Under the pieces are notes generated by a model, which was given only the letters and a program-made list of their open reading frames with translations, searched no databases and was not told where the DNA came from. Below, one piece after another: positions 1 through 64,000 of a DNA stretch of 64,000 nt; the stretch's first letter is position 1; each line of letters opens with the position of its first letter. The DNA is from Rhodobacterales bacterium. Its GTDB lineage: Bacteria; Pseudomonadota; Alphaproteobacteria; Rhodobacterales; Rhodobacteraceae. Location: contig PDRY01000013.1 of the NCBI GenBank assembly GCA_002748265.1, positions 344,669 to 408,668 of the forward strand, read 5' to 3'. Position numbers and translations under genes: made by a program.

Positions 1-1316
1 AGACCCTGAACGAAGGCCTCAAGCGCGGCTACCAGATCACCGTGACCCACGATGAGCTGGACGCGAAGGTTGAAGAGAAGCTGGTGGAGGCGCAGCCGAC
101 CATCGAGATGAAGGGCTTCCGCAAGGGCAAGGTCCCGATGGCTCTCCTGCGCAAGCAGTTCGGTGAGCGTCTGATGGGCGAAGCCATGCAGGAAACCATC
201 GATGGCGCCATGCGCGAGCATCTGGAAAACACCGGCGATCGCCCGGTGGCCCAGCCCGGCATGAAGATGACCAACGAAGACTGGAAGCCCGGTGACGACG
301 TGGTTGTCGATGTGGATTACGAAACCCTGCCGGAAATCCCGGAAATCGACTTCTCTGACGTGGAGCTGGAGCGTCTCGTCGTGAAAGCCGACGACGCCGA
401 AGTGACCGAGGCTCTGGAAAACCTCGCCAAGTCCGCTCAGGACTTCGAGGAGAAGAAGGGCAAGGCCAAGGATGGCGATCAGGTCGTGATCGACTTCAAG
501 GGCATGCTCGATGGCGAAGCCTTCGAAGGCGGCACCGCCGAAGGCTACCCGCTGGTTCTGGGCTCCGGCTCCTTCATCCCCGGCTTCGAAGAGCAGCTGG
601 TCGGCGTGAAGGCCGGTGAGGAGAAGGACGTCAACGTGACCTTCCCCGAGGAATACCAGGCGGAGCACCTGGCCGGGAAGGACGTGGTCTTTGAGGTCAA
701 GGTGAACGAGGTCAAGGCGCCCAAGGATGCCGAGATCAACGACGAGCTGGCCCAAAAGTTCGGTGCCGAGGATCTGGATGCCCTGAAGGGCCAGATCGCG
801 GAGCGTCTGGAAGCCGAATACAAAGGCGCCGCGCGCGCCATCGCCAAGCGCGGCCTGCTGGACGCTCTGGACGGCAAGGTTGAATTCGACCTGCCCCCGA
901 GCCTGGTGGACGCCGAAGCGAACCAGATCGCGCATCAGCTGTGGCACGAAGAGCACCCCGAGGTGCACGATCACAACCACGACGCCATCGAGCCCACCGA
1001 CGAGCACAAAGAGCTGGCCGCCCGCCGCGTGAAGCTGGGCCTGCTGCTGGCCGATGTCGGCCAGAAGGCCGGTGTGGACGTCTCGGACGCCGAGATGACC
1101 CAGGCCGTGATGAACCAGGCTCGCCAGTATCCGGGTCAGGAGCGCCAGTTCTTCGAAGCCGTGCAGCAGAACCCGCAGCTGCAGCAGCAGCTCCGTGCGC
1201 CGCTGTTCGAAGACAAGGTTGTCGACCACGTGCTGGAGCAGGCCAAAGTGACCGACAAAGAGGTCTCCAAGGACGATCTGCAAAAGGCCGTCGAGGCCAT
1301 GGAAGACGAAGAATAA
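1..1316 (+). CDS. tig: Trigger factor, 5' end cut by window
   Basis: Ribosome-bound chaperone and peptidyl-prolyl isomerase that receives nascent chains at the exit tunnel. The reading frame is open from base 3 upstream of the GTG at 42, and the residues there ([14 protein letters not shown]) match the usual trigger factor N-terminus. So the GTG is internal and only a few N-terminal codons are missing. The ribosome-binding domain carries the FRKGKVP signature (about residue 40). An FKBP-type PPIase core follows around residues 150-245 ([19 protein letters not shown]), then the helical C-terminal chaperone arms, ending in an acidic tail. A rho-independent terminator follows directly. Identity is certain. 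Confidence 0.97.
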
Positions 1317-1339
1317 GACCGGCACATCGCTGGTTTGCG

Positions 1340-1366
1340 AAGGCCGCCCCTTGGGGCGGCCTTTTG
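1340..1366 (+). terminator. Rho-independent terminator of tig
   Basis: Perfect 11-bp stem AAGGCCGCCCC / GGGGCGGCCTT with a 2-nt TT loop, followed by TT and then GCG. It lies 24 bases after the tig stop. The reverse strand is also terminator-like, so it could serve both directions. Confidence 0.85.
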
Positions 1367-1389
1367 CGTTTCCGGGCGTCGCTTTGGGT

Positions 1390-1548
1390 TGCGACTTTGC
1401 GGCTTGGCCCTGACGGTCCAGCCAGCCGCTGGGGCTGGTGCTGGTAATGCGCAGGAACTCGCGGTTGAAATTGGATTTCGTGTTGAACCCCGAGGACAGC
1501 ATGGCGTCGGTCACGCTCTGGCCGTCCAGCATGGCCTGCTGGGCCGCT
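1390..1548 (-). pseudogene. AraC-family regulator, C-terminal remnant
   Basis: Read on the minus strand, this stretch encodes GQSVTDAMLSSGF, NTKSNFNREFLRITS and TSPSGW. That is the pattern of the second helix-turn-helix of AraC/XylS regulators (GF-x-SxSxFxRxF...G-x-SP). There is no sensor domain and no first HTH. Upstream on the minus strand the frame runs into sequence that belongs, on the plus strand, to an alpha/beta hydrolase. The fragment ends toward the tig terminator. It looks like the end of a deleted regulator gene. The family call rests on motif reading only. Confidence 0.6.
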
Positions 1549-2125
1549 CCAGACCGAGTGTTTGCAAATGGCATCGACGAACGCCGCATCATGGCGGCAG
1601 GCTTTTCCTTTGGCGGCTGGACGGCTTTATCCCTGGTCGGCGCGCGCTGCGGGGGCGCTTGCGGCCTGCGACACGCATCAAAGCGTCATGGAGCTGTGCG
1701 ACCTTCTGCTGTCGGACGAGGTCCAGCTTCAATCCGTGGACCCAAAGCTGTGGAATGCCAGCTACGCGGATCCGCGCGTGACCGGGGCCTTTTCGATTGA
1801 TCCCGGCTTTGTCTGGGGGCTGGAAGAGGACGATCTGTCCTCGCTGTTGCCCAAGGTGGCGGTGGTGGGACTCGGAGGCGCGCAAGACCGTCTCTTTGCG
1901 ACCAATTTCGACGAAAGCGGGTTGGCGTATCTTCTGGGGGATCGGCAGATCGTGCGGTTCGATCCGGCCTATCATTTTAGTGCAATGACGCTGTGCAAAC
2001 CCGAAGGCGAAGCGATCTTGCTCGATGAGCAGGACGATCCAGTCTGCACCGATCCCGCGGGGTCCGACCGTGCTGCGATCCATGCCAAGATCATCGACAT
2101 GATGGCCGAGGAGTTGGGGCTTTAG
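1549..2125 (+). pseudogene. Alpha/beta hydrolase, 5'-truncated and frameshifted
   Basis: Two overlapping frames together read as the C-terminal two-thirds of a dienelactone-hydrolase-like alpha/beta hydrolase. Frame 1 gives IMAAGFSFGGWTALSLVGAR with the nucleophile elbow GFSFGG. Frame 2 continues from about 1650 with AGALAACDTHQ and runs to the stop at 2125, including a plausible catalytic histidine in DPAYHFSAM and the tail DRAAIHAKI. Skipping one base near 1650, next to a GGGGG run, joins the frames. The N-terminal strands are absent because the sequence before about 1549 belongs to an AraC remnant on the other strand. A sequencing error could explain the frameshift but not the missing N-terminus. 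Confidence 0.7.
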
Positions 2126-2341
2126 CGCTCAGATGGGCGCGCGGATGAAAGGGCGATGTCATCTAAATGAGACATATGCCTGCGACAATTTGCGCGGATT
2201 CGGCACAGTTCCTTTTCACCGAAGCGTTTCAGCACAGTTCGGGTCGAGCTTTCCCAGCTCGGCCCGTATTTTGTTTGCGGCAGGGATTTGCCCGCAAATC
2301 AGAGATGCCGCGCCCGCCAGGGGCAGGCGCGGCGATGTCGA
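2126..2341. other. Intergenic region with two hairpins
   Basis: No gene seen. It contains an inverted repeat TTTGCGG...CCGCAAA (about 2272-2298) and an 8-bp stem GCCGCGCC/GGCGCGGC at 2307-2333. The second lies just past the stop of the minus-strand cpdB and may stabilise or end its transcript, although the T-run is weak. Confidence 0.4.
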
Positions 2342-4297
2342 TCACAGAGCGATACGGTAGAGCGCAAAGCCCCCTTCGCCTTCACCGGCGGGGGTGATGT
2401 TCACGCCCTGCACGTCGGCGGCATAGGCGGCGCCCGCCGGGCCGGTTTCAAACAGGACCGTGGTGCCGGGCATCGGCGCAAAGGTCCAGTTGGCATCGGC
2501 TTTCGGGTCCACGGTGCCCTTCTCGACAATATAGCGCACGATGACGTCGCGGTTGGTGTCGGGGGCTTCGAACACGGTGGTCTCGGGCGAGGCGCCCGGG
2601 AAGTGCCCGCCGCCGCCCGCGCGGTAGTTGTTGGTGGCGACGATGAACTCTGCCGCATCGTCGATGGGCTGGCCGTTGAAGGTCAGGTTCTTGATGCGGT
2701 TCGCGCCTTCCGCGATCACTTCGCCATCCTTGTTGTATTTGGACGGCTCGGACAGGTCGATCTGGTAGGTGACACCGTCGATCACGTCGAAATTGTAGGA
2801 CGGGAAGGACGGGTTGAGCAGAACCGCGTCCTGCGCGCCGGGTTCGATCTGATTGAACATCCCGGCGGAACGTTCCAGCCATTCGCGGACCTGTGCGCCG
2901 GTGATACGCACCGCGCGGGCCGTGTTCGGGTAGAGATAGAGATCGGCCACGTTCTTGATCGCCACATCGCCGGGGGCGACATCGGTGAAATATTCGGGGC
3001 CGCCGCGACCGCCCGCCTTGAACGGCGCTGCCGCCGACAGGAGGGGCAGGGCCTCATGCTCGGTGCCCTTGAGCATCTGGGCGATGTACCACGTCTGCGC
3101 GTTGGAGACGATCTGAACCGACGGGTCATCCGCGACGAGCGCGAAGTAGCTGTGCAGCGGCGCCGCCGTCTTGCCCACGGCCCGGCGCACATAGGCGAGC
3201 GTTTCCTCATGCGCGGTCTGGGTGGCCTCCAGCATCGGAGTGTAGTCTTCGACGAGCGCCGTCACGGAGCGGTCTTCGTTCCGCTTGGAGATCGGACGCG
3301 CTTCGCTTTGATGGCCGACCACTTTCCAGGTGTTGCCGTCGCGTTCGATCAGAAGGTCGATCAGACCCATATGGCTGCCCCAGTAGCCAGCCATGACGGC
3401 GGGGGTGCCGTGGATCGTGCCATTGGCGGTATCGACGGCGGCGTAGTCCTTGTAGGTGTCCGAGGGGAACACGAGGTGGCTGTGCCCGGTCAGCACCGCG
3501 TCGATCCCGTCGATGGCGGCAAGCGGGACGGAGGCGTTCTCCATCATGTCGCTCTCATCGGCGCTGCCGATGCCGGAGTGGCTGAGCGCAACGATGATCT
3601 CGGCGCCTTCTTCCTTCATCTGCGGGATATAGGCGCGGGCGGCAGCGAGGATGTCGCGGGTTTCAACATTGCCTTCCAGGTGCTGGCGGTCCCACTGCAT
3701 GATCTGCGGCGGCACGAAGCCGATCAGACCGATGCGGATCGGGGCGGTGGTGCCATCGCCCAGCGTGATCTGGCGGTCTAGGATCACATAGGGCTTCACC
3801 AGGGTTTCGTCCTCGGTCGGGGCGCCGCCCAGCTTGCGGGCGACGTTGCAGCACACCACGGGGAAGCCCGCTCCGGCGAGCGCCTTTTCAAGGAAGGACA
3901 GCCCGTAGTTGAATTCGTGATTGCCGAGCGTCATCGCATCAAAGCCCAGCGTGTTCATGGCATCGATCACCGGGTGGGTCAGATCGCCATCCATGCCGCG
4001 CTCATAGGCGATGTAGTCGCCCATCGGGTTGCCCTGCAGGAAATCGCCATTGTCCAGCAGCAGCGTATTGGTCGCCTCGGCCCGGATCCCTTCGATCAGC
4101 GTTGCGGTGCGCGACAGGCCGACCGTGTCGACGGGCTTGTCGGCATAGTAGTCATAGGGGTGCACATGGACATGGATGTCGGTTGTCTCGATCAGGCGCA
4201 GATGGGCCTGATTGGAGGCAGCGCGGGCGCTGAACGGGTGCAGGGCGATGAAACCGGCGGTGCTGGCCAGGAAATGACGGCGCGAGAGAGCGGGCAT
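2342..4297 (-). CDS. cpdB: Exported 2',3'-cyclic-nucleotide 2'-phosphodiesterase/3'-nucleotidase
   Basis: Bifunctional periplasmic metallophosphoesterase that opens 2',3'-cyclic nucleotides and dephosphorylates 3'-nucleotides, scavenging phosphate and nucleosides from RNA. The N-terminus is a Tat-type signal (SRRHFLAST, then a hydrophobic run to ARAA). The calcineurin-like metal motifs follow: ETTDIHVHV, LDNGDFLQGNPMGDY, TLGNHEFNYG and LTGHSHL. The C-terminal half is the 5'-nucleotidase domain (ATNNYRAGGGGHFPG). At 651 aa the length is normal. The start at 4297 was chosen over an in-frame ATG 19 codons upstream because AAGGA precedes it at good spacing and it places the Tat motif at the N-terminus. 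It appears monocistronic. Confidence 0.93.
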   Translation of the reverse strand: MPALSRRHFLASTAGFIALHPFSARAASNQAHLRLIETTDIHVHVHPYDYYADKPVDTVGLSRTATLIEGIRAEATNTLLLDNGDFLQGNPMGDYIAYERGMDGDLTHPVIDAMNTLGFDAMTLGNHEFNYGLSFLEKALAGAGFPVVCCNVARKLGGAPTEDETLVKPYVILDRQITLGDGTTAPIRIGLIGFVPPQIMQWDRQHLEGNVETRDILAAARAYIPQMKEEGAEIIVALSHSGIGSADESDMMENASVPLAAIDGIDAVLTGHSHLVFPSDTYKDYAAVDTANGTIHGTPAVMAGYWGSHMGLIDLLIERDGNTWKVVGHQSEARPISKRNEDRSVTALVEDYTPMLEATQTAHEETLAYVRRAVGKTAAPLHSYFALVADDPSVQIVSNAQTWYIAQMLKGTEHEALPLLSAAAPFKAGGRGGPEYFTDVAPGDVAIKNVADLYLYPNTARAVRITGAQVREWLERSAGMFNQIEPGAQDAVLLNPSFPSYNFDVIDGVTYQIDLSEPSKYNKDGEVIAEGANRIKNLTFNGQPIDDAAEFIVATNNYRAGGGGHFPGASPETTVFEAPDTNRDVIVRYIVEKGTVDPKADANWTFAPMPGTTVLFETGPAGAAYAADVQGVNITPAGEGEGGFALYRIAL

Positions 4298-4465
4298 GAG
4301 AATGCTCCTTGTATTGTCGTGTTGATGAAAAAGTCTCTCACGCCATTGTAACAATCATGCGCCTCTTCCCGAGTCCCTGTCCTTTCCGCAGGGTCGTGAA
4401 TTCCGCTGTTGGTTCAGCATGATCAGAGCGTTAGCGTGTGCACATTCTAATCTGGGAGCTTATTC

Positions 4466-4945
4466 ATGAAGAGTTTTGCGACAATGCTGGCGGCAGCTAT
4501 GTGTCTTGCCGGTGCTGCTGATGCTTGCCCGAGCTGGGCCAATGACGGCCAGCGTGCGTCTTTCAGCGGGTCGGAACTGCGCGGTGGCGGAAAGGCCCTG
4601 CGCGTGGTGGCGGGCGGCGATCAGCGGTTGATCGGATGCGGCATTCCGTTCGGCAGCGACAATGGCGATGGGTATGTGACGCGTGATCCGGATTTCACTT
4701 TCGATATGCGCGGGCTTAGTGGCTATAAGCTGGTGCTGAGCACCTATAGCGAATGCGACAGCGTGTTGGTGATCAACACGGGCACCGACAGCTGGTTCTA
4801 CGACGATGATGACAATTCCGACAGCGCGCTGGACAGCCGGATCATCCTGACCCGCCCGCGCGACGGGATTTATGACGTTTGGATCGGCACCCATGATGGC
4901 AGCGTTTGCGATGCCATGCTGGCCTTGCAGACGATCCCGCGCTGA
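4466..4945 (+). CDS. Small secreted protein, PPC-like beta domain
   Basis: A 159-aa protein with a Sec signal peptide (MKSFATMLAAAMCLAGAADA). The mature part has several cysteines and an Asp-rich stretch (WFYDDDDNSDSALDSRI) followed by DGIYDVWIGT. This resembles the bacterial pre-peptidase C-terminal (PPC-like) beta-sandwich pattern found as stand-alone secreted proteins in Rhodobacteraceae. I do not recognise a defined function. It is a single gene: the upstream neighbour is divergent, and a bidirectional terminator separates it from the convergent Hint-domain gene downstream. Confidence 0.75.
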   Translation: MKSFATMLAAAMCLAGAADACPSWANDGQRASFSGSELRGGGKALRVVAGGDQRLIGCGIPFGSDNGDGYVTRDPDFTFDMRGLSGYKLVLSTYSECDSVLVINTGTDSWFYDDDDNSDSALDSRIILTRPRDGIYDVWIGTHDGSVCDAMLALQTIPR

Positions 4946-4975
4946 TCCCTGAGGGGGACGCGATAGCAAAGCAAA

Positions 4976-5004
4976 GGGCCGCCCCGATTGGGGCGGCCCT
5001 TTTT
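4976..5004. terminator. Bidirectional terminator
   Basis: Stem GGGCCGCCCC / GGGGCGGCCC with loop GATT, T5 on the plus side and A3 before the stem (T3 on the minus side). It lies between the convergent genes ending at 4945 and 5029 and can serve both. Confidence 0.85.
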
Positions 5005-5028
5005 CATGCGGGTTTGCGCGAGGCGTGG

Positions 5029-6837
5029 TCAGGCGAAGAGGCTGCGCCCGTTCTTTGCGTGGCGTTCGGCCATCCGCTGTGCCTGCCGTCCGGGCACAAG
5101 CGGCCGGGCCGGGATCGGGCCCGCGCCGCCGGGGATGGCCTGGTCCAGCTCGGGGAAGAGCGTGAGGATCTCATTCCGCGATGCGGGGGGGACGGATTTG
5201 AGCGCTTCCGGGCCGGGGTAGAGCGATTCCGTCCACGCGCCATTGGCGATGATGACCTCGTGATCGCTGCACAGGACGTGGATGTATTCCACGCTCTCCA
5301 CATCATCGAGCCGCTCAACGCCGGGCAGCGGTAGAAGCTGCTTGGCTGCGACCAGCACTTCTGAGCAGCCGAACATCCGCTGCGCGATTTTGGAGCTGAC
5401 CAGAATACGATGCTGCGGCGAAACGGTGAGATCCCGCTGCGGCATGTTCTGCCCGAGCGCCCCTGCAGAAATCCGGATGGGCCGCATCCGGGGCAGGGCG
5501 GTGAGCTCCTCTTGGGTCATAACCCGGCGCCCCATCCAGCGGATCGCCTGGAACCCGTGATCACGGGTGGCGATGCGATCGCCCGGACGAAGGGTTTCGA
5601 TGGGCTGCGCTCCGTTGATCGTGGTGATGAGCGTGCCGGGTGTGAAGCAGATCGGGCCACAGATCTTTTCGACATTGGCAATGTTGACCCCTTCGAAGCT
5701 GAAGTCATTCTGCGTGCCGTATGTCCAAAGCCCATCCTGTTCGGGATCCTGCCAGTATTGCTCCGTCAGCGCGGTGTAGAGCGCGTTGCCGTCATTGGGA
5801 GGAATGCGGAAGATCGCCTTGTCTCCGCTATAGGATACGCCCATCGTCGCGCAGGCGATGCTATTGTCGATCCCAAGGGACAGGGTGTCATTGCCCCCTC
5901 CCGTGTCCAGATTATGGGTGATCGTCGCGCCGTCTCCGAACCAGAGGCTGTCATTGCCGTCATATTCGGTTGTGCCATTGGCCTGATCGCCAATCACGCT
6001 ATAGGCTGTGAAACCCGACCCAGCGGTCAACGTGTCGGAGCCTGTGCCCAAAGTCAGCTCGCAGTCGATGCGCACGTCGTTCCCGAGCGTAATGCTATCG
6101 TGCCCGGTGCCGGTATCCATGTTGTGCAGGATATGGGCCTGATCTCCCAAGGTGATGGTATCAGCTCCGGCCCCGGTGAGGATGGTTCCGGCCGTGAGCC
6201 CAGAGCCAAAGGTGATCTCGTCTTCGTCGTTGTCACCACAGACGTCGCCCGTATCGATCGTTCCGGTGATCGTTACGTCATTGCCGCCGATGACGGTATC
6301 ATCGCCATCGCCGAGCGTGATGGACCCGGAGACAGTCGCTCCGTCGCCCAACACCACCAGATCGTCATCGGACCCGTCGCCAACGCCGTTCTGCGTGCCG
6401 TTGGGACCGCCCCAGATGTCTCCGATCTGTGCGTTATCCCCGACGAGGACGGTCATGCCATCCGTGTGGGTCCCGTCGATGCGCACGCAGGAGAAATCCT
6501 CACCTTCGGGCACCGAGATGGTCGGGGTCAGGGAGCCGTCTCCCGACGGGTCGACGAAGCCGACCGTGTAACTCGGCGAGCCACCCTCGGTCGGTTCCAA
6601 CGTAATGTTGGCCTGCGTCCCTTCGCCCGAGCAGCCGCCAAAGGTGACGGTGCCGCACAGGTCTTTAGACACCAGCACATTGTCGCCTTCCGACAGGTTC
6701 ACAGGGTAGCGGTTACCATAGCCGTCTTCGGGTATGATCCGGACCGAGTAGGTTTCTCCGTCGCTGGAGTAGCTGTCGCCGGGCGCAAGACCCAGGCTGG
6801 ATGCCGTGTAAGCATCCAGTACGTAATAGTTCACCAT
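5029..6837 (-). CDS. Hint-domain protein with Asp/Gly-rich beta-repeat region
   Basis: About 602 aa. The N-terminal half is acidic and has many short repeats of the type LGDGDDT, TGAGADTITLGD, TGGGNDTLSLG, reminiscent of degenerate hemolysin-type calcium-binding (RTX) repeats. Around residue 397 a CFTPGTLI motif opens a Hint (hedgehog/intein) domain: IETLRPGDRI, SPQHRIL and HVLCSDHEVI. This is the Hint_2 type common in Rhodobacteraceae secreted proteins, ending with a short basic tail. The cysteine is the expected splicing/autoprocessing nucleophile. There is no classical signal peptide, so type I export is an inference. The ATG at 6837 (MVNYYVLD) is preferred over a TTG three codons upstream. 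Substrate and role are unknown. Confidence 0.85.
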   Translation of the reverse strand: MVNYYVLDAYTASSLGLAPGDSYSSDGETYSVRIIPEDGYGNRYPVNLSEGDNVLVSKDLCGTVTFGGCSGEGTQANITLEPTEGGSPSYTVGFVDPSGDGSLTPTISVPEGEDFSCVRIDGTHTDGMTVLVGDNAQIGDIWGGPNGTQNGVGDGSDDDLVVLGDGATVSGSITLGDGDDTVIGGNDVTITGTIDTGDVCGDNDEDEITFGSGLTAGTILTGAGADTITLGDQAHILHNMDTGTGHDSITLGNDVRIDCELTLGTGSDTLTAGSGFTAYSVIGDQANGTTEYDGNDSLWFGDGATITHNLDTGGGNDTLSLGIDNSIACATMGVSYSGDKAIFRIPPNDGNALYTALTEQYWQDPEQDGLWTYGTQNDFSFEGVNIANVEKICGPICFTPGTLITTINGAQPIETLRPGDRIATRDHGFQAIRWMGRRVMTQEELTALPRMRPIRISAGALGQNMPQRDLTVSPQHRILVSSKIAQRMFGCSEVLVAAKQLLPLPGVERLDDVESVEYIHVLCSDHEVIIANGAWTESLYPGPEALKSVPPASRNEILTLFPELDQAIPGGAGPIPARPLVPGRQAQRMAERHAKNGRSLFA

Positions 6838-6871
6838 TATCACCAAATCCCGCGGTGGCCCACGAGAGTCC

Positions 6872-6901
6872 TAATTAGAGTCCCCCAGGTCAATCTGGCA
6901 A
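6872..6901 (-). promoter_or_regulatory. Candidate sigma-70 promoter of the Hint-domain gene
   Basis: On the minus strand TTGCCA (6901-6896), an 18-bp spacer, then TAATTA (6877-6872). The -10 ends 34 bases before the ATG at 6837. It lies in unusually AT-rich sequence for this genome. Found by eye only. Confidence 0.35.
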
Positions 6902-7151
6902 AAAACTGGATTGGCCTGCCCATATCTCTATGGGCCCTTGGAAGCTGTCTGGAAGTTACGGAAGATGCAATAAATTAGACATAATTTTGCCCAAAACACA
7001 TTGTTTCCGAGGGAAAAAGTCGGTGACCGCGTTTGCCGCATGGCTGACGATCACGTATTGGGTGAGCGATTGATGTAATTAAAACAACCAGGAATTGTTT
7101 ATCGGTCATTTCGGAAATGACGATAGTGGCATTTGATTCGTGAGGATAGAA
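6902..7151. other. AT-rich intergenic region with two inverted repeats
   Basis: No gene was found. The stretch is clearly more AT-rich than its surroundings. It holds a perfect 7-bp hairpin GCCCATA-TCTC-TATGGGC (6918-6935) and a second inverted repeat GTCATTT-CGG-AAATGAC (7105-7121). Either could be a regulatory site for the Hint-domain gene. No tRNA-like fold was recognised. Confidence 0.4.
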
Positions 7152-7178
7152 AAAGGCCGCCCAATCTGGGCGGCCTTT
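7152..7178 (-). terminator. Terminator of the rpsF-rpsR-rplI operon
   Basis: Stem AAAGGCCGCCCA / TGGGCGGCCTTT with a 3-nt loop. On the minus strand it ends in a T-run and lies 33 bases after the rplI stop. Confidence 0.85.
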
Positions 7179-7210
7179 CTAATGCTTTCGATCTGGGACT
7201 TTGCCCTAGA

Positions 7211-7840
7211 TCAGGCGTCGTCGTCCTCGGCCGGGGCTTCCGCGTCCGGCTCCGCGCCGCGCGGGTCGTCCATGTCGTCCAGACCTGCAGCGCCGATATC
7301 GTCGAAGAGCTGCTCGATCTCGAACTCGGCAGCGGCTTCTTCTTCAGCGGCGAGGTCCTGAATGGACTTGCCGGTGGCCTGAAGCTCGGCTTCTTCGACG
7401 GTCCGGGCCACGTTCAGGGTGATGACGGCATCGACCTCGGGGTGCAGGGTCACGTGCACGTCGTGCATGCCCAGATCCTTGATCGGGGCCTTCAGCGCCA
7501 CCTGCTTGCGGTCGACAGTGAAGCCAGCCTCGGTCGCAGCTTCCGCTGCGTCGCGGGTCGAGACGGAGCCGTAAAGCGCGCCGCCATCGGAGGCGGAGCG
7601 GATCACGACGAAAACCTGACCGTCCAGCTTTTCGGCCAGCGATTCGGCTTCGGCTTTGCTCTCCAGGTTACGGGCTTCCAGCTGAGCTTTCTCGGCCTCG
7701 AACTTGGCCTTGTTGGCCGCGTTCGCGCGCAGGGCTTTGCCCTGGGGCAGCAGGAAGTTGCGGGCGTAGCCTTCCTTGACGGAGACGACTTCACCCATCT
7801 GGCCCAGTTTGGCCACTCTTTGCAAAAGGATCACATCCAT
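7211..7840 (-). CDS. rplI: 50S ribosomal protein L9
   Basis: Binds 23S rRNA domain V at the base of the L1 stalk. The N-terminal domain is typical ([31 protein letters not shown]), followed by the connecting helix and the C-terminal domain ([15 protein letters not shown]). At 209 aa it is longer than the usual roughly 150 aa because of an acidic C-terminal extension of about 55 residues rich in Asp, Glu and Ala that ends EDDDA. Such tails are common in Rhodobacteraceae L9. It is the last gene of the rpsF-rpsR-rplI operon, 12 bases after rpsR. Confidence 0.97.
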
Positions 7841-7852
7841 GGGACTTGCTCC

Positions 7853-8080
7853 TTATTTCACGGCGTAGGGCAGCAGGCCCAGGAACCGTGCGCGCTTGAT
7901 CGCCTGAGCCAGCTTCCGCTGGTTTTTGGCGCCAACGGCGGTGATACGGGAGGGGACGATCTTGCCGCGCTCAGAGATGTAGCGCTGCAGGAGTTTCACG
8001 TCCTTGTAGTCGATCTTCGGCGCATTCTCGCCCTCAAACGGGTCGGTCTTGCGACGGCGGAAAAACGGTTTAGCAGCCAT
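7853..8080 (-). CDS. rpsR: 30S ribosomal protein S18
   Basis: A 75-aa small-subunit protein that pairs with S6 on the 16S rRNA platform. The family signatures are visible: [14 protein letters not shown] and [20 protein letters not shown], then the basic [10 protein letters not shown] end. Middle gene of the S6-S18-L9 operon, 21 bases after rpsF. Confidence 0.98.
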
Positions 8081-8101
8081 TTTATCTATCCTTCCCGTAA
8101 C

Positions 8102-8455
8102 TTAGCGACGCGGGCGGCGATCTTCACGATCGTCACGCTTTTGCATCTGGATCGAGGGGCCTTCCTCGTGCTCGTCCACCTTGATGGTGAGCACACGCAT
8201 CACATCATCATGCAGACGCATCAGGCGCTCCATTTCCTGCACGGCGCCGGCGGGGGCGTCGGTGCGCAGGAAGGCGTAGTGGCCCTTGCGGTTCTTGTTG
8301 ATCTTGTAGGCCATCGTCTTGACGCCCCAATACTCCGAGCCGACGACTTTGCCGTCATTGTCCGACAGGACGCCCGAGAAGTGTTCGATGAGGCTTTCGG
8401 CCTGCGCGCTGGACAGGTCCTGGCGCGCGATAAAGACATGCTCATAAAGCGGCAT
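8102..8455 (-). CDS. rpsF: 30S ribosomal protein S6
   Basis: A 117-aa small-subunit protein forming a heterodimer with S18. It shows MPLYEHVFIARQDLS, GVKTMAYKINKNRKGHY and the basic tail typical of alphaproteobacterial S6. The start at 8455 was chosen because homologs begin MPLYE; an in-frame ATG 14 codons upstream would add an unconserved extension. First gene of the operon, divergent from fabD, with the promoter expected between 8456 and 8656. Confidence 0.97.
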   Translation of the reverse strand: MPLYEHVFIARQDLSSAQAESLIEHFSGVLSDNDGKVVGSEYWGVKTMAYKINKNRKGHYAFLRTDAPAGAVQEMERLMRLHDDVMRVLTIKVDEHEEGPSIQMQKRDDREDRRPRR

Positions 8456-8656
8456 GAATTTCTCCGTCATGTAAGCGCATTTCAAAGACCGGCCCAAGAG
8501 CCTTCCGCGGGGACGGTCACGAGAGCTGCGCGGGTCAAGCGGGTCGCGGAAGGAATGCGGCCTTATACAGCATCGCGCCCCTGCAGCAAGGCCCCATGTT
8601 CCTTGCCGGGCGCGGCGCGGGACGCTAGGTCAGGGCAAACAGTAAGGAGAACCCCG

Positions 8657-9592
8657 ATGCGCGCTTTTGTTTTTCCCGGGCAGGGAGCCCAGACGCTTGG
8701 CATGGGCCGGGACCTGGCCGACACTCGGCCCGAGGCGAAAGCGGTCTTCGAAGAGGTGGACGAGGCCCTCGGTGAGCGGCTCAGCGCCGTGATCTGGGGA
8801 GAAGACATCGACGCGCTCACCCTGACCGCGAATGCTCAACCCGCCCTCATGGCCACCTCCATGGCCGCCATGCGTGCGCTCGAAGCCGAAGGCGTGACCA
8901 TGGGCGCCGCCTCGTTCGTAGCAGGGCACTCGCTGGGCGAATACTCGGCCCTGTGCGCTGCCGGGGCGCTGACGCTGACCGACACCGCCCGTCTCCTGCG
9001 CACCCGCGGCGAGGCCATGCAAAAGGCCGTCCCGGTGGGAGAGGGCGCCATGGCCGCGCTGCTCGGGCTCGATTTCGACACGGCCATGGCCGTGGCCGAG
9101 GAAGCAGCGCAAGGGCAGGTCTGCCAGGCCGCCAATGACAACGATCCCAGCCAGGTGGTGATCTCCGGCCACAAGGACGCCGTGGCCCGTGCCGCCGATC
9201 TGGCCAAAGAAAAAGGTGCCAAGCGCGCGCTGATCCTGCCGGTCTCCGCTCCGTTCCACTGCGATCTTATGGCGCCCGCCGCCCAGGTCATGGCCGAAGC
9301 CCTCGAGCAGGTCGAAATCTCCGCCCCCGACGTTCCGGTCGTGGCCAATGTCCTGGCGAGCGCCATCGACAGCCCCACCGCGATCCGCTCGGCTCTGGTC
9401 ACGCAGGTGACCGGCTCGGTCCGTTGGCGCGAAAGCGTTGCGTGGCTCGCCGCGCAGGGCGTGACCGAAACCTGGGAGATCGGCGCGGGCAAGGCGCTCA
9501 CCGGTATGATCCGCCGCATCCACAAACCGATGGAGACCCGCGCGGTCGGCACCCCGGATGATGTGCGCGCCGCGGCTGAAAGCCTCGCCTGA
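8657..9592 (+). CDS. fabD: Malonyl-CoA:ACP transacylase
   Basis: Transfers malonyl from CoA to acyl carrier protein for fatty-acid elongation. It starts with the family motif MRAFVFPGQGAQTLGMG and has the nucleophile elbow GHSLGEY with catalytic Ser92 and the histidine in PFHCDLM. At 311 aa it is the normal length. The start at 8657 follows AAGGAG 8 bases upstream. The same frame is open far upstream across the ribosomal protein genes, but that part is antisense and non-coding. fabG follows after a 90-bp gap holding a dispersed repeat. Confidence 0.97.
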   Translation: MRAFVFPGQGAQTLGMGRDLADTRPEAKAVFEEVDEALGERLSAVIWGEDIDALTLTANAQPALMATSMAAMRALEAEGVTMGAASFVAGHSLGEYSALCAAGALTLTDTARLLRTRGEAMQKAVPVGEGAMAALLGLDFDTAMAVAEEAAQGQVCQAANDNDPSQVVISGHKDAVARAADLAKEKGAKRALILPVSAPFHCDLMAPAAQVMAEALEQVEISAPDVPVVANVLASAIDSPTAIRSALVTQVTGSVRWRESVAWLAAQGVTETWEIGAGKALTGMIRRIHKPMETRAVGTPDDVRAAAESLA

Positions 9593-9595
9593 TCG

Positions 9596-9622
9596 CTTCT
9601 TATTTGTCCAAATACCTCGGGG
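9596..9622 (-). repeat. Dispersed intergenic repeat, copy 1
   Basis: These 27 bases (CTTCTTATTTGTCC... to CTCGGGG) are the exact reverse complement of 54828-54854. Next to it, at about 9623-9660, is a GC-rich hairpin (GGGGGCGGAGCCCCC). It sits just after the fabD stop. A diverged third copy is at 49711-49737. The arrangement, hairpin plus conserved arm at gene ends, suggests a REP-like family. Confidence 0.75.
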
Positions 9623-9682
9623 GAGCGCGCAGCGCGGGGGCGGAGCCCCCAAACCCCCGGTTCACACCAGAAAGGCACTGAC

Positions 9683-10420
9683 ATGTTCGACCTGACCGGA
9701 AAATCCGCTCTCATCACCGGCGCCTCCGGCGGCCTTGGCAGCGAAATCGCCCGCGCCCTGCACGGCGCAGGCGCTACCGTGGGCCTTTCGGGCACCCGCG
9801 AAGAGCCGCTCAACGCCCTTGCCGCCGATCTGGGCGAGCGGGCCCATGTTCTGCCCTGCAACCTCTCCGATGCCGAGGCCGTCACCGCGCTGCCCAAGCA
9901 GGCCACTGAAGCCATGGGATCGGTGGACATTCTGATCAACAACGCCGGCATCACCCGCGACAATCTGTTCATGCGGATGAGCGAAGAGGAATGGGCCTCG
10001 GTGCTTGAGGTCAACCTCACCGCCACGATGCGTCTGTGCAAAGGCGTGGTCCGGGGCATGATGAAAGCCCGCTGGGGCCGGATCGTGAACATCTCTTCCG
10101 TGGTCGGCGCGACGGGCAATCCGGGGCAGGCGAATTACGCCGCGTCCAAGGCCGGGATGGTCGGCATGTCCAAATCGCTGGCCTACGAGGTGGCCAGCCG
10201 CGGGATCACCGTGAACTGCATTGCGCCTGGTTTCATTGGCTCTGCGATGACCGACAAGCTCACCGATGACCAGAAATCCGGGATTTTAGGTCAGATCCCG
10301 ATGGGCCGCATGGGCGAGGCGTCCGAAATCGGCGCTGCGGCGCTCTATCTGGCCAGCTCCGAGGCAGGCTACGTCACCGGCACGACCTTGCATGTGAATG
10401 GTGGCATGGCCATGTTCTGA
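9683..10420 (+). CDS. fabG: 3-oxoacyl-[acyl-carrier-protein] reductase
   Basis: NADPH-dependent reduction of 3-ketoacyl-ACP, the first reductive step of fatty-acid elongation. A classic SDR fold of 245 aa: cofactor motif GASGGLG (13-19), NNAG (86-89), catalytic Ser139, Tyr152 and Lys156 (YAASK), and the C-terminal GGMAMF end. It lies between fabD and acpP in the usual order. Close paralogs such as acetoacetyl-CoA reductase exist, but the context makes FabG the clear choice. Confidence 0.96.
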   Translation: MFDLTGKSALITGASGGLGSEIARALHGAGATVGLSGTREEPLNALAADLGERAHVLPCNLSDAEAVTALPKQATEAMGSVDILINNAGITRDNLFMRMSEEEWASVLEVNLTATMRLCKGVVRGMMKARWGRIVNISSVVGATGNPGQANYAASKAGMVGMSKSLAYEVASRGITVNCIAPGFIGSAMTDKLTDDQKSGILGQIPMGRMGEASEIGAAALYLASSEAGYVTGTTLHVNGGMAMF

Positions 10421-10448
10421 ACGCGCTTCCCCTTGGGGAAAGCGTTTG
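10421..10448 (+). terminator. Weak terminator-like hairpin after fabG
   Basis: Imperfect stem CGCTTCCCC / GGGGAAAGCG with a short TTT. acpP follows about 130 bases later and probably has its own promoter, giving the high acpP expression usually seen. Confidence 0.45.
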
Positions 10449-10580
10449 CGTTGGGCGTCAATCCTGCTATAGGCGCCGCAATACACCGGTTGCGCGGTTT
10501 CCGCGCGGCCCAAACACAGCCCTTCGGGGCGCAATCGGGTCCAGACAGACAACGGCCCGCACAGACGTGAGGAAATGGAT

Positions 10581-10814
10581 ATGAGCGACGTCGAAGCACG
10601 CGTGCGCAAGATCGTGGTGGAGCACCTGGCGGTCGAAGAAGACAAGGTTGTGGAAAACGCCTCCTTCATCGACGACCTGGGCGCCGACAGCCTGGACACG
10701 GTTGAGCTGGTCATGGCCTTCGAAGAAGAGTTCGGCATCGAGATCCCCGATGACGCTGCCGAAACCATCCAGACCTTCGGTGATGCGGTCAAATACATCA
10801 AGGAAGCCCTCTGA
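10581..10814 (+). CDS. acpP: Acyl carrier protein
   Basis: Small acidic carrier of growing acyl chains. The phosphopantetheine attachment motif is [10 protein letters not shown] with Ser37. At 77 aa and strongly acidic, it is typical. An ATG at 10575 also exists, but GAGG lies only 2-3 bases before it. The ATG at 10581 (MSDVEARV) has the better spacing and matches the common N-terminus. A strong terminator follows. Confidence 0.97.
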
Positions 10815-10840
10815 TCCCAGCGGGTACCTGATGCGATGAG

Positions 10841-10863
10841 ACGGCGCCTTCGGGCGCCGTTTT
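10841..10863 (+). terminator. Terminator of acpP
   Basis: Perfect 8-bp stem ACGGCGCC / GGCGCCGT with a TTCG tetraloop, then a T-rich tail. Confidence 0.85.
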
Positions 10864-11030
10864 GCTTTTTGCCGCCCAAGGGCGGGGGCTCGCCCTGAGC
10901 CGCGCCAATGAGGCAGAGCACCGCCAAGCGGGCTTTCGGGTTTTCCGCCGATCCTGGGGGCGCGGTCTTGCGTCCGGGGGCGGGCAGCGCGTAAATCGGG
11001 CGAAGCCGATTTTAATGGACGGAGAGGCGC

Positions 11031-12287
11031 ATGCGCAGAGTTGTTGTCACGGGGCTGGGGCTGGTGACGCCGTTGGCCGATGGGGTGGACGCGAGCTGGA
11101 GCCGCATTCTGGACGGCGTTTCGGGCGCGGGTCCTATCACGCGTTTCGACACCGAGGGGCTGACCACCACCTATGCCTGCGAAGTGCCTCATGGCGAGGG
11201 CGAAGGCGAATTTGACGGGGCCAAATACATGGCGCCGAAGGATCAGCGCAAGGTCGATACCTTTATCCTTTACGGCATGGCAGCGGCTCAGCAGGCCGTT
11301 GAGGACGCGGGCTGGGCCATCGACGATGAGGACGAGCTGCTGCGCACCGGCGTTCTGCTGGGCTCGGGCATCGGCGGGCTTCAATCCATCGCCGACACGG
11401 CTGTGATGATGGAAGAGAAGGGGCCGCGCCGGGTGTCTCCGTTCTTTGTGCCCGGAGCGCTGATCAACCTGATTTCTGGTCAGGTTGCGATCAAATACGG
11501 CTTCAAGGGACCGAACCACGCGGTTGTCACGGCCTGTTCCACCGGGGCTCACGCCATTGGCGACGCCGCGCGGATCATCAAATACGGCGATGCCGATGTG
11601 ATGATCGCGGGCGGCGCGGAAGCGGCGATCTGCAAGATTGGCATCGCGGGTTTCAACGCCTGCAAGGCGCTGTCCACCGCGCGCACCGACGATCCCAAGA
11701 CGGCGAGCCGTCCGTGGGACGCGGATCGCGATGGGTTCGTGATGGGCGAGGGCGCCGGCGTCGTCGTTCTGGAGGAATACGAACACGCCAAGGCACGCGG
11801 GGCCAAGATCTACGCCGAAGTTCTGGGCTACGGCCTGTCGGGCGACGCCTATCACATCACCGCCCCGTCCGAGAACGGCGAGGGCGGCGAGCGCTCCATG
11901 CGGGCTGCGCTCAAGGATGCCGGGTTGGAGCCGACGGATATCGACTACATCAACGCCCATGGCACGAGCACCATGGCCGACACGATTGAGCTGGGCGCCG
12001 TGCAGCGGATGCTGGGCGATCACGCCAAGAATGTCGCGATGTCCTCGACCAAATCCATGACCGGCCACCTTCTGGGCGCGGCCGGCGCGATTGAGGCGAT
12101 CTTTGCCATCCTCGCGACCAAGCACAATGTGGCGCCGCCGACCATCAACCTGGACACGCCGCCGGAAGAGGCCGTTGTCGATCTTTGCGCGAATGAGAAA
12201 CGCGAGAAGACCATCGACGTGGCACTGTCCAACAGCTTTGGCTTTGGCGGCACCAATGCGAGCCTGATCGTCGGGAAACCGCGCTGA
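11031..12287 (+). CDS. fabF: 3-oxoacyl-[acyl-carrier-protein] synthase II
   Basis: Condenses malonyl-ACP with acyl-ACP during chain elongation. The thiolase-fold active site shows Cys169 (VTACSTGAH) and the two histidines in NAHGTSTMADTIE and SMTGHLLGAAGAIEA. At 418 aa it is the normal length. The stop overlaps the start of mltG by one base (TGATG), indicating translational coupling. Confidence 0.97.
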   Translation: MRRVVVTGLGLVTPLADGVDASWSRILDGVSGAGPITRFDTEGLTTTYACEVPHGEGEGEFDGAKYMAPKDQRKVDTFILYGMAAAQQAVEDAGWAIDDEDELLRTGVLLGSGIGGLQSIADTAVMMEEKGPRRVSPFFVPGALINLISGQVAIKYGFKGPNHAVVTACSTGAHAIGDAARIIKYGDADVMIAGGAEAAICKIGIAGFNACKALSTARTDDPKTASRPWDADRDGFVMGEGAGVVVLEEYEHAKARGAKIYAEVLGYGLSGDAYHITAPSENGEGGERSMRAALKDAGLEPTDIDYINAHGTSTMADTIELGAVQRMLGDHAKNVAMSSTKSMTGHLLGAAGAIEAIFAILATKHNVAPPTINLDTPPEEAVVDLCANEKREKTIDVALSNSFGFGGTNASLIVGKPR

Positions 12288-13453
12288 TGTGGAAAGCCAT
12301 TGCCAGCACGGCACTGTCTTTGTTCGTGGTCGGGCTGTTCCTGCTGGCCGGGGTGATCTTGTGGGGCACGAGCCAGTGGCGCGACCCCGGACCGCTGAGT
12401 GAGGCGATCTGCCTTGAGGTGCCTGCGGGCAGCTCCATGCGGTCGGTCAGCGAAGACCTAGCCGCGCAAGGGGCCATTAGCCAGCCGACCATCTTCCGGG
12501 CCGGAGCAGATTACGCGGAGAAATCCGCGCTGCTCAAAGCGGGTTCGTTCCTGATCCAGCCGGGCTCCTCCATGGAGGAGATCGTGGACACGATCACGGG
12601 CACCGGCCAATCGACCTGCGGCACGGAGATCGTCTGGCGTGTTGGCGTCACCCGCCAGCAGGCGGAGATCCGCACGCTGGATCCGGCCACGGGGCGCTAC
12701 GATGAGGTCGCCGAGTGGGACCCCGCCGCTGACGCTCCGGCGGAGTATGCGCAGTATGTGGACAAGCCGGACACCCAGTTCCGCGTCGTGATTGCTGAGG
12801 GCGTCACGAGCTGGCAGGTGCGCGATGCGTTGCGCAGCATCGGCATCCTAGATGGCGATCCGGGCGAGGTGCCCGAAGAGGGCTCTCTGGCGCCGGACAG
12901 CTATGCGATCCAGCCCGGAGATTCGGGTGCCGCGCTGATCGCGAAGATGCAAGAGGCGCAGAGCGCGCGGCTGCAAACGGTCTGGGACGCGCGGTCGGAC
13001 CGTACGGCGGTCGAGACGCTGGAAGACGCTCTGATTCTGGCCTCGATCATCGAGAAAGAGACCGGCGTTCCCGAGGAGCGGCGACAGGTCGCTGCCGTCT
13101 TCACCAACCGTCTGGAGCAGGGGATGCGGCTGCAGACCGACCCCACGGTGATCTACGGGATCACCAAGGGCGAGGGTGTGCTGGGCCGCGGCCTGCGCCG
13201 GTCCGAGCTGGATCGCGAGACGCCGTGGAACACCTATGTTATCGCAGGGTTGCCGCCCACGCCGATCGCCAATCCGGGCCTGGAGAGCCTGCGCGCGGCG
13301 GTCGATCCGTCGGATGATGACTACGTGTTCTTTGTCGCCGACGGCACGGGCGGCCATGCCTTTGCCACGACGCTGGACGAGCACAACCGCAATGTCGCCC
13401 GCTGGCGCCAGATCGAAGCGGAGCGCGCCGCGCAGCAGGGCGGCGGCAACTGA
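12287..13453 (+). CDS. mltG: Endolytic peptidoglycan transglycosylase
   Basis: Inner-membrane lytic transglycosylase of the YceG/MltG family that cleaves nascent glycan strands and sets their length. A single N-terminal transmembrane helix (residues 4-26) is followed by a LysM-like part and the catalytic domain with IIEKETGVPEERRQVAAVF (the catalytic Glu lies within IEKETG) and LQTDPTVIYG. At 388 aa it is typical. Its start overlaps the fabF stop. The downstream terminator at 13583 ends this operon before the GTA genes. Confidence 0.95.
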   Translation: MWKAIASTALSLFVVGLFLLAGVILWGTSQWRDPGPLSEAICLEVPAGSSMRSVSEDLAAQGAISQPTIFRAGADYAEKSALLKAGSFLIQPGSSMEEIVDTITGTGQSTCGTEIVWRVGVTRQQAEIRTLDPATGRYDEVAEWDPAADAPAEYAQYVDKPDTQFRVVIAEGVTSWQVRDALRSIGILDGDPGEVPEEGSLAPDSYAIQPGDSGAALIAKMQEAQSARLQTVWDARSDRTAVETLEDALILASIIEKETGVPEERRQVAAVFTNRLEQGMRLQTDPTVIYGITKGEGVLGRGLRRSELDRETPWNTYVIAGLPPTPIANPGLESLRAAVDPSDDDYVFFVADGTGGHAFATTLDEHNRNVARWRQIEAERAAQQGGGN

Positions 13454-13582
13454 TCCGGTTAACGGTTCTTGCCGCTCCCGCGCGCTGCGGGTGAAGAAAA
13501 CCTAGCCATATCGGGCGGTTGCCGGTTTGACAGACCGCCCGATGCCGGGCATGATTTCAGACATGCTGGACAAGCTGTGACA

Positions 13583-13614
13583 CCCTCGGGGCCCATGGGC
13601 GCCGGGGGTTTTTT
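13583..13614 (+). terminator. Terminator between mltG and the GTA genes
   Basis: GC-rich stem CCC-T-CGG...CCCATGGG...CCG-GGG with small bulges, followed by T6. It separates the fab/mltG operon from the GTA terminase genes. Confidence 0.75.
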
Positions 13615-13681
13615 CGTGACCGCGCCAAAGAGCGCGGCGCGGGCGCGGTCGGTGCTGGGCGGGCAACATACAGGCCAACCT

Positions 13682-14026
13682 ATGACCCAACCTATCGAGA
13701 CGCGCGATGCGCAAGAGCAGACCGAGCTGGAGCAAGCCCGGCTGCTGTTCACCCACATCAGCAGCACGCTGCATGCAGTGCTGCAGGAGGTCCGTAGCGG
13801 GGATCTGACCCATCTGGATCAGCTGACGAAGAAGCAGTTGCAACTGGAAGAGGTCGCCAACCGGGCCGCGAAACTGAAGGAGCAGTTCGATGCGAAACAC
13901 GACACGGGACTTCGAGACGGAGAGTTCGACCTTGACCGGGCTCGGTTTGAAATCGGGTGCAAGCTGGCTCGCCTCCGGGCCTGCTGCGATGCAGGACGAC
14001 TTTCTTGCGAGCTTGAGCGAGAGTGA
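13682..14026 (+). CDS. GTA small terminase-like protein (gp1 position)
   Basis: A 114-aa protein directly upstream of, and overlapping, the GTA large terminase. This matches the position and size of orfg1 of Rhodobacter capsulatus GTA, which has been assigned as TerS. It is largely helical (QARLLFTHISSTLHAVLQEV, LEEVANRAAKLKEQF), and its C-terminus resembles the arginine-rich end of orfg1 products (ARFEIGCKLARLR). The assignment depends mainly on synteny. The ORF is intact although much of the downstream cluster is deleted, so its present use is doubtful. Confidence 0.7.
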   Translation: MTQPIETRDAQEQTELEQARLLFTHISSTLHAVLQEVRSGDLTHLDQLTKKQLQLEEVANRAAKLKEQFDAKHDTGLRDGEFDLDRARFEIGCKLARLRACCDAGRLSCELERE

Positions 14027-15290
14027 GCTGCGGGCGCTGCCCTGGCTGTTCGATTTCTGGGCGGGGGAGCATCAGCTCCCCCCTCCGGGCGATTGGCGCT
14101 CCTGGGTGATCCTGGGCGGGCGCGGCGCGGGCAAGACGCGCGCCGGGGCCGAATGGGTGCGCGCCATGGTCGAGGGCGCGGGGCCCCGTGACCGGGGGCG
14201 CGCAGCGCGGGTGGCCTTGGTCGGCGAGACGCTGGACCAGGCGCGCGAAGTCATGGTGTTCGGGGAAAGCGGGCTCTTGGCCTGCGCCCCGCCGGATCGG
14301 AGACCCGAATGGCTGGCCGGGCGCAAGCAGTTGATCTGGCCCAATGGCGCGGTGGCGCAGATTTTGTCGGCTCATGACCCGGAGGGGCTGCGGGGCTACC
14401 AGTTTGACGCGCTCTGGGCCGATGAGCTGGCCAAGTGGAAGCGCGCGCAAGAGAGCTGGGACATGCTGCAATTCGCCTTGCGGCTGGGGGACGACCCGCG
14501 CGCCTGTATCACCACCACGCCGCGCAATGTCGCGGTGCTGCGCGATTTGCTGAACCGCGAGAGCACGGTGTCCACCCACGCCCCGACCGAGGCGAACCGT
14601 GCCTGGTTGGCGGATGGGTTCCTCGAAGAGGTTAAGGCCCGTTACGCTGGCACGCGTCTAGGCCGTCAGGAGCTGGAGGGCGAGCTGCTGGGCGATGCCG
14701 AGGGCGCTTTGTGGTCGAGCGATGCGCTGTCCGCAGGGCATCTGCGCGCGACGCCCGATCTGGCACGGGTCGTGGTCGCGGTGGACCCGCCGGTGAGCGG
14801 GCATGCGAAATCCGATGAATGCGGGATCATCGTGGCCGGTGTCACAATGGATGGCGATCCGGGCCAGTGGCGGGGCTATGTGCTGGAGGATGCCAGCGTA
14901 ACGGGCGCGTCGCCACTGGAATGGGCCCGCGCGGCCGTAGCTGCGGCAGAGCGCCACGGCGCCGACCGGGTGGTGGCCGAGGTCAATCAGGGCGGCGATC
15001 TGGTGGAGCAGGTGATCCGTCAGGTCGCGCCGCTTCTTCCATACCGAGCGGTACGGGCATCGCGAGGGAAGGCCGCGCGGGCGGAACCCGTCGCCGCGCT
15101 TTATGAGCAGGGCCGGGTGCGGCATCTGCGCGGGCTGGACACGCTGGAGGAGCAGATGTGCCAGATGACGCTTCACGGCTACGAGGGGCAGGGCAGTCCC
15201 GACCGGGTCGATGCTCTGGTCTGGGCGATCCATGAGCTGATGCTGGTCCCCGCAGCAAACTGGCAAGCGCCGCGCGTGCGGCATTTGTGA
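13890..15290 (+). CDS. GTA/phage-type terminase large subunit
   Basis: Packaging ATPase and nuclease of gene transfer agent or siphophage type (orfg2 position). Walker A is ILGGRGAGKT, Walker B is LWADEL, and the RNase H-like nuclease domain begins VVAVDPPVSG with later acidic positions (AEVNQGGD, VDALVWAIHEL). Length 466 aa from 13890, where AAGGAG precedes the ATG; that start overlaps the upstream gene by 137 bases. An alternative start is 13989 (MQDDFLASL), which fits the family N-terminus but lacks a clear ribosome-binding site. The frame is intact, yet portal, protease and capsid genes are missing after it. Confidence 0.9.
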   Translation: MRNTTRDFETESSTLTGLGLKSGASWLASGPAAMQDDFLASLSESELRALPWLFDFWAGEHQLPPPGDWRSWVILGGRGAGKTRAGAEWVRAMVEGAGPRDRGRAARVALVGETLDQAREVMVFGESGLLACAPPDRRPEWLAGRKQLIWPNGAVAQILSAHDPEGLRGYQFDALWADELAKWKRAQESWDMLQFALRLGDDPRACITTTPRNVAVLRDLLNRESTVSTHAPTEANRAWLADGFLEEVKARYAGTRLGRQELEGELLGDAEGALWSSDALSAGHLRATPDLARVVVAVDPPVSGHAKSDECGIIVAGVTMDGDPGQWRGYVLEDASVTGASPLEWARAAVAAAERHGADRVVAEVNQGGDLVEQVIRQVAPLLPYRAVRASRGKAARAEPVAALYEQGRVRHLRGLDTLEEQMCQMTLHGYEGQGSPDRVDALVWAIHELMLVPAANWQAPRVRHL

Positions 15291-15341
15291 CGCGAGATCA
15301 AGGCGCTTGCCTTCCGCGCGGTCGGAGGCTTTCCTGGCGCT

Positions 15342-15560
15342 ATGGCGAAGCTGGTTCTGACCCACAAAGCCGGTTCGATCTATGAGGATGAGCCGGATGC
15401 TGTTGAAGATTGGGCCGGGCACGATGAGGTCGTGCCGGGCCGTGAAGTGACCTCGCGGTGGTGCAGATCGCCGGGGTGATACCAAAGCCCGAGGTGGAGG
15501 GGCGCGATCAGGCGTTGATCGTACTGGGCACAAATTTGCCTTTTGCTCAGACCTTTAGGA
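15342..15560 (+). pseudogene. Remnant of a small HNH-endonuclease-like protein
   Basis: The ATG at 15342 begins MAKLVLTHKAGSIYEDEPD, which resembles the N-terminus of a widespread family annotated as HNH endonuclease (MAK...THKxxSIYDDxP). The frame then drifts and stops at 15480. A different frame from about 15458 gives IPKPEVEGRDQALIVLGTNL, which fits the later part of the same family. An internal deletion plus frameshift explains both. The family recollection is from memory and should be searched. No intact gene is present between 15291 and 15598. Confidence 0.45.
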
Positions 15561-15598
15561 CGTCTTCAGAAAACTTCGATCACAGTGATGCGTCAGGA

Positions 15599-15835
15599 TC
15601 AGGCTGACGGCCAGCTAGCGTCTTTCTGGAGGGCGCGCGATTGCGCCCGGTCGAGCGCGGCGCGCGCCTGAGCAGGGTTCGGGCCGTGCCGTGTCCAGAT
15701 GCGCAGGGCGGCGGTGGTGCTGAACGGAAGGGCGGCGTCGCGGAGCCAGGCGCGCAGATCGGGTGGGAGCGCGTCGAAGCGGTTCATGGATCGGGCGCGG
15801 CGGCGCGGGAGGGTGGTGCGGAGGTTGCGGGGCAT
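15599..15835 (-). CDS. DUF6525-like small protein
   Basis: A 78-aa basic protein: MPRNLRTTLPRRRARSMN at the start, then FDALPPDLRAWLRDAALPF and a helical end (AQARAALDRAQSRALQKD). It resembles the small Rhodobacteraceae family DUF6525 (pattern FDxLPPxLRxWL). No function is known. It lies antisense inside the decayed GTA region, between the terminase and the tail remnants, where portal to capsid genes would normally be. It may therefore have come in with the rearrangement. Confidence 0.55.
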   Translation of the reverse strand: MPRNLRTTLPRRRARSMNRFDALPPDLRAWLRDAALPFSTTAALRIWTRHGPNPAQARAALDRAQSRALQKDASWPSA

Positions 15836-15992
15836 GCTGATTGGATAGGTTATGAGATAACATATCGGTATCCGTTGCGCGGCCCCGTGGCAACCGCACG
15901 GATGGTTACTGCGGCATTAACCTCTGTCCCTCAGATTGCTTCTCAACGACGCGGTGCCCTCTGGCGCTGCAAACGCAATCAAGGAGCGGCCG

Positions 15993-16315
15993 ATGTTCGA
16001 GTTTCTGAAACGTCCCGTGGAGACGGTCGAGGTCACGTCCCTCGACAGCGCGAGCTGCTGGGCGGCGCGGGCGTGAAAACCGCTGCGGTGTCGGGGCAGG
16101 GCGTCTTTCGCGACGAGGCGAGCGATGAGCGCGTCCGGCAGGTGTTCTTTGACGGCGAGACGCCGCGCTTTCAGGTCATCATCCCCGATTTCGGCATCAT
16201 CGAGGGCCCGTTCCAGGTGACCGCTTTGGAATATGCCGGGGCTGTGGCGGGGGAGGCGACCTTTGAGATGTCGCTCGCCTCAGCCGGGGAGATCGGCTTC
16301 ACGGCGGCTCTGTAA
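15993..16315 (+). pseudogene. Chimeric GTA remnant: portal start fused to major tail protein
   Basis: After AAGGAG, the ATG at 15993 reads MFEFLKRP, like the first codons of GTA portal proteins, and passes directly into VETVEVTSLDS, which is an internal motif of the GTA major tail protein (gp9, pattern ETVDVTSL). The frame stops at 16074. Another frame from about 16044 restores the tail protein: RELLGGAGVKTAAVSGQGVF, PDFGIIEGPFQVTALEY and the SLASAGEIGF end, closing at 16315. So two lesions are visible: a large deletion joining gene 3 to gene 9, and a small frameshifting deletion near 16044. Confidence 0.7.
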
Positions 16316-16626
16316 TGGCCAATCCGCTGGCAGGAGAGGTCGATGTGACCGTGGACGGGCGCGTTTTCTGCGCCCGGCTCACCCTGGGCGCTCTGGCCGA
16401 GCTGGAAGAGGAGCTGGGCGAAGACAGCCTCGTCGCTCTGGCGGCGCGGTTCGAAGAGGGCCGGTTTTCGTCGCGCGATGTGCTGGCGGTGCTGGTTGCC
16501 GGGCTGCGCGGCGGCGGCTGGGAGGGTCGGGCGCCTGACCTTTTGAACGCCCGGATTGAGGGCGGCCCGCTCGGCGCTGCACGGATGGCGGCGCAGCTTC
16601 TGGCCCGCGCCTTCGCCGCGCCATGA
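16315..16626 (+). CDS. GTA gp10-family protein
   Basis: A 103-aa protein of the gene transfer agent family GTA_gp10 (orfg10 position): MANPLAGEVDVTVDGR, then RLTLGALAELEEELG and the helical LARAFAAP end. In the complete cluster it acts with the tail; its exact role is poorly defined. The start overlaps the preceding stop (TAATG), and the next gene overlaps its stop (ATGA), which preserves the ancestral operon spacing. The ORF is intact but stranded between two deletions. Confidence 0.8.
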   Translation: MANPLAGEVDVTVDGRVFCARLTLGALAELEEELGEDSLVALAARFEEGRFSSRDVLAVLVAGLRGGGWEGRAPDLLNARIEGGPLGAARMAAQLLARAFAAP

Positions 16627-16850
16627 GCGAGGACCGGCGCGGCGGCATCGCCTGGGGCGCCTTGATGCGCGCGGCCATCCGCGAGCGGGGGCTGCTGCCC
16701 GCGCAGTTCTGGGCGCTCACCCCGGCTGAGCTGATGCTGCTGCTGGGGCGCGATGGTGGCGGCGTGCAGCCCATGGCGCGGGCGCGGCTGGAGGAACTGG
16801 CTGCCGCCTGGCCGGACAAAGGATCGGAGGATGACCATGGACGAGATTGA
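16623..16850 (+). CDS. GTA gp10.1-like tail assembly chaperone
   Basis: A 75-aa protein matching the small ORF between gp10 and the tape measure in GTA clusters (rcc01693-type phage tail assembly chaperone). It has the usual WGALMRAAIRERGLLPAQFW and LTPAELMLLLG, with a helical end. It overlaps gp10 by four bases and the tape-measure remnant by 14. The frame is intact. Confidence 0.75.
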   Translation: MSEDRRGGIAWGALMRAAIRERGLLPAQFWALTPAELMLLLGRDGGGVQPMARARLEELAAAWPDKGSEDDHGRD

Positions 16851-17208
16851 CAAGCTAGAGGCGGAGACCGGCGATCTGGGCCGCGCGGCGGCAGAGAGCG
16901 CCGAGATGGCCCGCGTGTTCAGCGCCGAGCTGCGTACTGTGCGCAGCGCAACAGATGAGACCGCGCGGTCCCTCAGCGGGTTGGAGCGCGGTTTTTCCGG
17001 CGGCGTACGCAAGGCCATCGACAGCGTGGTGCTGGATGGCGGGCGGCTTTCCGATGCGCTTGGCATCCTGGCGCAGTCCATTTCGCGCACTGCCTACAAC
17101 GCCGCGATGAAGCCCGTGTCGGACCATTTCGGCGGTCTTCTGGCCAATGGTGTGAACGCCATGATGGGCGAGGTCCTGCCCTTTGCCAATGGCGCCCTCT
17201 GTCATCCG
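16837..17208 (+). pseudogene. Truncated GTA tape-measure gene
   Basis: The first about 124 codons of the tail tape-measure protein (orfg11 position): MDEIDKLEAETGDLGRAAAE, coiled-coil sequence, then GGLLANGVNAMMGEVLPFANGA. There the homology ends and the sequence becomes the upstream region of cysE. No stop intervenes, so the frame runs through into cysE. GGAGG precedes the ATG at 16837 by 6 bases. The rest of the tape measure and genes 12-15 (tail tip, peptidase, host recognition) are missing. Confidence 0.75.
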
Positions 17209-17304
17209 GCGGGAAACGCTCACATTCGCTTGTCCGGGGGTTTTCCCTCGCCGCCCGGACGCCTAGGGTCCGGCGCAGTCTGGATGCAACCCGAGAGCGA
17301 CCCT

Positions 17305-18108
17305 ATGGCCAACCCTAAGATCGAGCCCGATGCGCTGTGGACGCGGATTCGCGAAGAAGCCGCGAGCGCGATTGCGGCAGAACCGCTGATCGGGGGCGTG
17401 CTGCACGCCTGCATCCTGCACCATGACACGCTTGATTGCGCCCTGGCTTACCGGCTGGCCACAAAGCTTGCTTCGGCCGATATGAGCGAGCAGATCCTGC
17501 GCGAGATCGCGGATGAAGCCTACGCCGCCGATCCGGCCCTGATCCACGCTGCCCGCGCGGATTTGATGGCCATCCTGGAGCGCGATCCGGCCTGCCACCG
17601 GCTCATGCAGCCGCTGATGTATTTCAAGGGATTCCAGGCCGTGCAGGCCCACCGCCTGTCCCATGCGCTCTGGACCCAGGGACGGAGCGATCTGGCCTAC
17701 TATCTTCAGATGCGCAGCTCTGAGCTTTACGGCGTCGATATCCATCCCGGCGCGACGATCGGTCAGGGGCTGATGATCGACCACGCCCATTCCATCGTGA
17801 TCGGAGAGACGGCCGTGGTCGGGGATAATGTCTCGATGCTCCATGCCGTGACGCTGGGCGGCACCGGTAAAGAGGACGAGGACCGGCACCCCAAGATCGA
17901 AGATGGCGTTCTGATCGGCGCCGGGGCCAAAGTGCTGGGCAATATCCGCGTGGGCTGCTGCTCGCGTATTGCGGCCGGGTCCGTCGTGCTGGCGGATGTC
18001 CCGGCCCACTCGACGGTTGCGGGCGTGCCGGCCAAGGTCGTTGGCGAAGCGGGTTGCCCGGAACCGGCGGCCAGCATGAACCAGCTTCTGGCGGATCTGC
18101 CGCGATGA
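17305..18108 (+). CDS. cysE: Serine O-acetyltransferase
   Basis: Makes O-acetylserine from serine and acetyl-CoA for cysteine synthesis. The N-terminal helical domain (IREEAASAIAAEPLIGGVL) is followed by left-handed beta-helix hexapeptide repeats (GVDIHPGATIGQGLMIDHAH, VSMLHAVTLGGTG, IGAGAKVLGNI). From the ATG at 17305 it is 267 aa, the usual length. The frame is open further upstream through the tape-measure remnant, but MANPKIEPDALW is the natural start. It overlaps the next acetyltransferase gene by ATGA. Confidence 0.96.
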   Translation: MANPKIEPDALWTRIREEAASAIAAEPLIGGVLHACILHHDTLDCALAYRLATKLASADMSEQILREIADEAYAADPALIHAARADLMAILERDPACHRLMQPLMYFKGFQAVQAHRLSHALWTQGRSDLAYYLQMRSSELYGVDIHPGATIGQGLMIDHAHSIVIGETAVVGDNVSMLHAVTLGGTGKEDEDRHPKIEDGVLIGAGAKVLGNIRVGCCSRIAAGSVVLADVPAHSTVAGVPAKVVGEAGCPEPAASMNQLLADLPR

Positions 18109-18686
18109 AGCGGCAAGGGTTCGACCCGCTGCCGGTCTTGACCGGACCGAGCCTGATCTTGCGCCCGCTGACGCGGGAGGACGTCCCCGCCCTGGTCGCG
18201 GCGGCGGCGGATCCGGCGATCTGGGCGCAGCACCCGGCGCAGGACCGGTGGAAGCCGGAGGTCATGGTGCCTTATGCCGAATGGCTGGCCGATGAGGGTA
18301 GCCTTGTTGTCGAAGACGCCGCCGGAGTGGCGGGCACCTCGCGCTTTTATGAGGCGTGGAACGCGCCCGGAGACATCTCTATCGGCTACACCTTCCTGAC
18401 CCGCGCGCATTGGGGCGGTGCGGGCAATGCGGAGCTCAAGGCGCTCATGCTTGAGCACGCCTTTCGCTACACCGATCATGTCTGGTTTCACATTGCGGCA
18501 GACAATCTGCGTTCCCAGTCCGCAACCGCAAAGCTCGGCGCTCGCTTGATCGAAGAGACCATGGGACCGGGGCCGGAACCCAAGCTCTATCACTGTTTCA
18601 GCGTCTCGCGCGGGGCCTGGCGGGCCAGCCCCGCAGCCGCAACAGCGCGTGCGGCGGGGCTGGCATTGGATCAGGCAGAGAGCTGA
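18105..18686 (+). CDS. GNAT-family N-acetyltransferase
   Basis: A 193-aa GNAT protein of the ribosomal-protein-alanine/RimJ-like type: LILRPLTREDVPAL, GYTFLTRAHWGGAGNAELK and NLRSQSATAKLGARLIEE. The last is the acetyl-CoA and catalytic region of this group. The substrate is unknown. It overlaps the cysE stop by four bases, so the two are probably co-transcribed. Its 3' end overlaps the convergent AhpD-like gene by 16 bases. Confidence 0.8.
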   Translation: MKRQGFDPLPVLTGPSLILRPLTREDVPALVAAAADPAIWAQHPAQDRWKPEVMVPYAEWLADEGSLVVEDAAGVAGTSRFYEAWNAPGDISIGYTFLTRAHWGGAGNAELKALMLEHAFRYTDHVWFHIAADNLRSQSATAKLGARLIEETMGPGPEPKLYHCFSVSRGAWRASPAAATARAAGLALDQAES

Positions 18687-19006
18687 TCGAAGGCTTCCAT
18701 CGCCTTGGAGCCATACATCAGAGCAGGTCCACCGCCCATCACAACGGCGACGCTCACCATTTCTGCGAATTCTTCCCGGCTCACCCCGGCGCGGATCGCT
18801 GCTTTGGTGTGGTAGCCAATGCATTCCACGCAATGCTCGGCGATCCCGATCGCGACGGCCATCAGCTCCTTGTGGCCAGCGGACAGGGCCCCGTCGCCCA
18901 TGGCGGCATCATGCAGCCCGGTATAGGCATTGCCGGTTTCCGGCTGCACCTTGCGGAAGCTGATGATCTTGGGCGTCATGTCTTTCAGGTAGGCTTTCCA
19001 GTCCAT
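18671..19006 (-). CDS. Carboxymuconolactone decarboxylase/AhpD-family protein
   Basis: A 111-aa protein with the redox motif CVECIGYHTKAAI (CxxC plus His), typical of AhpD-like peroxidase partners in the CMD family. It is single-domain and probably a homotrimer or hexamer. The exact substrate cannot be told. Convergent with the GNAT gene; GGAG lies ahead of the ATG at 19006. Confidence 0.88.
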   Translation of the reverse strand: MDWKAYLKDMTPKIISFRKVQPETGNAYTGLHDAAMGDGALSAGHKELMAVAIGIAEHCVECIGYHTKAAIRAGVSREEFAEMVSVAVVMGGGPALMYGSKAMEAFDQLSA

Positions 19007-19186
19007 TGAGGTCTCCTTGGGTTTGTTGCATCCCGCATACGCGTTTCACGGGGAGGTCACTTTGAGGCAGATCAACCCCGTTGCAGGGGCCGCTTTTTCC
19101 GCTCCCGTACGCTACATTTGACCTCCATCAATGCAATATCTTGAATGTGAGTTAAGTTCTGGTTGTCGCAACTCAGGAGATCCATC

Positions 19187-19633
19187 ATGCGCATGTTCTT
19201 TGCCTCCCTTATTATGGCGCTTAGCGTTGTGCTGTCCCCGCTCGCCGCGAGCGCCGATGAAGCCGAAGGTCGGTTGTTCATCAACCTGACCACGGATGAC
19301 ACTTGGGCGGCCGCCAAAGCGATCATGTTCGCTCATCAAAAATCGCTCGCCGGTGGGCATGATACGGCCATCTGGCTCAACGTGCGCGCTGTCTATCTGG
19401 CCGACGAAAAGCGCCCCAGCCACATCCACGGGCTGATGGCCGAAAGCGGCATGTCTATTCAGGACATGTTGACCGCGTTCATGGCTGATGGGGGCACGGT
19501 GCTTATGTGTCAGGCCTGCTCTGCCGCCGCCGGGCTGACGCAGGACGACTATATTGACGGCGTCGAGATGGGCTCTTGGCCGGTTCTGGAAAGCTGGCTC
19601 TTTGCCGATGATGTCACCACGCTCAGCTGGTGA
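19187..19633 (+). CDS. Exported DsrE/F-like protein
   Basis: A 148-aa protein with a signal peptide (MRMFFASLIMALSVVL to ASA). The mature part resembles DsrE/DsrF/peroxiredoxin-like proteins: LFINLTTDD, AIMFAHQKSLAGGHDTAIWL and the Cys motif VLMCQACSAAAGL. In this family the conserved cysteine takes part in sulfur transfer; a periplasmic location is inferred. The ATG at 19187 follows AGGAGA. Function is otherwise unknown. Confidence 0.75.
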   Translation: MRMFFASLIMALSVVLSPLAASADEAEGRLFINLTTDDTWAAAKAIMFAHQKSLAGGHDTAIWLNVRAVYLADEKRPSHIHGLMAESGMSIQDMLTAFMADGGTVLMCQACSAAAGLTQDDYIDGVEMGSWPVLESWLFADDVTTLSW

Positions 19634-19641
19634 TGTGCGAA

Positions 19642-19666
19642 GGGGGCGGGATAGGTACCCGCCCCC
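19642..19666. terminator. Hairpin between DsrE-like gene and pdhC
   Basis: Perfect 9-bp stem GGGGGCGGG / CCCGCCCCC with a 7-nt loop, between convergent genes. It has no strong T-run, so it may act as an mRNA 3' end rather than a classic terminator. Confidence 0.55.
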
Positions 19667-19720
19667 CTCCAATGGCTTTGAAGTCTCCCGGCGGAGGCCC
19701 GGCAGAGCCTCCACTCCCCG

Positions 19721-21064
19721 TCAGGCCAGCATGACCATCGGATTTTCCAGGTTGGTCTTGATAGCCGTCAGGAACTCGGCCCCGAGCGCGCCGTCGATCA
19801 CCCGGTGATCCACGGACAGGGTCACGCTCATCACCGTGGCGACGGCCAGTTCGCCATCCTTGCCGACGACGGGCTTCTTGACCCCGGCGCCAACCGCGAG
19901 GATCGAGCCATGGGGCGGGTTGATGACCGCGTCGAAATTGTCGATCCCGAACATGCCGAGGTTCGAAATCGCGAAGGAGCCGCCCTGGTATTCCTCGGGG
20001 GCCAGCTTGCGGTTACGTGCCCGGCCAGCCAAGTCCTTCATCTCCGCCGAGAGGGCGGAGAGCGACTTCAGATGGGCGTCTTTCAGAACCGGCGTGAACA
20101 GCCCGCCTTCGATAGCGACGGCGACGGCCACGTCAGACGGCGCGAGCCTGAGGATCCGATCTCCGGCCCAGACGGCATTGGCCTCCGGGACCTCCTGCAG
20201 CGCGAGCGCGCAGGCCTTGATCACGAAGTCGTTCACTGACAGCTTCACGCCCTTGGGCTCCAGCTGCTTGTTCAGTTGGGACCGGAAGGCCAGCAGCGCG
20301 TCCAGCTCGATATCGCGCCGGATGTAGAAATGCGGAATGGTCTGCTTGGCCTCTCCCAGGCGGGCAGCAATCGTCTTGCGCATCCCGTCGAGCTTGACCT
20401 CCTCGAACTCCCGGCCCGCATACATGCGAGCGATCTGATCGGCATCGACCGTTTGGGCTGCGGGGGCGGGGGCCGCTGCAGCTGCAGGCTGGGAGGGCTT
20501 CGCCTCGGGGGCCGGAGCAGCGCCGGGCTGGGCGTTTTCCACATCCGCCTTCACAATGCGACCCCGCGGGCCGGAGCCGCTGATCTGCGCGAGGTCCAGC
20601 CCTTTGTCCGCCGCGATCCGCCGCGCGAGCGGCGAGGCGAAGACCCGCTCTGCTCCCTGTGCGGGGGCCGCCGGAGCCGGAGCAGGGGTCGCCACAGGCG
20701 CCGGTGTGGGCGCTGCCGGGGCGGCTTGCGGGGCCGGGGCGCTTGCCGCTTCCGGTTCCGGTTTGGCTTCGGCTTTCGGGGCCGGTGCGGCCGGGGCGGC
20801 ACCGATGTCGTCGGCGCTCTCGCCATCGGCCAAAAGCACGGCAATCGCGGTGTTCACCGCCACGCCTTCGGTGCCTTCCGCCACCAGCAGCTTGCCGATC
20901 ACGCCTTCATCGACGGCCTCGAATTCCATCGTGGCCTTGTCGGTTTCGATTTCGGCCAGAAGGTCGCCGGACGACACGGTGTCGCCTTCCTTGACCAGCC
21001 ATTTCGCCAGCGTGCCTTCCTCCATGGTCGGAGACAGGGCGGGCATCAGAATTTCCGTGGGCAT
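19721..21064 (-). CDS. pdhC: Pyruvate dehydrogenase E2, dihydrolipoamide acetyltransferase
   Basis: Core E2 subunit of the pyruvate dehydrogenase complex, transferring acetyl to CoA. One lipoyl domain at the N-terminus (lysine in [12 protein letters not shown]), a long Ala/Pro linker, the E1/E3-binding domain ([16 protein letters not shown]) and the catalytic domain ending with [14 protein letters not shown]. At 447 aa it is normal. Third gene of pdhA-pdhB-pdhC, 12 bases after pdhB. Confidence 0.97.
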
Positions 21065-21076
21065 CGCGCGGGCTCC

Positions 21077-22465
<1,389 letters not shown>

Positions 22466-22468
22466 GTC

Positions 22469-23479
22469 TCAGGCCTCCTGCTGGGCTTCGGTGGCGTAGA
22501 TGTCGGTCCAGAGCTCTTCGAGAGCAGGCTCCGGGCTGTTCTTGGCGAATTCGGCCGAGGCGTTGACGATCTCCTTGATCTCTTTGTCGATCGCCTTGAG
22601 ATCGTCTTCGCTGGCATGACCGTCCTTGAGCAAAAGAGCCCGCACGGCCTCAATCGGGTCGCGCTCCTCGCGCATCTTCTGGACCTCTTCGCGGGTGCGG
22701 TATTTTGCCGGATCCGACATGGAATGCCCGCGATAGCGGTATGTCTTGATTTCCAGAATGTAGGGGCCCTTGCCTGCGCGGCAGTGGGCCACGGCGCGTT
22801 CCCCAGCTTCCTTGACGGCCAGCACGCTCATGCCGTCCACCTCTTCGCCTTCGATCCCGAAGGCTTCGCCGCGCCCGAACAGGGTCTTGGACTTGGTGGC
22901 GCGGGCCACGCTGGTGCCCATGGCGTATTGATTGTTCTCGATGACGAAGATCACCGGAAGATCCCACAGCTCGGCCATATTGTAGGTCTCATAGACCTGG
23001 CCCTGGTTGGCGGCGCCGTCCCCGAAATAGGTAAAGGTTACGTTGTCGTTGCCTTTGTATTTGTCCGAAAACGCAAGCCCGGCCCCCAGCGGCACCTGCG
23101 CCGCGACGATCCCGTGGCCGCCATAGAAATGCTTCTCTGCGGAGAACATGTGCATGGAGCCGCCCTTGCCCTTGGAGTAGCCCCCCTCGCGGCCGGTCAG
23201 CTCTGCCATGACGCCGTTCGGATCCATGCCGCAGGCCAGCATATGGCCGTGATCGCGATACGAGGTGATCCGTTTGTCGCCTTCCTTGGCGCAGGCCTCC
23301 AGCCCGACGACGACGGCTTCCTGACCGATATAGAGGTGACAGAACCCTCCGATCAGCCCCATGCCGTAAAGCTGACCGGCCTTTTCTTCAAAGCGTCGGA
23401 TCAACAGCATGTCGCGGTAATACTGCGTCAACTCCTCCGCTGATGCGCTTGGTTTCTTCGTCGCTTTGCGTGCGGCCAT
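22469..23479 (-). CDS. pdhA: Pyruvate dehydrogenase E1 alpha
   Basis: E1-alpha subunit, thiamine-diphosphate binding: motif GDGAANQGQVYE to VIENN, and YRGHSMSDPAKYR around the family's phosphorylation-loop region. 336 aa from 23479. An in-frame ATG 16 codons upstream was rejected because it lies inside the palindromic operator candidate and GGGGAGAG precedes 23479 at good distance. First gene of pdhA-pdhB-pdhC. Confidence 0.96.
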   Translation of the reverse strand: MAARKATKKPSASAEELTQYYRDMLLIRRFEEKAGQLYGMGLIGGFCHLYIGQEAVVVGLEACAKEGDKRITSYRDHGHMLACGMDPNGVMAELTGREGGYSKGKGGSMHMFSAEKHFYGGHGIVAAQVPLGAGLAFSDKYKGNDNVTFTYFGDGAANQGQVYETYNMAELWDLPVIFVIENNQYAMGTSVARATKSKTLFGRGEAFGIEGEEVDGMSVLAVKEAGERAVAHCRAGKGPYILEIKTYRYRGHSMSDPAKYRTREEVQKMREERDPIEAVRALLLKDGHASEDDLKAIDKEIKEIVNASAEFAKNSPEPALEELWTDIYATEAQQEA

Positions 23480-23511
23480 GATACGCTCTCCCCTCGGGCG
23501 TTGCTGGGATC

Positions 23512-23534
23512 GTTTAACGTTAAACAATATTCTA
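23512..23534 (-). promoter_or_regulatory. Palindromic operator and -10 box of the pdh operon
   Basis: A perfect 14-bp palindrome GTTTAACGTTAAAC (23512-23525) lies 3 bases downstream of a minus-strand TAGAAT (23534-23529), a plausible -10. It would overlap the transcription start, which suits a repressor. It is 32 bases ahead of the pdhA ATG. No cognate regulator is identified in the window. Confidence 0.5.
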
Positions 23535-23627
23535 GCACAGATGGCAAACCGATGCCTAGAGCGAATTATTCCGGGCCTGACCTGGAGAGGGGTTTCCTAT
23601 ACCGCGTGAAGCCGATAGCGATAACAC

Positions 23628-24494
23628 ATGCAGGAAAACCGCTCTTTGGCGATCTTGCTGTTTGCCCTTGCCGGGGTGGCCATCGTGGCCATGTCGGGCG
23701 CGGTACGGCAGCTTGGATCGGACCTGCCGGTCGGGCAGATCATGTTCTGGCGCTCGCTCACCGCGGTGCCGGTGATCCTGTTTTATATGGCGCTGCGCGG
23801 AGAGTTCCCGCGCGCGCTGCGGACCCGGCGCCCGGCGGCGCATGGGCTGCGGATCGTCTTGGCGGTCTCGGCCATGGCCTGCAGTTTCGGCGCGCTCACC
23901 TATATATCGGTCGCGATGGTGACGGCGATCGGCTTTCTGGCGCCGGTTCTGGTGCTGCCGCTTGCCGCGCTGTTCCTGAACGAACACCTGTCGCGCTTGC
24001 GGATCGCGGCGACGGTGCTCGGCCTGGCGGGCGTCGGGATCGTGCTGCTGCGCGCCGTGGCGCTGCCGGAGGAGGGCATTCTCATCGGCACGCTGCTGGC
24101 GCTCGGCTTTGCCGTCTTGATGGCCATCGTGCGGATCGTCGTGAAGGATCTCTCGCGCACCGAGCGCCCGGCGACTGTGGCGACCTACTTCGCGCTTGGC
24201 GGCACGGTGGCGGGGGCGGCAACGGCGGCTTTTGGCTGGGCGCCGCTTCCCGATGGCGCTTTGTGGCTCTTGCCGCTGACGGGGCTGTTCGGGGCGCTCG
24301 CGCATATTCTGTCGGTCGAAGCCATCGCCCGCGCGCCAATCAGCGTGCTTGCGCCGATCGAATACAGCGAACTGATCTGGGCGGCGCTGATCGACCTGAT
24401 CGTCTTTGCGACGGTGCCGGGGCCGCTGGCTCTGTTGGGCATGGCGATCATCACCGGATCGGGCATCCTAATCTGGATCGACCGGCGCAGTTAG
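23628..24494 (+). CDS. EamA/DMT-family permease
   Basis: A 288-aa membrane protein with about ten hydrophobic segments in two homologous EamA halves (LAILLFALAGVAIVAMSGAV at the start, LSVEAIARAPISVLAPIEY in the second half). Drug/metabolite transporter superfamily; members export amino acids or other small metabolites. Substrate unknown. Divergent from pdhA. Confidence 0.85.
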   Translation: MQENRSLAILLFALAGVAIVAMSGAVRQLGSDLPVGQIMFWRSLTAVPVILFYMALRGEFPRALRTRRPAAHGLRIVLAVSAMACSFGALTYISVAMVTAIGFLAPVLVLPLAALFLNEHLSRLRIAATVLGLAGVGIVLLRAVALPEEGILIGTLLALGFAVLMAIVRIVVKDLSRTERPATVATYFALGGTVAGAATAAFGWAPLPDGALWLLPLTGLFGALAHILSVEAIARAPISVLAPIEYSELIWAALIDLIVFATVPGPLALLGMAIITGSGILIWIDRRS

Positions 24495-24541
24495 CGCGAA
24501 CAACCGGTTTGTGATAGGCTTCTTCGGGTAAGGAGTCCGCC

Positions 24542-25312
24542 ATGACAGAAAAGACAGGAAAGCCAGTTTGGTATGAACTGACAACGGCGCCGGGCGCTTT
24601 GTCAGAGGCCGGAGCTTTTTATGCGCAGGTTCTGGGCTGGGAGATCAGCGAAAGCGGGATGGAGGATGTGACCTATCATCTGGCCCGCGCCGATGGCGGC
24701 ATGGTGGCCGGGCTGATGGAGCCTCCGGCCCCCGAAATTCCGCCGGGTTGGCTGACCTACTTTGCCGTCACCGATTGCGATCTGGCCTGCGATGCGATCC
24801 GCGACGCGGGGGGCGCGCTGATGCACGGCCCGCAGGAGGTGCCGGGCACCGGGCGTTTCGCCCTCTGCGCCGATCCGCAGGGCGCGGCGTTCGGCATCCT
24901 GGAGAGCGCGCCTATGGAGGATGGCGAAGGCAGCCGGGCGCTTGCCAGAGGCCGCCCGGGTCACGCCGCCTGGAACGAGCTGATGACCAGCGATCCCGAA
25001 GCCGCTCTGGAGTTCTATGAGGGGCTCTTCGGTTGGGAGGAGGCGGAGGCGCTGAACCTTGGCGATGGCGGTCTCTACCAGACGCTCACCCATGACGGTG
25101 TGCACATGGGGGCGATCATGGGGCTGGGCAAGGCGCCGCATCCGGCGTGGATGACCTATTTCGACGTGGAGAACTGTATCTTCGCGATGGAGCGGATCGT
25201 TGCCGCAGGCGGGGCCGTAAGGGCCGGGCCGTTTGAGGCGCCTGCCGATCTCTATGTCGCCATTGCGACCGATCCTCAGGGCGTGTGGTTCGCGGTGCTG
25301 GGCCCGCGGTAG
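24542..25312 (+). CDS. VOC-family (glyoxalase-fold) protein
   Basis: A 256-aa protein made of two glyoxalase/bleomycin-resistance modules in tandem (KPVWYELTTAPGALSEAGAF and HAAWNELMTSDPEAALEFYE, each followed by a YFxV/D beta segment and a DPQGxxF end). This group is annotated as hydroxylase- or glyoxalase-like, but the reaction is unknown. A good AAGGAG precedes the ATG. Its stop touches the convergent ftsB. Confidence 0.85.
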   Translation: MTEKTGKPVWYELTTAPGALSEAGAFYAQVLGWEISESGMEDVTYHLARADGGMVAGLMEPPAPEIPPGWLTYFAVTDCDLACDAIRDAGGALMHGPQEVPGTGRFALCADPQGAAFGILESAPMEDGEGSRALARGRPGHAAWNELMTSDPEAALEFYEGLFGWEEAEALNLGDGGLYQTLTHDGVHMGAIMGLGKAPHPAWMTYFDVENCIFAMERIVAAGGAVRAGPFEAPADLYVAIATDPQGVWFAVLGPR

Positions 25313-25612
25313 TTACTGGATCACGATCTCGTCGCTGCGCACCATGCCGAGCACGTCGCGGGCGCGCTCATCAAGCAGGTCGAGGTCCAGAAATCCGTCC
25401 GACAGGCGGTGGGTGAGGTTCTCCATCCGGGTCACCTCGGCCTCCAGCCGGGTGAGCTCCGCGCGCAGGGCTTTGGTTTCGGCCTCCACTTCGGCGCGGC
25501 GGAACACGCCGAAATCACCCTGCACGGCGGCAAAGGCGAAGATGCCCCCAAGGGCGATCATCAGCGCGAAAAACAGGATGGAGCGCCAAGGCGCCCGTGC
25601 TGCGGTGGTCAT
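25313..25612 (-). CDS. ftsB: Septum formation initiator FtsB/DivIC family
   Basis: A 99-aa bitopic membrane protein: short cytoplasmic N-terminus, one TM helix (ILFFALMIALGGIFAFAA), a coiled coil (AEVEAETKALRAELTRLEAE) and a short C-terminal motif (DERARDVLGMVRSDEIVI). It links the divisome through FtsL/FtsQ. The ATG at 25612 was chosen over one 11 codons upstream because it gives the normal short N-terminus. Confidence 0.88.
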   Translation of the reverse strand: MTTAARAPWRSILFFALMIALGGIFAFAAVQGDFGVFRRAEVEAETKALRAELTRLEAEVTRMENLTHRLSDGFLDLDLLDERARDVLGMVRSDEIVIQ

Positions 25613-25758
25613 CTGCTCTGCCTCCGGGCCTCTTGTCGGGCCCAACAGGTCGCATCATGCCACAGTGATTCGCCAAAGGGAATCCCCTGATTCGCCTTAA
25701 CAGGTAGGTTATTGGCTAAGTGTCTTGCCGGGGTGGTCGCGGTATGATACTTAGCCGT

Positions 25759-26100
25759 ATGGATAACCAACTTGACACCCTGTTCGCCGCGCTTGCGGAT
25801 CCGACCCGCCGGGCCGTGATCGCGCGGCTTGCCACCGGCCCCGCGCCGGTGTCCGAACTGCACGCCCCGCATGACATGGCGCTGCCCTCTTTTCTCAAGC
25901 ATCTCAGTAAGCTGGAGGCCGCTGGGCTCACCCGCAGCGAGAAGCGGGGAAGGGTCCGCACCGTCCATATCGAAGCGGCCCCCCTGGCCGCCGCCGAGGC
26001 GTGGATCACCCAGCATCGCCGCCTCTGGGAGGGGCGGCTGGACCGGCTCGAAGCCCTCGCCACACAGCCCGACAAGGAGACAGATCATGGCGGATTATGA
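25759..26100 (+). CDS. ArsR-family transcriptional regulator
   Basis: A 113-aa winged-helix protein: LFAALADPTRRAVIARLATG and ALPSFLKHLSKLEAAGL (recognition helix), then KRGRVRTVHIE. It has no obvious metal-binding cysteines, so the ligand is unknown. It overlaps the SRPBCC gene by 14 bases, the classical ArsR-AHSA1 pairing in which the two are co-regulated. Confidence 0.88.
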   Translation: MDNQLDTLFAALADPTRRAVIARLATGPAPVSELHAPHDMALPSFLKHLSKLEAAGLTRSEKRGRVRTVHIEAAPLAAAEAWITQHRRLWEGRLDRLEALATQPDKETDHGGL

Positions 26101-26533
26101 CACCCTGACCCTCACCCGAGAGATCGCCTGTACGCCCGAGCGGCTGTTCCACGTGATGACGGATAAGGATCTGCGCGCCCAGTGGAGCGCACCGGACGAT
26201 GACAGTGTGGTCATCATCGACCATTTCGACTGCCGCCCCGGAGGGCGCGAGGAAACCCGCTGCGGCCCGAAAGAGGCGCCCAGCTTTGGCACGATCGGGC
26301 ATTTCCATGTGGTCAGCCCGGAGTTTCTGTCCTTCACCGAAACCCTGATGGTGGGCGGGGAAACCGTCTCGGTCGCGCTGTGCGGGCATGAGATCAGCAC
26401 CAGCTCCAAGGGCTGCGCCTTGAAGGTGACGTTGCAGATCACCAGCCTGGCCGGGCCGGATCTGTTCGCGGATTACAATTCCGGGTGGGGCTCTGCGCTC
26501 GACAAGCTCGCGGGGCTCGCGGCGGCGCATTAG
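26087..26533 (+). CDS. SRPBCC/AHSA1-domain protein
   Basis: A 148-aa START/Bet v1-like fold protein of the activator-of-Hsp90-ATPase-1 (AHSA1) family: LTREIACTPERLFHVMTD, LRAQWSAP and GPDLFADYNSGWGSALDKLA. Such proteins bind hydrophobic ligands; the ligand is not known. Translationally coupled to the ArsR gene. Confidence 0.87.
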   Translation: MADYDTLTLTREIACTPERLFHVMTDKDLRAQWSAPDDDSVVIIDHFDCRPGGREETRCGPKEAPSFGTIGHFHVVSPEFLSFTETLMVGGETVSVALCGHEISTSSKGCALKVTLQITSLAGPDLFADYNSGWGSALDKLAGLAAAH

Positions 26534-26581
26534 CGTCAAGAAGGGCGCGCGGCGGGTCCGCCCGCGCCCTTCGCTGAGGAT

Positions 26582-27137
26582 CTATTCGGCTGCGGTGACG
26601 GTGACAGACGTCATCACGTCCGGCTGGCCGATCACGGCGCCATTGCGCCCGCGTCCGCGCTTGATCGCGTCCAGCACGTCGAGCCCTTCGGTTACTTTGC
26701 CGACCACGGTGTATTGCCCATCCAGGTGGGGCGCCGGGGCGAACATGATGAAGAACTGCGAATTGGCGCTGTTCGGATCCTGCGCGCGGGCCATGCCGAC
26801 GGTGCCGCGTTCAAAGCTTTCGTCGGAAAACTCTGCGGTCAGGTCGGGCTCATTGGAGCCGCCGGTCCCGGCCAGGCGCATGTCCTGACCGACGCGGCCG
26901 AATTCGACATCGCCGGTCTGGGCCATGAACCCGTCGATCACGCGGTGAAAGACGACGCCGTCATAGGCGCCGCTTTCCGCCAAAGCGGTGATGCGCGCGG
27001 TGTGGCCGGGCGCGGCCTCTTCGTTGAGGTCGATCACGATCTGGCCTGCGGCTTCGCCCTCGACGCTGATCGTCAGGAACGGCCCTGGCTCATCCGCCAG
27101 GGCAGGGGCGCCGACAAACGCCAGGGCAAGGGCAAGC

Positions 27138-27145
<8 letters not shown>
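26582..27145 (-). CDS. Secreted cyclophilin-type peptidyl-prolyl isomerase
   Basis: A 187-aa cyclophilin with a signal peptide (MRKLALALAFVGAPALA), so periplasmic. The active-site motifs are FHRVIDGFMAQTGD and NSQFFIMFAP. It overlaps the upstream cytosolic cyclophilin gene by 8 bases, which makes a two-gene operon acting in two compartments. Confidence 0.93.
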
Positions 27146-27644
<499 letters not shown>

Positions 27645-27722
27645 GGGGGGCTCCCTGTCTCTTGGATGCTCCTCAGGTAAGGCGCGCGGACGCGAATGCC
27701 AAGCATCCAGGCGCCGCTCCGC

Positions 27723-28424
27723 TCAGGTGTCGGTCGAGATATCGTCCCAGGCCTGACCGCCATAGCCGATCAGCCAGTTGAGCACATAGTGCCGCTCATA
27801 GACCACACCGGGGTCGAGCCCGGCCGGAGGGGCGGTGCCGTCAAGGTGCGCCTGCACGACGGCCCAGTTGGTGCGATAGATCAGGTCTGCCGCGTCGAGC
27901 AGCTCGGCCTGAGGTCGCAGCCGCGCCTTGCGCCGGAGCCCGTCCGGCCCCAATGCGCGCAAGGTTTCGGCCAGACGCGGCACATCGCAGATTTCGGTCG
28001 GCGGCGGAAGATCGTCATAGATCGACAGCGCCCAAAGCAGCACGGCCACGCCCTCATAGCGCCATGCGAACTGCGTGCGGCTGTGCATGTCGGGGGCCGT
28101 ATCGTCCATGAACGCCTGCTCGTTCGGGGAAAACAGTCCTTTGGCTTTGAACTGCTCGGTCAGCGCATCGCCAAGCGCGGGATCGCCCGTTTCGCCTTTG
28201 ACCGCCACAATGGCGAGGGAGAGCAGGCGATCTGCCACCTCGGGCGTGCTGCGGCGGGTGCTGGTCTTGACTGTTTCGATGACCGGCAGCGAGTCCAGAA
28301 CGGGCACCCCGATCTGTTCAAGATGGGCGATGGAGCGCGCCTTGCGCGCCTCCGCCTCATGGGGCGCGGCGGCGGCCAGACCCGGCAGGATCAGCACTGT
28401 GAGCGCAAGCAGTTTTCGGAACAT
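27723..28424 (-). CDS. DUF4272-domain secreted protein
   Basis: 233 aa with a signal peptide ([20 protein letters not shown]). The mature part fits DUF4272: [51 protein letters not shown] and the C-terminal [11 protein letters not shown]...WDDIS. The family is uncharacterised. Divergent from pgk. Confidence 0.75.
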
Positions 28425-28501
28425 GGGCTCTCTCCATTGACCTGCGCGCCAAGGCGCGCAATCTGCGCGGCGAACCCGATCTAGTGAGAAGGAGCCGCGC
28501 G

Positions 28502-29665
28502 ATGACCTGGAAGACCCTTGATGACATGGACCTGAACGGCAAGACCGTTCTGACCCGCGTGGACATCAATGTGCCGATGGATGGCGACCGCGTCACCGAC
28601 ACGACCCGGATCGACCGCATCAAGCCGACCGTTGATGCGATCCTGGCCGCAGGCGGGCGCGTTGTGCTTCTGGCGCATTTCGGCCGCCCCAAGGGGCAGG
28701 TGGTGCCTGAGATGTCGCTTGCGCGGCTCGTGCCCGCGCTTGAGGATGTGTTCGGGCGCGCGGTGGTCTTCTCGGACAGCCTCGACAACCTGCCCGAGGG
28801 CGATGTGGTCCTGCTGGAAAACACCCGGTTTCAACCGGGTGAGGAAAAGAACGACCCTGATCTGGCCAAGCGATTCGCGGCGCTTGGGGATGTCTATTGC
28901 AACGATGCGTTCTCGGCCGCCCACCGCGCCCATGCTTCCACGGAAGGCCTGGCCCAACTTTTGCCCGCCTGCGCCGGGCGGCTGATGGAAGCGGAGCTGC
29001 GCGCGCTCGAAGCTGCGCTTGAGGCGCCCGAGCGCCCGCTGGTGGCCGTGGTCGGCGGGGCGAAAGTGTCCACCAAGCTGGAGCTTCTGGGCAATCTCGT
29101 CTCGCGCGTCGATGCGATCGTGATCGGGGGCGGCATGGCCAACACTTTCCTTGCTGCGCAGGGGCATGACGTCGGAAAGTCGCTGTGCGAACACGACATG
29201 GCGGGTACGGCGCGTGAGATCCTCGCCAAGGCGGAAGAAACGGGCTGCCGCATCCTGCTGCCGGTCGATGTCGTCACCGCCCGCGCCTTTGAGGCCAACG
29301 CGCCCCACGAGGTGACCTCGGCTGGTGGTTGCCCGGCGGATGCGATGATCCTCGATGCCGGTCCCGAGACTGTGAAAGAGATCGAAGCGCTCTTCCGCTC
29401 CGCCAAGACGGTCGTCTGGAACGGGCCGCTTGGCGCGTTCGAGATCGCTCCCTTCGATGCGGCCACCAACGGGGCTGCGTCCATTGCGGCGCAGCTTACC
29501 GAAGATGGCGCGCTGACAACCGTCGCCGGGGGCGGAGACACCGTCGCCGCGCTCAACCAATCCGGCGCGGCCGCGCGGTTCAGCTATGTCTCGACGGCGG
29601 GCGGTGCCTTCCTCGAATGGCTCGAGGGCAAGACGCTGCCCGGTGTCGCGGCGCTTAAAGGGTAG
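28502..29665 (+). CDS. pgk: Phosphoglycerate kinase
   Basis: Interconverts 1,3-bisphosphoglycerate and 3-phosphoglycerate with ATP. It has the family landmarks [23 protein letters not shown], FVxNDAF-like [15 protein letters not shown], and the nucleotide loop GGGDTVAAL. 387 aa from the ATG at 28502, preceded by AAGGAG. A second in-frame ATG upstream (28484) would add only six residues. Stands alone rather than with gap, unlike many bacteria. Confidence 0.97.
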
Positions 29666-29799
29666 GGCAAGCCAGCCCGTCTTGAGGTGATCTCACATAT
29701 CGGGGCGGGCGGCGCGTCAACAAATGGAATACCCGCCTTGACGGGGCAGGGCCGCGCGCCTTGACTGCGCCTGTCCCGCCTCTGACAGGAGCCCGCCTT

Positions 29800-31386
29800 A
29801 TGCGCCGCCTTTCGATTGCCGCCCTTACCCTAACTGCCACCACGCTGCACGCAGCCCCGCCCGAGACGGTGAAATGGGGCGATCTGCTCGCGCCGGACCG
29901 GATCGTGCAGCAGTTTGCACAGTTCGGCCTCAACGCGGCCCGGACCTTTGTCTATCTCACCTATGAGGATCTCAGCGTCGATCTGCGCAGCGGAACCGTC
30001 ACCTTGAGCGAAGCGCGTCTGCGCCCCTATCCCGAAGGTCATCCGAACGCAGGCTGCGAAATCGCCATGGGCCGTTTGCGCCTGACGGGCACGCCGCTCG
30101 ATATCCCGGATCAGGTTCGCATTGGGCTGGTGGCCGAATCCGTTGCCGTGCCGCTCGATTGCGCCCCGCAGGAGGTGCTGCCTTTCGCCGCCGCCGCCGG
30201 GATCAACGGGGTCGATGCCGATGTCATCCGGCTCACGGCCGTTTACGATATGCCCTCGGGCGCGCTGCGCAGCGAATTTCAGGCCGATTTCCCAACGATG
30301 ATCAGCCTCTCGGGCGAGGCGGATTTCGACTATGTGTCGATCCAGGCAACGCCGTCCCCCTATGGCGGGATGGACGATCCGCTGCCCATGGCCGATCTGA
30401 GCCGCGCGCAGATCGTGATCGAGGACAAGGGCCTTTGGGAGAGCGCCACGCGGATGCTGCCCCCCGACAGCATCAAGCCCGACAGCATGGCCTTTGCCGT
30501 CAGTCAGGCACTCTCGGACACGCTCATGGATTGGAACGGCCCGAATGAGCCGCTCTCCGCCGCTCAGCGCGATTTCGTGACCCAGGCCGCCGAGGCCGCG
30601 CGCCGAATCCCGCAGGGCCCGCGTGAGCTGGTCCTGACCTTGGCGCCCGATCCGGCGCCGCTGCGGCTGTCGGCCTATCAGCTTGAAACGATGCCGTTCC
30701 CCGATGTGTTCGAAGCGCTGAACCCCGCGCTGCGGCTGGGCACGATCGACACGCAGGAGGTGATCCCTGTGGCCCTGCTGCGCCAGGCGCTCAGCGCGCC
30801 CGATGCGCTTGACCCGGAGGCGCGCCGCGCGGTCGGTCTGGCGCTGCTGCATGGGGAAGGGGCCCCGCGCAATGCCCGGGCCGCGCTCGATCTGCTCGGG
30901 CCTTTGACCGGCGCGGAGGCAGACCCGAGCGGGGCGCTCGCGCTTGATCTGGCGCGCGCCGAATCCGATCTGGACCCGGCCGGGGCCTATACCCTGGCCC
31001 TGCGTGCGGCGCAGCGCGGAGCGCCTGGCGCCCTGTCGCTGGCCGACCGGATCGAGAGGGCTATGCCCATGGCGCAGGTCGTGGCGCTTCAGCCTCCGCT
31101 GCCGGAGCTGACCGAAGCCGCCACCCGCCGCGCGGATCTGGCCAGCCGCGCCCGCGCCGCGCTGATCGGGCGCCCGGTCACGCGAAGCTATGCGCAGGCG
31201 GTCTACTGGTCGGAACTGGCGCTTGCCGCCGGGGACAGCGCGGGCCGTGCCATCGCGGACGAGATCGACGCCAAGATGCGCAATAGCGGCTTTGACGACT
31301 GGCCCGAAATGCGGGCGCAGCTCCGGGCCCGGGCGCTCAACGACTGGATTGGGTCGGACCTTCCGGCGCGGCTGAGCGCGGAGTGA
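29800..31386 (+). CDS. Exported protein with C-terminal Sel1-like helical repeats
   Basis: 528 aa with a signal peptide (MRRLSIAALTLTATTLHAA). The N-terminal half looks like a beta-rich domain (LSVDLRSGTVTLSEARLRPY). The C-terminal part has Sel1/TPR-like pairs of helices, for example RRAVGLALLHGEGAPRNARA and ARSYAQAVYWSELALAAGD-type units. Probably periplasmic protein-protein interaction. Not recognised beyond that. It sits between pgk and fda and may have its own promoter. Confidence 0.7.
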   Translation: MRRLSIAALTLTATTLHAAPPETVKWGDLLAPDRIVQQFAQFGLNAARTFVYLTYEDLSVDLRSGTVTLSEARLRPYPEGHPNAGCEIAMGRLRLTGTPLDIPDQVRIGLVAESVAVPLDCAPQEVLPFAAAAGINGVDADVIRLTAVYDMPSGALRSEFQADFPTMISLSGEADFDYVSIQATPSPYGGMDDPLPMADLSRAQIVIEDKGLWESATRMLPPDSIKPDSMAFAVSQALSDTLMDWNGPNEPLSAAQRDFVTQAAEAARRIPQGPRELVLTLAPDPAPLRLSAYQLETMPFPDVFEALNPALRLGTIDTQEVIPVALLRQALSAPDALDPEARRAVGLALLHGEGAPRNARAALDLLGPLTGAEADPSGALALDLARAESDLDPAGAYTLALRAAQRGAPGALSLADRIERAMPMAQVVALQPPLPELTEAATRRADLASRARAALIGRPVTRSYAQAVYWSELALAAGDSAGRAIADEIDAKMRNSGFDDWPEMRAQLRARALNDWIGSDLPARLSAE

Positions 31387-31479
31387 TCTGACCCCGCGTC
31401 CCCCGTTAGCGCGACCACGATTGCAACCGGCCCGGTCCGTGATAGGAACCGGGCCGAACGGGGGCGAAAGGAGATCACC

Positions 31480-32370
31480 ATGACCCAGCAGCAAGCCGAA
31501 CAGATGCGCAACGGGAAGGGCTTCATTGCGGCTCTGGACCAAAGCGGCGGCTCCACCCCCAAGGCGTTGAAAGCCTACGGGATCAACGAGGACGCCTATG
31601 GCTCCGAAGCTGAGATGTTCGACCTGATCCACGCCATGCGCGCGCGCATCGTCGAGGCCCCGGCCTTCACCGGCGAGAAGGTGATCGGCGCGATCCTCTT
31701 TGAGATGACGATGGACCGCCAGATCGGCGGCAAGCCGTCGGCGCAGGCGCTGTGGGACGATCACCGCGTGGTGCCGTTCCTGAAGGTCGACAAGGGCCTG
31801 GCCGATGAGGCGCAGGGCGTGCAGCTGATGAAGCCCATGCCCGAGCTGGACGCGCTGTTGGAGCGCGCCGTGAAGGCGGGTATTTTCGGCACCAAGATGC
31901 GCTCCGTGATCCATTCCGCCGATGAGGTCGGGATCAAGGCCGTGGTCGCCCAGCAATTCGAGGTGGGCAAGCAGATCCTCGGCCACGGGCTGATTCCGAT
32001 CATTGAGCCTGAGGTGAACATCAACGCCGCCGACAAGGACGCGGCGGAGCGGATCCTGCGCGATGCGCTCAAAGCAGAGCTGGACGCGCTGCCCGAGGGG
32101 CAGGAGGTCATGCTCAAGCTGACCCTGCCCGAGGAGGACGACCTCTATAAGCCGCTCGTGGACCACCCGAAGGTGATGCGCGTGGTGGCCCTGTCGGGCG
32201 GCTATGCACGGGACGAGGCCAATGCCCGCCTGTCGCGCAACGCGGGCGTGATCGCCAGCTTCTCGCGCGCGCTGACCGAAGGTCTGTCGGCGGGGCAGGA
32301 CGATGCCGCGTTCAACAGCACCATCAGCGACACGATCGACAGCATCTACGCGGCGTCCGTGGCGCCGTAA
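31480..32370 (+). CDS. fda: Class I fructose-bisphosphate aldolase
   Basis: Cleaves fructose-1,6-bisphosphate to triose phosphates by Schiff-base chemistry. 296 aa with [29 protein letters not shown] and [13 protein letters not shown], followed by [11 protein letters not shown]. Such class I aldolases are found in Rhodobacterales. AAAGGAG precedes the ATG. A terminator follows. Confidence 0.93.
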
Positions 32371-32405
32371 TTGCCTCGCAGGGCCGATGCATTCGGTTCG
32401 GAAAC

Positions 32406-32431
32406 GCGCCCGCCTTTTTGGCGGGCGCTTT
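32406..32431. terminator. Bidirectional terminator between fda and rluE-like gene
   Basis: Stem GCGCCCGCC / GGCGGGCGC with a T5 loop and a T3 tail. It serves fda and, on the opposite strand, the convergent pseudouridine synthase ending at 32443. Confidence 0.8.
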
Positions 32432-32442
32432 GCGTTCATCGG

Positions 32443-32994
32443 CTAGGGTTTGGGCGCGTCGCGCCATTCCCCCGGCGCCAGACCTTCGACGCTCCAAGCC
32501 CCGACCTGCCACCGCACGAGCCGCAGGGTCGGAAACCCGATGGCCGCCGTCATGCGCCGCACCTGGCGGTTGCGGCCTTCGGTCAGGGTGAGCTCGATCC
32601 AGCGATCGGGCACGGATTTGCGGAACCGCACCGGGGGGTCGCGCTGCCACAGGTCGGGCGGGGCGATCAGCCGCGCTTTGGCCGGGCGGGTGGGGCCGTC
32701 CTTGAGCGTGACGCCGTGTCGCAGGGGCTCCAGATCGGTGTCCTCCGGCGCGCCTTCGACCTGCACCAGGTAGGTCTTGGGCGCCTTGTAGCGGGGCGAC
32801 GAAATCTTCGCCTGAAGCTTTCCGTCATCGGTCAGCACCATTAGCCCTTCGCTGTCGCGATCCAGCCGCCCGGCGGGGTAAACCCCTTTGACATCAAGGT
32901 AGTCCGACAGGGTCGGGCGCGGGGTCGGGCTTTTCCTGTCCGTGAATTGGGGCAGGACGCCGAAGGGTTTGTTAAGCAAGATCACGCGGGCCAT
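32443..32994 (-). CDS. 23S rRNA pseudouridine synthase, RluE-like
   Basis: A 183-aa RsuA/RluE-type pseudouridine synthase: [14 protein letters not shown], catalytic Asp in [20 protein letters not shown], and GRNRQVRRM. It lacks the N-terminal S4 domain, which matches the short RluE subgroup that modifies 23S U2457. RluE is preferred but other members cannot be excluded. Confidence 0.85.
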
Positions 32995-33120
32995 GGCGTT
33001 TCCTGACGCAAAAGGGCGTGCAGATCAATGCGGGCCGCGCGGTATGCGGATGTATGCCTCTAAATCTCTGGCACCAAAGGATTTCTCCTGAAATAACGGA
33101 GCGACATCCCGGAGTTTGCC

Positions 33121-34389
33121 ATGCCCTTCACCGATCACGACGCGCGCGCCGCGCTGACCCATGAGATCCACGCCCGCCCCGCGCCCAAGCTTCCCGCGCC
33201 GGGGGAAGCCGCCTATCTGGCGCTCGTGCCGAACACGCCGCGGGACCGCTCGGCCGAGCGGGCGCATCTGGAGGCGCTGCTGGATCACCACGGGGCACCG
33301 CATCCCGCGCCGGGGGCGACCCACTTCGTGACCCGGCTGGGAAATGCGGTGCTCAAGTGGGAAAGCCACACCGAGTTCGTGACCTACACGATCCTGACCG
33401 AAGGGCTGGATACGCCGCCCTATGGCGGCGCGGGGTTCGGGCTTTTGCCGCCGGGCTGGCGTGCGGCGGCGCCCGGACGGCGGATCACCTCGGCCCTGAT
33501 CCGGATCGAGCTGGCCGACGGCGATGACGGCCTTGCCGAACAGGTGATGACCTGGCTTCCGGGCACGGCCATCGCCATGGCGCGGGTGCTTGAGGATCAG
33601 ATGGTGATCGCCGGGGATTTCCTGCCCGACGATCAGGGCCACATGCGGTTCGCGATCTTTGCCCGCCCCGGCACGGGGCCCGGGCGGATCGGCCGCATGG
33701 TGCAGTCCCTGTGCGAGGTCGAAACCTACAAGACCATGGCGATGCTGGGGCTTGTCGAGGCGCGCGCGCTTGGCCCTGATCTCAACCGGATCGCGGATGA
33801 TCTGGGGGCGCTGACCAGCACGATGGCGAAGGACAGCTCTGCCCCGGAAGAGACGCTGCATGACCTGCTGGAGATCTCCGCCGATCTGGAGCGGCTCGGG
33901 TCGCGCACCGCCTATCGGTTTGGCGGCACGGCGGCCTATGCGGCCATCGTCGAGCAGCGGATCGCGGCCATGGGCGAGCGGCGCTTCAAGGGGCGCCAGA
34001 CCTTTGGCGATTTCATGACCCGGCGTTTCGATCCCGCGATGCGCACGGTGCGGTCGGTTCAGGGGCGGATGGACAGCATGACGGGCCGTGCCGCCCGTGC
34101 CGCCGATCTGTTGCGCACGCGGGTGGATGTCGGGCGCTCTGCGCAGAACCAGGCCCTGCTGGAAAGCATGGATCGCCGCGCCGATCTACAACTGCGCCTG
34201 CAACAGACGGTCGAGGGGCTGTCGGTCGTCGCGATCAGCTACTACGCGCTGAACCTTGTCACCTATGCGCTCGCGCCGCTCGCCAAGGCCGCGCATATCG
34301 ACAAGACCACGCTGACCGCGGGCGCCGTGCCGGTGGTGGTGCTGGCCGTGTGGCTGATGGTGCGGCGCATTCGCAAATCGGTGCACTGA
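33121..34389 (+). CDS. DUF3422 family membrane protein
   Basis: 422 aa matching the DUF3422 family of alphaproteobacteria: LTHEIHARP at the start, LPDDQGHMRF, and two C-terminal TM helices (LSVVAISYYALNLVTYAL and a second near the end, VVVLAVWLMV). Function unknown. Single gene. Confidence 0.85.
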   Translation: MPFTDHDARAALTHEIHARPAPKLPAPGEAAYLALVPNTPRDRSAERAHLEALLDHHGAPHPAPGATHFVTRLGNAVLKWESHTEFVTYTILTEGLDTPPYGGAGFGLLPPGWRAAAPGRRITSALIRIELADGDDGLAEQVMTWLPGTAIAMARVLEDQMVIAGDFLPDDQGHMRFAIFARPGTGPGRIGRMVQSLCEVETYKTMAMLGLVEARALGPDLNRIADDLGALTSTMAKDSSAPEETLHDLLEISADLERLGSRTAYRFGGTAAYAAIVEQRIAAMGERRFKGRQTFGDFMTRRFDPAMRTVRSVQGRMDSMTGRAARAADLLRTRVDVGRSAQNQALLESMDRRADLQLRLQQTVEGLSVVAISYYALNLVTYALAPLAKAAHIDKTTLTAGAVPVVVLAVWLMVRRIRKSVH

Positions 34390-34513
34390 CGGCGCGCGCG
34401 GCGCCTTGTGCGTCGGTGATTTCGTCACGGCGAACGGCCTTGCATCGGCGGTCGGTCGCCGCTGCGGGTTTCCCATGCTTGTGGGCGCCGAGCTGCGCTT
34501 TTAGTTTCGATCC

Positions 34514-36274
34514 ATGGAAGCGATCCGCGACAAGAGCCGCCGCCCTGTGCGTCGGCGCCGCTGGGGGTTGCGCGGCGTTGTCGCGCTACTCTCTCTGGTT
34601 GCGCTTGCCGTGGTCTATGTGTCCAACCAATACCTGACGGAGCGGTTCACGGAGACGACCCGCAACCGCGCCGAAGTGCGCCTGACGCTCTATTCCGGCA
34701 ACCTTGTGAGCGAGCTTCAGCGGAACTCCATCGTGCCGCAACTCCTGACCCGCGATCCCGAAATCTCGGGCGCGCTTGCGAGCGGGGATTATTCGCGCTC
34801 CACCCAGCGATTGCTGTCCTTTGTGGACGAAATCGGTGCCGCTTCGCTGGTTCTGCTCGATGCTGACGGGCGGACGGTGGCGGCCACGGACCGGACCCGG
34901 CTGGGGTCGATGCATCGCACGGCGGCCTATTTCGTGGAAGCCCTGCGCGCATCCGGGACAGTCTTCACGCGGGCGGAGCGCCCGGCCGGTGGCTATGTGT
35001 TCTCCTATTCGCGCAAGGTGATCTCGGGGGCGGAGACACTGGGCGTGATCGTCGTGGAGGTGGACCTGGCCAAGCTGGAGCGCGCCTGGGCCCGGACATC
35101 GGACGCGGTGATGGTGATGGACAGCGCGGGCCAGATCATTCTGAGCACCGAGCCCCGCTGGCGGGGGCGCCAGGAATCCGAGGCGCTTGAAGAGCGCTCG
35201 CCCTCAAGCGCGATTGAGCGCGCGCTGAACGCCGCGCAGGACTGGACCGCGATGCCGGCAGATGGCTACCTGTCCGGCGAAGCCGTGCTGCGCATCGCGC
35301 GGCGGGTGCCGTTCCAGGGCTGGCGGATGATCAGCTTCACGCCCTACAACAGCGTGCGGGAGCGGGTGAACGCGATCCTCGCGCTTGAGGTCACCGGTTT
35401 TGCAATCCTTCTGTCGCTGCTGTTCCTGGCGCTCAACCGGCGCACCGCCCGGCAGATGTCGCAAACGGAGCGCGAATCCGCTGAGCTGCGCGCCCTGAAC
35501 CAACGGCTTCAGCGTGAGATCGCTCAGCGCGAGAAAGTCGAGAAAACGCTGGAAGTGGCCGAGCAGACGCTGGAGCAATCCTCCAAGCTGGCCGCTCTGG
35601 GCGAGATGTCCGCCGCCGTAAGCCATGAGCTTAATCAGCCGCTGGCCGCGATGAAGACCTATCTGGCCGGAGCGCGGCTTTTGGTGGAGCGGCGGCGCCC
35701 CGAAGAGGCGCTCAGCGCGTTCCACCGGATCGACGATTTGATCGGGCGCATGGGCGCGATCACCAAGCAGCTCAAGAGCTATGCCCGCAAGGGCGGGGGG
35801 GCCTTTTCGCCCGTCGATGCCCGCGCTGCCGTTGCCACCGCGCTGAGCATGATGGAGCCGCAGCTCAAGGTGCGCGAGGTCGAGATTGACCGGACGCTGC
35901 CCGATCATCCGGTGATGATCCTGGGCGACCGGCTTCGGCTGGAGCAGGTGCTCATCAATCTTTTGCGCAACGCGCTCGATGCGACGCGGGCCGTCAGCGA
36001 TCCGCGGATCGAAGTGATCCTCGCCGCAGGTGAGGCGGTGCGCATCACCGTGCGCGACAACGGCGCCGGGATCGAGGATCTCGATGCGCTGTTCGAGCCG
36101 TTCTACACCACCAAGCAACCCGGCGACGGGGTCGGGCTCGGGTTGGCGATCTCTTCGGGGATCGTGACCGATCTGGGCGGGCGCCTCACGGCGCGCAACG
36201 CCGTTCAAGGCGGTGCCGTGTTTGAGCTGGAGCTTCCCATTATGGCCGAAGACGACATCAAGGCCGCAGAATAA
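34514..36274 (+). CDS. dctB: C4-dicarboxylate sensor histidine kinase
   Basis: 586-aa membrane sensor of the DctB type: TM1 (residues 19-35), periplasmic double Cache/PAS-like sensing domain, TM2 near residues 290-310, a coiled coil, then HisKA with the phosphoacceptor His in AAVSHELNQPLAAM and HATPase with DNGAGI and GVGLGLAIS. It pairs with dctD 15 bases downstream, forming a two-component operon for dicarboxylate uptake control. No dctPQM or dctA gene is within the window. Confidence 0.9.
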   Translation: MEAIRDKSRRPVRRRRWGLRGVVALLSLVALAVVYVSNQYLTERFTETTRNRAEVRLTLYSGNLVSELQRNSIVPQLLTRDPEISGALASGDYSRSTQRLLSFVDEIGAASLVLLDADGRTVAATDRTRLGSMHRTAAYFVEALRASGTVFTRAERPAGGYVFSYSRKVISGAETLGVIVVEVDLAKLERAWARTSDAVMVMDSAGQIILSTEPRWRGRQESEALEERSPSSAIERALNAAQDWTAMPADGYLSGEAVLRIARRVPFQGWRMISFTPYNSVRERVNAILALEVTGFAILLSLLFLALNRRTARQMSQTERESAELRALNQRLQREIAQREKVEKTLEVAEQTLEQSSKLAALGEMSAAVSHELNQPLAAMKTYLAGARLLVERRRPEEALSAFHRIDDLIGRMGAITKQLKSYARKGGGAFSPVDARAAVATALSMMEPQLKVREVEIDRTLPDHPVMILGDRLRLEQVLINLLRNALDATRAVSDPRIEVILAAGEAVRITVRDNGAGIEDLDALFEPFYTTKQPGDGVGLGLAISSGIVTDLGGRLTARNAVQGGAVFELELPIMAEDDIKAAE

Positions 36275-36288
36275 CCTCAGGATAAGTC

Positions 36289-37620
36289 ATGACAAAAGCT
36301 ATGAAGATCGCCGTCGTTGATGACGAGCAGGATATGCGCCAATCCATCGCGCAATGGTTGGCCCTTTCCGGTTTCGATACCGAAACCTACCCCTCCGCCG
36401 AAGACGCGCTCAAGGGGCTGACGCCGGACTATCCCGGCGCCGTGGTGACCGACATCAAGATGCCGGGCATGGACGGGATGCAGCTCTTGCGGCGGATCAA
36501 GGCGATCGACAGCACCTTGCCGGTCATCATGATCACCGGCCACGGCGATGTGCCGATCGCGGTGGAGGCCATGCGGATTGGCGCCTTTGACTTCCTCGAA
36601 AAGCCGTTCGATCCCGACCGCATGACCGAACTGGCGCGCAAGGCGACCCAGGCGCGGCGTTTGACGCTGGACGCTCGGGCGCTGCGGCGCGAGCTGTCGG
36701 ACGGATCGGCCCTGATGGGCAAGCTGATCGGCACTTCGGATGCGATGGAGCGGCTGCGGGAGGATATTCTCGATCTGGGGCAGGCCGACGGGCATGTGTT
36801 GATCGAAGGCGAAACCGGCACCGGCAAGACGCTGGTGGCCCATGCGCTGCACGCCGTGGGGGCGCGAGCCTCCAAGCGGTTCGTTCTGGTTTCCTGCGGC
36901 GCCCTGGACGAGGCCGCTCTGACACGGCGCCTGTTCGGCGCGCCCGAGGACGAGGGCACCATTCCCGCGCTCGAAGAGGCGCGGGGCGGGACGCTGGTGC
37001 TGGAAGACATCGAGGCGCTCAGCGAACCGCTTCAGGCACGGCTGCTCACGGCGCTCAACGATCAGGGGAACCCGGCCGAAACCCGCGTGGTGGCGATCTG
37101 CAACCTTCAGGACGAAGGCCGCACCTGCGAAAGCACCTTGCGCGCGGATCTCTTCTACCGGCTTGCCGCACTGCGCATCACCGTACCGCCGCTGCGCGCG
37201 CGGGGCGAAGACGTGCTGGCCCTGTTCACCCGCCTGTCGGAAAGCTACGCCGAGGAATACGGCTGCGACGCGCCTGAGCTGTCGGCGCAAGAGGCCGCGC
37301 AGCTGCTGCAGGCGCCCTGGCCGGGCAATGTGCGCCAGCTGCGCAACCTCGCGGAACGGGCGGTGCTGCAGAACCGGCGTGGCTCCGCCTCGATCACCTC
37401 GCTGCTGATGAGCGGCGACGACATGCCGACCCCGGCGATCACCACCGAAGGCAAGCCGCTCAAGGAGTTTGTCGAAGCCTTCGAGAAGATGCTGCTCGAC
37501 AACACGATGCGCCGCCACAAAGGCTCCATCGTGGCCGTCATGGAAGAGCTGTGCCTGCCGCGCCGGACGCTCAACGAAAAGATGGCCAAATACGGGCTTC
37601 AGCGCGCGGATTATCTCTGA
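36289..37620 (+). CDS. dctD: DctD-type response regulator lacking the GAFTGA loop
   Basis: 443 aa: receiver domain (VVDDEQDMR, phosphoacceptor Asp in VVTDIKMPGMDG), AAA+ domain (Walker A EGETGTGKT) and a Fis-type HTH (GSIVAVMEELCLPRRTLNEKM). Between RLFG and GGTLVLEDIEAL the usual GAFTGA sigma-54 contact loop is absent, with only a short APEDEGTIPALEEA segment. So it is unlikely to use sigma-54 in the standard way. R. capsulatus NtrC shows a similar loss and works with sigma-70. The arginine-finger region (ADLFYRLAALRI) remains. Confidence 0.88.
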   Translation: MTKAMKIAVVDDEQDMRQSIAQWLALSGFDTETYPSAEDALKGLTPDYPGAVVTDIKMPGMDGMQLLRRIKAIDSTLPVIMITGHGDVPIAVEAMRIGAFDFLEKPFDPDRMTELARKATQARRLTLDARALRRELSDGSALMGKLIGTSDAMERLREDILDLGQADGHVLIEGETGTGKTLVAHALHAVGARASKRFVLVSCGALDEAALTRRLFGAPEDEGTIPALEEARGGTLVLEDIEALSEPLQARLLTALNDQGNPAETRVVAICNLQDEGRTCESTLRADLFYRLAALRITVPPLRARGEDVLALFTRLSESYAEEYGCDAPELSAQEAAQLLQAPWPGNVRQLRNLAERAVLQNRRGSASITSLLMSGDDMPTPAITTEGKPLKEFVEAFEKMLLDNTMRRHKGSIVAVMEELCLPRRTLNEKMAKYGLQRADYL

Positions 37621-37744
37621 TCGGCGCGGGGCAGGGCCGGGGTTGCGCTCCCGGCCCGGCTGATGTCTTGTAGGCGCGCGACCCGCACCCAGCCGTTTTG
37701 GATCAAGGCACATGGCCGCTTGTGATTCAAAAACCGGTGGCGTC

Positions 37745-38917
37745 ATGGCTTCATATAAGATCTCTGCATTTGTATCCGTCACGCTGTCTGCGGTGGCGGT
37801 GTCGGTCATCATGCCGATCCTCGCGCCCATCGCGCGGGTCGTTGGGCTGACAGAAATTCAGGTCGGCATCATCGTGTCGGTCGGCTCGGCGGTGATGGCC
37901 GTCGCCGGGGCGATGTGGGGGCGGCTCAGTGACCGCATCGGGCGCCAGCCGATCATGGCGGCGGGCTTTGCGGGCGTCGGGGTGACCTACATCGTTTACA
38001 CATGGCTGACCTGGCTTGGCATGACAGGTGCGCTGACCGCTGGCGCTTTGTTCCTGTCGCTTGTGGCTTCGCGCGCGGCGATCGGGGTGTTCCTACCCGC
38101 CGTCCCGGCCGCCGCGCAGGCCCTGGTTGCGGACAACACGACCGAAGAAGAGCGCAGCACCGGCATGGCGCTGATCGGGGCGGCAAACGGTCTGGGGATG
38201 GTGATCGGGCCGGTGATGGGGGGCGGTCTGGCAATCATCGGGCTGATCTGGCCGCTCTTTGCAACGGTGGTGGTCAGCCTGCTGGCGCTTGTCTTTGTCC
38301 TGCTGTGGGTGCCGCGCAGCCGTCCGGTGCCCCGGATCGCGGACAGCACCTTGTCGGCCCGTGCGCTGTGGCGGTGGCTGCTTGCGGCATTCGTTGTGTT
38401 CGGCGCGATCATCACCATGCAGGTGGTGGCCGGGTTCTATATCCAGGACAGTCTGGGCCTGACTGAGGCGGAGACCGCTCCGGTGCTCGCAGGTGCGCTG
38501 TTTTGCGTCGGCCTTGCGATGATCCTGATGCAGATCGTGCAGATCAAGTGGCTCAAATGGGCGCCGCGCCCGCTGATGATCAGCGGTGCCGCCCTTTGGA
38601 TCGCGGGGTTCGTCTGCCTGCTGGCGACCGCGACGGAGCCTCTCTACTACCTGTCCTATGCGGTGCTGGGGGTCGGGAACGGTCTTTTGTTTCCGGGGGT
38701 GATCGCAGGGGCGTCGCTCAATGCCGGGGCGGATCATCAGGGCGGCGTCGCGGGGTTGATTGCGGCCGCGCAGGGCTCTGCTGCGATCATCACACCGCTG
38801 GGCAGCACAGTTCTGTACCACGCACAGCCCGAATGGCCGTTCTATGCGGCGGGGGCGGGGATGGTGGTGCTGATCCTGCTGTTCTTGCCTCCTTCAAGCG
38901 CCGCGCTGACGCGTTAG
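37745..38917 (+). CDS. Major facilitator superfamily transporter
   Basis: 390 aa with about 12 hydrophobic segments. The MFS motif A is seen in the loop after TM2 (GRLSDRIGRQPIM). Resembles drug/H+ antiporter-1 type exporters. Substrate unknown. The start at 37745 (MASYKIS) is used; an in-frame ATG 11 codons upstream is less likely. Confidence 0.85.
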   Translation: MASYKISAFVSVTLSAVAVSVIMPILAPIARVVGLTEIQVGIIVSVGSAVMAVAGAMWGRLSDRIGRQPIMAAGFAGVGVTYIVYTWLTWLGMTGALTAGALFLSLVASRAAIGVFLPAVPAAAQALVADNTTEEERSTGMALIGAANGLGMVIGPVMGGGLAIIGLIWPLFATVVVSLLALVFVLLWVPRSRPVPRIADSTLSARALWRWLLAAFVVFGAIITMQVVAGFYIQDSLGLTEAETAPVLAGALFCVGLAMILMQIVQIKWLKWAPRPLMISGAALWIAGFVCLLATATEPLYYLSYAVLGVGNGLLFPGVIAGASLNAGADHQGGVAGLIAAAQGSAAIITPLGSTVLYHAQPEWPFYAAGAGMVVLILLFLPPSSAALTR

Positions 38918-39335
38918 ACACAGAACTTGCATACTCGGCCATTGCACCTTGCGCCCTGTTGCCCTTAATTAGAGGGACGGACGTCCGAAAGACGTTTTTC
39001 GGTCCCGTCCGGTCAGATTCTCCGCCCGCCCCGTCCGGTCGCACCTTACGCGCCGGGGGCTGACGGCAAGGACAGGCCGTCCCGCACCTTTTGCGGGACA
39101 GGCCGAAAGACCGCCCGGCAGGGGCTTTATGTTTCCGGCCTGGGCCATGAATGGGCACCCCGCATCGCGGGTTGTCGGAGAAGAACCGCGATGCGCGAGC
39201 AGCGATCAACAACCCTCACCGCGGCGCCCTCAGGGCGCGCGCAGGGTGTCCTGCTGCGCGTTGCTATGGACAGTCACCCGATCATCAGGCCTTCCCCGCC
39301 ACGGGGCGGGCCTTTTTCGGGTGCGCAAGGACAAC
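38918..39335 (+). promoter_or_regulatory. Long leader of rne
   Basis: A 418-bp gene-free stretch ahead of rne. It contains a candidate promoter (TTGCAC 38942-38947, 18-bp spacer, TAATTA 38966-38971), a small hairpin ACGTC-CGAAA-GACGT with T5 (38981-38999), and a strong stem GTCCCGCA / TGCGGGAC (39079-39099) flanked by GACAGGCC repeats. In enterobacteria the rne leader mediates autoregulation by RNase E. A similar role here is only an inference. Confidence 0.45.
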
Positions 39336-42239
39336 ATGGCAAAGAAAATGCTGATCGATGCCACCCACGCGGAAGAGACCCGCGTCGTGGTGGTGGATGG
39401 AAACAAAGTCGAGGAGTTTGATTTCGAGACCCAATCCCGCAAGCAGCTTGCGGGAAATATCTACCTGGCCAAAGTGATGCGCGTGGAGCCGTCGCTTCAG
39501 GCGGCCTTCGTGGACTATGGTGGCAACCGTCACGGGTTCCTGGCCTTCAACGAAATCCATCCCGACTACTATCAAATTCCCGTCGCGGACCGCGAGGCTC
39601 TGCTGGCCGAGGAACAGGCCTATGCTGACAGCCTGAGCGCCGAAGCCGACGAGGAAGAGACCCCCAAGCCCAAGCGCCGCCGTTCGCGTAGCCGCTCCAA
39701 GGCGGAGAAGACTCGCAGCGACGATGCGGTTGTCACCAAGCCCAGCGAAGACATCGCGGGCATGGAGACGATTGAGCCCGCCGAGGGTGATCCGCGCGGC
39801 GATGATGCCGAAGCAGACGCCGCTCCTCTGGAGGCCGCTGAGGGCGCATCCCCCGCAGCCGAGACCCCGGAAGAAACCCCGACGACAGACGCGCCGCAGG
39901 ACGCGGCAAGCGCCGAGGACCAGCCTGAAACGGAAGCGGCGGCCTCGACCGAGGCTGGCGACACCGAAGAGGCGGCCCCGCAGGAGAGCGGTGAAGAGGC
40001 TGCGGCGCAGGATACGCAGGACGAAACCTCCGCGCCGGACGCCGCCAACGACGCGGCCGAAGAGCCCCAAGACGACGGAGATGCGCCTCAGGCCGATCCC
40101 GCGGATGACGAGGGCGACAAGCCCAAGGCTCGCGACGCAAGCGCCAAGGATGACGGTATCGAATCCGTGGCTCATGAGGACGAAAGCGAAGACATCCGTC
40201 CGCGCCGCAAGCCGCGCCCCAAGCGCTACAAAATCCAGGAGGTCGTCAAGGTCCGCCAGGTCATGCTGGTGCAGGTCGTCAAGGAAGAACGCGGCAACAA
40301 GGGCGCCGCGCTGACCACCTATCTCAGCCTTGCGGGCCGCTACTGCGTGCTCATGCCCAATACCGCGCGCGGGGGCGGGATCAGCCGCAAGATCACCAAT
40401 GCCAGCGATCGCAAGAAGCTCAAGGAAATTGCGACCAGCCTCGACGTGCCCAAGGGCGCGGGGCTGATCATCCGCACGGCGGGCAGCCAGCGAACCAAGA
40501 GCGAGATCAAGCGCGACTATGAATATCTTCAGCGCCTGTGGGAGCAGGTGCGTGAGCTGACGCTGAAATCCATCGCTCCGGCGCCGATCTACGAAGAGGG
40601 CAACCTCATCAAGCGCTCGATCCGCGACTATTACAGCAAAGAAATCGACGAGGTCATCGTCGAAGGCGATGCCGGTTACCGCGTGGCCAAGGACTTCATG
40701 AAGATGATCATGCCGTCCCACGCCAAGAACGTGAAACACTACACCGACCAGATGCCGCTCTATGCGCGCTATCAGGTGGAAACCACGCTGTCGGCAATGT
40801 TCAATCCGACGGTGCAGTTGCCCTCGGGCGGCTACATCGTGATCGGCATCACCGAAGCGCTTGTGGCAGTCGATGTGAACTCGGGCCGGGCGACGAAGGA
40901 AGGCTCGATTGAGCAAACCGCGCTCAAGACCAACCTTGAAGCCGCCGAAGAGGTTGCCCGCCAAGCCCGCCTGCGCGATCTGGCTGGTCTGATCGTGATC
41001 GACTTCATCGACATGGACGAGCGCAAGAACAATGCCGCCGTCGAAAAGCGCCTGAAGGACAAGCTCAAGACCGACCGCGCCCGCATCCAGGTTGGCAAGA
41101 TCAGCGGCTTTGGCCTGCTGGAGATGTCTCGCCAGCGTCTGCGCCCCGGCATGCTCGAAGCGACGACCCAGCCGTGCCCGCATTGCCATGGCACGGGCCT
41201 GCTGCGCTCGGATGACAACGTGGCGCTGTCCATCCTGCGCGCTTTGGAAGAAGAGGGCGTGCGCGGCCGCTCCCGCGAGGTCAAGGTGACCGCGCCGGTG
41301 GCCGTTGCAAACTACCTCATGAACCAAAAGCGCGAGCACATCGCCCAGATCGAAGCGCGCTACGGCATGTCCGTCCGCATCGAGGCGAGCGTCGATATGG
41401 TCTCGCCGGAATTCGGGCTTGAGAAGTTCAAGACCGCCACCCGCGCCGTGGCCGAAGTTGCGCGCCCGGTGGTGTCCTCCGACACGGCGGTGCTGGCCGA
41501 AGAGGCTCCGGTGATCGAAGCCGAAGAGCCCGACGCCGCCCCCGAGGACGACGAGCAGCCCAAGAAGAAGCGCCGCCGCCGCCGCCGCCGCCGCAAGCCC
41601 ACGGGCGAGGAGAATGGCGCGGAGGCCAACGGCGAGTCGCAAGAGAGCGGCGAAGAGGACGCCTCGGACGAGGCGGCCCCGTCGGGTGACGCGCCCGGTG
41701 AGGAGGGCGATGCGCCCGCCACCGAGGAAAAGCCGAAACGCCGCCGCTCCCGCTCGCGCCGTAAGAAGACGGAGGAGGCTCCGGCAGACACGGTCGCAGA
41801 GGGCGATGCAGCAGAGGTCGCGGAGGAGGCGCCTGCGCAAGAGGCGGCCCCTGAGGCGCCCGAGGCTGAAGAAAAGCCCAAGAAGCGCCGCCGGACCCGC
41901 CGCAAGAAGGCCGATGAGACCCCCGCAGCGGATGCGGCGGCCCCCGCAGAAGACGTGACCGAGGCACAACCGGAGCAAGCGGACACCTCCGCGCCGGAGG
42001 CCGAGCCTGTCGCTGAGACGCCCTCCGAAGACGTGAAGGCCGAAGAGGCTGCCGCGCCGTCGGCGGCTGAGGACGCTCCCGCAGAGCCGCTCCATGACCC
42101 GGCGCCCGAGCCGGTCGTGGCGGAGCCCGATGCCGGTCTGGCGGAAAGCCCGTCGCCCGAAGCGGCCGAACCCGCGGAGCCGCAGCCCGAAGAACCCGCC
42201 AAGCCCAAGCGGCGCGGCTGGTGGTCTCTGGGCCGCTGA
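39336..42239 (+). CDS. rne: Ribonuclease E
   Basis: Endoribonuclease and degradosome scaffold, 967 aa. The S1 RNA-binding domain begins at GNIYLAKVMRVEPSLQAAF, is interrupted by an acidic, Ala/Glu/Asp-rich insert of about 200 residues (roughly 95-295), and resumes at KIQEVVKVRQVMLVQVVKEE. The catalytic part follows with VDVNSGR and VIDFIDM (metal-binding aspartates) and the zinc link CPHCHGTG. The C-terminus is long, disordered and arginine-, glutamate- and alanine-rich, as expected for the scaffold region. The start at 39336 (MAKKMLIDATH) is the conserved one. Confidence 0.95.
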   Translation: MAKKMLIDATHAEETRVVVVDGNKVEEFDFETQSRKQLAGNIYLAKVMRVEPSLQAAFVDYGGNRHGFLAFNEIHPDYYQIPVADREALLAEEQAYADSLSAEADEEETPKPKRRRSRSRSKAEKTRSDDAVVTKPSEDIAGMETIEPAEGDPRGDDAEADAAPLEAAEGASPAAETPEETPTTDAPQDAASAEDQPETEAAASTEAGDTEEAAPQESGEEAAAQDTQDETSAPDAANDAAEEPQDDGDAPQADPADDEGDKPKARDASAKDDGIESVAHEDESEDIRPRRKPRPKRYKIQEVVKVRQVMLVQVVKEERGNKGAALTTYLSLAGRYCVLMPNTARGGGISRKITNASDRKKLKEIATSLDVPKGAGLIIRTAGSQRTKSEIKRDYEYLQRLWEQVRELTLKSIAPAPIYEEGNLIKRSIRDYYSKEIDEVIVEGDAGYRVAKDFMKMIMPSHAKNVKHYTDQMPLYARYQVETTLSAMFNPTVQLPSGGYIVIGITEALVAVDVNSGRATKEGSIEQTALKTNLEAAEEVARQARLRDLAGLIVIDFIDMDERKNNAAVEKRLKDKLKTDRARIQVGKISGFGLLEMSRQRLRPGMLEATTQPCPHCHGTGLLRSDDNVALSILRALEEEGVRGRSREVKVTAPVAVANYLMNQKREHIAQIEARYGMSVRIEASVDMVSPEFGLEKFKTATRAVAEVARPVVSSDTAVLAEEAPVIEAEEPDAAPEDDEQPKKKRRRRRRRRKPTGEENGAEANGESQESGEEDASDEAAPSGDAPGEEGDAPATEEKPKRRRSRSRRKKTEEAPADTVAEGDAAEVAEEAPAQEAAPEAPEAEEKPKKRRRTRRKKADETPAADAAAPAEDVTEAQPEQADTSAPEAEPVAETPSEDVKAEEAAAPSAAEDAPAEPLHDPAPEPVVAEPDAGLAESPSPEAAEPAEPQPEEPAKPKRRGWWSLGR

Positions 42240-42826
42240 GCGGGAAGGTCCTATGCCTTGATGTGGACGGGGTGGTCGTAACTGGCCGCCCCGACACCGG
42301 GGAGCGTTGGGACAGCCGTCTAGACGCGGATCTGGGCCTGGCGCCCACCACCTTGCAAGAGCGGTTCTTCGCCCCACACTGGGCAGATATCGTGCGGGGG
42401 CGGGCCGACATCCGCCCCGTTCTTGAAGCCGCGCTGCGCGGCACGCCTGTGCGGGCCTCTGATCTTCTGGACTACTGGCATGCTCAGGATTCGGGTCTGG
42501 ATCTGGCGGTGCTGGATGATGTCGCGCGATTGCGCGCGGCGGGCTGGCAGGTCTGGCTTGCCACCAATCAAGACGCCCTGCGGATGGGGTTTTTGATGGA
42601 TCGCCTCGGGCTTGGGACCCATGTCGATGGCGTCTTTTGCTCTGCCAAGATCGGAGCCGCGAAGCCAGAACCTGCGTTCTTCATGGCAATCGAGACGGAG
42701 CTTCAGCAACCGCCCGAGGCGCTCACGCTTGTCGATGACAGCCCCGCGAATACAGCGGCGGCGCGAGCGCGGGGATGGCACGGGGTGGATTGGCCGTCCG
42801 GGGCCCCTCTAAGCGCATTGCTTTAG
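42221..42826 (+). CDS. HAD-superfamily hydrolase
   Basis: 201 aa. HAD motif I is LCLDVDGVV, motif II is WLATNQ, the lysine and motif IV are in SAKIGAAKPEPAFF and LVDDSPANTAAA. Phosphatase or phosphoglucomutase-like; substrate unknown. Its ATG overlaps the end of rne by 19 bases, so it may be co-transcribed. Confidence 0.85.
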   Translation: MVSGPLSGKVLCLDVDGVVVTGRPDTGERWDSRLDADLGLAPTTLQERFFAPHWADIVRGRADIRPVLEAALRGTPVRASDLLDYWHAQDSGLDLAVLDDVARLRAAGWQVWLATNQDALRMGFLMDRLGLGTHVDGVFCSAKIGAAKPEPAFFMAIETELQQPPEALTLVDDSPANTAAARARGWHGVDWPSGAPLSALL

Positions 42827-42958
42827 CAGCAGGCCCCGCCCCTTATGCCGTGATCCATCCCGTCCGCGCGCTGCTTTGTCGCGCGCATGTGATGCGCGGC
42901 GGGGTGACGGCGCGTGGCGGCGCGGCTAGGAAAGGACAACTCAAGACCCGGAGACCCC

Positions 42959-43705
42959 ATGTCCGCTGATCTCGTCACCACCGCTGCCCTGCTGCCCGGC
43001 CTGTTCATTGCGCTCAGCGCGGGGCTGCTTTCGTTTCTGAGCCCCTGCGTCCTGCCCATCGTGCCGCCCTATCTGGCCTATATGGGCGGGGTGAGCGTCA
43101 ATGACCTAGAGGGCAAGGGCCGGGGCCGCGTCGTTATGGCCGCGCTGTTTTTCGTGCTGGGCCTGTCGGTCGTCTTCCTGCTGATGGGGGCGTCGGCTTC
43201 GGCGCTCGGGCGGTTGTTCCTGAGCCGTCAGGAGCTGTTCGTGACCATCGCCGGGATCATCACGATGATCTTCGGCGCCCATTTCATCGGCGTGTTCCGC
43301 CTGGGGTTCCTGGATCGCGAGGCGCGGATGGAGGCGGGCGATCACGGCGGCAGCGCGCTTGGGGCTTTTGTGCTGGGGCTGGCCTTTGCCTTTGGCTGGA
43401 CGCCCTGCCTTGGCCCGGTGCTGGGCACCCTGATCGGCTTTGCCGCGACGCAGGGCAACGTGATGCAGGGCACCGCGCTGCTGGCCGCCTATGCTGTCGG
43501 GCTGGGGGTGCCGTTCCTTCTGGTCGCGATCTTCTTCCCGCGACTCAAGGGCGTCATGGCCTGGATGAAGCGGCATATGGACCGGGTCGAAAAGGTTTCG
43601 GGCCTGCTGCTGTGGACCGTGGGGCTCATGCTGCTGACCGGGCAGTTCACGCAGATGTCCAACTGGCTTCTCGATACGTTCCCCGGGCTGGCGACGCTGG
43701 GCTGA
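42959..43705 (+). CDS. ccdA: Cytochrome c biogenesis protein CcdA
   Basis: 248-aa polytopic protein of the CcdA/DsbD-beta family that moves electrons across the membrane to periplasmic thioredoxins. Cysteines: LSFLSPCVLPIVPPYLAYMGG and FAFGWTPCLGPVLGTL, the family signature pair. About six TM helices. The ATG at 42959 is preferred to the GTG/ATG further upstream. Single gene. Confidence 0.93.
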   Translation: MSADLVTTAALLPGLFIALSAGLLSFLSPCVLPIVPPYLAYMGGVSVNDLEGKGRGRVVMAALFFVLGLSVVFLLMGASASALGRLFLSRQELFVTIAGIITMIFGAHFIGVFRLGFLDREARMEAGDHGGSALGAFVLGLAFAFGWTPCLGPVLGTLIGFAATQGNVMQGTALLAAYAVGLGVPFLLVAIFFPRLKGVMAWMKRHMDRVEKVSGLLLWTVGLMLLTGQFTQMSNWLLDTFPGLATLG

Positions 43706-43821
43706 CGACCCCACTGTCAGGGGGCGGACCACGGCATATGCGGCGAAAAGAAACGGGGCGCGGGTCTTAAAGCTGCCGCGTTTTGGATCTAGGGTCTCCC
43801 CAGATTTCCATGGGTGTGTGC

Positions 43822-45048
43822 ATGTCGGTGAGACAGGTCAAACGAAGACGGGTCTTCTACATCCCCGGCTATGACCCGTTCCATCCGCGCCGGTATCGCG
43901 AGCTGTATCGCAGCGAAGGTGCGGAACAGGCGCGCATCAGTGGCTATGACCTCACGCTCAAGGGCCGTCAGGGCGGCGTCTATGGTTGGGACGTATGGTC
44001 TGCCCAGGACAGCGCCAACACCGAGACGTCTGTCGACGTGCTGGTGTGGTCCGACATCGTGCGCGACTCCATGGCGGGCGGGATCGCGGCCACCTATGGG
44101 CAGCTCTTGCGCACGGCCTGGGTCTATATCTCCTCCGGGGCGCTGTTCCGGCTGGCGGGGCTGCGCAAGGGGCCGGTGATCGCGGCGCTTTACCCGGTGG
44201 TGGCCCTGATCCTTCAGCTTTGGGCGGCGATCATCGCGGCGTGGCTGGGGGCGGGCTTTCTCGCCATGGGGCTGAACGCCCTTGGGATCACTGGGGCGGC
44301 GGTCTGGGCCGCGCAAGTGGCGGTAGCCCTCGGGATCGGCGGGGCGATCTTGCGATGGTTTCGAAAACACGATGGCCGCTTCTTTGCCTACTACCTGATG
44401 CATGATTATGCGTTCTCGGCCCGCTGGCGCGGCGCCGATCCGCCTGCATTGCGCGCCCGGATGAAAGAGTTCGAGGGCCGCATTGCCGCCGCGCTGTCGG
44501 GCGATGCCGATGAGGTGCTGATCGTCGGGCACAGCTCAGGCGCCCATATCGGCGTGTCGGTTCTGGCCGAGGTGATCCGGGCGGGTCGCGTGCCCGAGCA
44601 GGGGCCGACGCTGTCCTTCCTGTCGCTGGGGCAGGTGGTGCCGATGGTCAGCTTCCTGCCCGATGCGGGGGCGTTGCGCGGGGATCTGGCCTATCTGTCC
44701 ACCCGGCCCGAGCTGTTCTGGATGGACGTGACCGCGCCGGGGGATGGTTGCGCCTTCGCCTTGTGTGATCCGGTCGCGGTCAGCGGCGTGGCGCCCCAGG
44801 GGCAGCTGTGGCCGCGCGTGATTTCCGCCGCCTTCACCCAGACCCTGTCGCCCGCGCGGTGGAAAGAGCTGCGCCGCCGGTTCTTCCGGCTGCATTTTCA
44901 GTATCTGTGCGCGTTCGATCGACCGGGCGATTACGACTACTTCCGCATCACCGCCGGGCCGCAGACCCTGGCCGGGCGCTACGCAGACCGGGCGCCATCT
45001 CCGGCGCGGATCACGCGGCCTGCCAATCGCTATCGGAGCACGTCATGA
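43822..45048 (+). CDS. Membrane-associated alpha/beta hydrolase, unknown function
   Basis: 408 aa. The N-terminus (RRRVFYIPGYDPFHPRRYRE) and the nucleophile elbow VGHSSGAHIG point to a serine hydrolase. In between are two hydrophobic helices (about residues 105-165). No lipase or esterase subfamily is recognised. It overlaps the cytochrome P450 gene by four bases (ATGA), so the two are probably made together. The ATG at 43822 is chosen; one at 43810 also exists. Confidence 0.7.
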   Translation: MSVRQVKRRRVFYIPGYDPFHPRRYRELYRSEGAEQARISGYDLTLKGRQGGVYGWDVWSAQDSANTETSVDVLVWSDIVRDSMAGGIAATYGQLLRTAWVYISSGALFRLAGLRKGPVIAALYPVVALILQLWAAIIAAWLGAGFLAMGLNALGITGAAVWAAQVAVALGIGGAILRWFRKHDGRFFAYYLMHDYAFSARWRGADPPALRARMKEFEGRIAAALSGDADEVLIVGHSSGAHIGVSVLAEVIRAGRVPEQGPTLSFLSLGQVVPMVSFLPDAGALRGDLAYLSTRPELFWMDVTAPGDGCAFALCDPVAVSGVAPQGQLWPRVISAAFTQTLSPARWKELRRRFFRLHFQYLCAFDRPGDYDYFRITAGPQTLAGRYADRAPSPARITRPANRYRSTS

Positions 45049-46397
45049 TCCCGCCCAAGCCAGCGTCGCGATCCGAGAAAGTCTCGCTCTGGCGCTATAT
45101 GAAGCTGTTTCGGCAAGACATCCTTTCGGCCCAGCCCGCCAAGCTCTACCACGCCTGGATGGCGGAGTTCCGCACGCCCTTCTTTCGCAGCTACATGGTG
45201 AACGACCCCGCGCTGCTGGACGAGGTGCTAAAGGCGCGGCCCATGGAATTTCCGAAATCAAACCGGATCGGCGCGGGGCTGCGGCCCTTGCTGGGCAACA
45301 GTGTCTTTCTCACCAATGGAGAGACCTGGCTGCGGCAGCGGCGCATCATCGACCCGGCTTTTGAGGGCGGGCGCCTGCGCGATACCTTCCCGGCCATGTG
45401 GGAGGCCGGGGTGGCCAGCGTGGCCCGCATGGCGGCGCATGACGGTCCGGTGGAGATCGAAGAGGAATGCTCTCATGCCGCGGCGGACGTGATCTTCCGC
45501 ACGCTCTTTTCCGTGCCCATCGAAGACGAGATGGCCGCGCAGGTGTTCCACCGGTTCCGCGACTTTCAACGCAGCCAACCGATCCTGAACCTTGCCGCCT
45601 TCCTGCCGGGCCGCTGGGTGCCGCGGCTGTTCCGGCGCGAAACCCGCGCTGCCGCGCGCGACATCCGGGCCCTGATCGGCCAGATGGTGGCGCGCCGCGC
45701 CGCGCAGATCGCGGAGGGCTCCGCGCCCGACGATCTGGCGACCAAGATCATGACCACCCGCGATCCCGAAACCGGGGCGTGTTTCGACGCCGAAGAGATG
45801 GTGGATCAGGTCGCGATCTTTTTCCTCGCGGGGCACGAGACCTCGGCCTCCGCTCTGGGCTGGGCGCTTTACTTGCTGGCCACCCACCCCGACTGGCAGG
45901 AGAAGGTCGCGCAAGAGGCGCAAGCGCTGCGCCCCGAATTCGGCACGCTGCGCGATCTGCCGGTGACGCGGGACGTGTTCCGCGAGACCCTGCGCCTTTA
46001 CCCGCCGGTGCCGATGATGGTGCGCGAAACCACCAGGCCCGAGATCTGGCGCAAACGCAAAGTGCCCAAGGGCGCGCAAGTGGTGCTGAGCCCCTGGCAC
46101 CTCCACCGGCATGAGCGGCTTTGGGACAATCCCGACGTCTTCGACCCGGCGCGCTTTGCGACCGAGAACGGCAAGGAGGGGCTGCGCTGTGCCTATATGC
46201 CGTTCTCCGCCGGGCCGCGCGTGTGCACCGGTGCCGGGTTCGCGATGGCCGAAGGGCCGCTGCTGCTTGCCATGCTGCTCAGGGCGTTCCGGCTTGAGAC
46301 GGCGGGCGATCCGCCGGTGCCGGTGGCCTATCTGACGGTGCGCTCCAAGGATGGGATCTGGCTGCGGCTCACGCCTCGGGCCGGGGAGGCTGCCTGA
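45045..46397 (+). CDS. Cytochrome P450
   Basis: 450-aa soluble-type P450. I-helix oxygen motif AGHETSASAL, K-helix ExxR in RETLRLYPPVP, and heme-binding cysteine in FSAGPRVCTG. Contains WRKRKVPKGAQVV and HRHERLWDNPDVFDPARF, typical of fatty-acid or long-chain hydroxylases. Substrate unknown. Reads directly from the overlapping hydrolase gene, suggesting sequential chemistry on the same compound. No ferredoxin partner is next to it. Confidence 0.9.
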   Translation: MIPPKPASRSEKVSLWRYMKLFRQDILSAQPAKLYHAWMAEFRTPFFRSYMVNDPALLDEVLKARPMEFPKSNRIGAGLRPLLGNSVFLTNGETWLRQRRIIDPAFEGGRLRDTFPAMWEAGVASVARMAAHDGPVEIEEECSHAAADVIFRTLFSVPIEDEMAAQVFHRFRDFQRSQPILNLAAFLPGRWVPRLFRRETRAAARDIRALIGQMVARRAAQIAEGSAPDDLATKIMTTRDPETGACFDAEEMVDQVAIFFLAGHETSASALGWALYLLATHPDWQEKVAQEAQALRPEFGTLRDLPVTRDVFRETLRLYPPVPMMVRETTRPEIWRKRKVPKGAQVVLSPWHLHRHERLWDNPDVFDPARFATENGKEGLRCAYMPFSAGPRVCTGAGFAMAEGPLLLAMLLRAFRLETAGDPPVPVAYLTVRSKDGIWLRLTPRAGEAA

Positions 46398-46599
46398 CCT
46401 GCTCCAGCACGTAGACGCGGATCGCGGAGGCCAGCCCGACATCGCCGCGGGCCTCGTCGATACGGGCGGCGAGTTCGTTGATCGGAATGCCATCTTGCGC
46501 GGCGAGGCGGCGAAATTCCGTCCAGAAGATGTCTTCCAAAGACACAGAGGTCCGGTGCCCACGCAAGGTGAGCGAGTGTTTGACGGGGCGGCCGGTCAT
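46369..46599 (-). CDS. Ribbon-helix-helix domain protein
   Basis: A 76-aa RHH_4-type DNA-binding protein: RTSVSLEDIFWTEFRRLA and NELAARIDEARGD. It could act as a repressor or antitoxin-like protein. It overlaps the DUF4169 gene by four bases and the P450 3' end by 29. No toxin gene is seen. Confidence 0.75.
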   Translation of the reverse strand: MTGRPVKHSLTLRGHRTSVSLEDIFWTEFRRLAAQDGIPINELAARIDEARGDVGLASAIRVYVLEQVRQPPRPEA

Positions 46600-46790
46600 T
46601 GCGGATCGTCCTCCGGGGCCTCCCGAAGGTGCCCATCCAGATCGTGCGTGTCCTTGCGGGTGCGGGCCTCTTCCAACTGACGCTCGGCCTTGCTGCGGCC
46701 ATGCTTTGCGGCGTTGGCATCGGCGCGCGCACGCTTTGCGCTGCGCTCGCGCTCCTTGCGCCGCTTATTGAGGTTGATGACCTGTCCCAT
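46596..46790 (-). CDS. DUF4169 small basic protein
   Basis: 64 aa: MGQVINLNKRRKERERSAKR, then helical charged sequence. This is the DUF4169 family, which commonly sits beside an RHH protein in Rhodobacteraceae. Function unknown. Confidence 0.8.
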   Translation of the reverse strand: MGQVINLNKRRKERERSAKRARADANAAKHGRSKAERQLEEARTRKDTHDLDGHLREAPEDDPQ

Positions 46791-46923
46791 GCGCTCAGCC
46801 TAGCGCCGGGGGACTGGGGTGCCAAGGGCAGGGGGCGGCGATTAAGTCTTGCGCGGTGCGCGCGCTTTGCCCAATGGTGGTGCCCTGAACCGTTTCGAAT
46901 CACGATCAGTGGACAGGGGGCCG

Positions 46924-47799
46924 ATGGGCATAAAGCGCAGTCTTGGCAGTTCGGAGCGCACGGGGTTTGCGCTCGTCTCCGTTCCGTTTTTTTATGCGCT
47001 GCTGCTGCTGGCGCTCCCCTTGGGGGCCATTGTCCTGTTCAGCTTCTGGTCTCAGGACTTCCTGGACATCGACCGGACCTTCACCCTGGCCAACTACCGG
47101 GAAGCGCTGAGCAACCCTCTCTACCTGAGCCTGATCAAACGCTCGCTCACCATTTCGGGGGCGGTGACCCTGGCCACGGTGCTGCTGGCCTATCCGATCG
47201 CCTATTACGTTAGCTTCCGCGTTGCGCCGGGGCGCAAATCGCTCTGGCTGTTCCTGATCACGATCCCGTTCTGGACCAGCTATCTGATCCGCGTTTTCCT
47301 GTGGAAAGTGATCTTGGGCTATAACGGCGTGCTGAACACCACCCTGACCGGGCTGGGGATCATCGACGAGCCGCTCTCGTTCATCCTCTACAACGCCAAT
47401 GCCGTGGTGATCACGCTGGCCCATGCGTTTGCGCCCTTTGCGATCCTTCCGATCTTTGTCGCGCTCGAAAAGATCGACCGGTCCTTGCTCGAGGCCTCTC
47501 GGGATCTGGGGGAAAATCGGCTGATGACCTTCCTGAGGGTGACGCTGCCCCTGTCGATGCCCGGCGTGGTGGCGGCGGTGCTGATCGTGTTCATCCCCAC
47601 GGTGGGGGATTACGTGACGCCCAAGCTTTTGGGCGGGCCGAACGGGCTGATGATCGCGAACATGATCCAGACCCAGTTTCTCAAGCTCAACAATGCCCCG
47701 ATGGGCGCGGCTTTGGCCGTGATCGCCATGCTGTGCGTGACGGTGATCGCGCTTGGCTTTGTCGCCCTGAACCGCCGTTTCCTGAGGTCAGGCCGATGA
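46924..47799 (+). CDS. ABC transporter permease, PotB-like
   Basis: 291-aa inner-membrane permease with about six TM helices; the coupling loop EASRDLGENRLMTFLRVTLP is the EAA motif. Resembles the first permease of spermidine/putrescine-type importers. First gene of a three-gene operon; the next gene overlaps by ATGA. Confidence 0.87.
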   Translation: MGIKRSLGSSERTGFALVSVPFFYALLLLALPLGAIVLFSFWSQDFLDIDRTFTLANYREALSNPLYLSLIKRSLTISGAVTLATVLLAYPIAYYVSFRVAPGRKSLWLFLITIPFWTSYLIRVFLWKVILGYNGVLNTTLTGLGIIDEPLSFILYNANAVVITLAHAFAPFAILPIFVALEKIDRSLLEASRDLGENRLMTFLRVTLPLSMPGVVAAVLIVFIPTVGDYVTPKLLGGPNGLMIANMIQTQFLKLNNAPMGAALAVIAMLCVTVIALGFVALNRRFLRSGR

Positions 47800-48599
47800 A
47801 ACCGCTGCGCATCTATGCCATCGCCTATCTGGTGTTTCTCTACGCACCGATCATCTTGCTGCCGCTGTTCGCCTTCAACGACGCCAAGATCATCGCCTTC
47901 CCGCTGTCCGGCTTCACCACCAAATGGTTTGCAGAGCTGGCCACGACCACGGCGCTGCACGACGCGGTGCGCAACTCTCTGGTGATCGCGGGGGCCTCTG
48001 CAGTTCTGGCGACCTGCATGGGGGTGCTGGCCGCGCGGGCGGGGACGATGCACGATTTTCCGCTGAAAGGCGGGATCATGGGCTTCATCATGCTGCCGCT
48101 GGTGCTGCCCGAAATCATCGTGGCCACGTCGCTTCTGGTGGTCGTGGTGCAGGTGCTGGGGCTGGGCCTGTCGAACCTGACGGTGATCGCCGCCCATGTG
48201 CTGATCTGCACGCCGTTTTCTATCGCCATCCTCAATGGCGCGTTCCAGAACCTGGACCCTTCCATGGAGGAAGCCGCCCTCGATCTGGGGGAAACCCGCT
48301 GGAGCGCGTTCCGGCTGGTGACGCTGCCGCTGATCGCGCCGGGGATCGTGTCGTCGCTGCTGATCTCTTTCACCATCTCGCTGGATGAGTTCATCATCGC
48401 GTTCTTTCTCACCGGGTCGAACCCGACCATGCCGGTCTATATCTGGGGGCTGCTGCGCTTTCCGGGGCAGTTGCCGGTGGTCATGGCCCTGGGCACGATC
48501 CTTGTCGCGCTGTCTGTGCTGCTGTTGAGCGTGGCCGAGTATTTCCGCCGCCGGGGGCTTGCCCGCGCCGGCCTCAAGGACACCGGAGGGTTCTTGTGA
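47796..48599 (+). CDS. ABC transporter permease, PotC-like
   Basis: 267 aa with about six TM helices and the EAA loop EEAALDLGETRWSAFRLVTL. Second permease of a polyamine-type importer. Overlaps the previous gene by four bases and the ATPase gene by four (GTGA). Confidence 0.87.
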   Translation: MKPLRIYAIAYLVFLYAPIILLPLFAFNDAKIIAFPLSGFTTKWFAELATTTALHDAVRNSLVIAGASAVLATCMGVLAARAGTMHDFPLKGGIMGFIMLPLVLPEIIVATSLLVVVVQVLGLGLSNLTVIAAHVLICTPFSIAILNGAFQNLDPSMEEAALDLGETRWSAFRLVTLPLIAPGIVSSLLISFTISLDEFIIAFFLTGSNPTMPVYIWGLLRFPGQLPVVMALGTILVALSVLLLSVAEYFRRRGLARAGLKDTGGFL

Positions 48600-49678
48600 G
48601 CTTCATCGACCTGAAGAACATCCAAAAACACTATGGCGATTATCACGCGCTGCGGGGGGTCGATCTGACGATCCCGCAGGGGGAGTTCTTTTCCCTGCTG
48701 GGCCCGTCGGGCTGCGGCAAGACCACGCTCTTGCGCGTGATTGCCGGGTTTGAGGGCGTGGACGGCGGCACCGTCATGATCGACGGGCGCGACATGACCC
48801 AGGTGCCCGCGAACCGGCGCCCCACCAATATGGTGTTCCAGTCCTACGCCATCTTCCCGCACCTGTCGGTGGAGCAGAACGTGGCCTTTGGCCTGCGCAA
48901 GCGGGAAATGTCGAAAAATGACAAGTCGAGCGCGGTGGGAGAGGCGCTTGAGATGGTCGGATTGTCGGGTTTTGGAAAGCGTGCGGCCCATGCGCTTTCG
49001 GGCGGACAGCGGCAGAGGGTCGCTTTGGCGCGTGCGCTCGTGCTGCGGCCCAAGGTGCTGCTGCTGGATGAGCCGCTCTCGGCGCTTGACCGCAAGATGC
49101 GCGAGCAGATGCAGGTGGAACTGATCAAGCTGCAACGCCAGGTGGGGATCACCTTCATCCTGGTCACCCACGATCAGGAGGAGGCCCTGGTCATGTCCGA
49201 CCGGATCGCCGTCATGTTCGACGGGGAGATCGGCCAGATGGACGACCCGGAGGTGCTTTATCGTCGGCCGCGCTCGCAGCGGGTGGCCAATTTCATCGGG
49301 CTGATGAACTTCCTGCCCGCCAAGGTGACCGAGACCGGCGCGCGCTACGGGCTTGAGGTCGCGGGGCTTGGCGCATGCGAGATCGACGCGGAGCAGGTGC
49401 CCGCCGGGGCTGATCTGGGCGATGCGGTGGTCGGCATCCGGCCCGAGACCCTTTCGATCCTGTTCGAGGGCGAGGTCACCGACCGCCGCGTGATCGACGG
49501 CGTGGTCGAAGAGGTCGTCTATTACGGTGACATGACCTACTACCATGTGAAACTGCCGGGGATCGAAAAGCCGCTGACGCTGTCGATGAAGAACCTGATC
49601 GGGCGCCCGGTGCTGGACTACAAAGCGCGGTGCCGGGTGGCGTGGGACGAACGATCCTTGGTGCTTTTGCGCGGCTAA
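48596..49678 (+). CDS. ABC transporter ATPase, PotA-like
   Basis: 360 aa from a GTG start. Walker A GPSGCGKTTLL, Q-loop VFQSYAIFPHLS, signature LSGGQRQRVALARAL, Walker B VLLLDEPLSALD and H-loop VTHDQ, followed by a TOBE-like C-terminal domain (VGIRPETLSIL). The operon lacks the periplasmic binding protein within the window, so substrate specificity cannot be read. A repeat-bearing intergenic region follows. Confidence 0.9.
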   Translation: MSFIDLKNIQKHYGDYHALRGVDLTIPQGEFFSLLGPSGCGKTTLLRVIAGFEGVDGGTVMIDGRDMTQVPANRRPTNMVFQSYAIFPHLSVEQNVAFGLRKREMSKNDKSSAVGEALEMVGLSGFGKRAAHALSGGQRQRVALARALVLRPKVLLLDEPLSALDRKMREQMQVELIKLQRQVGITFILVTHDQEEALVMSDRIAVMFDGEIGQMDDPEVLYRRPRSQRVANFIGLMNFLPAKVTETGARYGLEVAGLGACEIDAEQVPAGADLGDAVVGIRPETLSILFEGEVTDRRVIDGVVEEVVYYGDMTYYHVKLPGIEKPLTLSMKNLIGRPVLDYKARCRVAWDERSLVLLRG

Positions 49679-49710
49679 GGGGGCTGCGCGCTGCCCTCCC
49701 CCAAACCCCC

Positions 49711-49737
49711 TCCCGGGATATTTCTGGCCAAAAGAAG
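49711..49737 (+). repeat. Dispersed intergenic repeat, diverged copy 3
   Basis: TCCCGGGATATTT then CTGGCCAAAAGAAG, sharing the TATTT core, AAGAAG end and overall layout with the copies at 9596 and 54828, and preceded by a C-rich run. It matches them at only a little over half of the 27 positions. It lies after the last gene of the ABC operon. Confidence 0.5.
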
Positions 49738-49811
49738 GGAGCGGCCGGTGCAACCTGGCTCTTGTTGGGGTGAGGGGGCTGGCCTAGCTATTCAGGAAAG
49801 GGAGGACCTGA

Positions 49812-50765
49812 ATGCGCGATCAGATTCCAGAACGGGCCTTGGACTGGCACCGCGCGGGGCGCGGGGCTGTTCTGGCCACTGTCGTTGAGACCTGGGGATC
49901 GGCCCCGCGGCGCACCGGGAGCCAGCTGGTCGTGGCCGGGGATGGCGCCATGGAGGGCTCTGTTTCCGGGGGCTGCGTCGAGGGGGCTGTGGTGGCCGAA
50001 GCGGCGGAGGCCTTGCGCGCAGGTGCGGCGCGGATGCTGGAATTTGGCGTCTCGGATGACGATGCCTTTGCCGTGGGGCTGGCCTGTGGCGGTCGGATCC
50101 GCGTTCTGCTGGAGCCGGTCGGGACCGCGCTGCCAGAGGCCCTGCTGGCGGAACTGGTGGCGGCGCGGGCCGCGCGCCGCCCGGTCGCCTATGTGGTGCC
50201 TGAGGGCGGCGCGCCCCGGCTCGAAGGGCCGGGGGCCTATCCCGATCGGTTCCGGCTGGACCGCTCCGGGGTTGAGGAGGATGGCACCTTTGTCGCCCTT
50301 CACACCCCGCCTTTGCGGCTCTTTGTTGTGGGCGCGGTGCATATTGCGCAGCATCTTTTGCCTATGGCGCGGGGGCTGGGGCATGACGTGACCCTGGTCG
50401 ATCCACGCGGCGCCTTCGGATCGGCGGAGCGCTTTCCGGGGGAAGAGATCAGCGACGATTGGCCGGATGAGGCCTTGCTGGGGCGGCTGGATGGGCGCTG
50501 CGCCGTGGTCACGCTGACCCATGATCCCAAGCTGGACGATCCGGCCCTGATCGTCGCGCTGCCGTCAGAGGCGCTCTATGTTGGGGCTTTGGGCTCGACC
50601 CGGACCCATGCGAAGCGAGTCGCCCGGCTGGAGGCGGCGGGGCTGAGCGCGCAGGACATTGCGCGGCTCCATGCGCCGGTTGGGCTCGATATCGGTGCGG
50701 CGGGGCCTGCGGAGATCGCGCTGTCGATCCTGGCCCAGATCACCCAAGTGTTGCGGCAGGGCTGA
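49812..50765 (+). CDS. XdhC/CoxI-family maturation protein
   Basis: 317 aa: XdhC-CoxI domain (WGSAPRRTGSQLVV, GSVSGGCVEGAVV) then a Rossmann domain (LFVVGAVHIAQHLL, YVGALGSTRTHAKR). XdhC proteins bind molybdenum cofactor and insert sulfurated cofactor into xanthine-oxidase-family enzymes. It opens the operon that leads to CoxS-CoxL-CoxM. Confidence 0.9.
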   Translation: MRDQIPERALDWHRAGRGAVLATVVETWGSAPRRTGSQLVVAGDGAMEGSVSGGCVEGAVVAEAAEALRAGAARMLEFGVSDDDAFAVGLACGGRIRVLLEPVGTALPEALLAELVAARAARRPVAYVVPEGGAPRLEGPGAYPDRFRLDRSGVEEDGTFVALHTPPLRLFVVGAVHIAQHLLPMARGLGHDVTLVDPRGAFGSAERFPGEEISDDWPDEALLGRLDGRCAVVTLTHDPKLDDPALIVALPSEALYVGALGSTRTHAKRVARLEAAGLSAQDIARLHAPVGLDIGAAGPAEIALSILAQITQVLRQG

Positions 50766-51782
50766 GTGGAGTTCGGCCCCGTTCCGGTGGCGCAAGCCGA
50801 AGGCGCTATCCTGGCGCATTCCGTGGCCGTGCCCGGCGGACGGCTGCGCAAGGGGATCGTCCTGACCGCGGCTGATCTGGACGCGCTGAGCGCGCAGGGG
50901 CTGTCGGCGGTGACCGTGGCCCGGCTGGCAGGCAGCGATGTGCACGAGGACGACGCCGCAGCCCGGCTGGGCGCCGCCGTGGTAGAAGGCTCGGGGCTGG
51001 TTGCCGATGCCGCCGTGACGGGCCGGGTCAACCTGCGCGCGCCGGGGCCGGGGATCGTCGAGGTGGACGCCGCGACGGTCGGGGCCGTGAACACGGTGGA
51101 CGAGATGCTGACACTGGCCACGGTGGCGCCCTTCGCGCGGCTCGACGCGCGGGGGCTGGCGGCGACGATCAAGGTGATCTCCTATGGCGTGGACGCGGCG
51201 GCGGTCGCGCGGGCCTGCGCGGCGGCGCGGGGGGCGCTGCGGTTCCACCCGGTGCAGCGGCGGCAGGCGGTCTTGATCCAGACGGTCGTGCCGGGGGAGG
51301 ACGGCGCACGGGGCCATGAGGCCCTGACGCTGCGGCTGGAGCGGCTGGGGGCGCAACTGGCGCCCAAGGTGGTCGTGCCCCATGAGACCGGTGCCTTGCG
51401 CGACGCGCTGCGCGATGTGATCGGCGCCACGCCCCAGCAAGGGGCTGTGACAAAGACAGACGGCGTGATCTTTGTGCTGACCGGCTCGGCCACGTCGGAC
51501 CCCTATGACGTCGGGCCCGCTGCCCTGCGTGCTGCGGGCGGGCGGGTGGAGCGGTTCGGCATGCCCGTCGATCCAGGGAACCTTCTGTTTCTGGGCGATC
51601 TGGACGGGGTTCCCGTGATCGGCCTGCCGGGCTGTGCGCGATCTGCGGCGCTCAACGGCGCGGATTGGGTGCTGGAGCGGGTTTTGTGCGGCGTGCCGGT
51701 ATCGGCGCAAGACATCGCCGGAATGGGCGTGGGCGGCTTGCTCAAGGAGATCCCGTCGAGGCCCCGCCCGCGCGAGGGGTAG
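50766..51782 (+). CDS. Molybdopterin-binding protein (MoeA/CinA-like)
   Basis: 338 aa from a GTG that directly abuts the xdhC stop. It has a domain with VDEMLTLATVAPFARL, a MoCF-type binding fold (TKTDGVIFVLTGSATSDPYD, PVDPGNLLFLGDL) and a C-terminal PGCARSAALNGADWVLERVL. This matches the molybdopterin-binding proteins found in Cox operons, probably handling the cofactor for the enzyme. Confidence 0.82.
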   Translation: MEFGPVPVAQAEGAILAHSVAVPGGRLRKGIVLTAADLDALSAQGLSAVTVARLAGSDVHEDDAAARLGAAVVEGSGLVADAAVTGRVNLRAPGPGIVEVDAATVGAVNTVDEMLTLATVAPFARLDARGLAATIKVISYGVDAAAVARACAAARGALRFHPVQRRQAVLIQTVVPGEDGARGHEALTLRLERLGAQLAPKVVVPHETGALRDALRDVIGATPQQGAVTKTDGVIFVLTGSATSDPYDVGPAALRAAGGRVERFGMPVDPGNLLFLGDLDGVPVIGLPGCARSAALNGADWVLERVLCGVPVSAQDIAGMGVGGLLKEIPSRPRPREG

Positions 51783-51874
51783 CGGGCGGCGGGCGGCGGG
51801 CTCAGAAAATTCTTCCCAAGACGCGGCTTGGCGTGCTTCACTCGGCGTAAGTCAAAAACGGGAGGACATGTTCA

Positions 51875-52360
<486 letters not shown>

Positions 52361-52436
52361 TCGCCACAGACGTAGTCAGGTGCACCACGCGGGAGGGGAG
52401 ACCCGCAGGGCCGCGCCCAGCAAGGGAGGAAAGACC

Positions 52437-54800
52437 ATGGCGAAAGATCATGGCATTGGCGCCAGCAGCAAGCGGCGCGAAGATGTCCGGTTCCTGACCG
52501 GCAAGGGAAAATACACCGACGATATCAATCTCAATGGCCAAGCCTATGTGCATTTCCTGCGCTCGGACGTGGCCCATGGGAGGATCCTGTCCATTGACAC
52601 AAGCGCGGCGGAGGCCATGCCCGGCGTCGTGCGGATCTTCACCGGGGCCGATTTCGAAGGCGTCGGCGGCTTGCCGTGCGGCTGGCAGGTGACGGACAAG
52701 CATGGGCAGCCCATGCAGGAGCCACCGCACCCGGTGCTGGCTCAGGGCAAGGTGCGCCATGTGGGCGATGCGATTGCCGCCGTCGTGGCCGACAGTCGGG
52801 CTGAGGCGCGCGATGCCGCCGAGGCGATCGAGATCGAGATCGAAGAGCTTCCGGCGGTGCTGGACATGAAGGCCGCCCTGAAGGAAGGGGCGCCCAAGGT
52901 CCATGACGATCTGGACAGCAACCTGTGCTACGACTGGGGCTTTGTCGAAGAAAACAAGGCCGCAACCGATGCCGCCTTCGAGGCCGCCGACCACGTGACC
53001 ACCCTTGAGCTGGTGAACAACCGGCTGGTGGCCAACCCGATGGAGCCGCGCGTTGCCATTGGCGATTTCGATGCAGGCACCGGGGAGCACACGCTCTACA
53101 CGACCAGTCAGAACCCCCATGTGATCCGGCTCTTGATGGGCGCCTTCGTGCTGGGCATTCCCGAGCACAAGCTGCGCGTGGTGGCGCCCGATGTGGGCGG
53201 CGGTTTCGGGTCCAAGATCTTCCACTATGCGGAAGAGGCCTTTTGCACCTATGCCGCCAAGGCGGTGCAGCGCCCGGTGAAATGGACCTCAACCCGGTCG
53301 GAGGCATTCATCTCCGATGCCCATGGGCGCGACCATGTGACCAGGATCGAACTGGCGCTCGACAAGGACAACAACTTCACCGCGCTGCGGACCGAGACTT
53401 ACGCGAATATGGGCGCTTACCTGAGCACCTTTGCGCCGTCGGTGCCGACCTGGCTGCACGGCACGCTGATGGCGGGCAACTACAAGACGCCGCATATCTA
53501 TGTGAACGTGAAGGCGGTCTTTACCAACACGGTTCCGGTGGATGCCTATCGCGGGGCCGGGCGGCCCGAGGCGACGTTCCAGCTGGAGCGGGTGATCGAC
53601 AAGGCCGCGCGGGAGCGGGGCGTGGATCCGATTGCTCTGCGGCGCCAGAACTTCGTGACAGAGTTTCCTTACGCGACCCCCGTCGCCGTGGAATACGACA
53701 CGGGCGATTATCACGCCACGATGGACAAGCTCGAAGAGATGGCGGATCTCAAGGGATTCGATGCGCGCCGGAAAGAAAGCGAATCTAAAGGCTTGCTGCG
53801 CGGTCTTGGCGTGAATTGCTATATCGAGGCCTGCGGGATCGCGCCCTCGAACCTCGTGGGTCAGCTTGGCGCGCGCGCCGGGCTCTATGATGCGGCGACC
53901 GTGCGGGTGAATGCCACCGGCTCCATCACCGTCCTGGCCGGGGCGCATAGCCACGGGCAGGGGCACGAGACAGCGTTTCCGCAGGTTCTGTCCGAGATGA
54001 TCGGCATCCCCGAGGACCAGATCGAGATCGTCCATGGCGATACTTCGAAAGTGCCGTTCGGGATGGGGACCTATGGGTCCCGGTCCTTGGCGGTCTGCGG
54101 ATCGGCCATGGTGCGGGCCGCTGAGAAGGTGATCGACAAGGCCAAAAAGATCGCGGCCCACCTGATGGAGGCAGCGCCCGAGGATATCGAGCTGAAGGAT
54201 GGCCAGTTCACCGTGGCGGGCACCGACAAGCAGGTCGCCTGGGGGGATGTGACTTTGGCGGCCTATGTGCCCCATAACTACCCGCTCGAAGACATTGAGC
54301 CGGGGCTGGAGGAGACGTCGTTCTACGATCCGGCGAATTTCACCTATCCGGCGGGGGCCTATGCTTGCGAGGTCGAGATTGACCCCGACACCGGCAAGGT
54401 GCGGATCGACCGGTTCGCTGCGGCGGATGATTTTGGTAATGTCATCAACCCGATGATCGTGTCCGGGCAGGTCCATGGCGGGCTGGCGCAGGGGATCGGG
54501 CAGGCGCTGTTGGAAGGGGCGGCCTATGACGAGAACGGCCAGCTCATCAGCGCAAGCTTCATGGATTACGTGATGCCCCGTGCGCAGGATGTGCCGATGT
54601 TCGACGTGGATCATTCCTGCGCGACGCCCTGCACCCACAACCCCCTGGGGGTGAAGGGCTGCGGGGAGGCGGGGGCGATTGGCTCTCCGCCTGCGGTGGT
54701 GAATGCGGTGGTGGACGCGATCCGCTCTGGCGGGCAGGATGTGACCCATATCGATATGCCGCTGAGTCCCGCGAAAGTGTGGGCCGTGTTGCAAGGCTGA
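52437..54800 (+). CDS. coxL: Form II CO-dehydrogenase-like large subunit, molybdopterin
   Basis: 787-aa molybdopterin subunit of the xanthine oxidase family. The active-site loop reads AYRGAGR at residues 370-376, the form II signature, not the AYxCSFR of true aerobic CO dehydrogenase (form I). The actual substrate is therefore unproven. Other cofactor segments: [18 protein letters not shown] and [18 protein letters not shown]. The ATG at 52437 follows GGGAGG and AAGGAGG upstream. Confidence 0.92.
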
Positions 54801-54827
54801 ACCGGCGGACCGGGGCTCTGCCCCGGA

Positions 54828-54854
54828 CCCCGAGGTATTTGGACAAATAAGAAG
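54828..54854 (+). repeat. Dispersed intergenic repeat, copy 2
   Basis: A 27-bp element starting CCCCGAGGTATTTGG and ending AAATAAGAAG, the exact reverse complement of 9596-9622. A GC-rich hairpin CCGGGGC/GCCCCGG precedes it (54810-54826). It lies between coxL and coxM. Confidence 0.75.
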
Positions 54855-54882
54855 GGCGACTGCCTTTCGAGGAGAGATGGCG

Positions 54883-55662
54883 ATGTATGAGTTCGAATTC
54901 GCAAAGCCTGCGACGCTGGCCGAGGCCGTGGAGGCCATGAAGGGCGAGGAGGCGCAGGCCCTGTCCGGGGGACAGACTCTGATCCCGACGCTGAAAGCGC
55001 GGCTGGCGATGCCGGGCACGCTGGTCAGCCTGGCCGGGATCGAGGAGCTCAAGGGGATTAGCTCCGAGGGCGGCGTGATGACGATTGGCGGGGCAACGGT
55101 TCATGCCGACGTGGCGAAGGGGGGCTTCCCGGCTCTGGCCGCTTTGGCGGGCGGGATCGGGGATCCGGCGGTGCGCACCCGCGGCACGATTGGCGGCAGC
55201 CTTGCCAACAATGATCCGGCGGCCTGCTATCCGGCGGCGGCCTTGGCCTGCGGAGCCACCATCGTGACCGACCGGCGCGAGATCGGGGCGGATGAGTATT
55301 TTCAGGGCCTGTTTGAGACCGCGCTTGAGGAAGGCGAGATCATCACTGCCGTGCGTTTCCCGGTGCCGGAGGCGGCGGCCTATGCCAAGTTCGACCAGCC
55401 TGCGTCTCGCTTTGCGCTTGTGGGCGTGTTCGTGGCGAAGGGACCAGGTGGCGTGCGAGTCGCGGTGACGGGCGCCTCCGAGGATGGCGTGTTCCGCTGG
55501 AGCGCAGCAGAAGAGGCGTTGTCGGCCGAATTCAGTGCAGATGCAATTCAGGACCTGGCCGTGGACGACAGCCATATGATTGAGGATCTGCATGGCAGCC
55601 GGGCCTACCGGGCGCATCTGGTGGGTGTCATGGCCCGCCGTGCCGTGGCGGCTGCCGGGTAA
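54883..55662 (+). CDS. coxM: Form II CO-dehydrogenase-like medium subunit, FAD
   Basis: 259-aa FAD-binding subunit: ALSGGQTLIPTLKARLAMP and GGIGDPAVRTRGTIGGSLAN, the flavin motifs of this family. The ATG at 54883 is chosen since GGAG lies 8 bases upstream; the ATG at 54877 is too close. Completes the S-L-M set, after an unusual 82-bp gap carrying a repeat. Confidence 0.93.
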   Translation: MYEFEFAKPATLAEAVEAMKGEEAQALSGGQTLIPTLKARLAMPGTLVSLAGIEELKGISSEGGVMTIGGATVHADVAKGGFPALAALAGGIGDPAVRTRGTIGGSLANNDPAACYPAAALACGATIVTDRREIGADEYFQGLFETALEEGEIITAVRFPVPEAAAYAKFDQPASRFALVGVFVAKGPGGVRVAVTGASEDGVFRWSAAEEALSAEFSADAIQDLAVDDSHMIEDLHGSRAYRAHLVGVMARRAVAAAG

Positions 55663-55703
55663 GGCGTTGGGCGCTGATGCGCCCTGAGACATGTCGGCAA
55701 AGA

Positions 55704-55738
55704 AAACGCCCCTCGTCTTTTGCAGGCGAGGGGCGTTT
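55704..55738. terminator. Bidirectional terminator between coxM and infC
   Basis: Perfect 12-bp stem AAACGCCCCTCG / CGAGGGGCGTTT with an 11-nt loop, placed between convergent coxM and infC. The run of A/T on each side suits both directions. Confidence 0.85.
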
Positions 55739-55760
55739 GATTTTGGAGTGCGCGGCGGTG

Positions 55761-56303
55761 TTATTTCACCGGGCTGATCATCATGACCATCTGGCGGCCT
55801 TCCATCTTGGGCATGCTGTCGACCTTGCCCAGGCCTTCCACGTCCTCAGAGACCCGTTCGAGAAGCTCGCGGCCCAGGTTCTGGTGCGCCATCTCGCGGC
55901 CGCGGAAGCGCAGGGTGACCTTCACCTTGTTTCCCTTTTCAAGGAACTTGACCACGTTCTTCATCTTCACGTCATAGTCATGCGTGTCGGTGTTGGGCCG
56001 GAACTTGACCTCTTTCACCTCGATGGTGGTCTGCTTTCTGCGGGCTTCGGATTCGCGCTTCTGCTGTTCGTATTTGAACTTGCCGAAATCCATGATCTTG
56101 CAGACCGGCGGGGTCGCATTCGGGGAAATCTCGACAAGGTCGAGCCCGGCTTCTTCGGCGAGCGCCATGCCGCGCTGAGGGGTCACGACGCCGACGTTTT
56201 CCCCATCCGCGCCAATCAGGCGGATTTCGGGGACACGGATGCGATCGTTGACGCGGGGGCCGGTGTCGCGCGTCGGGGGCGCGTTATGAGGTCTGCGGGC
56301 GAT
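55761..56303 (-). CDS. infC: Translation initiation factor IF-3 with AUC start
   Basis: 180 aa. The family sequence begins [20 protein letters not shown], where the frame holds ATC at 56303 and no ATG or GTG closer to the upstream stop. AAAGGA precedes the ATC by 8 bases, so ATC is the likely start. IF-3 is known to use rare start codons (AUU in E. coli) so that IF-3 represses its own translation. The ATG at 56168 and the ATG-like residue before TPQRG (GTG, 56186) would truncate the N-domain. Core motifs: [27 protein letters not shown] and [12 protein letters not shown]. Confidence 0.93.
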
Positions 56304-56318
56304 GGTGGTGGTCCTTTC
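56293..56318 (-). promoter_or_regulatory. Ribosome-binding site and AUC start of infC
   Basis: On the minus strand AAAGGA, eight bases, then ATC and the IF-3 N-terminus ARRPHN. The only other near-start in frame before the upstream TGA is an ATT 10 codons earlier, too far from the ribosome-binding site. This arrangement predicts discrimination and autoregulation by IF-3. Confidence 0.7.
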
Positions 56319-56513
56319 GGATGTTTCGAAAATACTTCAGGCGCGCAAGATATGGGGCGTATGGATTTGGTTCAAGCTGAAAGCGCGGGTTCACGCCGAC
56401 GGGGAAGTGAGCTGTGGCCTTCCCGCTTCCCCTAGCGGGTTTGTTCTGACATATCTTTTTCCCGAAACGTCAGCGGAGTCGCGGGCGTAGGAATTATATC
56501 GGGGGACCTCATC

Positions 56514-57545
56514 ATGAGAGCTGTCATTATCATCATCATCCTGGCCATCGCCGGGTTCTTTGGCTGGAAGTATCTCGCTGACACGCCTGCCGTCGAAGCG
56601 GCCAAGGATGCTGCGGCCGACGTGGCCGACAGCACCGGATCTGCTGTCTCGGACGCCGTGTCCGACACCGCGTCTGCGGTCGAAGCCACCGCAACCGATG
56701 CAGGCAACGCCGTTGCCGAGGCGGTTGACGACGTGCAAGCCGCTGGGGCCGACGCCGTTGAGGCCGCTCAGGATGCTGCTGCCGACGCTGTCGAAGGGGC
56801 CCAGACCATGGTCGAGGAAGCCGGTGCTGCCGTGCAGGACGCCGCGACCGATGCTGTCGAGGGTGCGCAGAACATGGCCGAAGAAGCTGGCAATGCTGTC
56901 CAGGACGCCGTTGAAGGCGTGCAGGAAGGCGCTGCCAATATGGTTGAGGGCGCTCAGGAAGCCGCTTCTGATGCGGTCGACGCCGCGACGGGCGCTGCCA
57001 GCGATGCCGCTGCTGCGACCGAAAACGCTGTGAGCGAGACCGCTGCTGCTGCGGAAGAAGCTGCGACCGACGCCGCCGCTGCTGCTGAGAACGCTGCCTC
57101 TGACGCTGCCGCTGCTGCGGAAGAAGCCGCAACCGACGCCGCTGCTGCGACTGAAGAAGCTGCGACCGACGCTGCCGCTGCTGCCGAAAACACCGCATCT
57201 GACGCTGCTGCTGCGGCCGAAGACGCCGTGACCGACGCCGCCGCCGCGACCGAAGAAGCGGCCTCCGATGCCGCTGCGGCCGCCGAGGAAGCCGTGCAGG
57301 CCCCCTCCGCCGAAGCACAACAGCTTCTGGACGCCGCCGAGAAGAACAATGTCGATCTGGGCAAACTGCTGACCCCTGAGGGCTTCAATGTCGAAGAGAT
57401 GACCAATGTCATCAAGGACAGCGGGTTCAACCTGCTCCAGCAGGGCGAGCTGCTTAACGGCATGACCCAAGCCGTCGGTGGCGGTGAAGATGCCCTGGCC
57501 AGCTTCCTCAACGGCCTGAAAGAACAGCTGGGCCTGGCTCAGTAA
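56514..57545 (+). CDS. Alanine-rich membrane-anchored repeat protein
   Basis: 343 aa. An N-terminal TM helix (VIIIIILAIAGFFGWKYLA) is followed by about 240 residues dominated by Ala, Glu, Asp and Thr, in tandem units such as AAAATEEAASD and AAAAAENAASD that suggest long amphipathic, apolipoprotein- or LEA-like helices. A distinct C-terminal segment follows (LLDAAEKNNVDLGKLLTPEG, FNLLQQGELLNGM). No function is recognised. It is monocistronic, with a terminator after it. The repeats are DNA-level repetitive (GCTGCTGCG motifs), so length may vary between strains. Confidence 0.75.
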   Translation: MRAVIIIIILAIAGFFGWKYLADTPAVEAAKDAAADVADSTGSAVSDAVSDTASAVEATATDAGNAVAEAVDDVQAAGADAVEAAQDAAADAVEGAQTMVEEAGAAVQDAATDAVEGAQNMAEEAGNAVQDAVEGVQEGAANMVEGAQEAASDAVDAATGAASDAAAATENAVSETAAAAEEAATDAAAAAENAASDAAAAAEEAATDAAAATEEAATDAAAAAENTASDAAAAAEDAVTDAAAATEEAASDAAAAAEEAVQAPSAEAQQLLDAAEKNNVDLGKLLTPEGFNVEEMTNVIKDSGFNLLQQGELLNGMTQAVGGGEDALASFLNGLKEQLGLAQ

Positions 57546-57572
57546 GCAACGAAAACCCATCAGGGTTTGACG

Positions 57573-57600
57573 CGGCCGCACCTTCGGGTGCGGCCGTTGT
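57573..57600 (+). terminator. Terminator of the alanine-rich protein gene
   Basis: Perfect 10-bp stem CGGCCGCACC / GGTGCGGCCG with a TTCG loop, then TTGTTGTTT. Confidence 0.85.
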
Positions 57601-57624
57601 TGTTTCCGGGCGAAAGGATAGACC

Positions 57625-58125
57625 GTGGGCGCACCGCTGGACTTCGACACAGACCGTCTGACCGTGCGCGACTGGACGGCGGAGTTGGGCTCACCCCCCG
57701 CGCGGGCCCGGCTGGAGACCGAGCTTGCGGAGGGTCTGACCCCGCCGGTCGTCGCGCCGCTGCCGCCCTCTCTGCAGATGGCGGCGGACGGTGTGACGGG
57801 CTGGATCGCGCGTCAGGCGCGGGAGGCGTCGGTGGCCACGCTGCGGCTGCGCGGCGGCGGCGATCTGGTCGGGCTGCTGATCGTCTCTCCGCAGCAGGGT
57901 GCCTGGCATATCGGCTATCTGCTGATGGAGCCGTTCTGGGCGCGCGGCTATGCCAGCGAGGCGCTGCGCGGCCTCGTGCGGGCCGCGCCGGAGCGCCAGT
58001 TCCGGGCGGGGGTCGCCGCCGACAACCCGGCCTCGGAACGGGTTCTGATCAAGGCCGGGTTCCGACGGGTGAGCGACGGTGCCATGCGGCTCTATGCCCG
58101 CGATCCCCGCGCGCGGGGCGATTAG
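57625..58125 (+). CDS. GNAT-family N-acetyltransferase
   Basis: 166 aa of the RimJ/RimL-like group: DFDTDRLTVRDW, GYLLMEPFWARGYASEALRG (acetyl-CoA loop) and NPASERVLIKAGFRRV. Substrate unknown. Overlaps the convergent fpr gene by four bases. Confidence 0.82.
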   Translation: MGAPLDFDTDRLTVRDWTAELGSPPARARLETELAEGLTPPVVAPLPPSLQMAADGVTGWIARQAREASVATLRLRGGGDLVGLLIVSPQQGAWHIGYLLMEPFWARGYASEALRGLVRAAPERQFRAGVAADNPASERVLIKAGFRRVSDGAMRLYARDPRARGD

Positions 58126-58922
58126 CCGACGAAGGCCTTTTCGATCACGAACTCTGCCGGTTCGGAGTTGGCCCCTTCGCGCAGGCCGAAATCTTCGAGG
58201 ATCGTCTTGATGTCGAGGTTGAACCCCAGCGAGCCGCAGACCATGGCCCGATCCCGTTCCGGGCAGATCGGCTGCACGCCCAGATCCTCGAACACCTGAC
58301 CGCTGGTCAGAAGATCGGTGATCCGGCCCATCTTGGGGCTCTCTTCGCGGGTGGTGGTGGGGTAGTAGTGCAGCTTGCCCGCGACCATCTCTCCGATCAG
58401 CGGATCGTCGGGTAGGGCTTCGACCAGCTCGCGGCCATAGGTCAGCTCCGCCACCTGGCGGCAGGTATGGGTGATGACGACATCGTCGTATTTCTCCCAG
58501 GTGTCCGGGTCGCGCAGGATCGAGGCAAAGGGCGCAAAGCCCGTGCCGGTCGCAAAGAGCCACAGCCGGTGCCCGGGCAACAGCGCGTCATGGACGAGTG
58601 TGCCGACCGGCTTGGGCCGCAAGATGATCTGATCGCCCACTTCGATATGCTGGAGCTTGCTGGTGAGCGGGCCCTCCTGGACCTTGATCGAATAGAACTC
58701 CAGCTCATCGGCCCAAGACGGCGAAGCAATGGAATAGGCCCGCAGCAGGGGTTTGCCGTTGTCGCCCATCAAGCCGATCATCACGAATTCACCCGACCGG
58801 AACCGCAGCGACCGGGGCCGCGTCACGCGGAACGCGAAAAGCCGGTCGGTGTAGTGGCGCACCCAGGTCACGGTTTGTGCATCGGGCAGGGTGGGGATCT
58901 GTTTGGAGGGGGTGTCGCTCAC
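58122..58922 (-). CDS. fpr: Ferredoxin-NADP(+) reductase
   Basis: 266 aa FAD-dependent oxidoreductase with bacterial FPR-type motifs: LLRAYSIASPSWADELEFYS (FAD binding), GTGFAPFASIL and CGSLGFN (NADP binding), and the C-terminal VEKAFVG-type end (IEKAFVG). Start: GTG at 58922 (VSDTPSKQIPTLP). An ATG far upstream in the frame belongs to antisense sequence. Supplies or accepts electrons for ferredoxin and the oxidative-stress response. Confidence 0.93.
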   Translation of the reverse strand: MSDTPSKQIPTLPDAQTVTWVRHYTDRLFAFRVTRPRSLRFRSGEFVMIGLMGDNGKPLLRAYSIASPSWADELEFYSIKVQEGPLTSKLQHIEVGDQIILRPKPVGTLVHDALLPGHRLWLFATGTGFAPFASILRDPDTWEKYDDVVITHTCRQVAELTYGRELVEALPDDPLIGEMVAGKLHYYPTTTREESPKMGRITDLLTSGQVFEDLGVQPICPERDRAMVCGSLGFNLDIKTILEDFGLREGANSEPAEFVIEKAFVG

Positions 58923-59028
58923 GGTGTCAGCTCGTCTTTGAATCAGTTGGATCGGTTTTGCCCTGCGGCCTTTAGCGGCTGCATTGATCCATGTCAGGAA
59001 AAGGCGCGTGGAGTATGGTTCTTTGCGA

Positions 59029-59772
59029 TCACGCCGCGTCAAGCTCTGCGATGATGGCGGAGAAATCGCTGGCCTTGAGGCTGGCCCCGCCAACCAGAGC
59101 GCCGTCCACATTGGGGATGGCAAAGATCTCTGCCGCATTGGAGGGTTTGACCGACCCGCCATAAAGCAGGCGCATGGCGTTCGCGGTATCGGCGCCAAAG
59201 CGGTCCGTCAGGGCGCTGCGCAGGGCGCTGTGCATCTCTTCGATGTCGGCGGGCGTAGCGACTTCGCCGGTGCCGATGGCCCAGACGGGCTCATAGGCGA
59301 TCACGGTGTCGGGGCCAGCCGTGTCGGGCAGGGATCCCGCGATCTGCGCGGTGACAACCTGCACCGCGCTGCCCGCCTTGCGCTCCGCGAGGGTCTCACC
59401 CGCGCAGACAATGGGGGTGAGCCCCGCCGCAACGGCGGCTTCAGTCTTGGCGCGGATCTGCGCGTCGGTTTCGCCGTGATCGGCGCGGCGCTCGGAATGG
59501 CCAAGGATCACGTAAGCGGCGCCAGCTTCCTTGAGCATGTCGGCCGAGAGATCGCCAGTATGGGCGCCAGCTGCATTGGCGTGGCAGTCCTGCCCGCCAA
59601 TGGCGAGCGCGGAGCCCTTGGCAGCCTGCGCCGCCGGAGCGATGAGCGTGGCGGGCGGGCAGATCAGAAGGCCAACACTGACCGGAGCCGCATTTGCGAG
59701 CGTTTCGATTTCGGACAGGGCGGCAAGGCTGCCGTTCATCTTCCAGTTTCCGGCGGCGAGTTTCTGGCACAT
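59029..59772 (-). CDS. tpiA: Triose-phosphate isomerase
   Basis: 247 aa. Catalytic motifs: AGNWKMNG (Lys), GHSERR (His), YEPVWAIGTG (Glu) and LLYGGSVKPSNA (phosphate grip). GGAGG precedes the ATG at 59772. Interconverts dihydroxyacetone phosphate and glyceraldehyde 3-phosphate. Confidence 0.97.
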   Translation of the reverse strand: MCQKLAAGNWKMNGSLAALSEIETLANAAPVSVGLLICPPATLIAPAAQAAKGSALAIGGQDCHANAAGAHTGDLSADMLKEAGAAYVILGHSERRADHGETDAQIRAKTEAAVAAGLTPIVCAGETLAERKAGSAVQVVTAQIAGSLPDTAGPDTVIAYEPVWAIGTGEVATPADIEEMHSALRSALTDRFGADTANAMRLLYGGSVKPSNAAEIFAIPNVDGALVGGASLKASDFSAIIAELDAA

Positions 59773-59910
59773 GGGATCCTCCATTTGCGCGGCACCATAC
59801 CGGGGCGGACCCGGGGGAGAAAGGGCGGTTTCACACGCTTTGATACGTGCCCAGGCAGGGGCGCCGCCCCCTATACCCTCCGGGCCATCCGGAGCCGCGA
59901 AATGGGGGGA

Positions 59911-60273
59911 TCAACCCTGTTCGGGCACGTCCGCGAACTTGATGGATTCGCCGCAGCCGCAGGCTTCGACCACATTGGGGTTGCGGAAGCGAAAGCCGCT
60001 GTCGAGAAGGCCGGTCTCATAGTCGATCTCGGTGCCCAGCAGGAACATCTGCGCCATGGGGGCGATGATCACCCGCGCGCCGCCTTTTTCGACGGTGATG
60101 TCATTGGCATCGGCGCTGTCCACGAAATCCATCGTGTATTCCATCCCCGCGCAGCCGCCTTTCTTGACCCCGATCTTGAGGCCGTAGCGGCTGTCTTTCG
60201 TCATCAAGCGCGCCACCTGAGCGGCGGCGGCATCGGTGAGCGTGACGGGGTCCTGGCCGGGGATCGCGAACAT
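59911..60273 (-). CDS. HesB/IscA-type iron-sulfur assembly protein
   Basis: 120 aa A-type carrier. Cysteines: KKGGCAGMEY and the C-terminal EACGCGESI, the three conserved ligands. Could be IscA, SufA or ErpA; the subgroup cannot be fixed from the sequence alone. Upstream of tpiA on the same strand with a gap of about 140 bases. Confidence 0.9.
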   Translation of the reverse strand: MFAIPGQDPVTLTDAAAAQVARLMTKDSRYGLKIGVKKGGCAGMEYTMDFVDSADANDITVEKGGARVIIAPMAQMFLLGTEIDYETGLLDSGFRFRNPNVVEACGCGESIKFADVPEQG

Positions 60274-60363
60274 GGGGGTCTCCTTTGGCTCAGATTTAAG
60301 GGCTCGGCCGTGATCGCTCAAGGGGCGCTTTTCTTGGATCGCTCTGCGTGTTAGGCGCGGGGC

Positions 60364-61101
60364 ATGGCTAAGAAACCCGGCAAAGGCTCCTCTGGGCGCG
60401 GATATCGCGACCTGACCGTGAAGGTGAAAACCGCACGGGGGCGCAAGCTGTCCTCGACGCGGTGGCTGCAACGGCAGCTGAACGATCCTTATGTGCAGCG
60501 CGCAAAGGCTGAAGGCTACCGGGGCAGGGCGGCCTATAAGATCATGGAGCTGGACGACAAGTACCGCTTTCTCGTGCCGGGGGCGCGGGTGGTCGATCTG
60601 GGCTGTGCGCCGGGCGGCTGGCTTCAGGTGGCCGTGCCGCGGATCAATGCTCTGGGCGAGAAATCCGGCAAGGCCGTGGGGCGGATCATCGGGCTGGACC
60701 TTCTGGAGGTCGAGCCGATCGCGGGCGCGGAAATCCATGTTCTGGACTTCATGGAGCACGGCGCCGACGACAAGGTGAAGGCCTGGCTGGACGGTCCGGC
60801 GGATGTCGTGATGTCGGACATGGCGGCGTGGGCGACCGGGCACAAGCAGACCGACCATTTGCGCATCATCGCCCTGTGTGAGGCGGCGGCTGAGCTGGCC
60901 TTTGATGTGCTGGCACCGGGTGGGACCTTTGTGGCGAAGGTGCTGGCGGGCGGGGCCGAAGGCTCCTTGCAAACCACGCTCAAGCAGCGGTTCAAAAGCG
61001 TCGCCAATGTGAAACCGCCCGCGTCTCGGTCTGACAGTTCCGAGAAATTCGTGGTGGCGCGAGGCTTCAAGGGCCGGGGCGACGACGAGGACGTTAACTG
61101 A
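60364..61101 (+). CDS. rlmE: 23S rRNA 2'-O-methyltransferase RlmE (FtsJ)
   Basis: 245 aa. SAM motif [15 protein letters not shown]; catalytic residues in the K-D-K-E arrangement: [25 protein letters not shown] and FVAKVLAGG. Modifies U2552 of 23S rRNA. An N-terminal basic extension ([15 protein letters not shown]) is usual in alphaproteobacteria. Confidence 0.95.
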
Positions 61102-61293
61102 ATGTCCCAATGCCCCGCGTGCGGGGCTTGGCCGTTTGTTGATGGCGGTGCGGCGGAGCCTTTCGTGCGGAGCGTGTGGCGCAGGCGCCACAATGCCCGC
61201 GCCGCGTGTTGGGCGTCTTCCCAACCAGGTGAGTTCCTGTAATAGCTTGGGAACATTCGTGAAAAACACGAAGAGAGCAGTAAGGATCAAAAT

Positions 61294-62034
61294 ATGAAAA
61301 CGGCAATTGTTGCAGCTCTTCTGGGCTGCGCGGCGAGCGGTGTCATGGCGCAGGACATGGTGGGCGGCTCGGTTTCGGTGGGTTACATGACCCTGTTCGA
61401 AGACGATATCGACAATCACGCAGTATCGCTGGGCGGATCTGCCGAATTCGCCGCAAGCCGGACGGTGAGCCTGCAAGTCGATGGCGCCTACACCACAATG
61501 TCGGTTGAGGATATCGACCTGGATGCGACGGGCATCGGGGCCCATGCGATTTATCACGCCAATGAAAACGCGTCCTTCGGGGCCTATCTGGCTCATGAAA
61601 GCATTGAGGAGGCGAACGTGTTCTCCTACGGGGTCGAGGCCGGATATGGCGCCGGGCCGCTCGCGCTCGAAGGCTATATGGGGGTGTCCTCCGTCGAGGA
61701 TTTCGTCTTCAACACGGATGAACATGTCGATTTTAACACGCTGGGCGTGGCAGCGCGCTATGCCGTGACCCCCGATGCGGCGCTTGGCGTCAGCTATGAC
61801 CGGGTGAGCTTCTCCAGTGCGGCCAGCGGCAATGCTCTGGCGCTGACGGGCCGCTATGGGCTGGGGTCCGGTCTGCGGGCCGAGGCAGAGCTGGGCCGCG
61901 TCACTGGTGAAGTGCTGGGAACCGATCTGGATAATTCGACCTATGCGTCCATGACCGTCAGCTACGGCTTCGGCAAGCGGGGCGAAGCGGCGTTTGAGCG
62001 TCGTGGCCTGGTGCAAAGCTTCGGTGGCTTCTGA
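61294..62034 (+). CDS. Outer-membrane beta-barrel-like protein
   Basis: 246 aa with a signal peptide (MKTAIVAALLGCAASGVMAQ) and alternating beta-rich sequence with Gly/Ser turns and aromatic-flanked strands (SVSVGYMTLFEDD, LQVDGAYTTMSVED, ASMTVSYGFGKRG). Small porin/OmpA-like barrel family of Rhodobacteraceae. Function unknown. AAGGA lies upstream; a TTCGTG-A5-CACGAA hairpin (61256-61272) sits in the leader. Confidence 0.7.
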   Translation: MKTAIVAALLGCAASGVMAQDMVGGSVSVGYMTLFEDDIDNHAVSLGGSAEFAASRTVSLQVDGAYTTMSVEDIDLDATGIGAHAIYHANENASFGAYLAHESIEEANVFSYGVEAGYGAGPLALEGYMGVSSVEDFVFNTDEHVDFNTLGVAARYAVTPDAALGVSYDRVSFSSAASGNALALTGRYGLGSGLRAEAELGRVTGEVLGTDLDNSTYASMTVSYGFGKRGEAAFERRGLVQSFGGF

Positions 62035-62055
62035 GCGGCGCCGCGTCTCAAAATA

Positions 62056-62078
62056 GGAAGGGGCGCACAGCCCCTTCC
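62056..62078 (+). terminator. Hairpin after the outer-membrane protein gene
   Basis: Perfect 9-bp stem GGAAGGGGC / GCCCCTTCC with a 5-nt loop, but without a T-run. Possibly a mRNA 3' end. Confidence 0.5.
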
Positions 62079-62109
62079 GCTGGCCCGGCGTATGGCCTAT
62101 TTGCGCCTC

Positions 62110-63450
62110 ATGACACAGACACTCCATATCATCGGCGGCGGCATGGCCGGATCCGAAGCCGCCTGGCAGGCCGCGCAGGCGGGCATCCCCGTTATCCTCC
62201 ATGAAATGCGCCCCCATGTGGGCACCTTTGCGCATCAGACGGGCGATCTGGCCGAGATGGTGTGTTCGAACTCGTTTCGCTCCGACGACGATGAGCAGAA
62301 TGCCGTGGGCCTGCTCCACTGGGAGATGCGCCAGGCGGGCGGGCTCATCATGGAGATGGCCGACGCCCACCGGCTGCCTGCGGGCGGGGCCCTCGCCGTA
62401 GACCGCGAGGCCTTTGCCCGCGCCGTGACGGAGCGCCTGCGCGCCCATCCCCTGATCACCGTGGAGGAGGGCGAGATCACCGCGCTGCCCACGGATGGCC
62501 ACTGGATCATCGCCACCGGGCCGCTGACCTCGGGGGCTCTGGCCGACGCGATTGCACAAGAGGCCGGGCGTGAGAGTCTCGCATTCTTCGACGCCATCGC
62601 GCCGATCGTCCATGCGGACAGCATCGACATGGACATCGCCTGGCGCCAGAGCCGCTATGACAAGGGCGAGACCGAAGAGGAGCGCACCGCCTACCTGAAC
62701 TGTCCGATGGACAAGGCCCAGTACGAGGCCTTCATCGACGCGCTTCTGGAGGCCGACAAGACCGAATTCCGCGAGGGCGAAACAGCGCAGTATTTCGACG
62801 GCTGCCTGCCGATTGAGGTCATGGCTGAACGCGGCCGCGAGACCTTGCGCCACGGCCCCATGAAGCCCGTTGGTCTGACCAATCCGCATCAGCCGGAGGT
62901 CAAGGCCCACGCGGTCGTGCAGCTTCGCCGGGATAACAAGCTGGGCACGCTCTACAATATCGTCGGCTTTCAGACCAAGATGAAGTATGGTGCGCAAACC
63001 TCTGTTTTCAAGATGATCCCTGGCCTTGAAGAGGCCCGTTTCGCGCGGCTTGGCGGGATCCATCGCAACAGCTTCATCCATTCGCCCACGCTGCTGGACG
63101 ATCAAATGCGCCTGCGCTCAAAGCCCCATATCCGTTTCGCGGGCCAGATCACCGGGGTGGAGGGCTATGTGGAAAGCGCGGCCATGGGGCTTTTGGCCGG
63201 GCGGCTGGCGGCGGCAGAACTGACCGGGCGCACTCTGGCGGCGCCCGGGGGTACCACGGCGACTGGCGCACTGATCCACCACATCACCGGCGGCGCGGAG
63301 GCCAAGACCTTCCAGCCGATGAACGTGAACTTCGGCCTGTTCCCGCCGGTCGAGGGCCTGCGCGGCGGGCGCCGGGGCCGCAAAGACCGCTACAAGGCGT
63401 ATACGGACCGGGCGAAGACTGACTGGCAGGCGTGGCTGTCGGGGCAGTAA
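62110..63450 (+). CDS. trmFO: tRNA (uracil-5-)-methyltransferase TrmFO
   Basis: 446 aa folate/FAD-dependent methyltransferase making 5-methyluridine 54 in tRNA (T-loop). FAD motif [20 protein letters not shown], then [18 protein letters not shown], and the C-terminal [12 protein letters not shown] and [12 protein letters not shown]. The ATG at 62110 is preferred; one at 62092 exists six codons upstream. Confidence 0.95.
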
Positions 63451-63635
63451 GAAAGGTGCTGCCAGACGAACTCTATGCGTCTCAGTATCTGAGCTAGCCC
63501 GGTTTCACGCTCCTCGGATTTGCCGCTAGTCGGCACCCAAGCGATCTCGAAGATCCCTGATAAACGCGCGGCGTAAAAGGCGTCTTTGGTGGCCGAAGGG
63601 GTTAAGGGCTGCGGCACAGCCGGACGTGAAAGTTT

Positions 63636-63907
63636 GGGGGCCTGTATACATAACTTGTCAAAAATTACTTGTGATACATGGATAGTTAAGTTGCAAGCGA
63701 TACAGAAGGAGCCTGCGTCATGTCGAACCCCTAACCCGAAACTCTCATCACCTTTGAGTTCTTCCGTAAGTGTTCGGATGGAGAGGCCGCTCGCGAGTTC
63801 TTTGAGGGTAAGCGCTGGGGTGATGAACCTGTCTGCGGCCACTGTGGTTCGGTCAGCGTGACTGCGTGCACAAAACACAAGCCTATGCCGTACCGCTGCA
63901 AGGACAT
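63636..63907 (+). mobile_element. IS1595-type element remnant with a truncated, nonsense-mutated transposase
   Basis: From about 63636 GGGGGCCTGTATACATAA resembles the left end of an IS1595-type element. At 63720 an ATG opens a frame with a stop at codon 5, then a zinc-ribbon N-terminus typical of IS1595 transposases (EFFRKCSDGEAAREFFEGKR, PVCGHCGS, YRCKD). The reading ends at about 63907 where the IS3-like sequence begins. The catalytic domain is absent, so it is inactive. Element family from motif memory. Confidence 0.6.
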
Positions 63908-64000
63908 TGACCTGAGCCCCTAAATCTCTTCCAGTTTTGTGTAGAGTCCGCCCAACTGAAGGACGGACAACTGAAGACGAGGTTCACCGACGAACAGATC
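63908..64000 (+). mobile_element. IS3-family element, left end, cut by window
   Basis: TGACCTGAGCCCCTAAATC looks like a left terminal inverted repeat of the IS3/IS407 type. After GAAGGA comes CTG AAG ACG AGG TTC, reading L/M KTRFTDEQI, the conserved start of IS3-family OrfA. The rest lies outside the window. It has inserted into the IS1595 remnant. Confidence 0.6.

Follow-up and report, generated by a model that had tools for sequence, protein, structure and literature searches.

The closest described counterpart of the locus studied here is the RcGTA-type cluster of the Rhodobacterales (alphaproteobacterial type I gene transfer agent, GTA). GTAs are virus-like machines that transfer DNA. In the passages of PMC9552610 dealing with R. 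capsulatus, yceG precedes g1 and cysE1 neighbours the cluster. A conserved C-terminal helix is presented as a hallmark of TerS in part of PMC6854486, DUF6456 proteins are treated as homologues of the activator GafA in a section of PMC9638019, and release of GTAs is stated to require lysis of the producing cells in an excerpt of PMC9836097.

We analysed a stretch of 64,000 nucleotides from a Rhodobacterales bacterium, hereafter the window. At the chromosomal place typical of RcGTA, between yceG/mltG and cysE, it holds remnants of such a cluster, namely TerS, a full-length and open TerL, gp10, gp10.1 and ~120 codons from the 5' end of gp11, while the parts from the portal gene to gp9 and from gp11 to gp15 are deleted. 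The features are as follows.

12287..13453, + strand: mltG/yceG, host gene upstream of RcGTA (YceG PF02618, E 1.9e-75; homologues in the loci of relatives)
13682..14026, + strand: TerS (gp1) homologue, 114 aa, overlapping the TerL start (tblastn with L032 gp1, 28% identity, E 9e-5)
13890..15290, + strand: TerL (gp2), 466 aa, open, full length, Walker A GGRGAGKT (Terminase_6N and 6C; 71% to L032)
15602..15835, - strand: DUF6525 gene within the TerL-gp3 spacer (PF20135, E 9e-18)
15993..16025, + strand: first 8-11 codons of the portal gene gp3 (MFEFLKRP...), left side of deletion 1 (by the portal starts of relatives)
16026..16315, + strand: remnant of gp9 (major tail) without its 5' part, frameshifted near the start (Phage_tail_2, TIGR02126, tblastn 31-138/138)
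16315..16626, + strand: gp10, open, 103 aa (Phage_TAC_11, E 1.5e-28)
16623..16850, + strand: gp10.1, open, 75 aa (Phage_TAC_6, E 1.1e-18; TIGR02216 below the model cut-off)
16837..17205, + strand: N-terminal remnant of the gp11 tape measure, ~122 codons, left side of deletion 2 (RcGTA_tape)
17305..18108, + strand: cysE, host gene downstream of RcGTA, in frame with the gp11 remnant (TIGR01172 over cut-off)

A tblastn search of the window (E up to 0.01) with the protein set of the intact cluster L032 as query gave matches for gp1, gp2/TerL (71%, residues 2-456), gp9 (31-138), gp10, gp10.1, gp11 (3-122 of 219) and cysE, and no match for gp3, gp3.5, gp4-gp8 (protease and connectors included) or gp12-gp15. 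Profile matches in the window were to Terminase_6N/6C, Phage_tail_2 (C-terminal part only), Phage_TAC_11 and Phage_TAC_6, and the RcGTA_tape profile was covered from position 4 to 123 of 220 with a score under that model's whole-protein cut-off. Both searches bear out the original prediction, made from the sequence alone, of a Rhodobacterales GTA gene order from which genes 3-8 and part of gp9 have gone, and the absence of genes 12-15 that it had claimed holds as well. The ancestral overlaps TAATG (gp9/gp10) and ATGA (gp10/gp10.1) are likewise seen in the sequence. The tape measure, said to stop early, is indeed reduced to its ~120-codon N-terminal part, but there is no stop at that point and the frame runs on into cysE.

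Compared to the RcGTA-type cluster, the window thus agrees in its flanks and gene order, in the TerL, gp10, gp10.1 and gp11 families, and in the overlapping starts and stops. Its large terminase is of the GTA type with predicted ATPase and nuclease domains, and the preceding TerS, a weak match (E 9e-5) without any Pfam family above cut-off, possesses the C-terminal helix DLDRARFEIGCKLARLRACC. It differs by the lack of ~11 kb of some 14 kb, with no portal, protease, capsid, connectors or gp12-gp15, and GafA was not found. With portal, capsid, gp12-gp15 and other structural genes missing, the structural part would be unable to build particles, in line with the original prediction.

Deletion 1 joins the start of gp3 at 15993, which reads MFEFLKRP... 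compared to MFDFLKR... at the start of many relatives' portal genes, to gp9 near codon 36. Beyond this joint a further small loss shifts the frame, leaving gp9 without an in-frame start. Sized against L032, deletion 1 amounts to ~4.8 kb (gp3 codon ~9 to gp9 codon ~36) and deletion 2 to ~6.5 kb (gp11 codon ~122 to ~100 bp before cysE). The gp11 remnant diverges at ~17205, but no stop interrupts the frame before the end of cysE, which gives 424 codons from 16837 to 18108 with the stop counted. Apart from gp9, the cluster remnants display no decay. From this anatomy, the missing genes and the lack of any second cluster among the assembled contigs (see below), we consider it very probable that the window carries a dead RcGTA-type cluster, emptied by two internal deletions and a small frameshifting loss. 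The deletions would have removed the portal, protease, capsid, connectors, most tail genes and the host-attachment gene, and TerS, TerL, gp10, gp10.1 and the start of gp11 remain because they lie outside both.

With 56 contigs the genome is a draft (completeness 88%, contamination 3.8%), and it contains a single TerL. Neither a capsid nor GTA_TIM (gp15) was found in its 56 contigs, nor was a portal, for which the search was without a positive control of its own. A complete cluster elsewhere in the genome, the finding that would have contradicted the predicted loss, is thereby ruled out for the assembled part. Of 55 family genomes searched for GafA-type DUF6456, 49 have it. The other six comprise the 88%-complete genome of the window, one 82%-complete genome with GTA genes, three with no match for TerL, capsid or GTA_TIM, and one with a distant TerL only. 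As a draft, the genome leaves room for a misassembly or a missed activator. That the gap itself is an artefact of assembly or binning, the living organism having a whole cluster, appears very improbable to us. The draft state and the fact that the joints are known from assembled sequence only speak for it, but both joints lie within the same contig (at least 408 kb), with no N in 13000-18500 of the window, a small frameshift next to the first joint is not expected from an assembler, capsid, portal and gp15 were not found across the 56 contigs, and similar collapses occur in single-contig genomes.

The original prediction had also raised the question whether the terminase was kept for another use. 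Its frame is open as claimed, TerL being of full length with none of 76 invariant sites changed. The length of its protein branch does not exceed the expectation from flanking host genes (ratio 1.16 against a median of 1.31, rank 22 of 35). The same would be expected from selection if TerS and TerL were retained for a cellular role once the structural genes had gone, for instance as a DNA-translocating ATPase and nuclease. The retained TerS helix fits such a role, as does the survival of TerS and the ATPase part of TerL in other lineages, where the ATPase part resides inside a fusion. TerL is moreover whole in other collapsed clusters (G036, G452, G483, G498) and in the loci L076, L077, L087, L094 and L128, the latter a biased set since these loci were found via TerL. 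We nevertheless regard a retained use as unlikely. The gp10, gp10.1 and gp11 remnants are open too, though hardly useful, the gp10 and gp11 N-terminal branches are similarly unremarkable, of the 12 collapsed clusters readable in the family sample only two have TerL whole and ten have it cut or broken, and GafA was not found. In addition, changes occur at two of 65 near-invariant N-terminal sites of TerL, close to Walker B (LRGYQFDALWADEL), though this lies within the range of 0-3 seen in intact rows. Selection singling out TerL is accordingly not supported, the control remnants behaving much alike. The unremarkable gp10 and gp11 branches rather fit a recent deletion. Our preferred reading remains the dead cluster, in which the deletions would be recent relative to the age of the lineage and TerL probably drifts unused.

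Little weight can be given to the idea that deletion 2 created a useful new gene by fusing the gp11 N-terminus in frame to the serine acetyltransferase CysE (16837-18108), which we think highly doubtful. The frame is open over all 424 codons, and six of 113 otherwise invariant cysE sites are changed in the window, more than in any of 20 relatives. However, cysE has its own ATG at 17305, near the starts of its relatives, R. capsulatus cysE1 is placed on a separate transcript in the passages of PMC9552610, and an open frame across a link of ~100 bp counts for little where GC content is high. As to the spacer between TerL and gp3 (15290-15993), spacers at this place range from 19 to 1429 bp across 105 loci, some genomes being counted twice. 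The DUF6525 gene on its minus strand has no convincing counterpart in other GTA loci among the matches listed. A suspected nuclease gene at 15342-15604 was not substantiated by any Pfam match, and tblastx of the spacer yielded scattered GC-rich noise among the 60 of 398 matches listed.

The window offers a case of loss, as predicted, in a cluster that had been called usually conserved; the word usually is too strong, as 18 of 90 family genomes (sampled genera) are without a capsid match and two more have a fragment or an unrelated one, some of these genomes being incomplete drafts. The cluster was readable in 12 of the resulting 20 genomes that lack a whole GTA capsid, and two of these 12 have a whole and open TerL. 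In the genus of G043, TerL is whole in three of eight clusters collapsed without fusion. Relatives commonly show collapses whose breakpoints lie elsewhere, with single-contig examples in G003, G045 and G055. G003, G013, G018, G030, G036, G045, G076 and others have, like the window, lost the interior and kept the cysE flank and ordered remnants, whereas their breakpoints differ from those of the window. In five of the seven named here the 3' end of gp15 survives and in six TerL is cut or broken, the reverse of the window. The loss in the window may well have been favoured or tolerated because release of GTAs requires lysis of the producer cell.

A separate class of collapse emerged from this comparison. 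In 23 species of several lineages (G043, G055, G070, G079, G149, G194, G196, G274, G298, G301, G450, nine more in the genus of G043 and three more in that of G055) the interior is lost at one identical in-frame junction from TerL Walker B to gp15. For whole cluster regions, this comparison covered 39 of the 54 species in the genus of G043 and a minority of the 62 in that of G055. The fused gene combines the ATPase half of TerL, up to the Walker B glutamate, with the last ~650 residues of the tail-tip protein gp15, directly following the glutamate of the TIM-barrel motif WFTE, and the junction reads W-x-D-E | x-G-C in one frame. The window resembles this class in being collapsed with the start of TerL kept, the fused clusters lying mostly beside cysE with a TerS frame where looked for, but the exact junction and the long fused frame are absent: its TerL extends beyond Walker B and the junction pattern has no match in its genome (G000).

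A single origin of the fusion is rejected across lineages, and is not rejected within the genus of G055 (p-AU 0.257). Microhomology as the cause of the shared junction was not supported. Neither was horizontal transfer of the joint within a short tract: near the joint, fused species are hardly more alike than intact ones, and in the three groups checked the fused species share the residue that follows the joint with their local intact relatives. The fusion pattern had six hits in viral contigs, none with GTA proteins by tblastn, and a longer version of the pattern had no match in viral contigs. In the titles, abstract starts and passages of the open-licence PMC literature, no description of the fusion or of the window's collapse stood out. 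Since TerL is open in many non-fused collapsed clusters too, open fused frames are by themselves no proof of selection. We tentatively propose, at somewhat less than even chances, that GTA collapse in this family repeatedly yields the same fused gene, with TerS kept, by independent origins and maintained by selection, as a convergent cellular protein that might interfere with the packaging or entry of phages or GTAs. In that case, the window would represent a non-fusing route.

The collapse in the window is ordinary decay of a kind common in related bacteria, one more case of a GTA loss that is common in the family. The fusion comparison, a pattern separate from the decay of the window, matters more than this single case. 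If many independent collapses share the codon-exact TerL|gp15 fusion, either an unknown sequence-specific deletion process or selection for one hybrid protein would be at work, and either outcome bears on why GTA genes persist although their release kills the cell.

Comparison with an intact reference cluster (L032) shows the window to be an ordinary but clean instance of gene transfer agent (GTA) loss. Between mltG and cysE, the host flanks, lie TerS, an open and full-length TerL, a DUF6525 gene without a clear counterpart among the relatives' loci compared, the first codons of gp3 (portal), a gp9 (major tail) remnant, gp10, gp10.1 and the N-terminal part of gp11 (tape measure).

12287-13453, mltG, upstream flank of the GTA remnant
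15602-15835, minus strand, DUF6525 gene, between TerL and the gp3 start
17305-18108, cysE, downstream flank of the GTA remnant

Two deletions of about 4.8 kb and about 6.5 kb, as estimated from L032 coordinates, separate these remains. The first joint leads from about codon 9 of gp3 to about codon 36 of gp9, with a small frameshifting loss just past it, and the second from about codon 122 of gp11 to about 100 bp before cysE. With L032 as reference, gp3.5, gp4-gp8 and gp12-gp15 had no match in the window, confirming the predicted absence of genes 12-15; the predicted loss of genes 3-8 and part of gene 9 holds for gp4-gp8 and the 5' part of gp9, but the start of gp3, and that alone, is still there. 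The tape measure does not end after about 124 codons as had been proposed, since the gp11 remnant and cysE share one open frame (16837-18108, 424 codons including the stop). In the window's cysE, 6 of 113 otherwise invariant sites are changed, the highest of 21 rows.

The draft genome of the window (G000, with the window at C2:344669-408668; 2.79 Mb, 56 contigs, 88.4% complete, 3.8% contaminated) holds one TerL copy, and neither capsid nor the GTA_TIM domain of gp15 was found in it by queries that matched in 86 and 84 of 147 genomes, respectively; portal was not found in a search run without positive control. No second GTA cluster was seen in the assembly. DUF6456, a domain of the GTA activator GafA according to excerpts of PMC9638019, was not found in this 88.4% complete draft. 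Of 55 family genomes examined, 49 carry it; besides the window's genome it is lacking from G008 (82% complete, with GTA genes), from G014, G029 and G033, which match none of TerL, capsid and GTA_TIM, and from G017, which has only a distant TerL. The lack of a single gene from a draft genome could be due to chance. Seven genomes with collapsed clusters (G003, G013, G018, G030, G036, G043, G045) still carry a DUF6456 (GafA-type) gene, the match in G003 holding one internal stop; since it persists after collapse of the structural cluster, the regulator may survive the loss of what it controls, or may act on something else.

TerL was examined on a tree of 74 loci, in which end branches were expressed relative to fabF plus mltG and the 35 rows with a flank branch above 0.08 were ranked. 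The branch ratio of the window's TerL (1.16, median 1.31) ranks 22nd from the top among these 35, and none of 76 sites invariant in all other rows is changed. In the control remnants the ratios are 2.01 for gp10 (median 1.47, rank 8 of 23) and 2.11 for the gp11 N-terminal part (median 1.50, rank 7 of 28), with no change at 13 invariant sites in each of gp10 and gp10.1 and one at 5 in gp11, equalled by one other row. Since these controls are also little changed, the good state of TerL needs no special reason; we saw no sign that the terminase has been kept for another use, and the remnant as a whole, gp9 excepted, looks fresh. Two of 65 near-invariant N-terminal TerL sites are changed, near Walker B, which counts against decay-free drift, yet lies within the range of intact rows (0-3).

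That the GTA is usually conserved in this lineage, as first proposed, holds less strongly: of 90 family genomes (G000-G089), 18 have no capsid match and two more, G036 and G070, match only by a fragment or an unrelated sequence, some of these being incomplete drafts. The cluster neighbourhood was read in 12 of these 20 (G000, G003, G013, G018, G030, G036, G043, G045, G055, G070, G076, G079); the others have no TerL match (G014, G029, G032, G033, G059), TerL near a contig end (G021, G028) or a distant TerL (G017). An intact, open TerL remains in 2 of the 12 (G000, G036), and the 3' part of gp15 is retained in nine. Capsid and TerL persist in one more genome, G071, from which gp13, gp14 and almost the whole of gp15 are missing. 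Losses with a whole TerL also occur in named genomes, e.g. Tabrizicola rongguiensis (L076) and Ruegeria sp. (L087, L094), but such loci were found through TerL and are therefore of no use for counting its survival. Excerpts of PMC9662315 and PMC11841831 report RcGTA-like genes in many genomes, and no mention of deletions of the window's kind was found in them. In G142 (C1:1672792-1673700) a gp15 match falls within an open frame reported as 32,612 codons long, which is probably a stretch of N or masked bases and no gene.

Four of the 12 collapsed clusters (G043, G055, G070, G079), the window's not among them, have TerL residues 1 to about 169 joined directly to gp15, with cysE following. The TerL side ends in ...GPQFDxAWVDE, and the gp15 side runs from xGCxAxDKGxNQPNK... 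to the end of gp15, a frameshift intervening in G055. The fused proteins of G043 and G079 match Terminase_6N (2-105 of 215), GTA_TIM (204-299 of 299), Phage-tail_3 and Rcc01698_C, all over cut-off. Of 394 family genomes, 22 matched the joint pattern, and in 11 of these, all from different genera, the fusion was borne out by tblastn. It is present in 10 of 54 species in the genus of G043, next to at least eight non-fused collapses (TerL whole in 3 of 8), so that at least 18 of the 54 have a collapsed cluster, and in 4 of 62 in the genus of G055, a count of fused clusters alone.

Fusion loci: L195 (G070), L039 (G055), L266 (G043), L041 (G079), L176-L182, L247-L255, L267-L269

Across these 23 species the fusion recurs codon-exact and in frame at the joint, with junction residues W-x-D-E followed by x-G-C in all; the frame runs to full length in 19, is interrupted in three (G055, G450, G488) and is truncated at a contig end in one (G196). 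Seven other TerL-to-gp15 joints (L042, L043, L046, L119, L256, L257, L262) are each different. We found no description of such a fusion among the titles and abstract starts listed for open-licence PMC papers.

A single origin at family level was rejected on quick trees for the gp15 part (p-AU 1.7e-40, 9 of 11 fused rows, the gp15 piece of the other two being too short) and the TerL part (9e-4, 11 rows). Within the genus of G043 it was likewise rejected, again on quick trees (2e-85 for the gp15 part, 1e-49 for mltG, 1.8e-3 for the TerL part with 9 of 10 rows). There the gp15 tree requires six or more label changes on well-supported branches, a count blind to gain versus loss; regain of a whole GTA cluster would be less likely. 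For the genus of G055 a single origin was not rejected (p 0.257).

Why the same codon is hit was considered in terms of microhomology, of spread of the joint and of selection. Among 34 intact loci the two joint sites agree at 9-15 of 24 bases in 29 (the motif was not found in five), and equally good placements within the two genes number from thousands to more than a million. The genus of G043 offered 18 intact loci, in which the joint sites share an identical run of 4-8 nt; exact matches of that length number 227 to about 36,000 in the gene pair, and its longest matches reach 11-17 nt. Near the joint, fused species of this genus are hardly more alike than intact ones: pairs share 0.44 (fused) versus 0.50 (intact) of the first 20 gp15 codons, and 0.64 versus 0.66 and 0.62 versus 0.57 in the two nearest TerL bins. 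The amino acid that follows the glutamate agrees with local intact relatives, namely M in the G052/G009 group, Y for the genus of G055 and L for that of G043. Both results make spread of the joint on a short tract unlikely. This leaves either some sequence-specific deletion process or selection for exactly this hybrid protein.

For such selection the evidence is suggestive only. Fused pairs have dN/dS values similar to intact pairs (0.043 for the TerL and 0.050 for the gp15 part in sisters G489/G490, 0.13 and 0.17 in G079/G274, 0.05-0.18 in computable pairs of the genus of G055), the ratios being rough since dS in the gp15 part often exceeds 1. Within the genus of G043 all ten fused loci hold an open frame over TerS, which binds the TerL ATPase domain according to excerpts of PMC6854486, and eight of them retain its C-terminal helix. 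In seven pairs computed from L227-L266, dS is low in the TerS part upstream of TerL (0.02-0.28, against 0.33-0.68 for the N-terminal part of TerL), a hint that the DNA of the TerS part is under additional constraint. Should the pairs have inherited the fusion from a common ancestor, the hybrid protein is under constraint; should the fusions instead be recent and independent of one another, the same dN/dS values would be carried over from the intact state.
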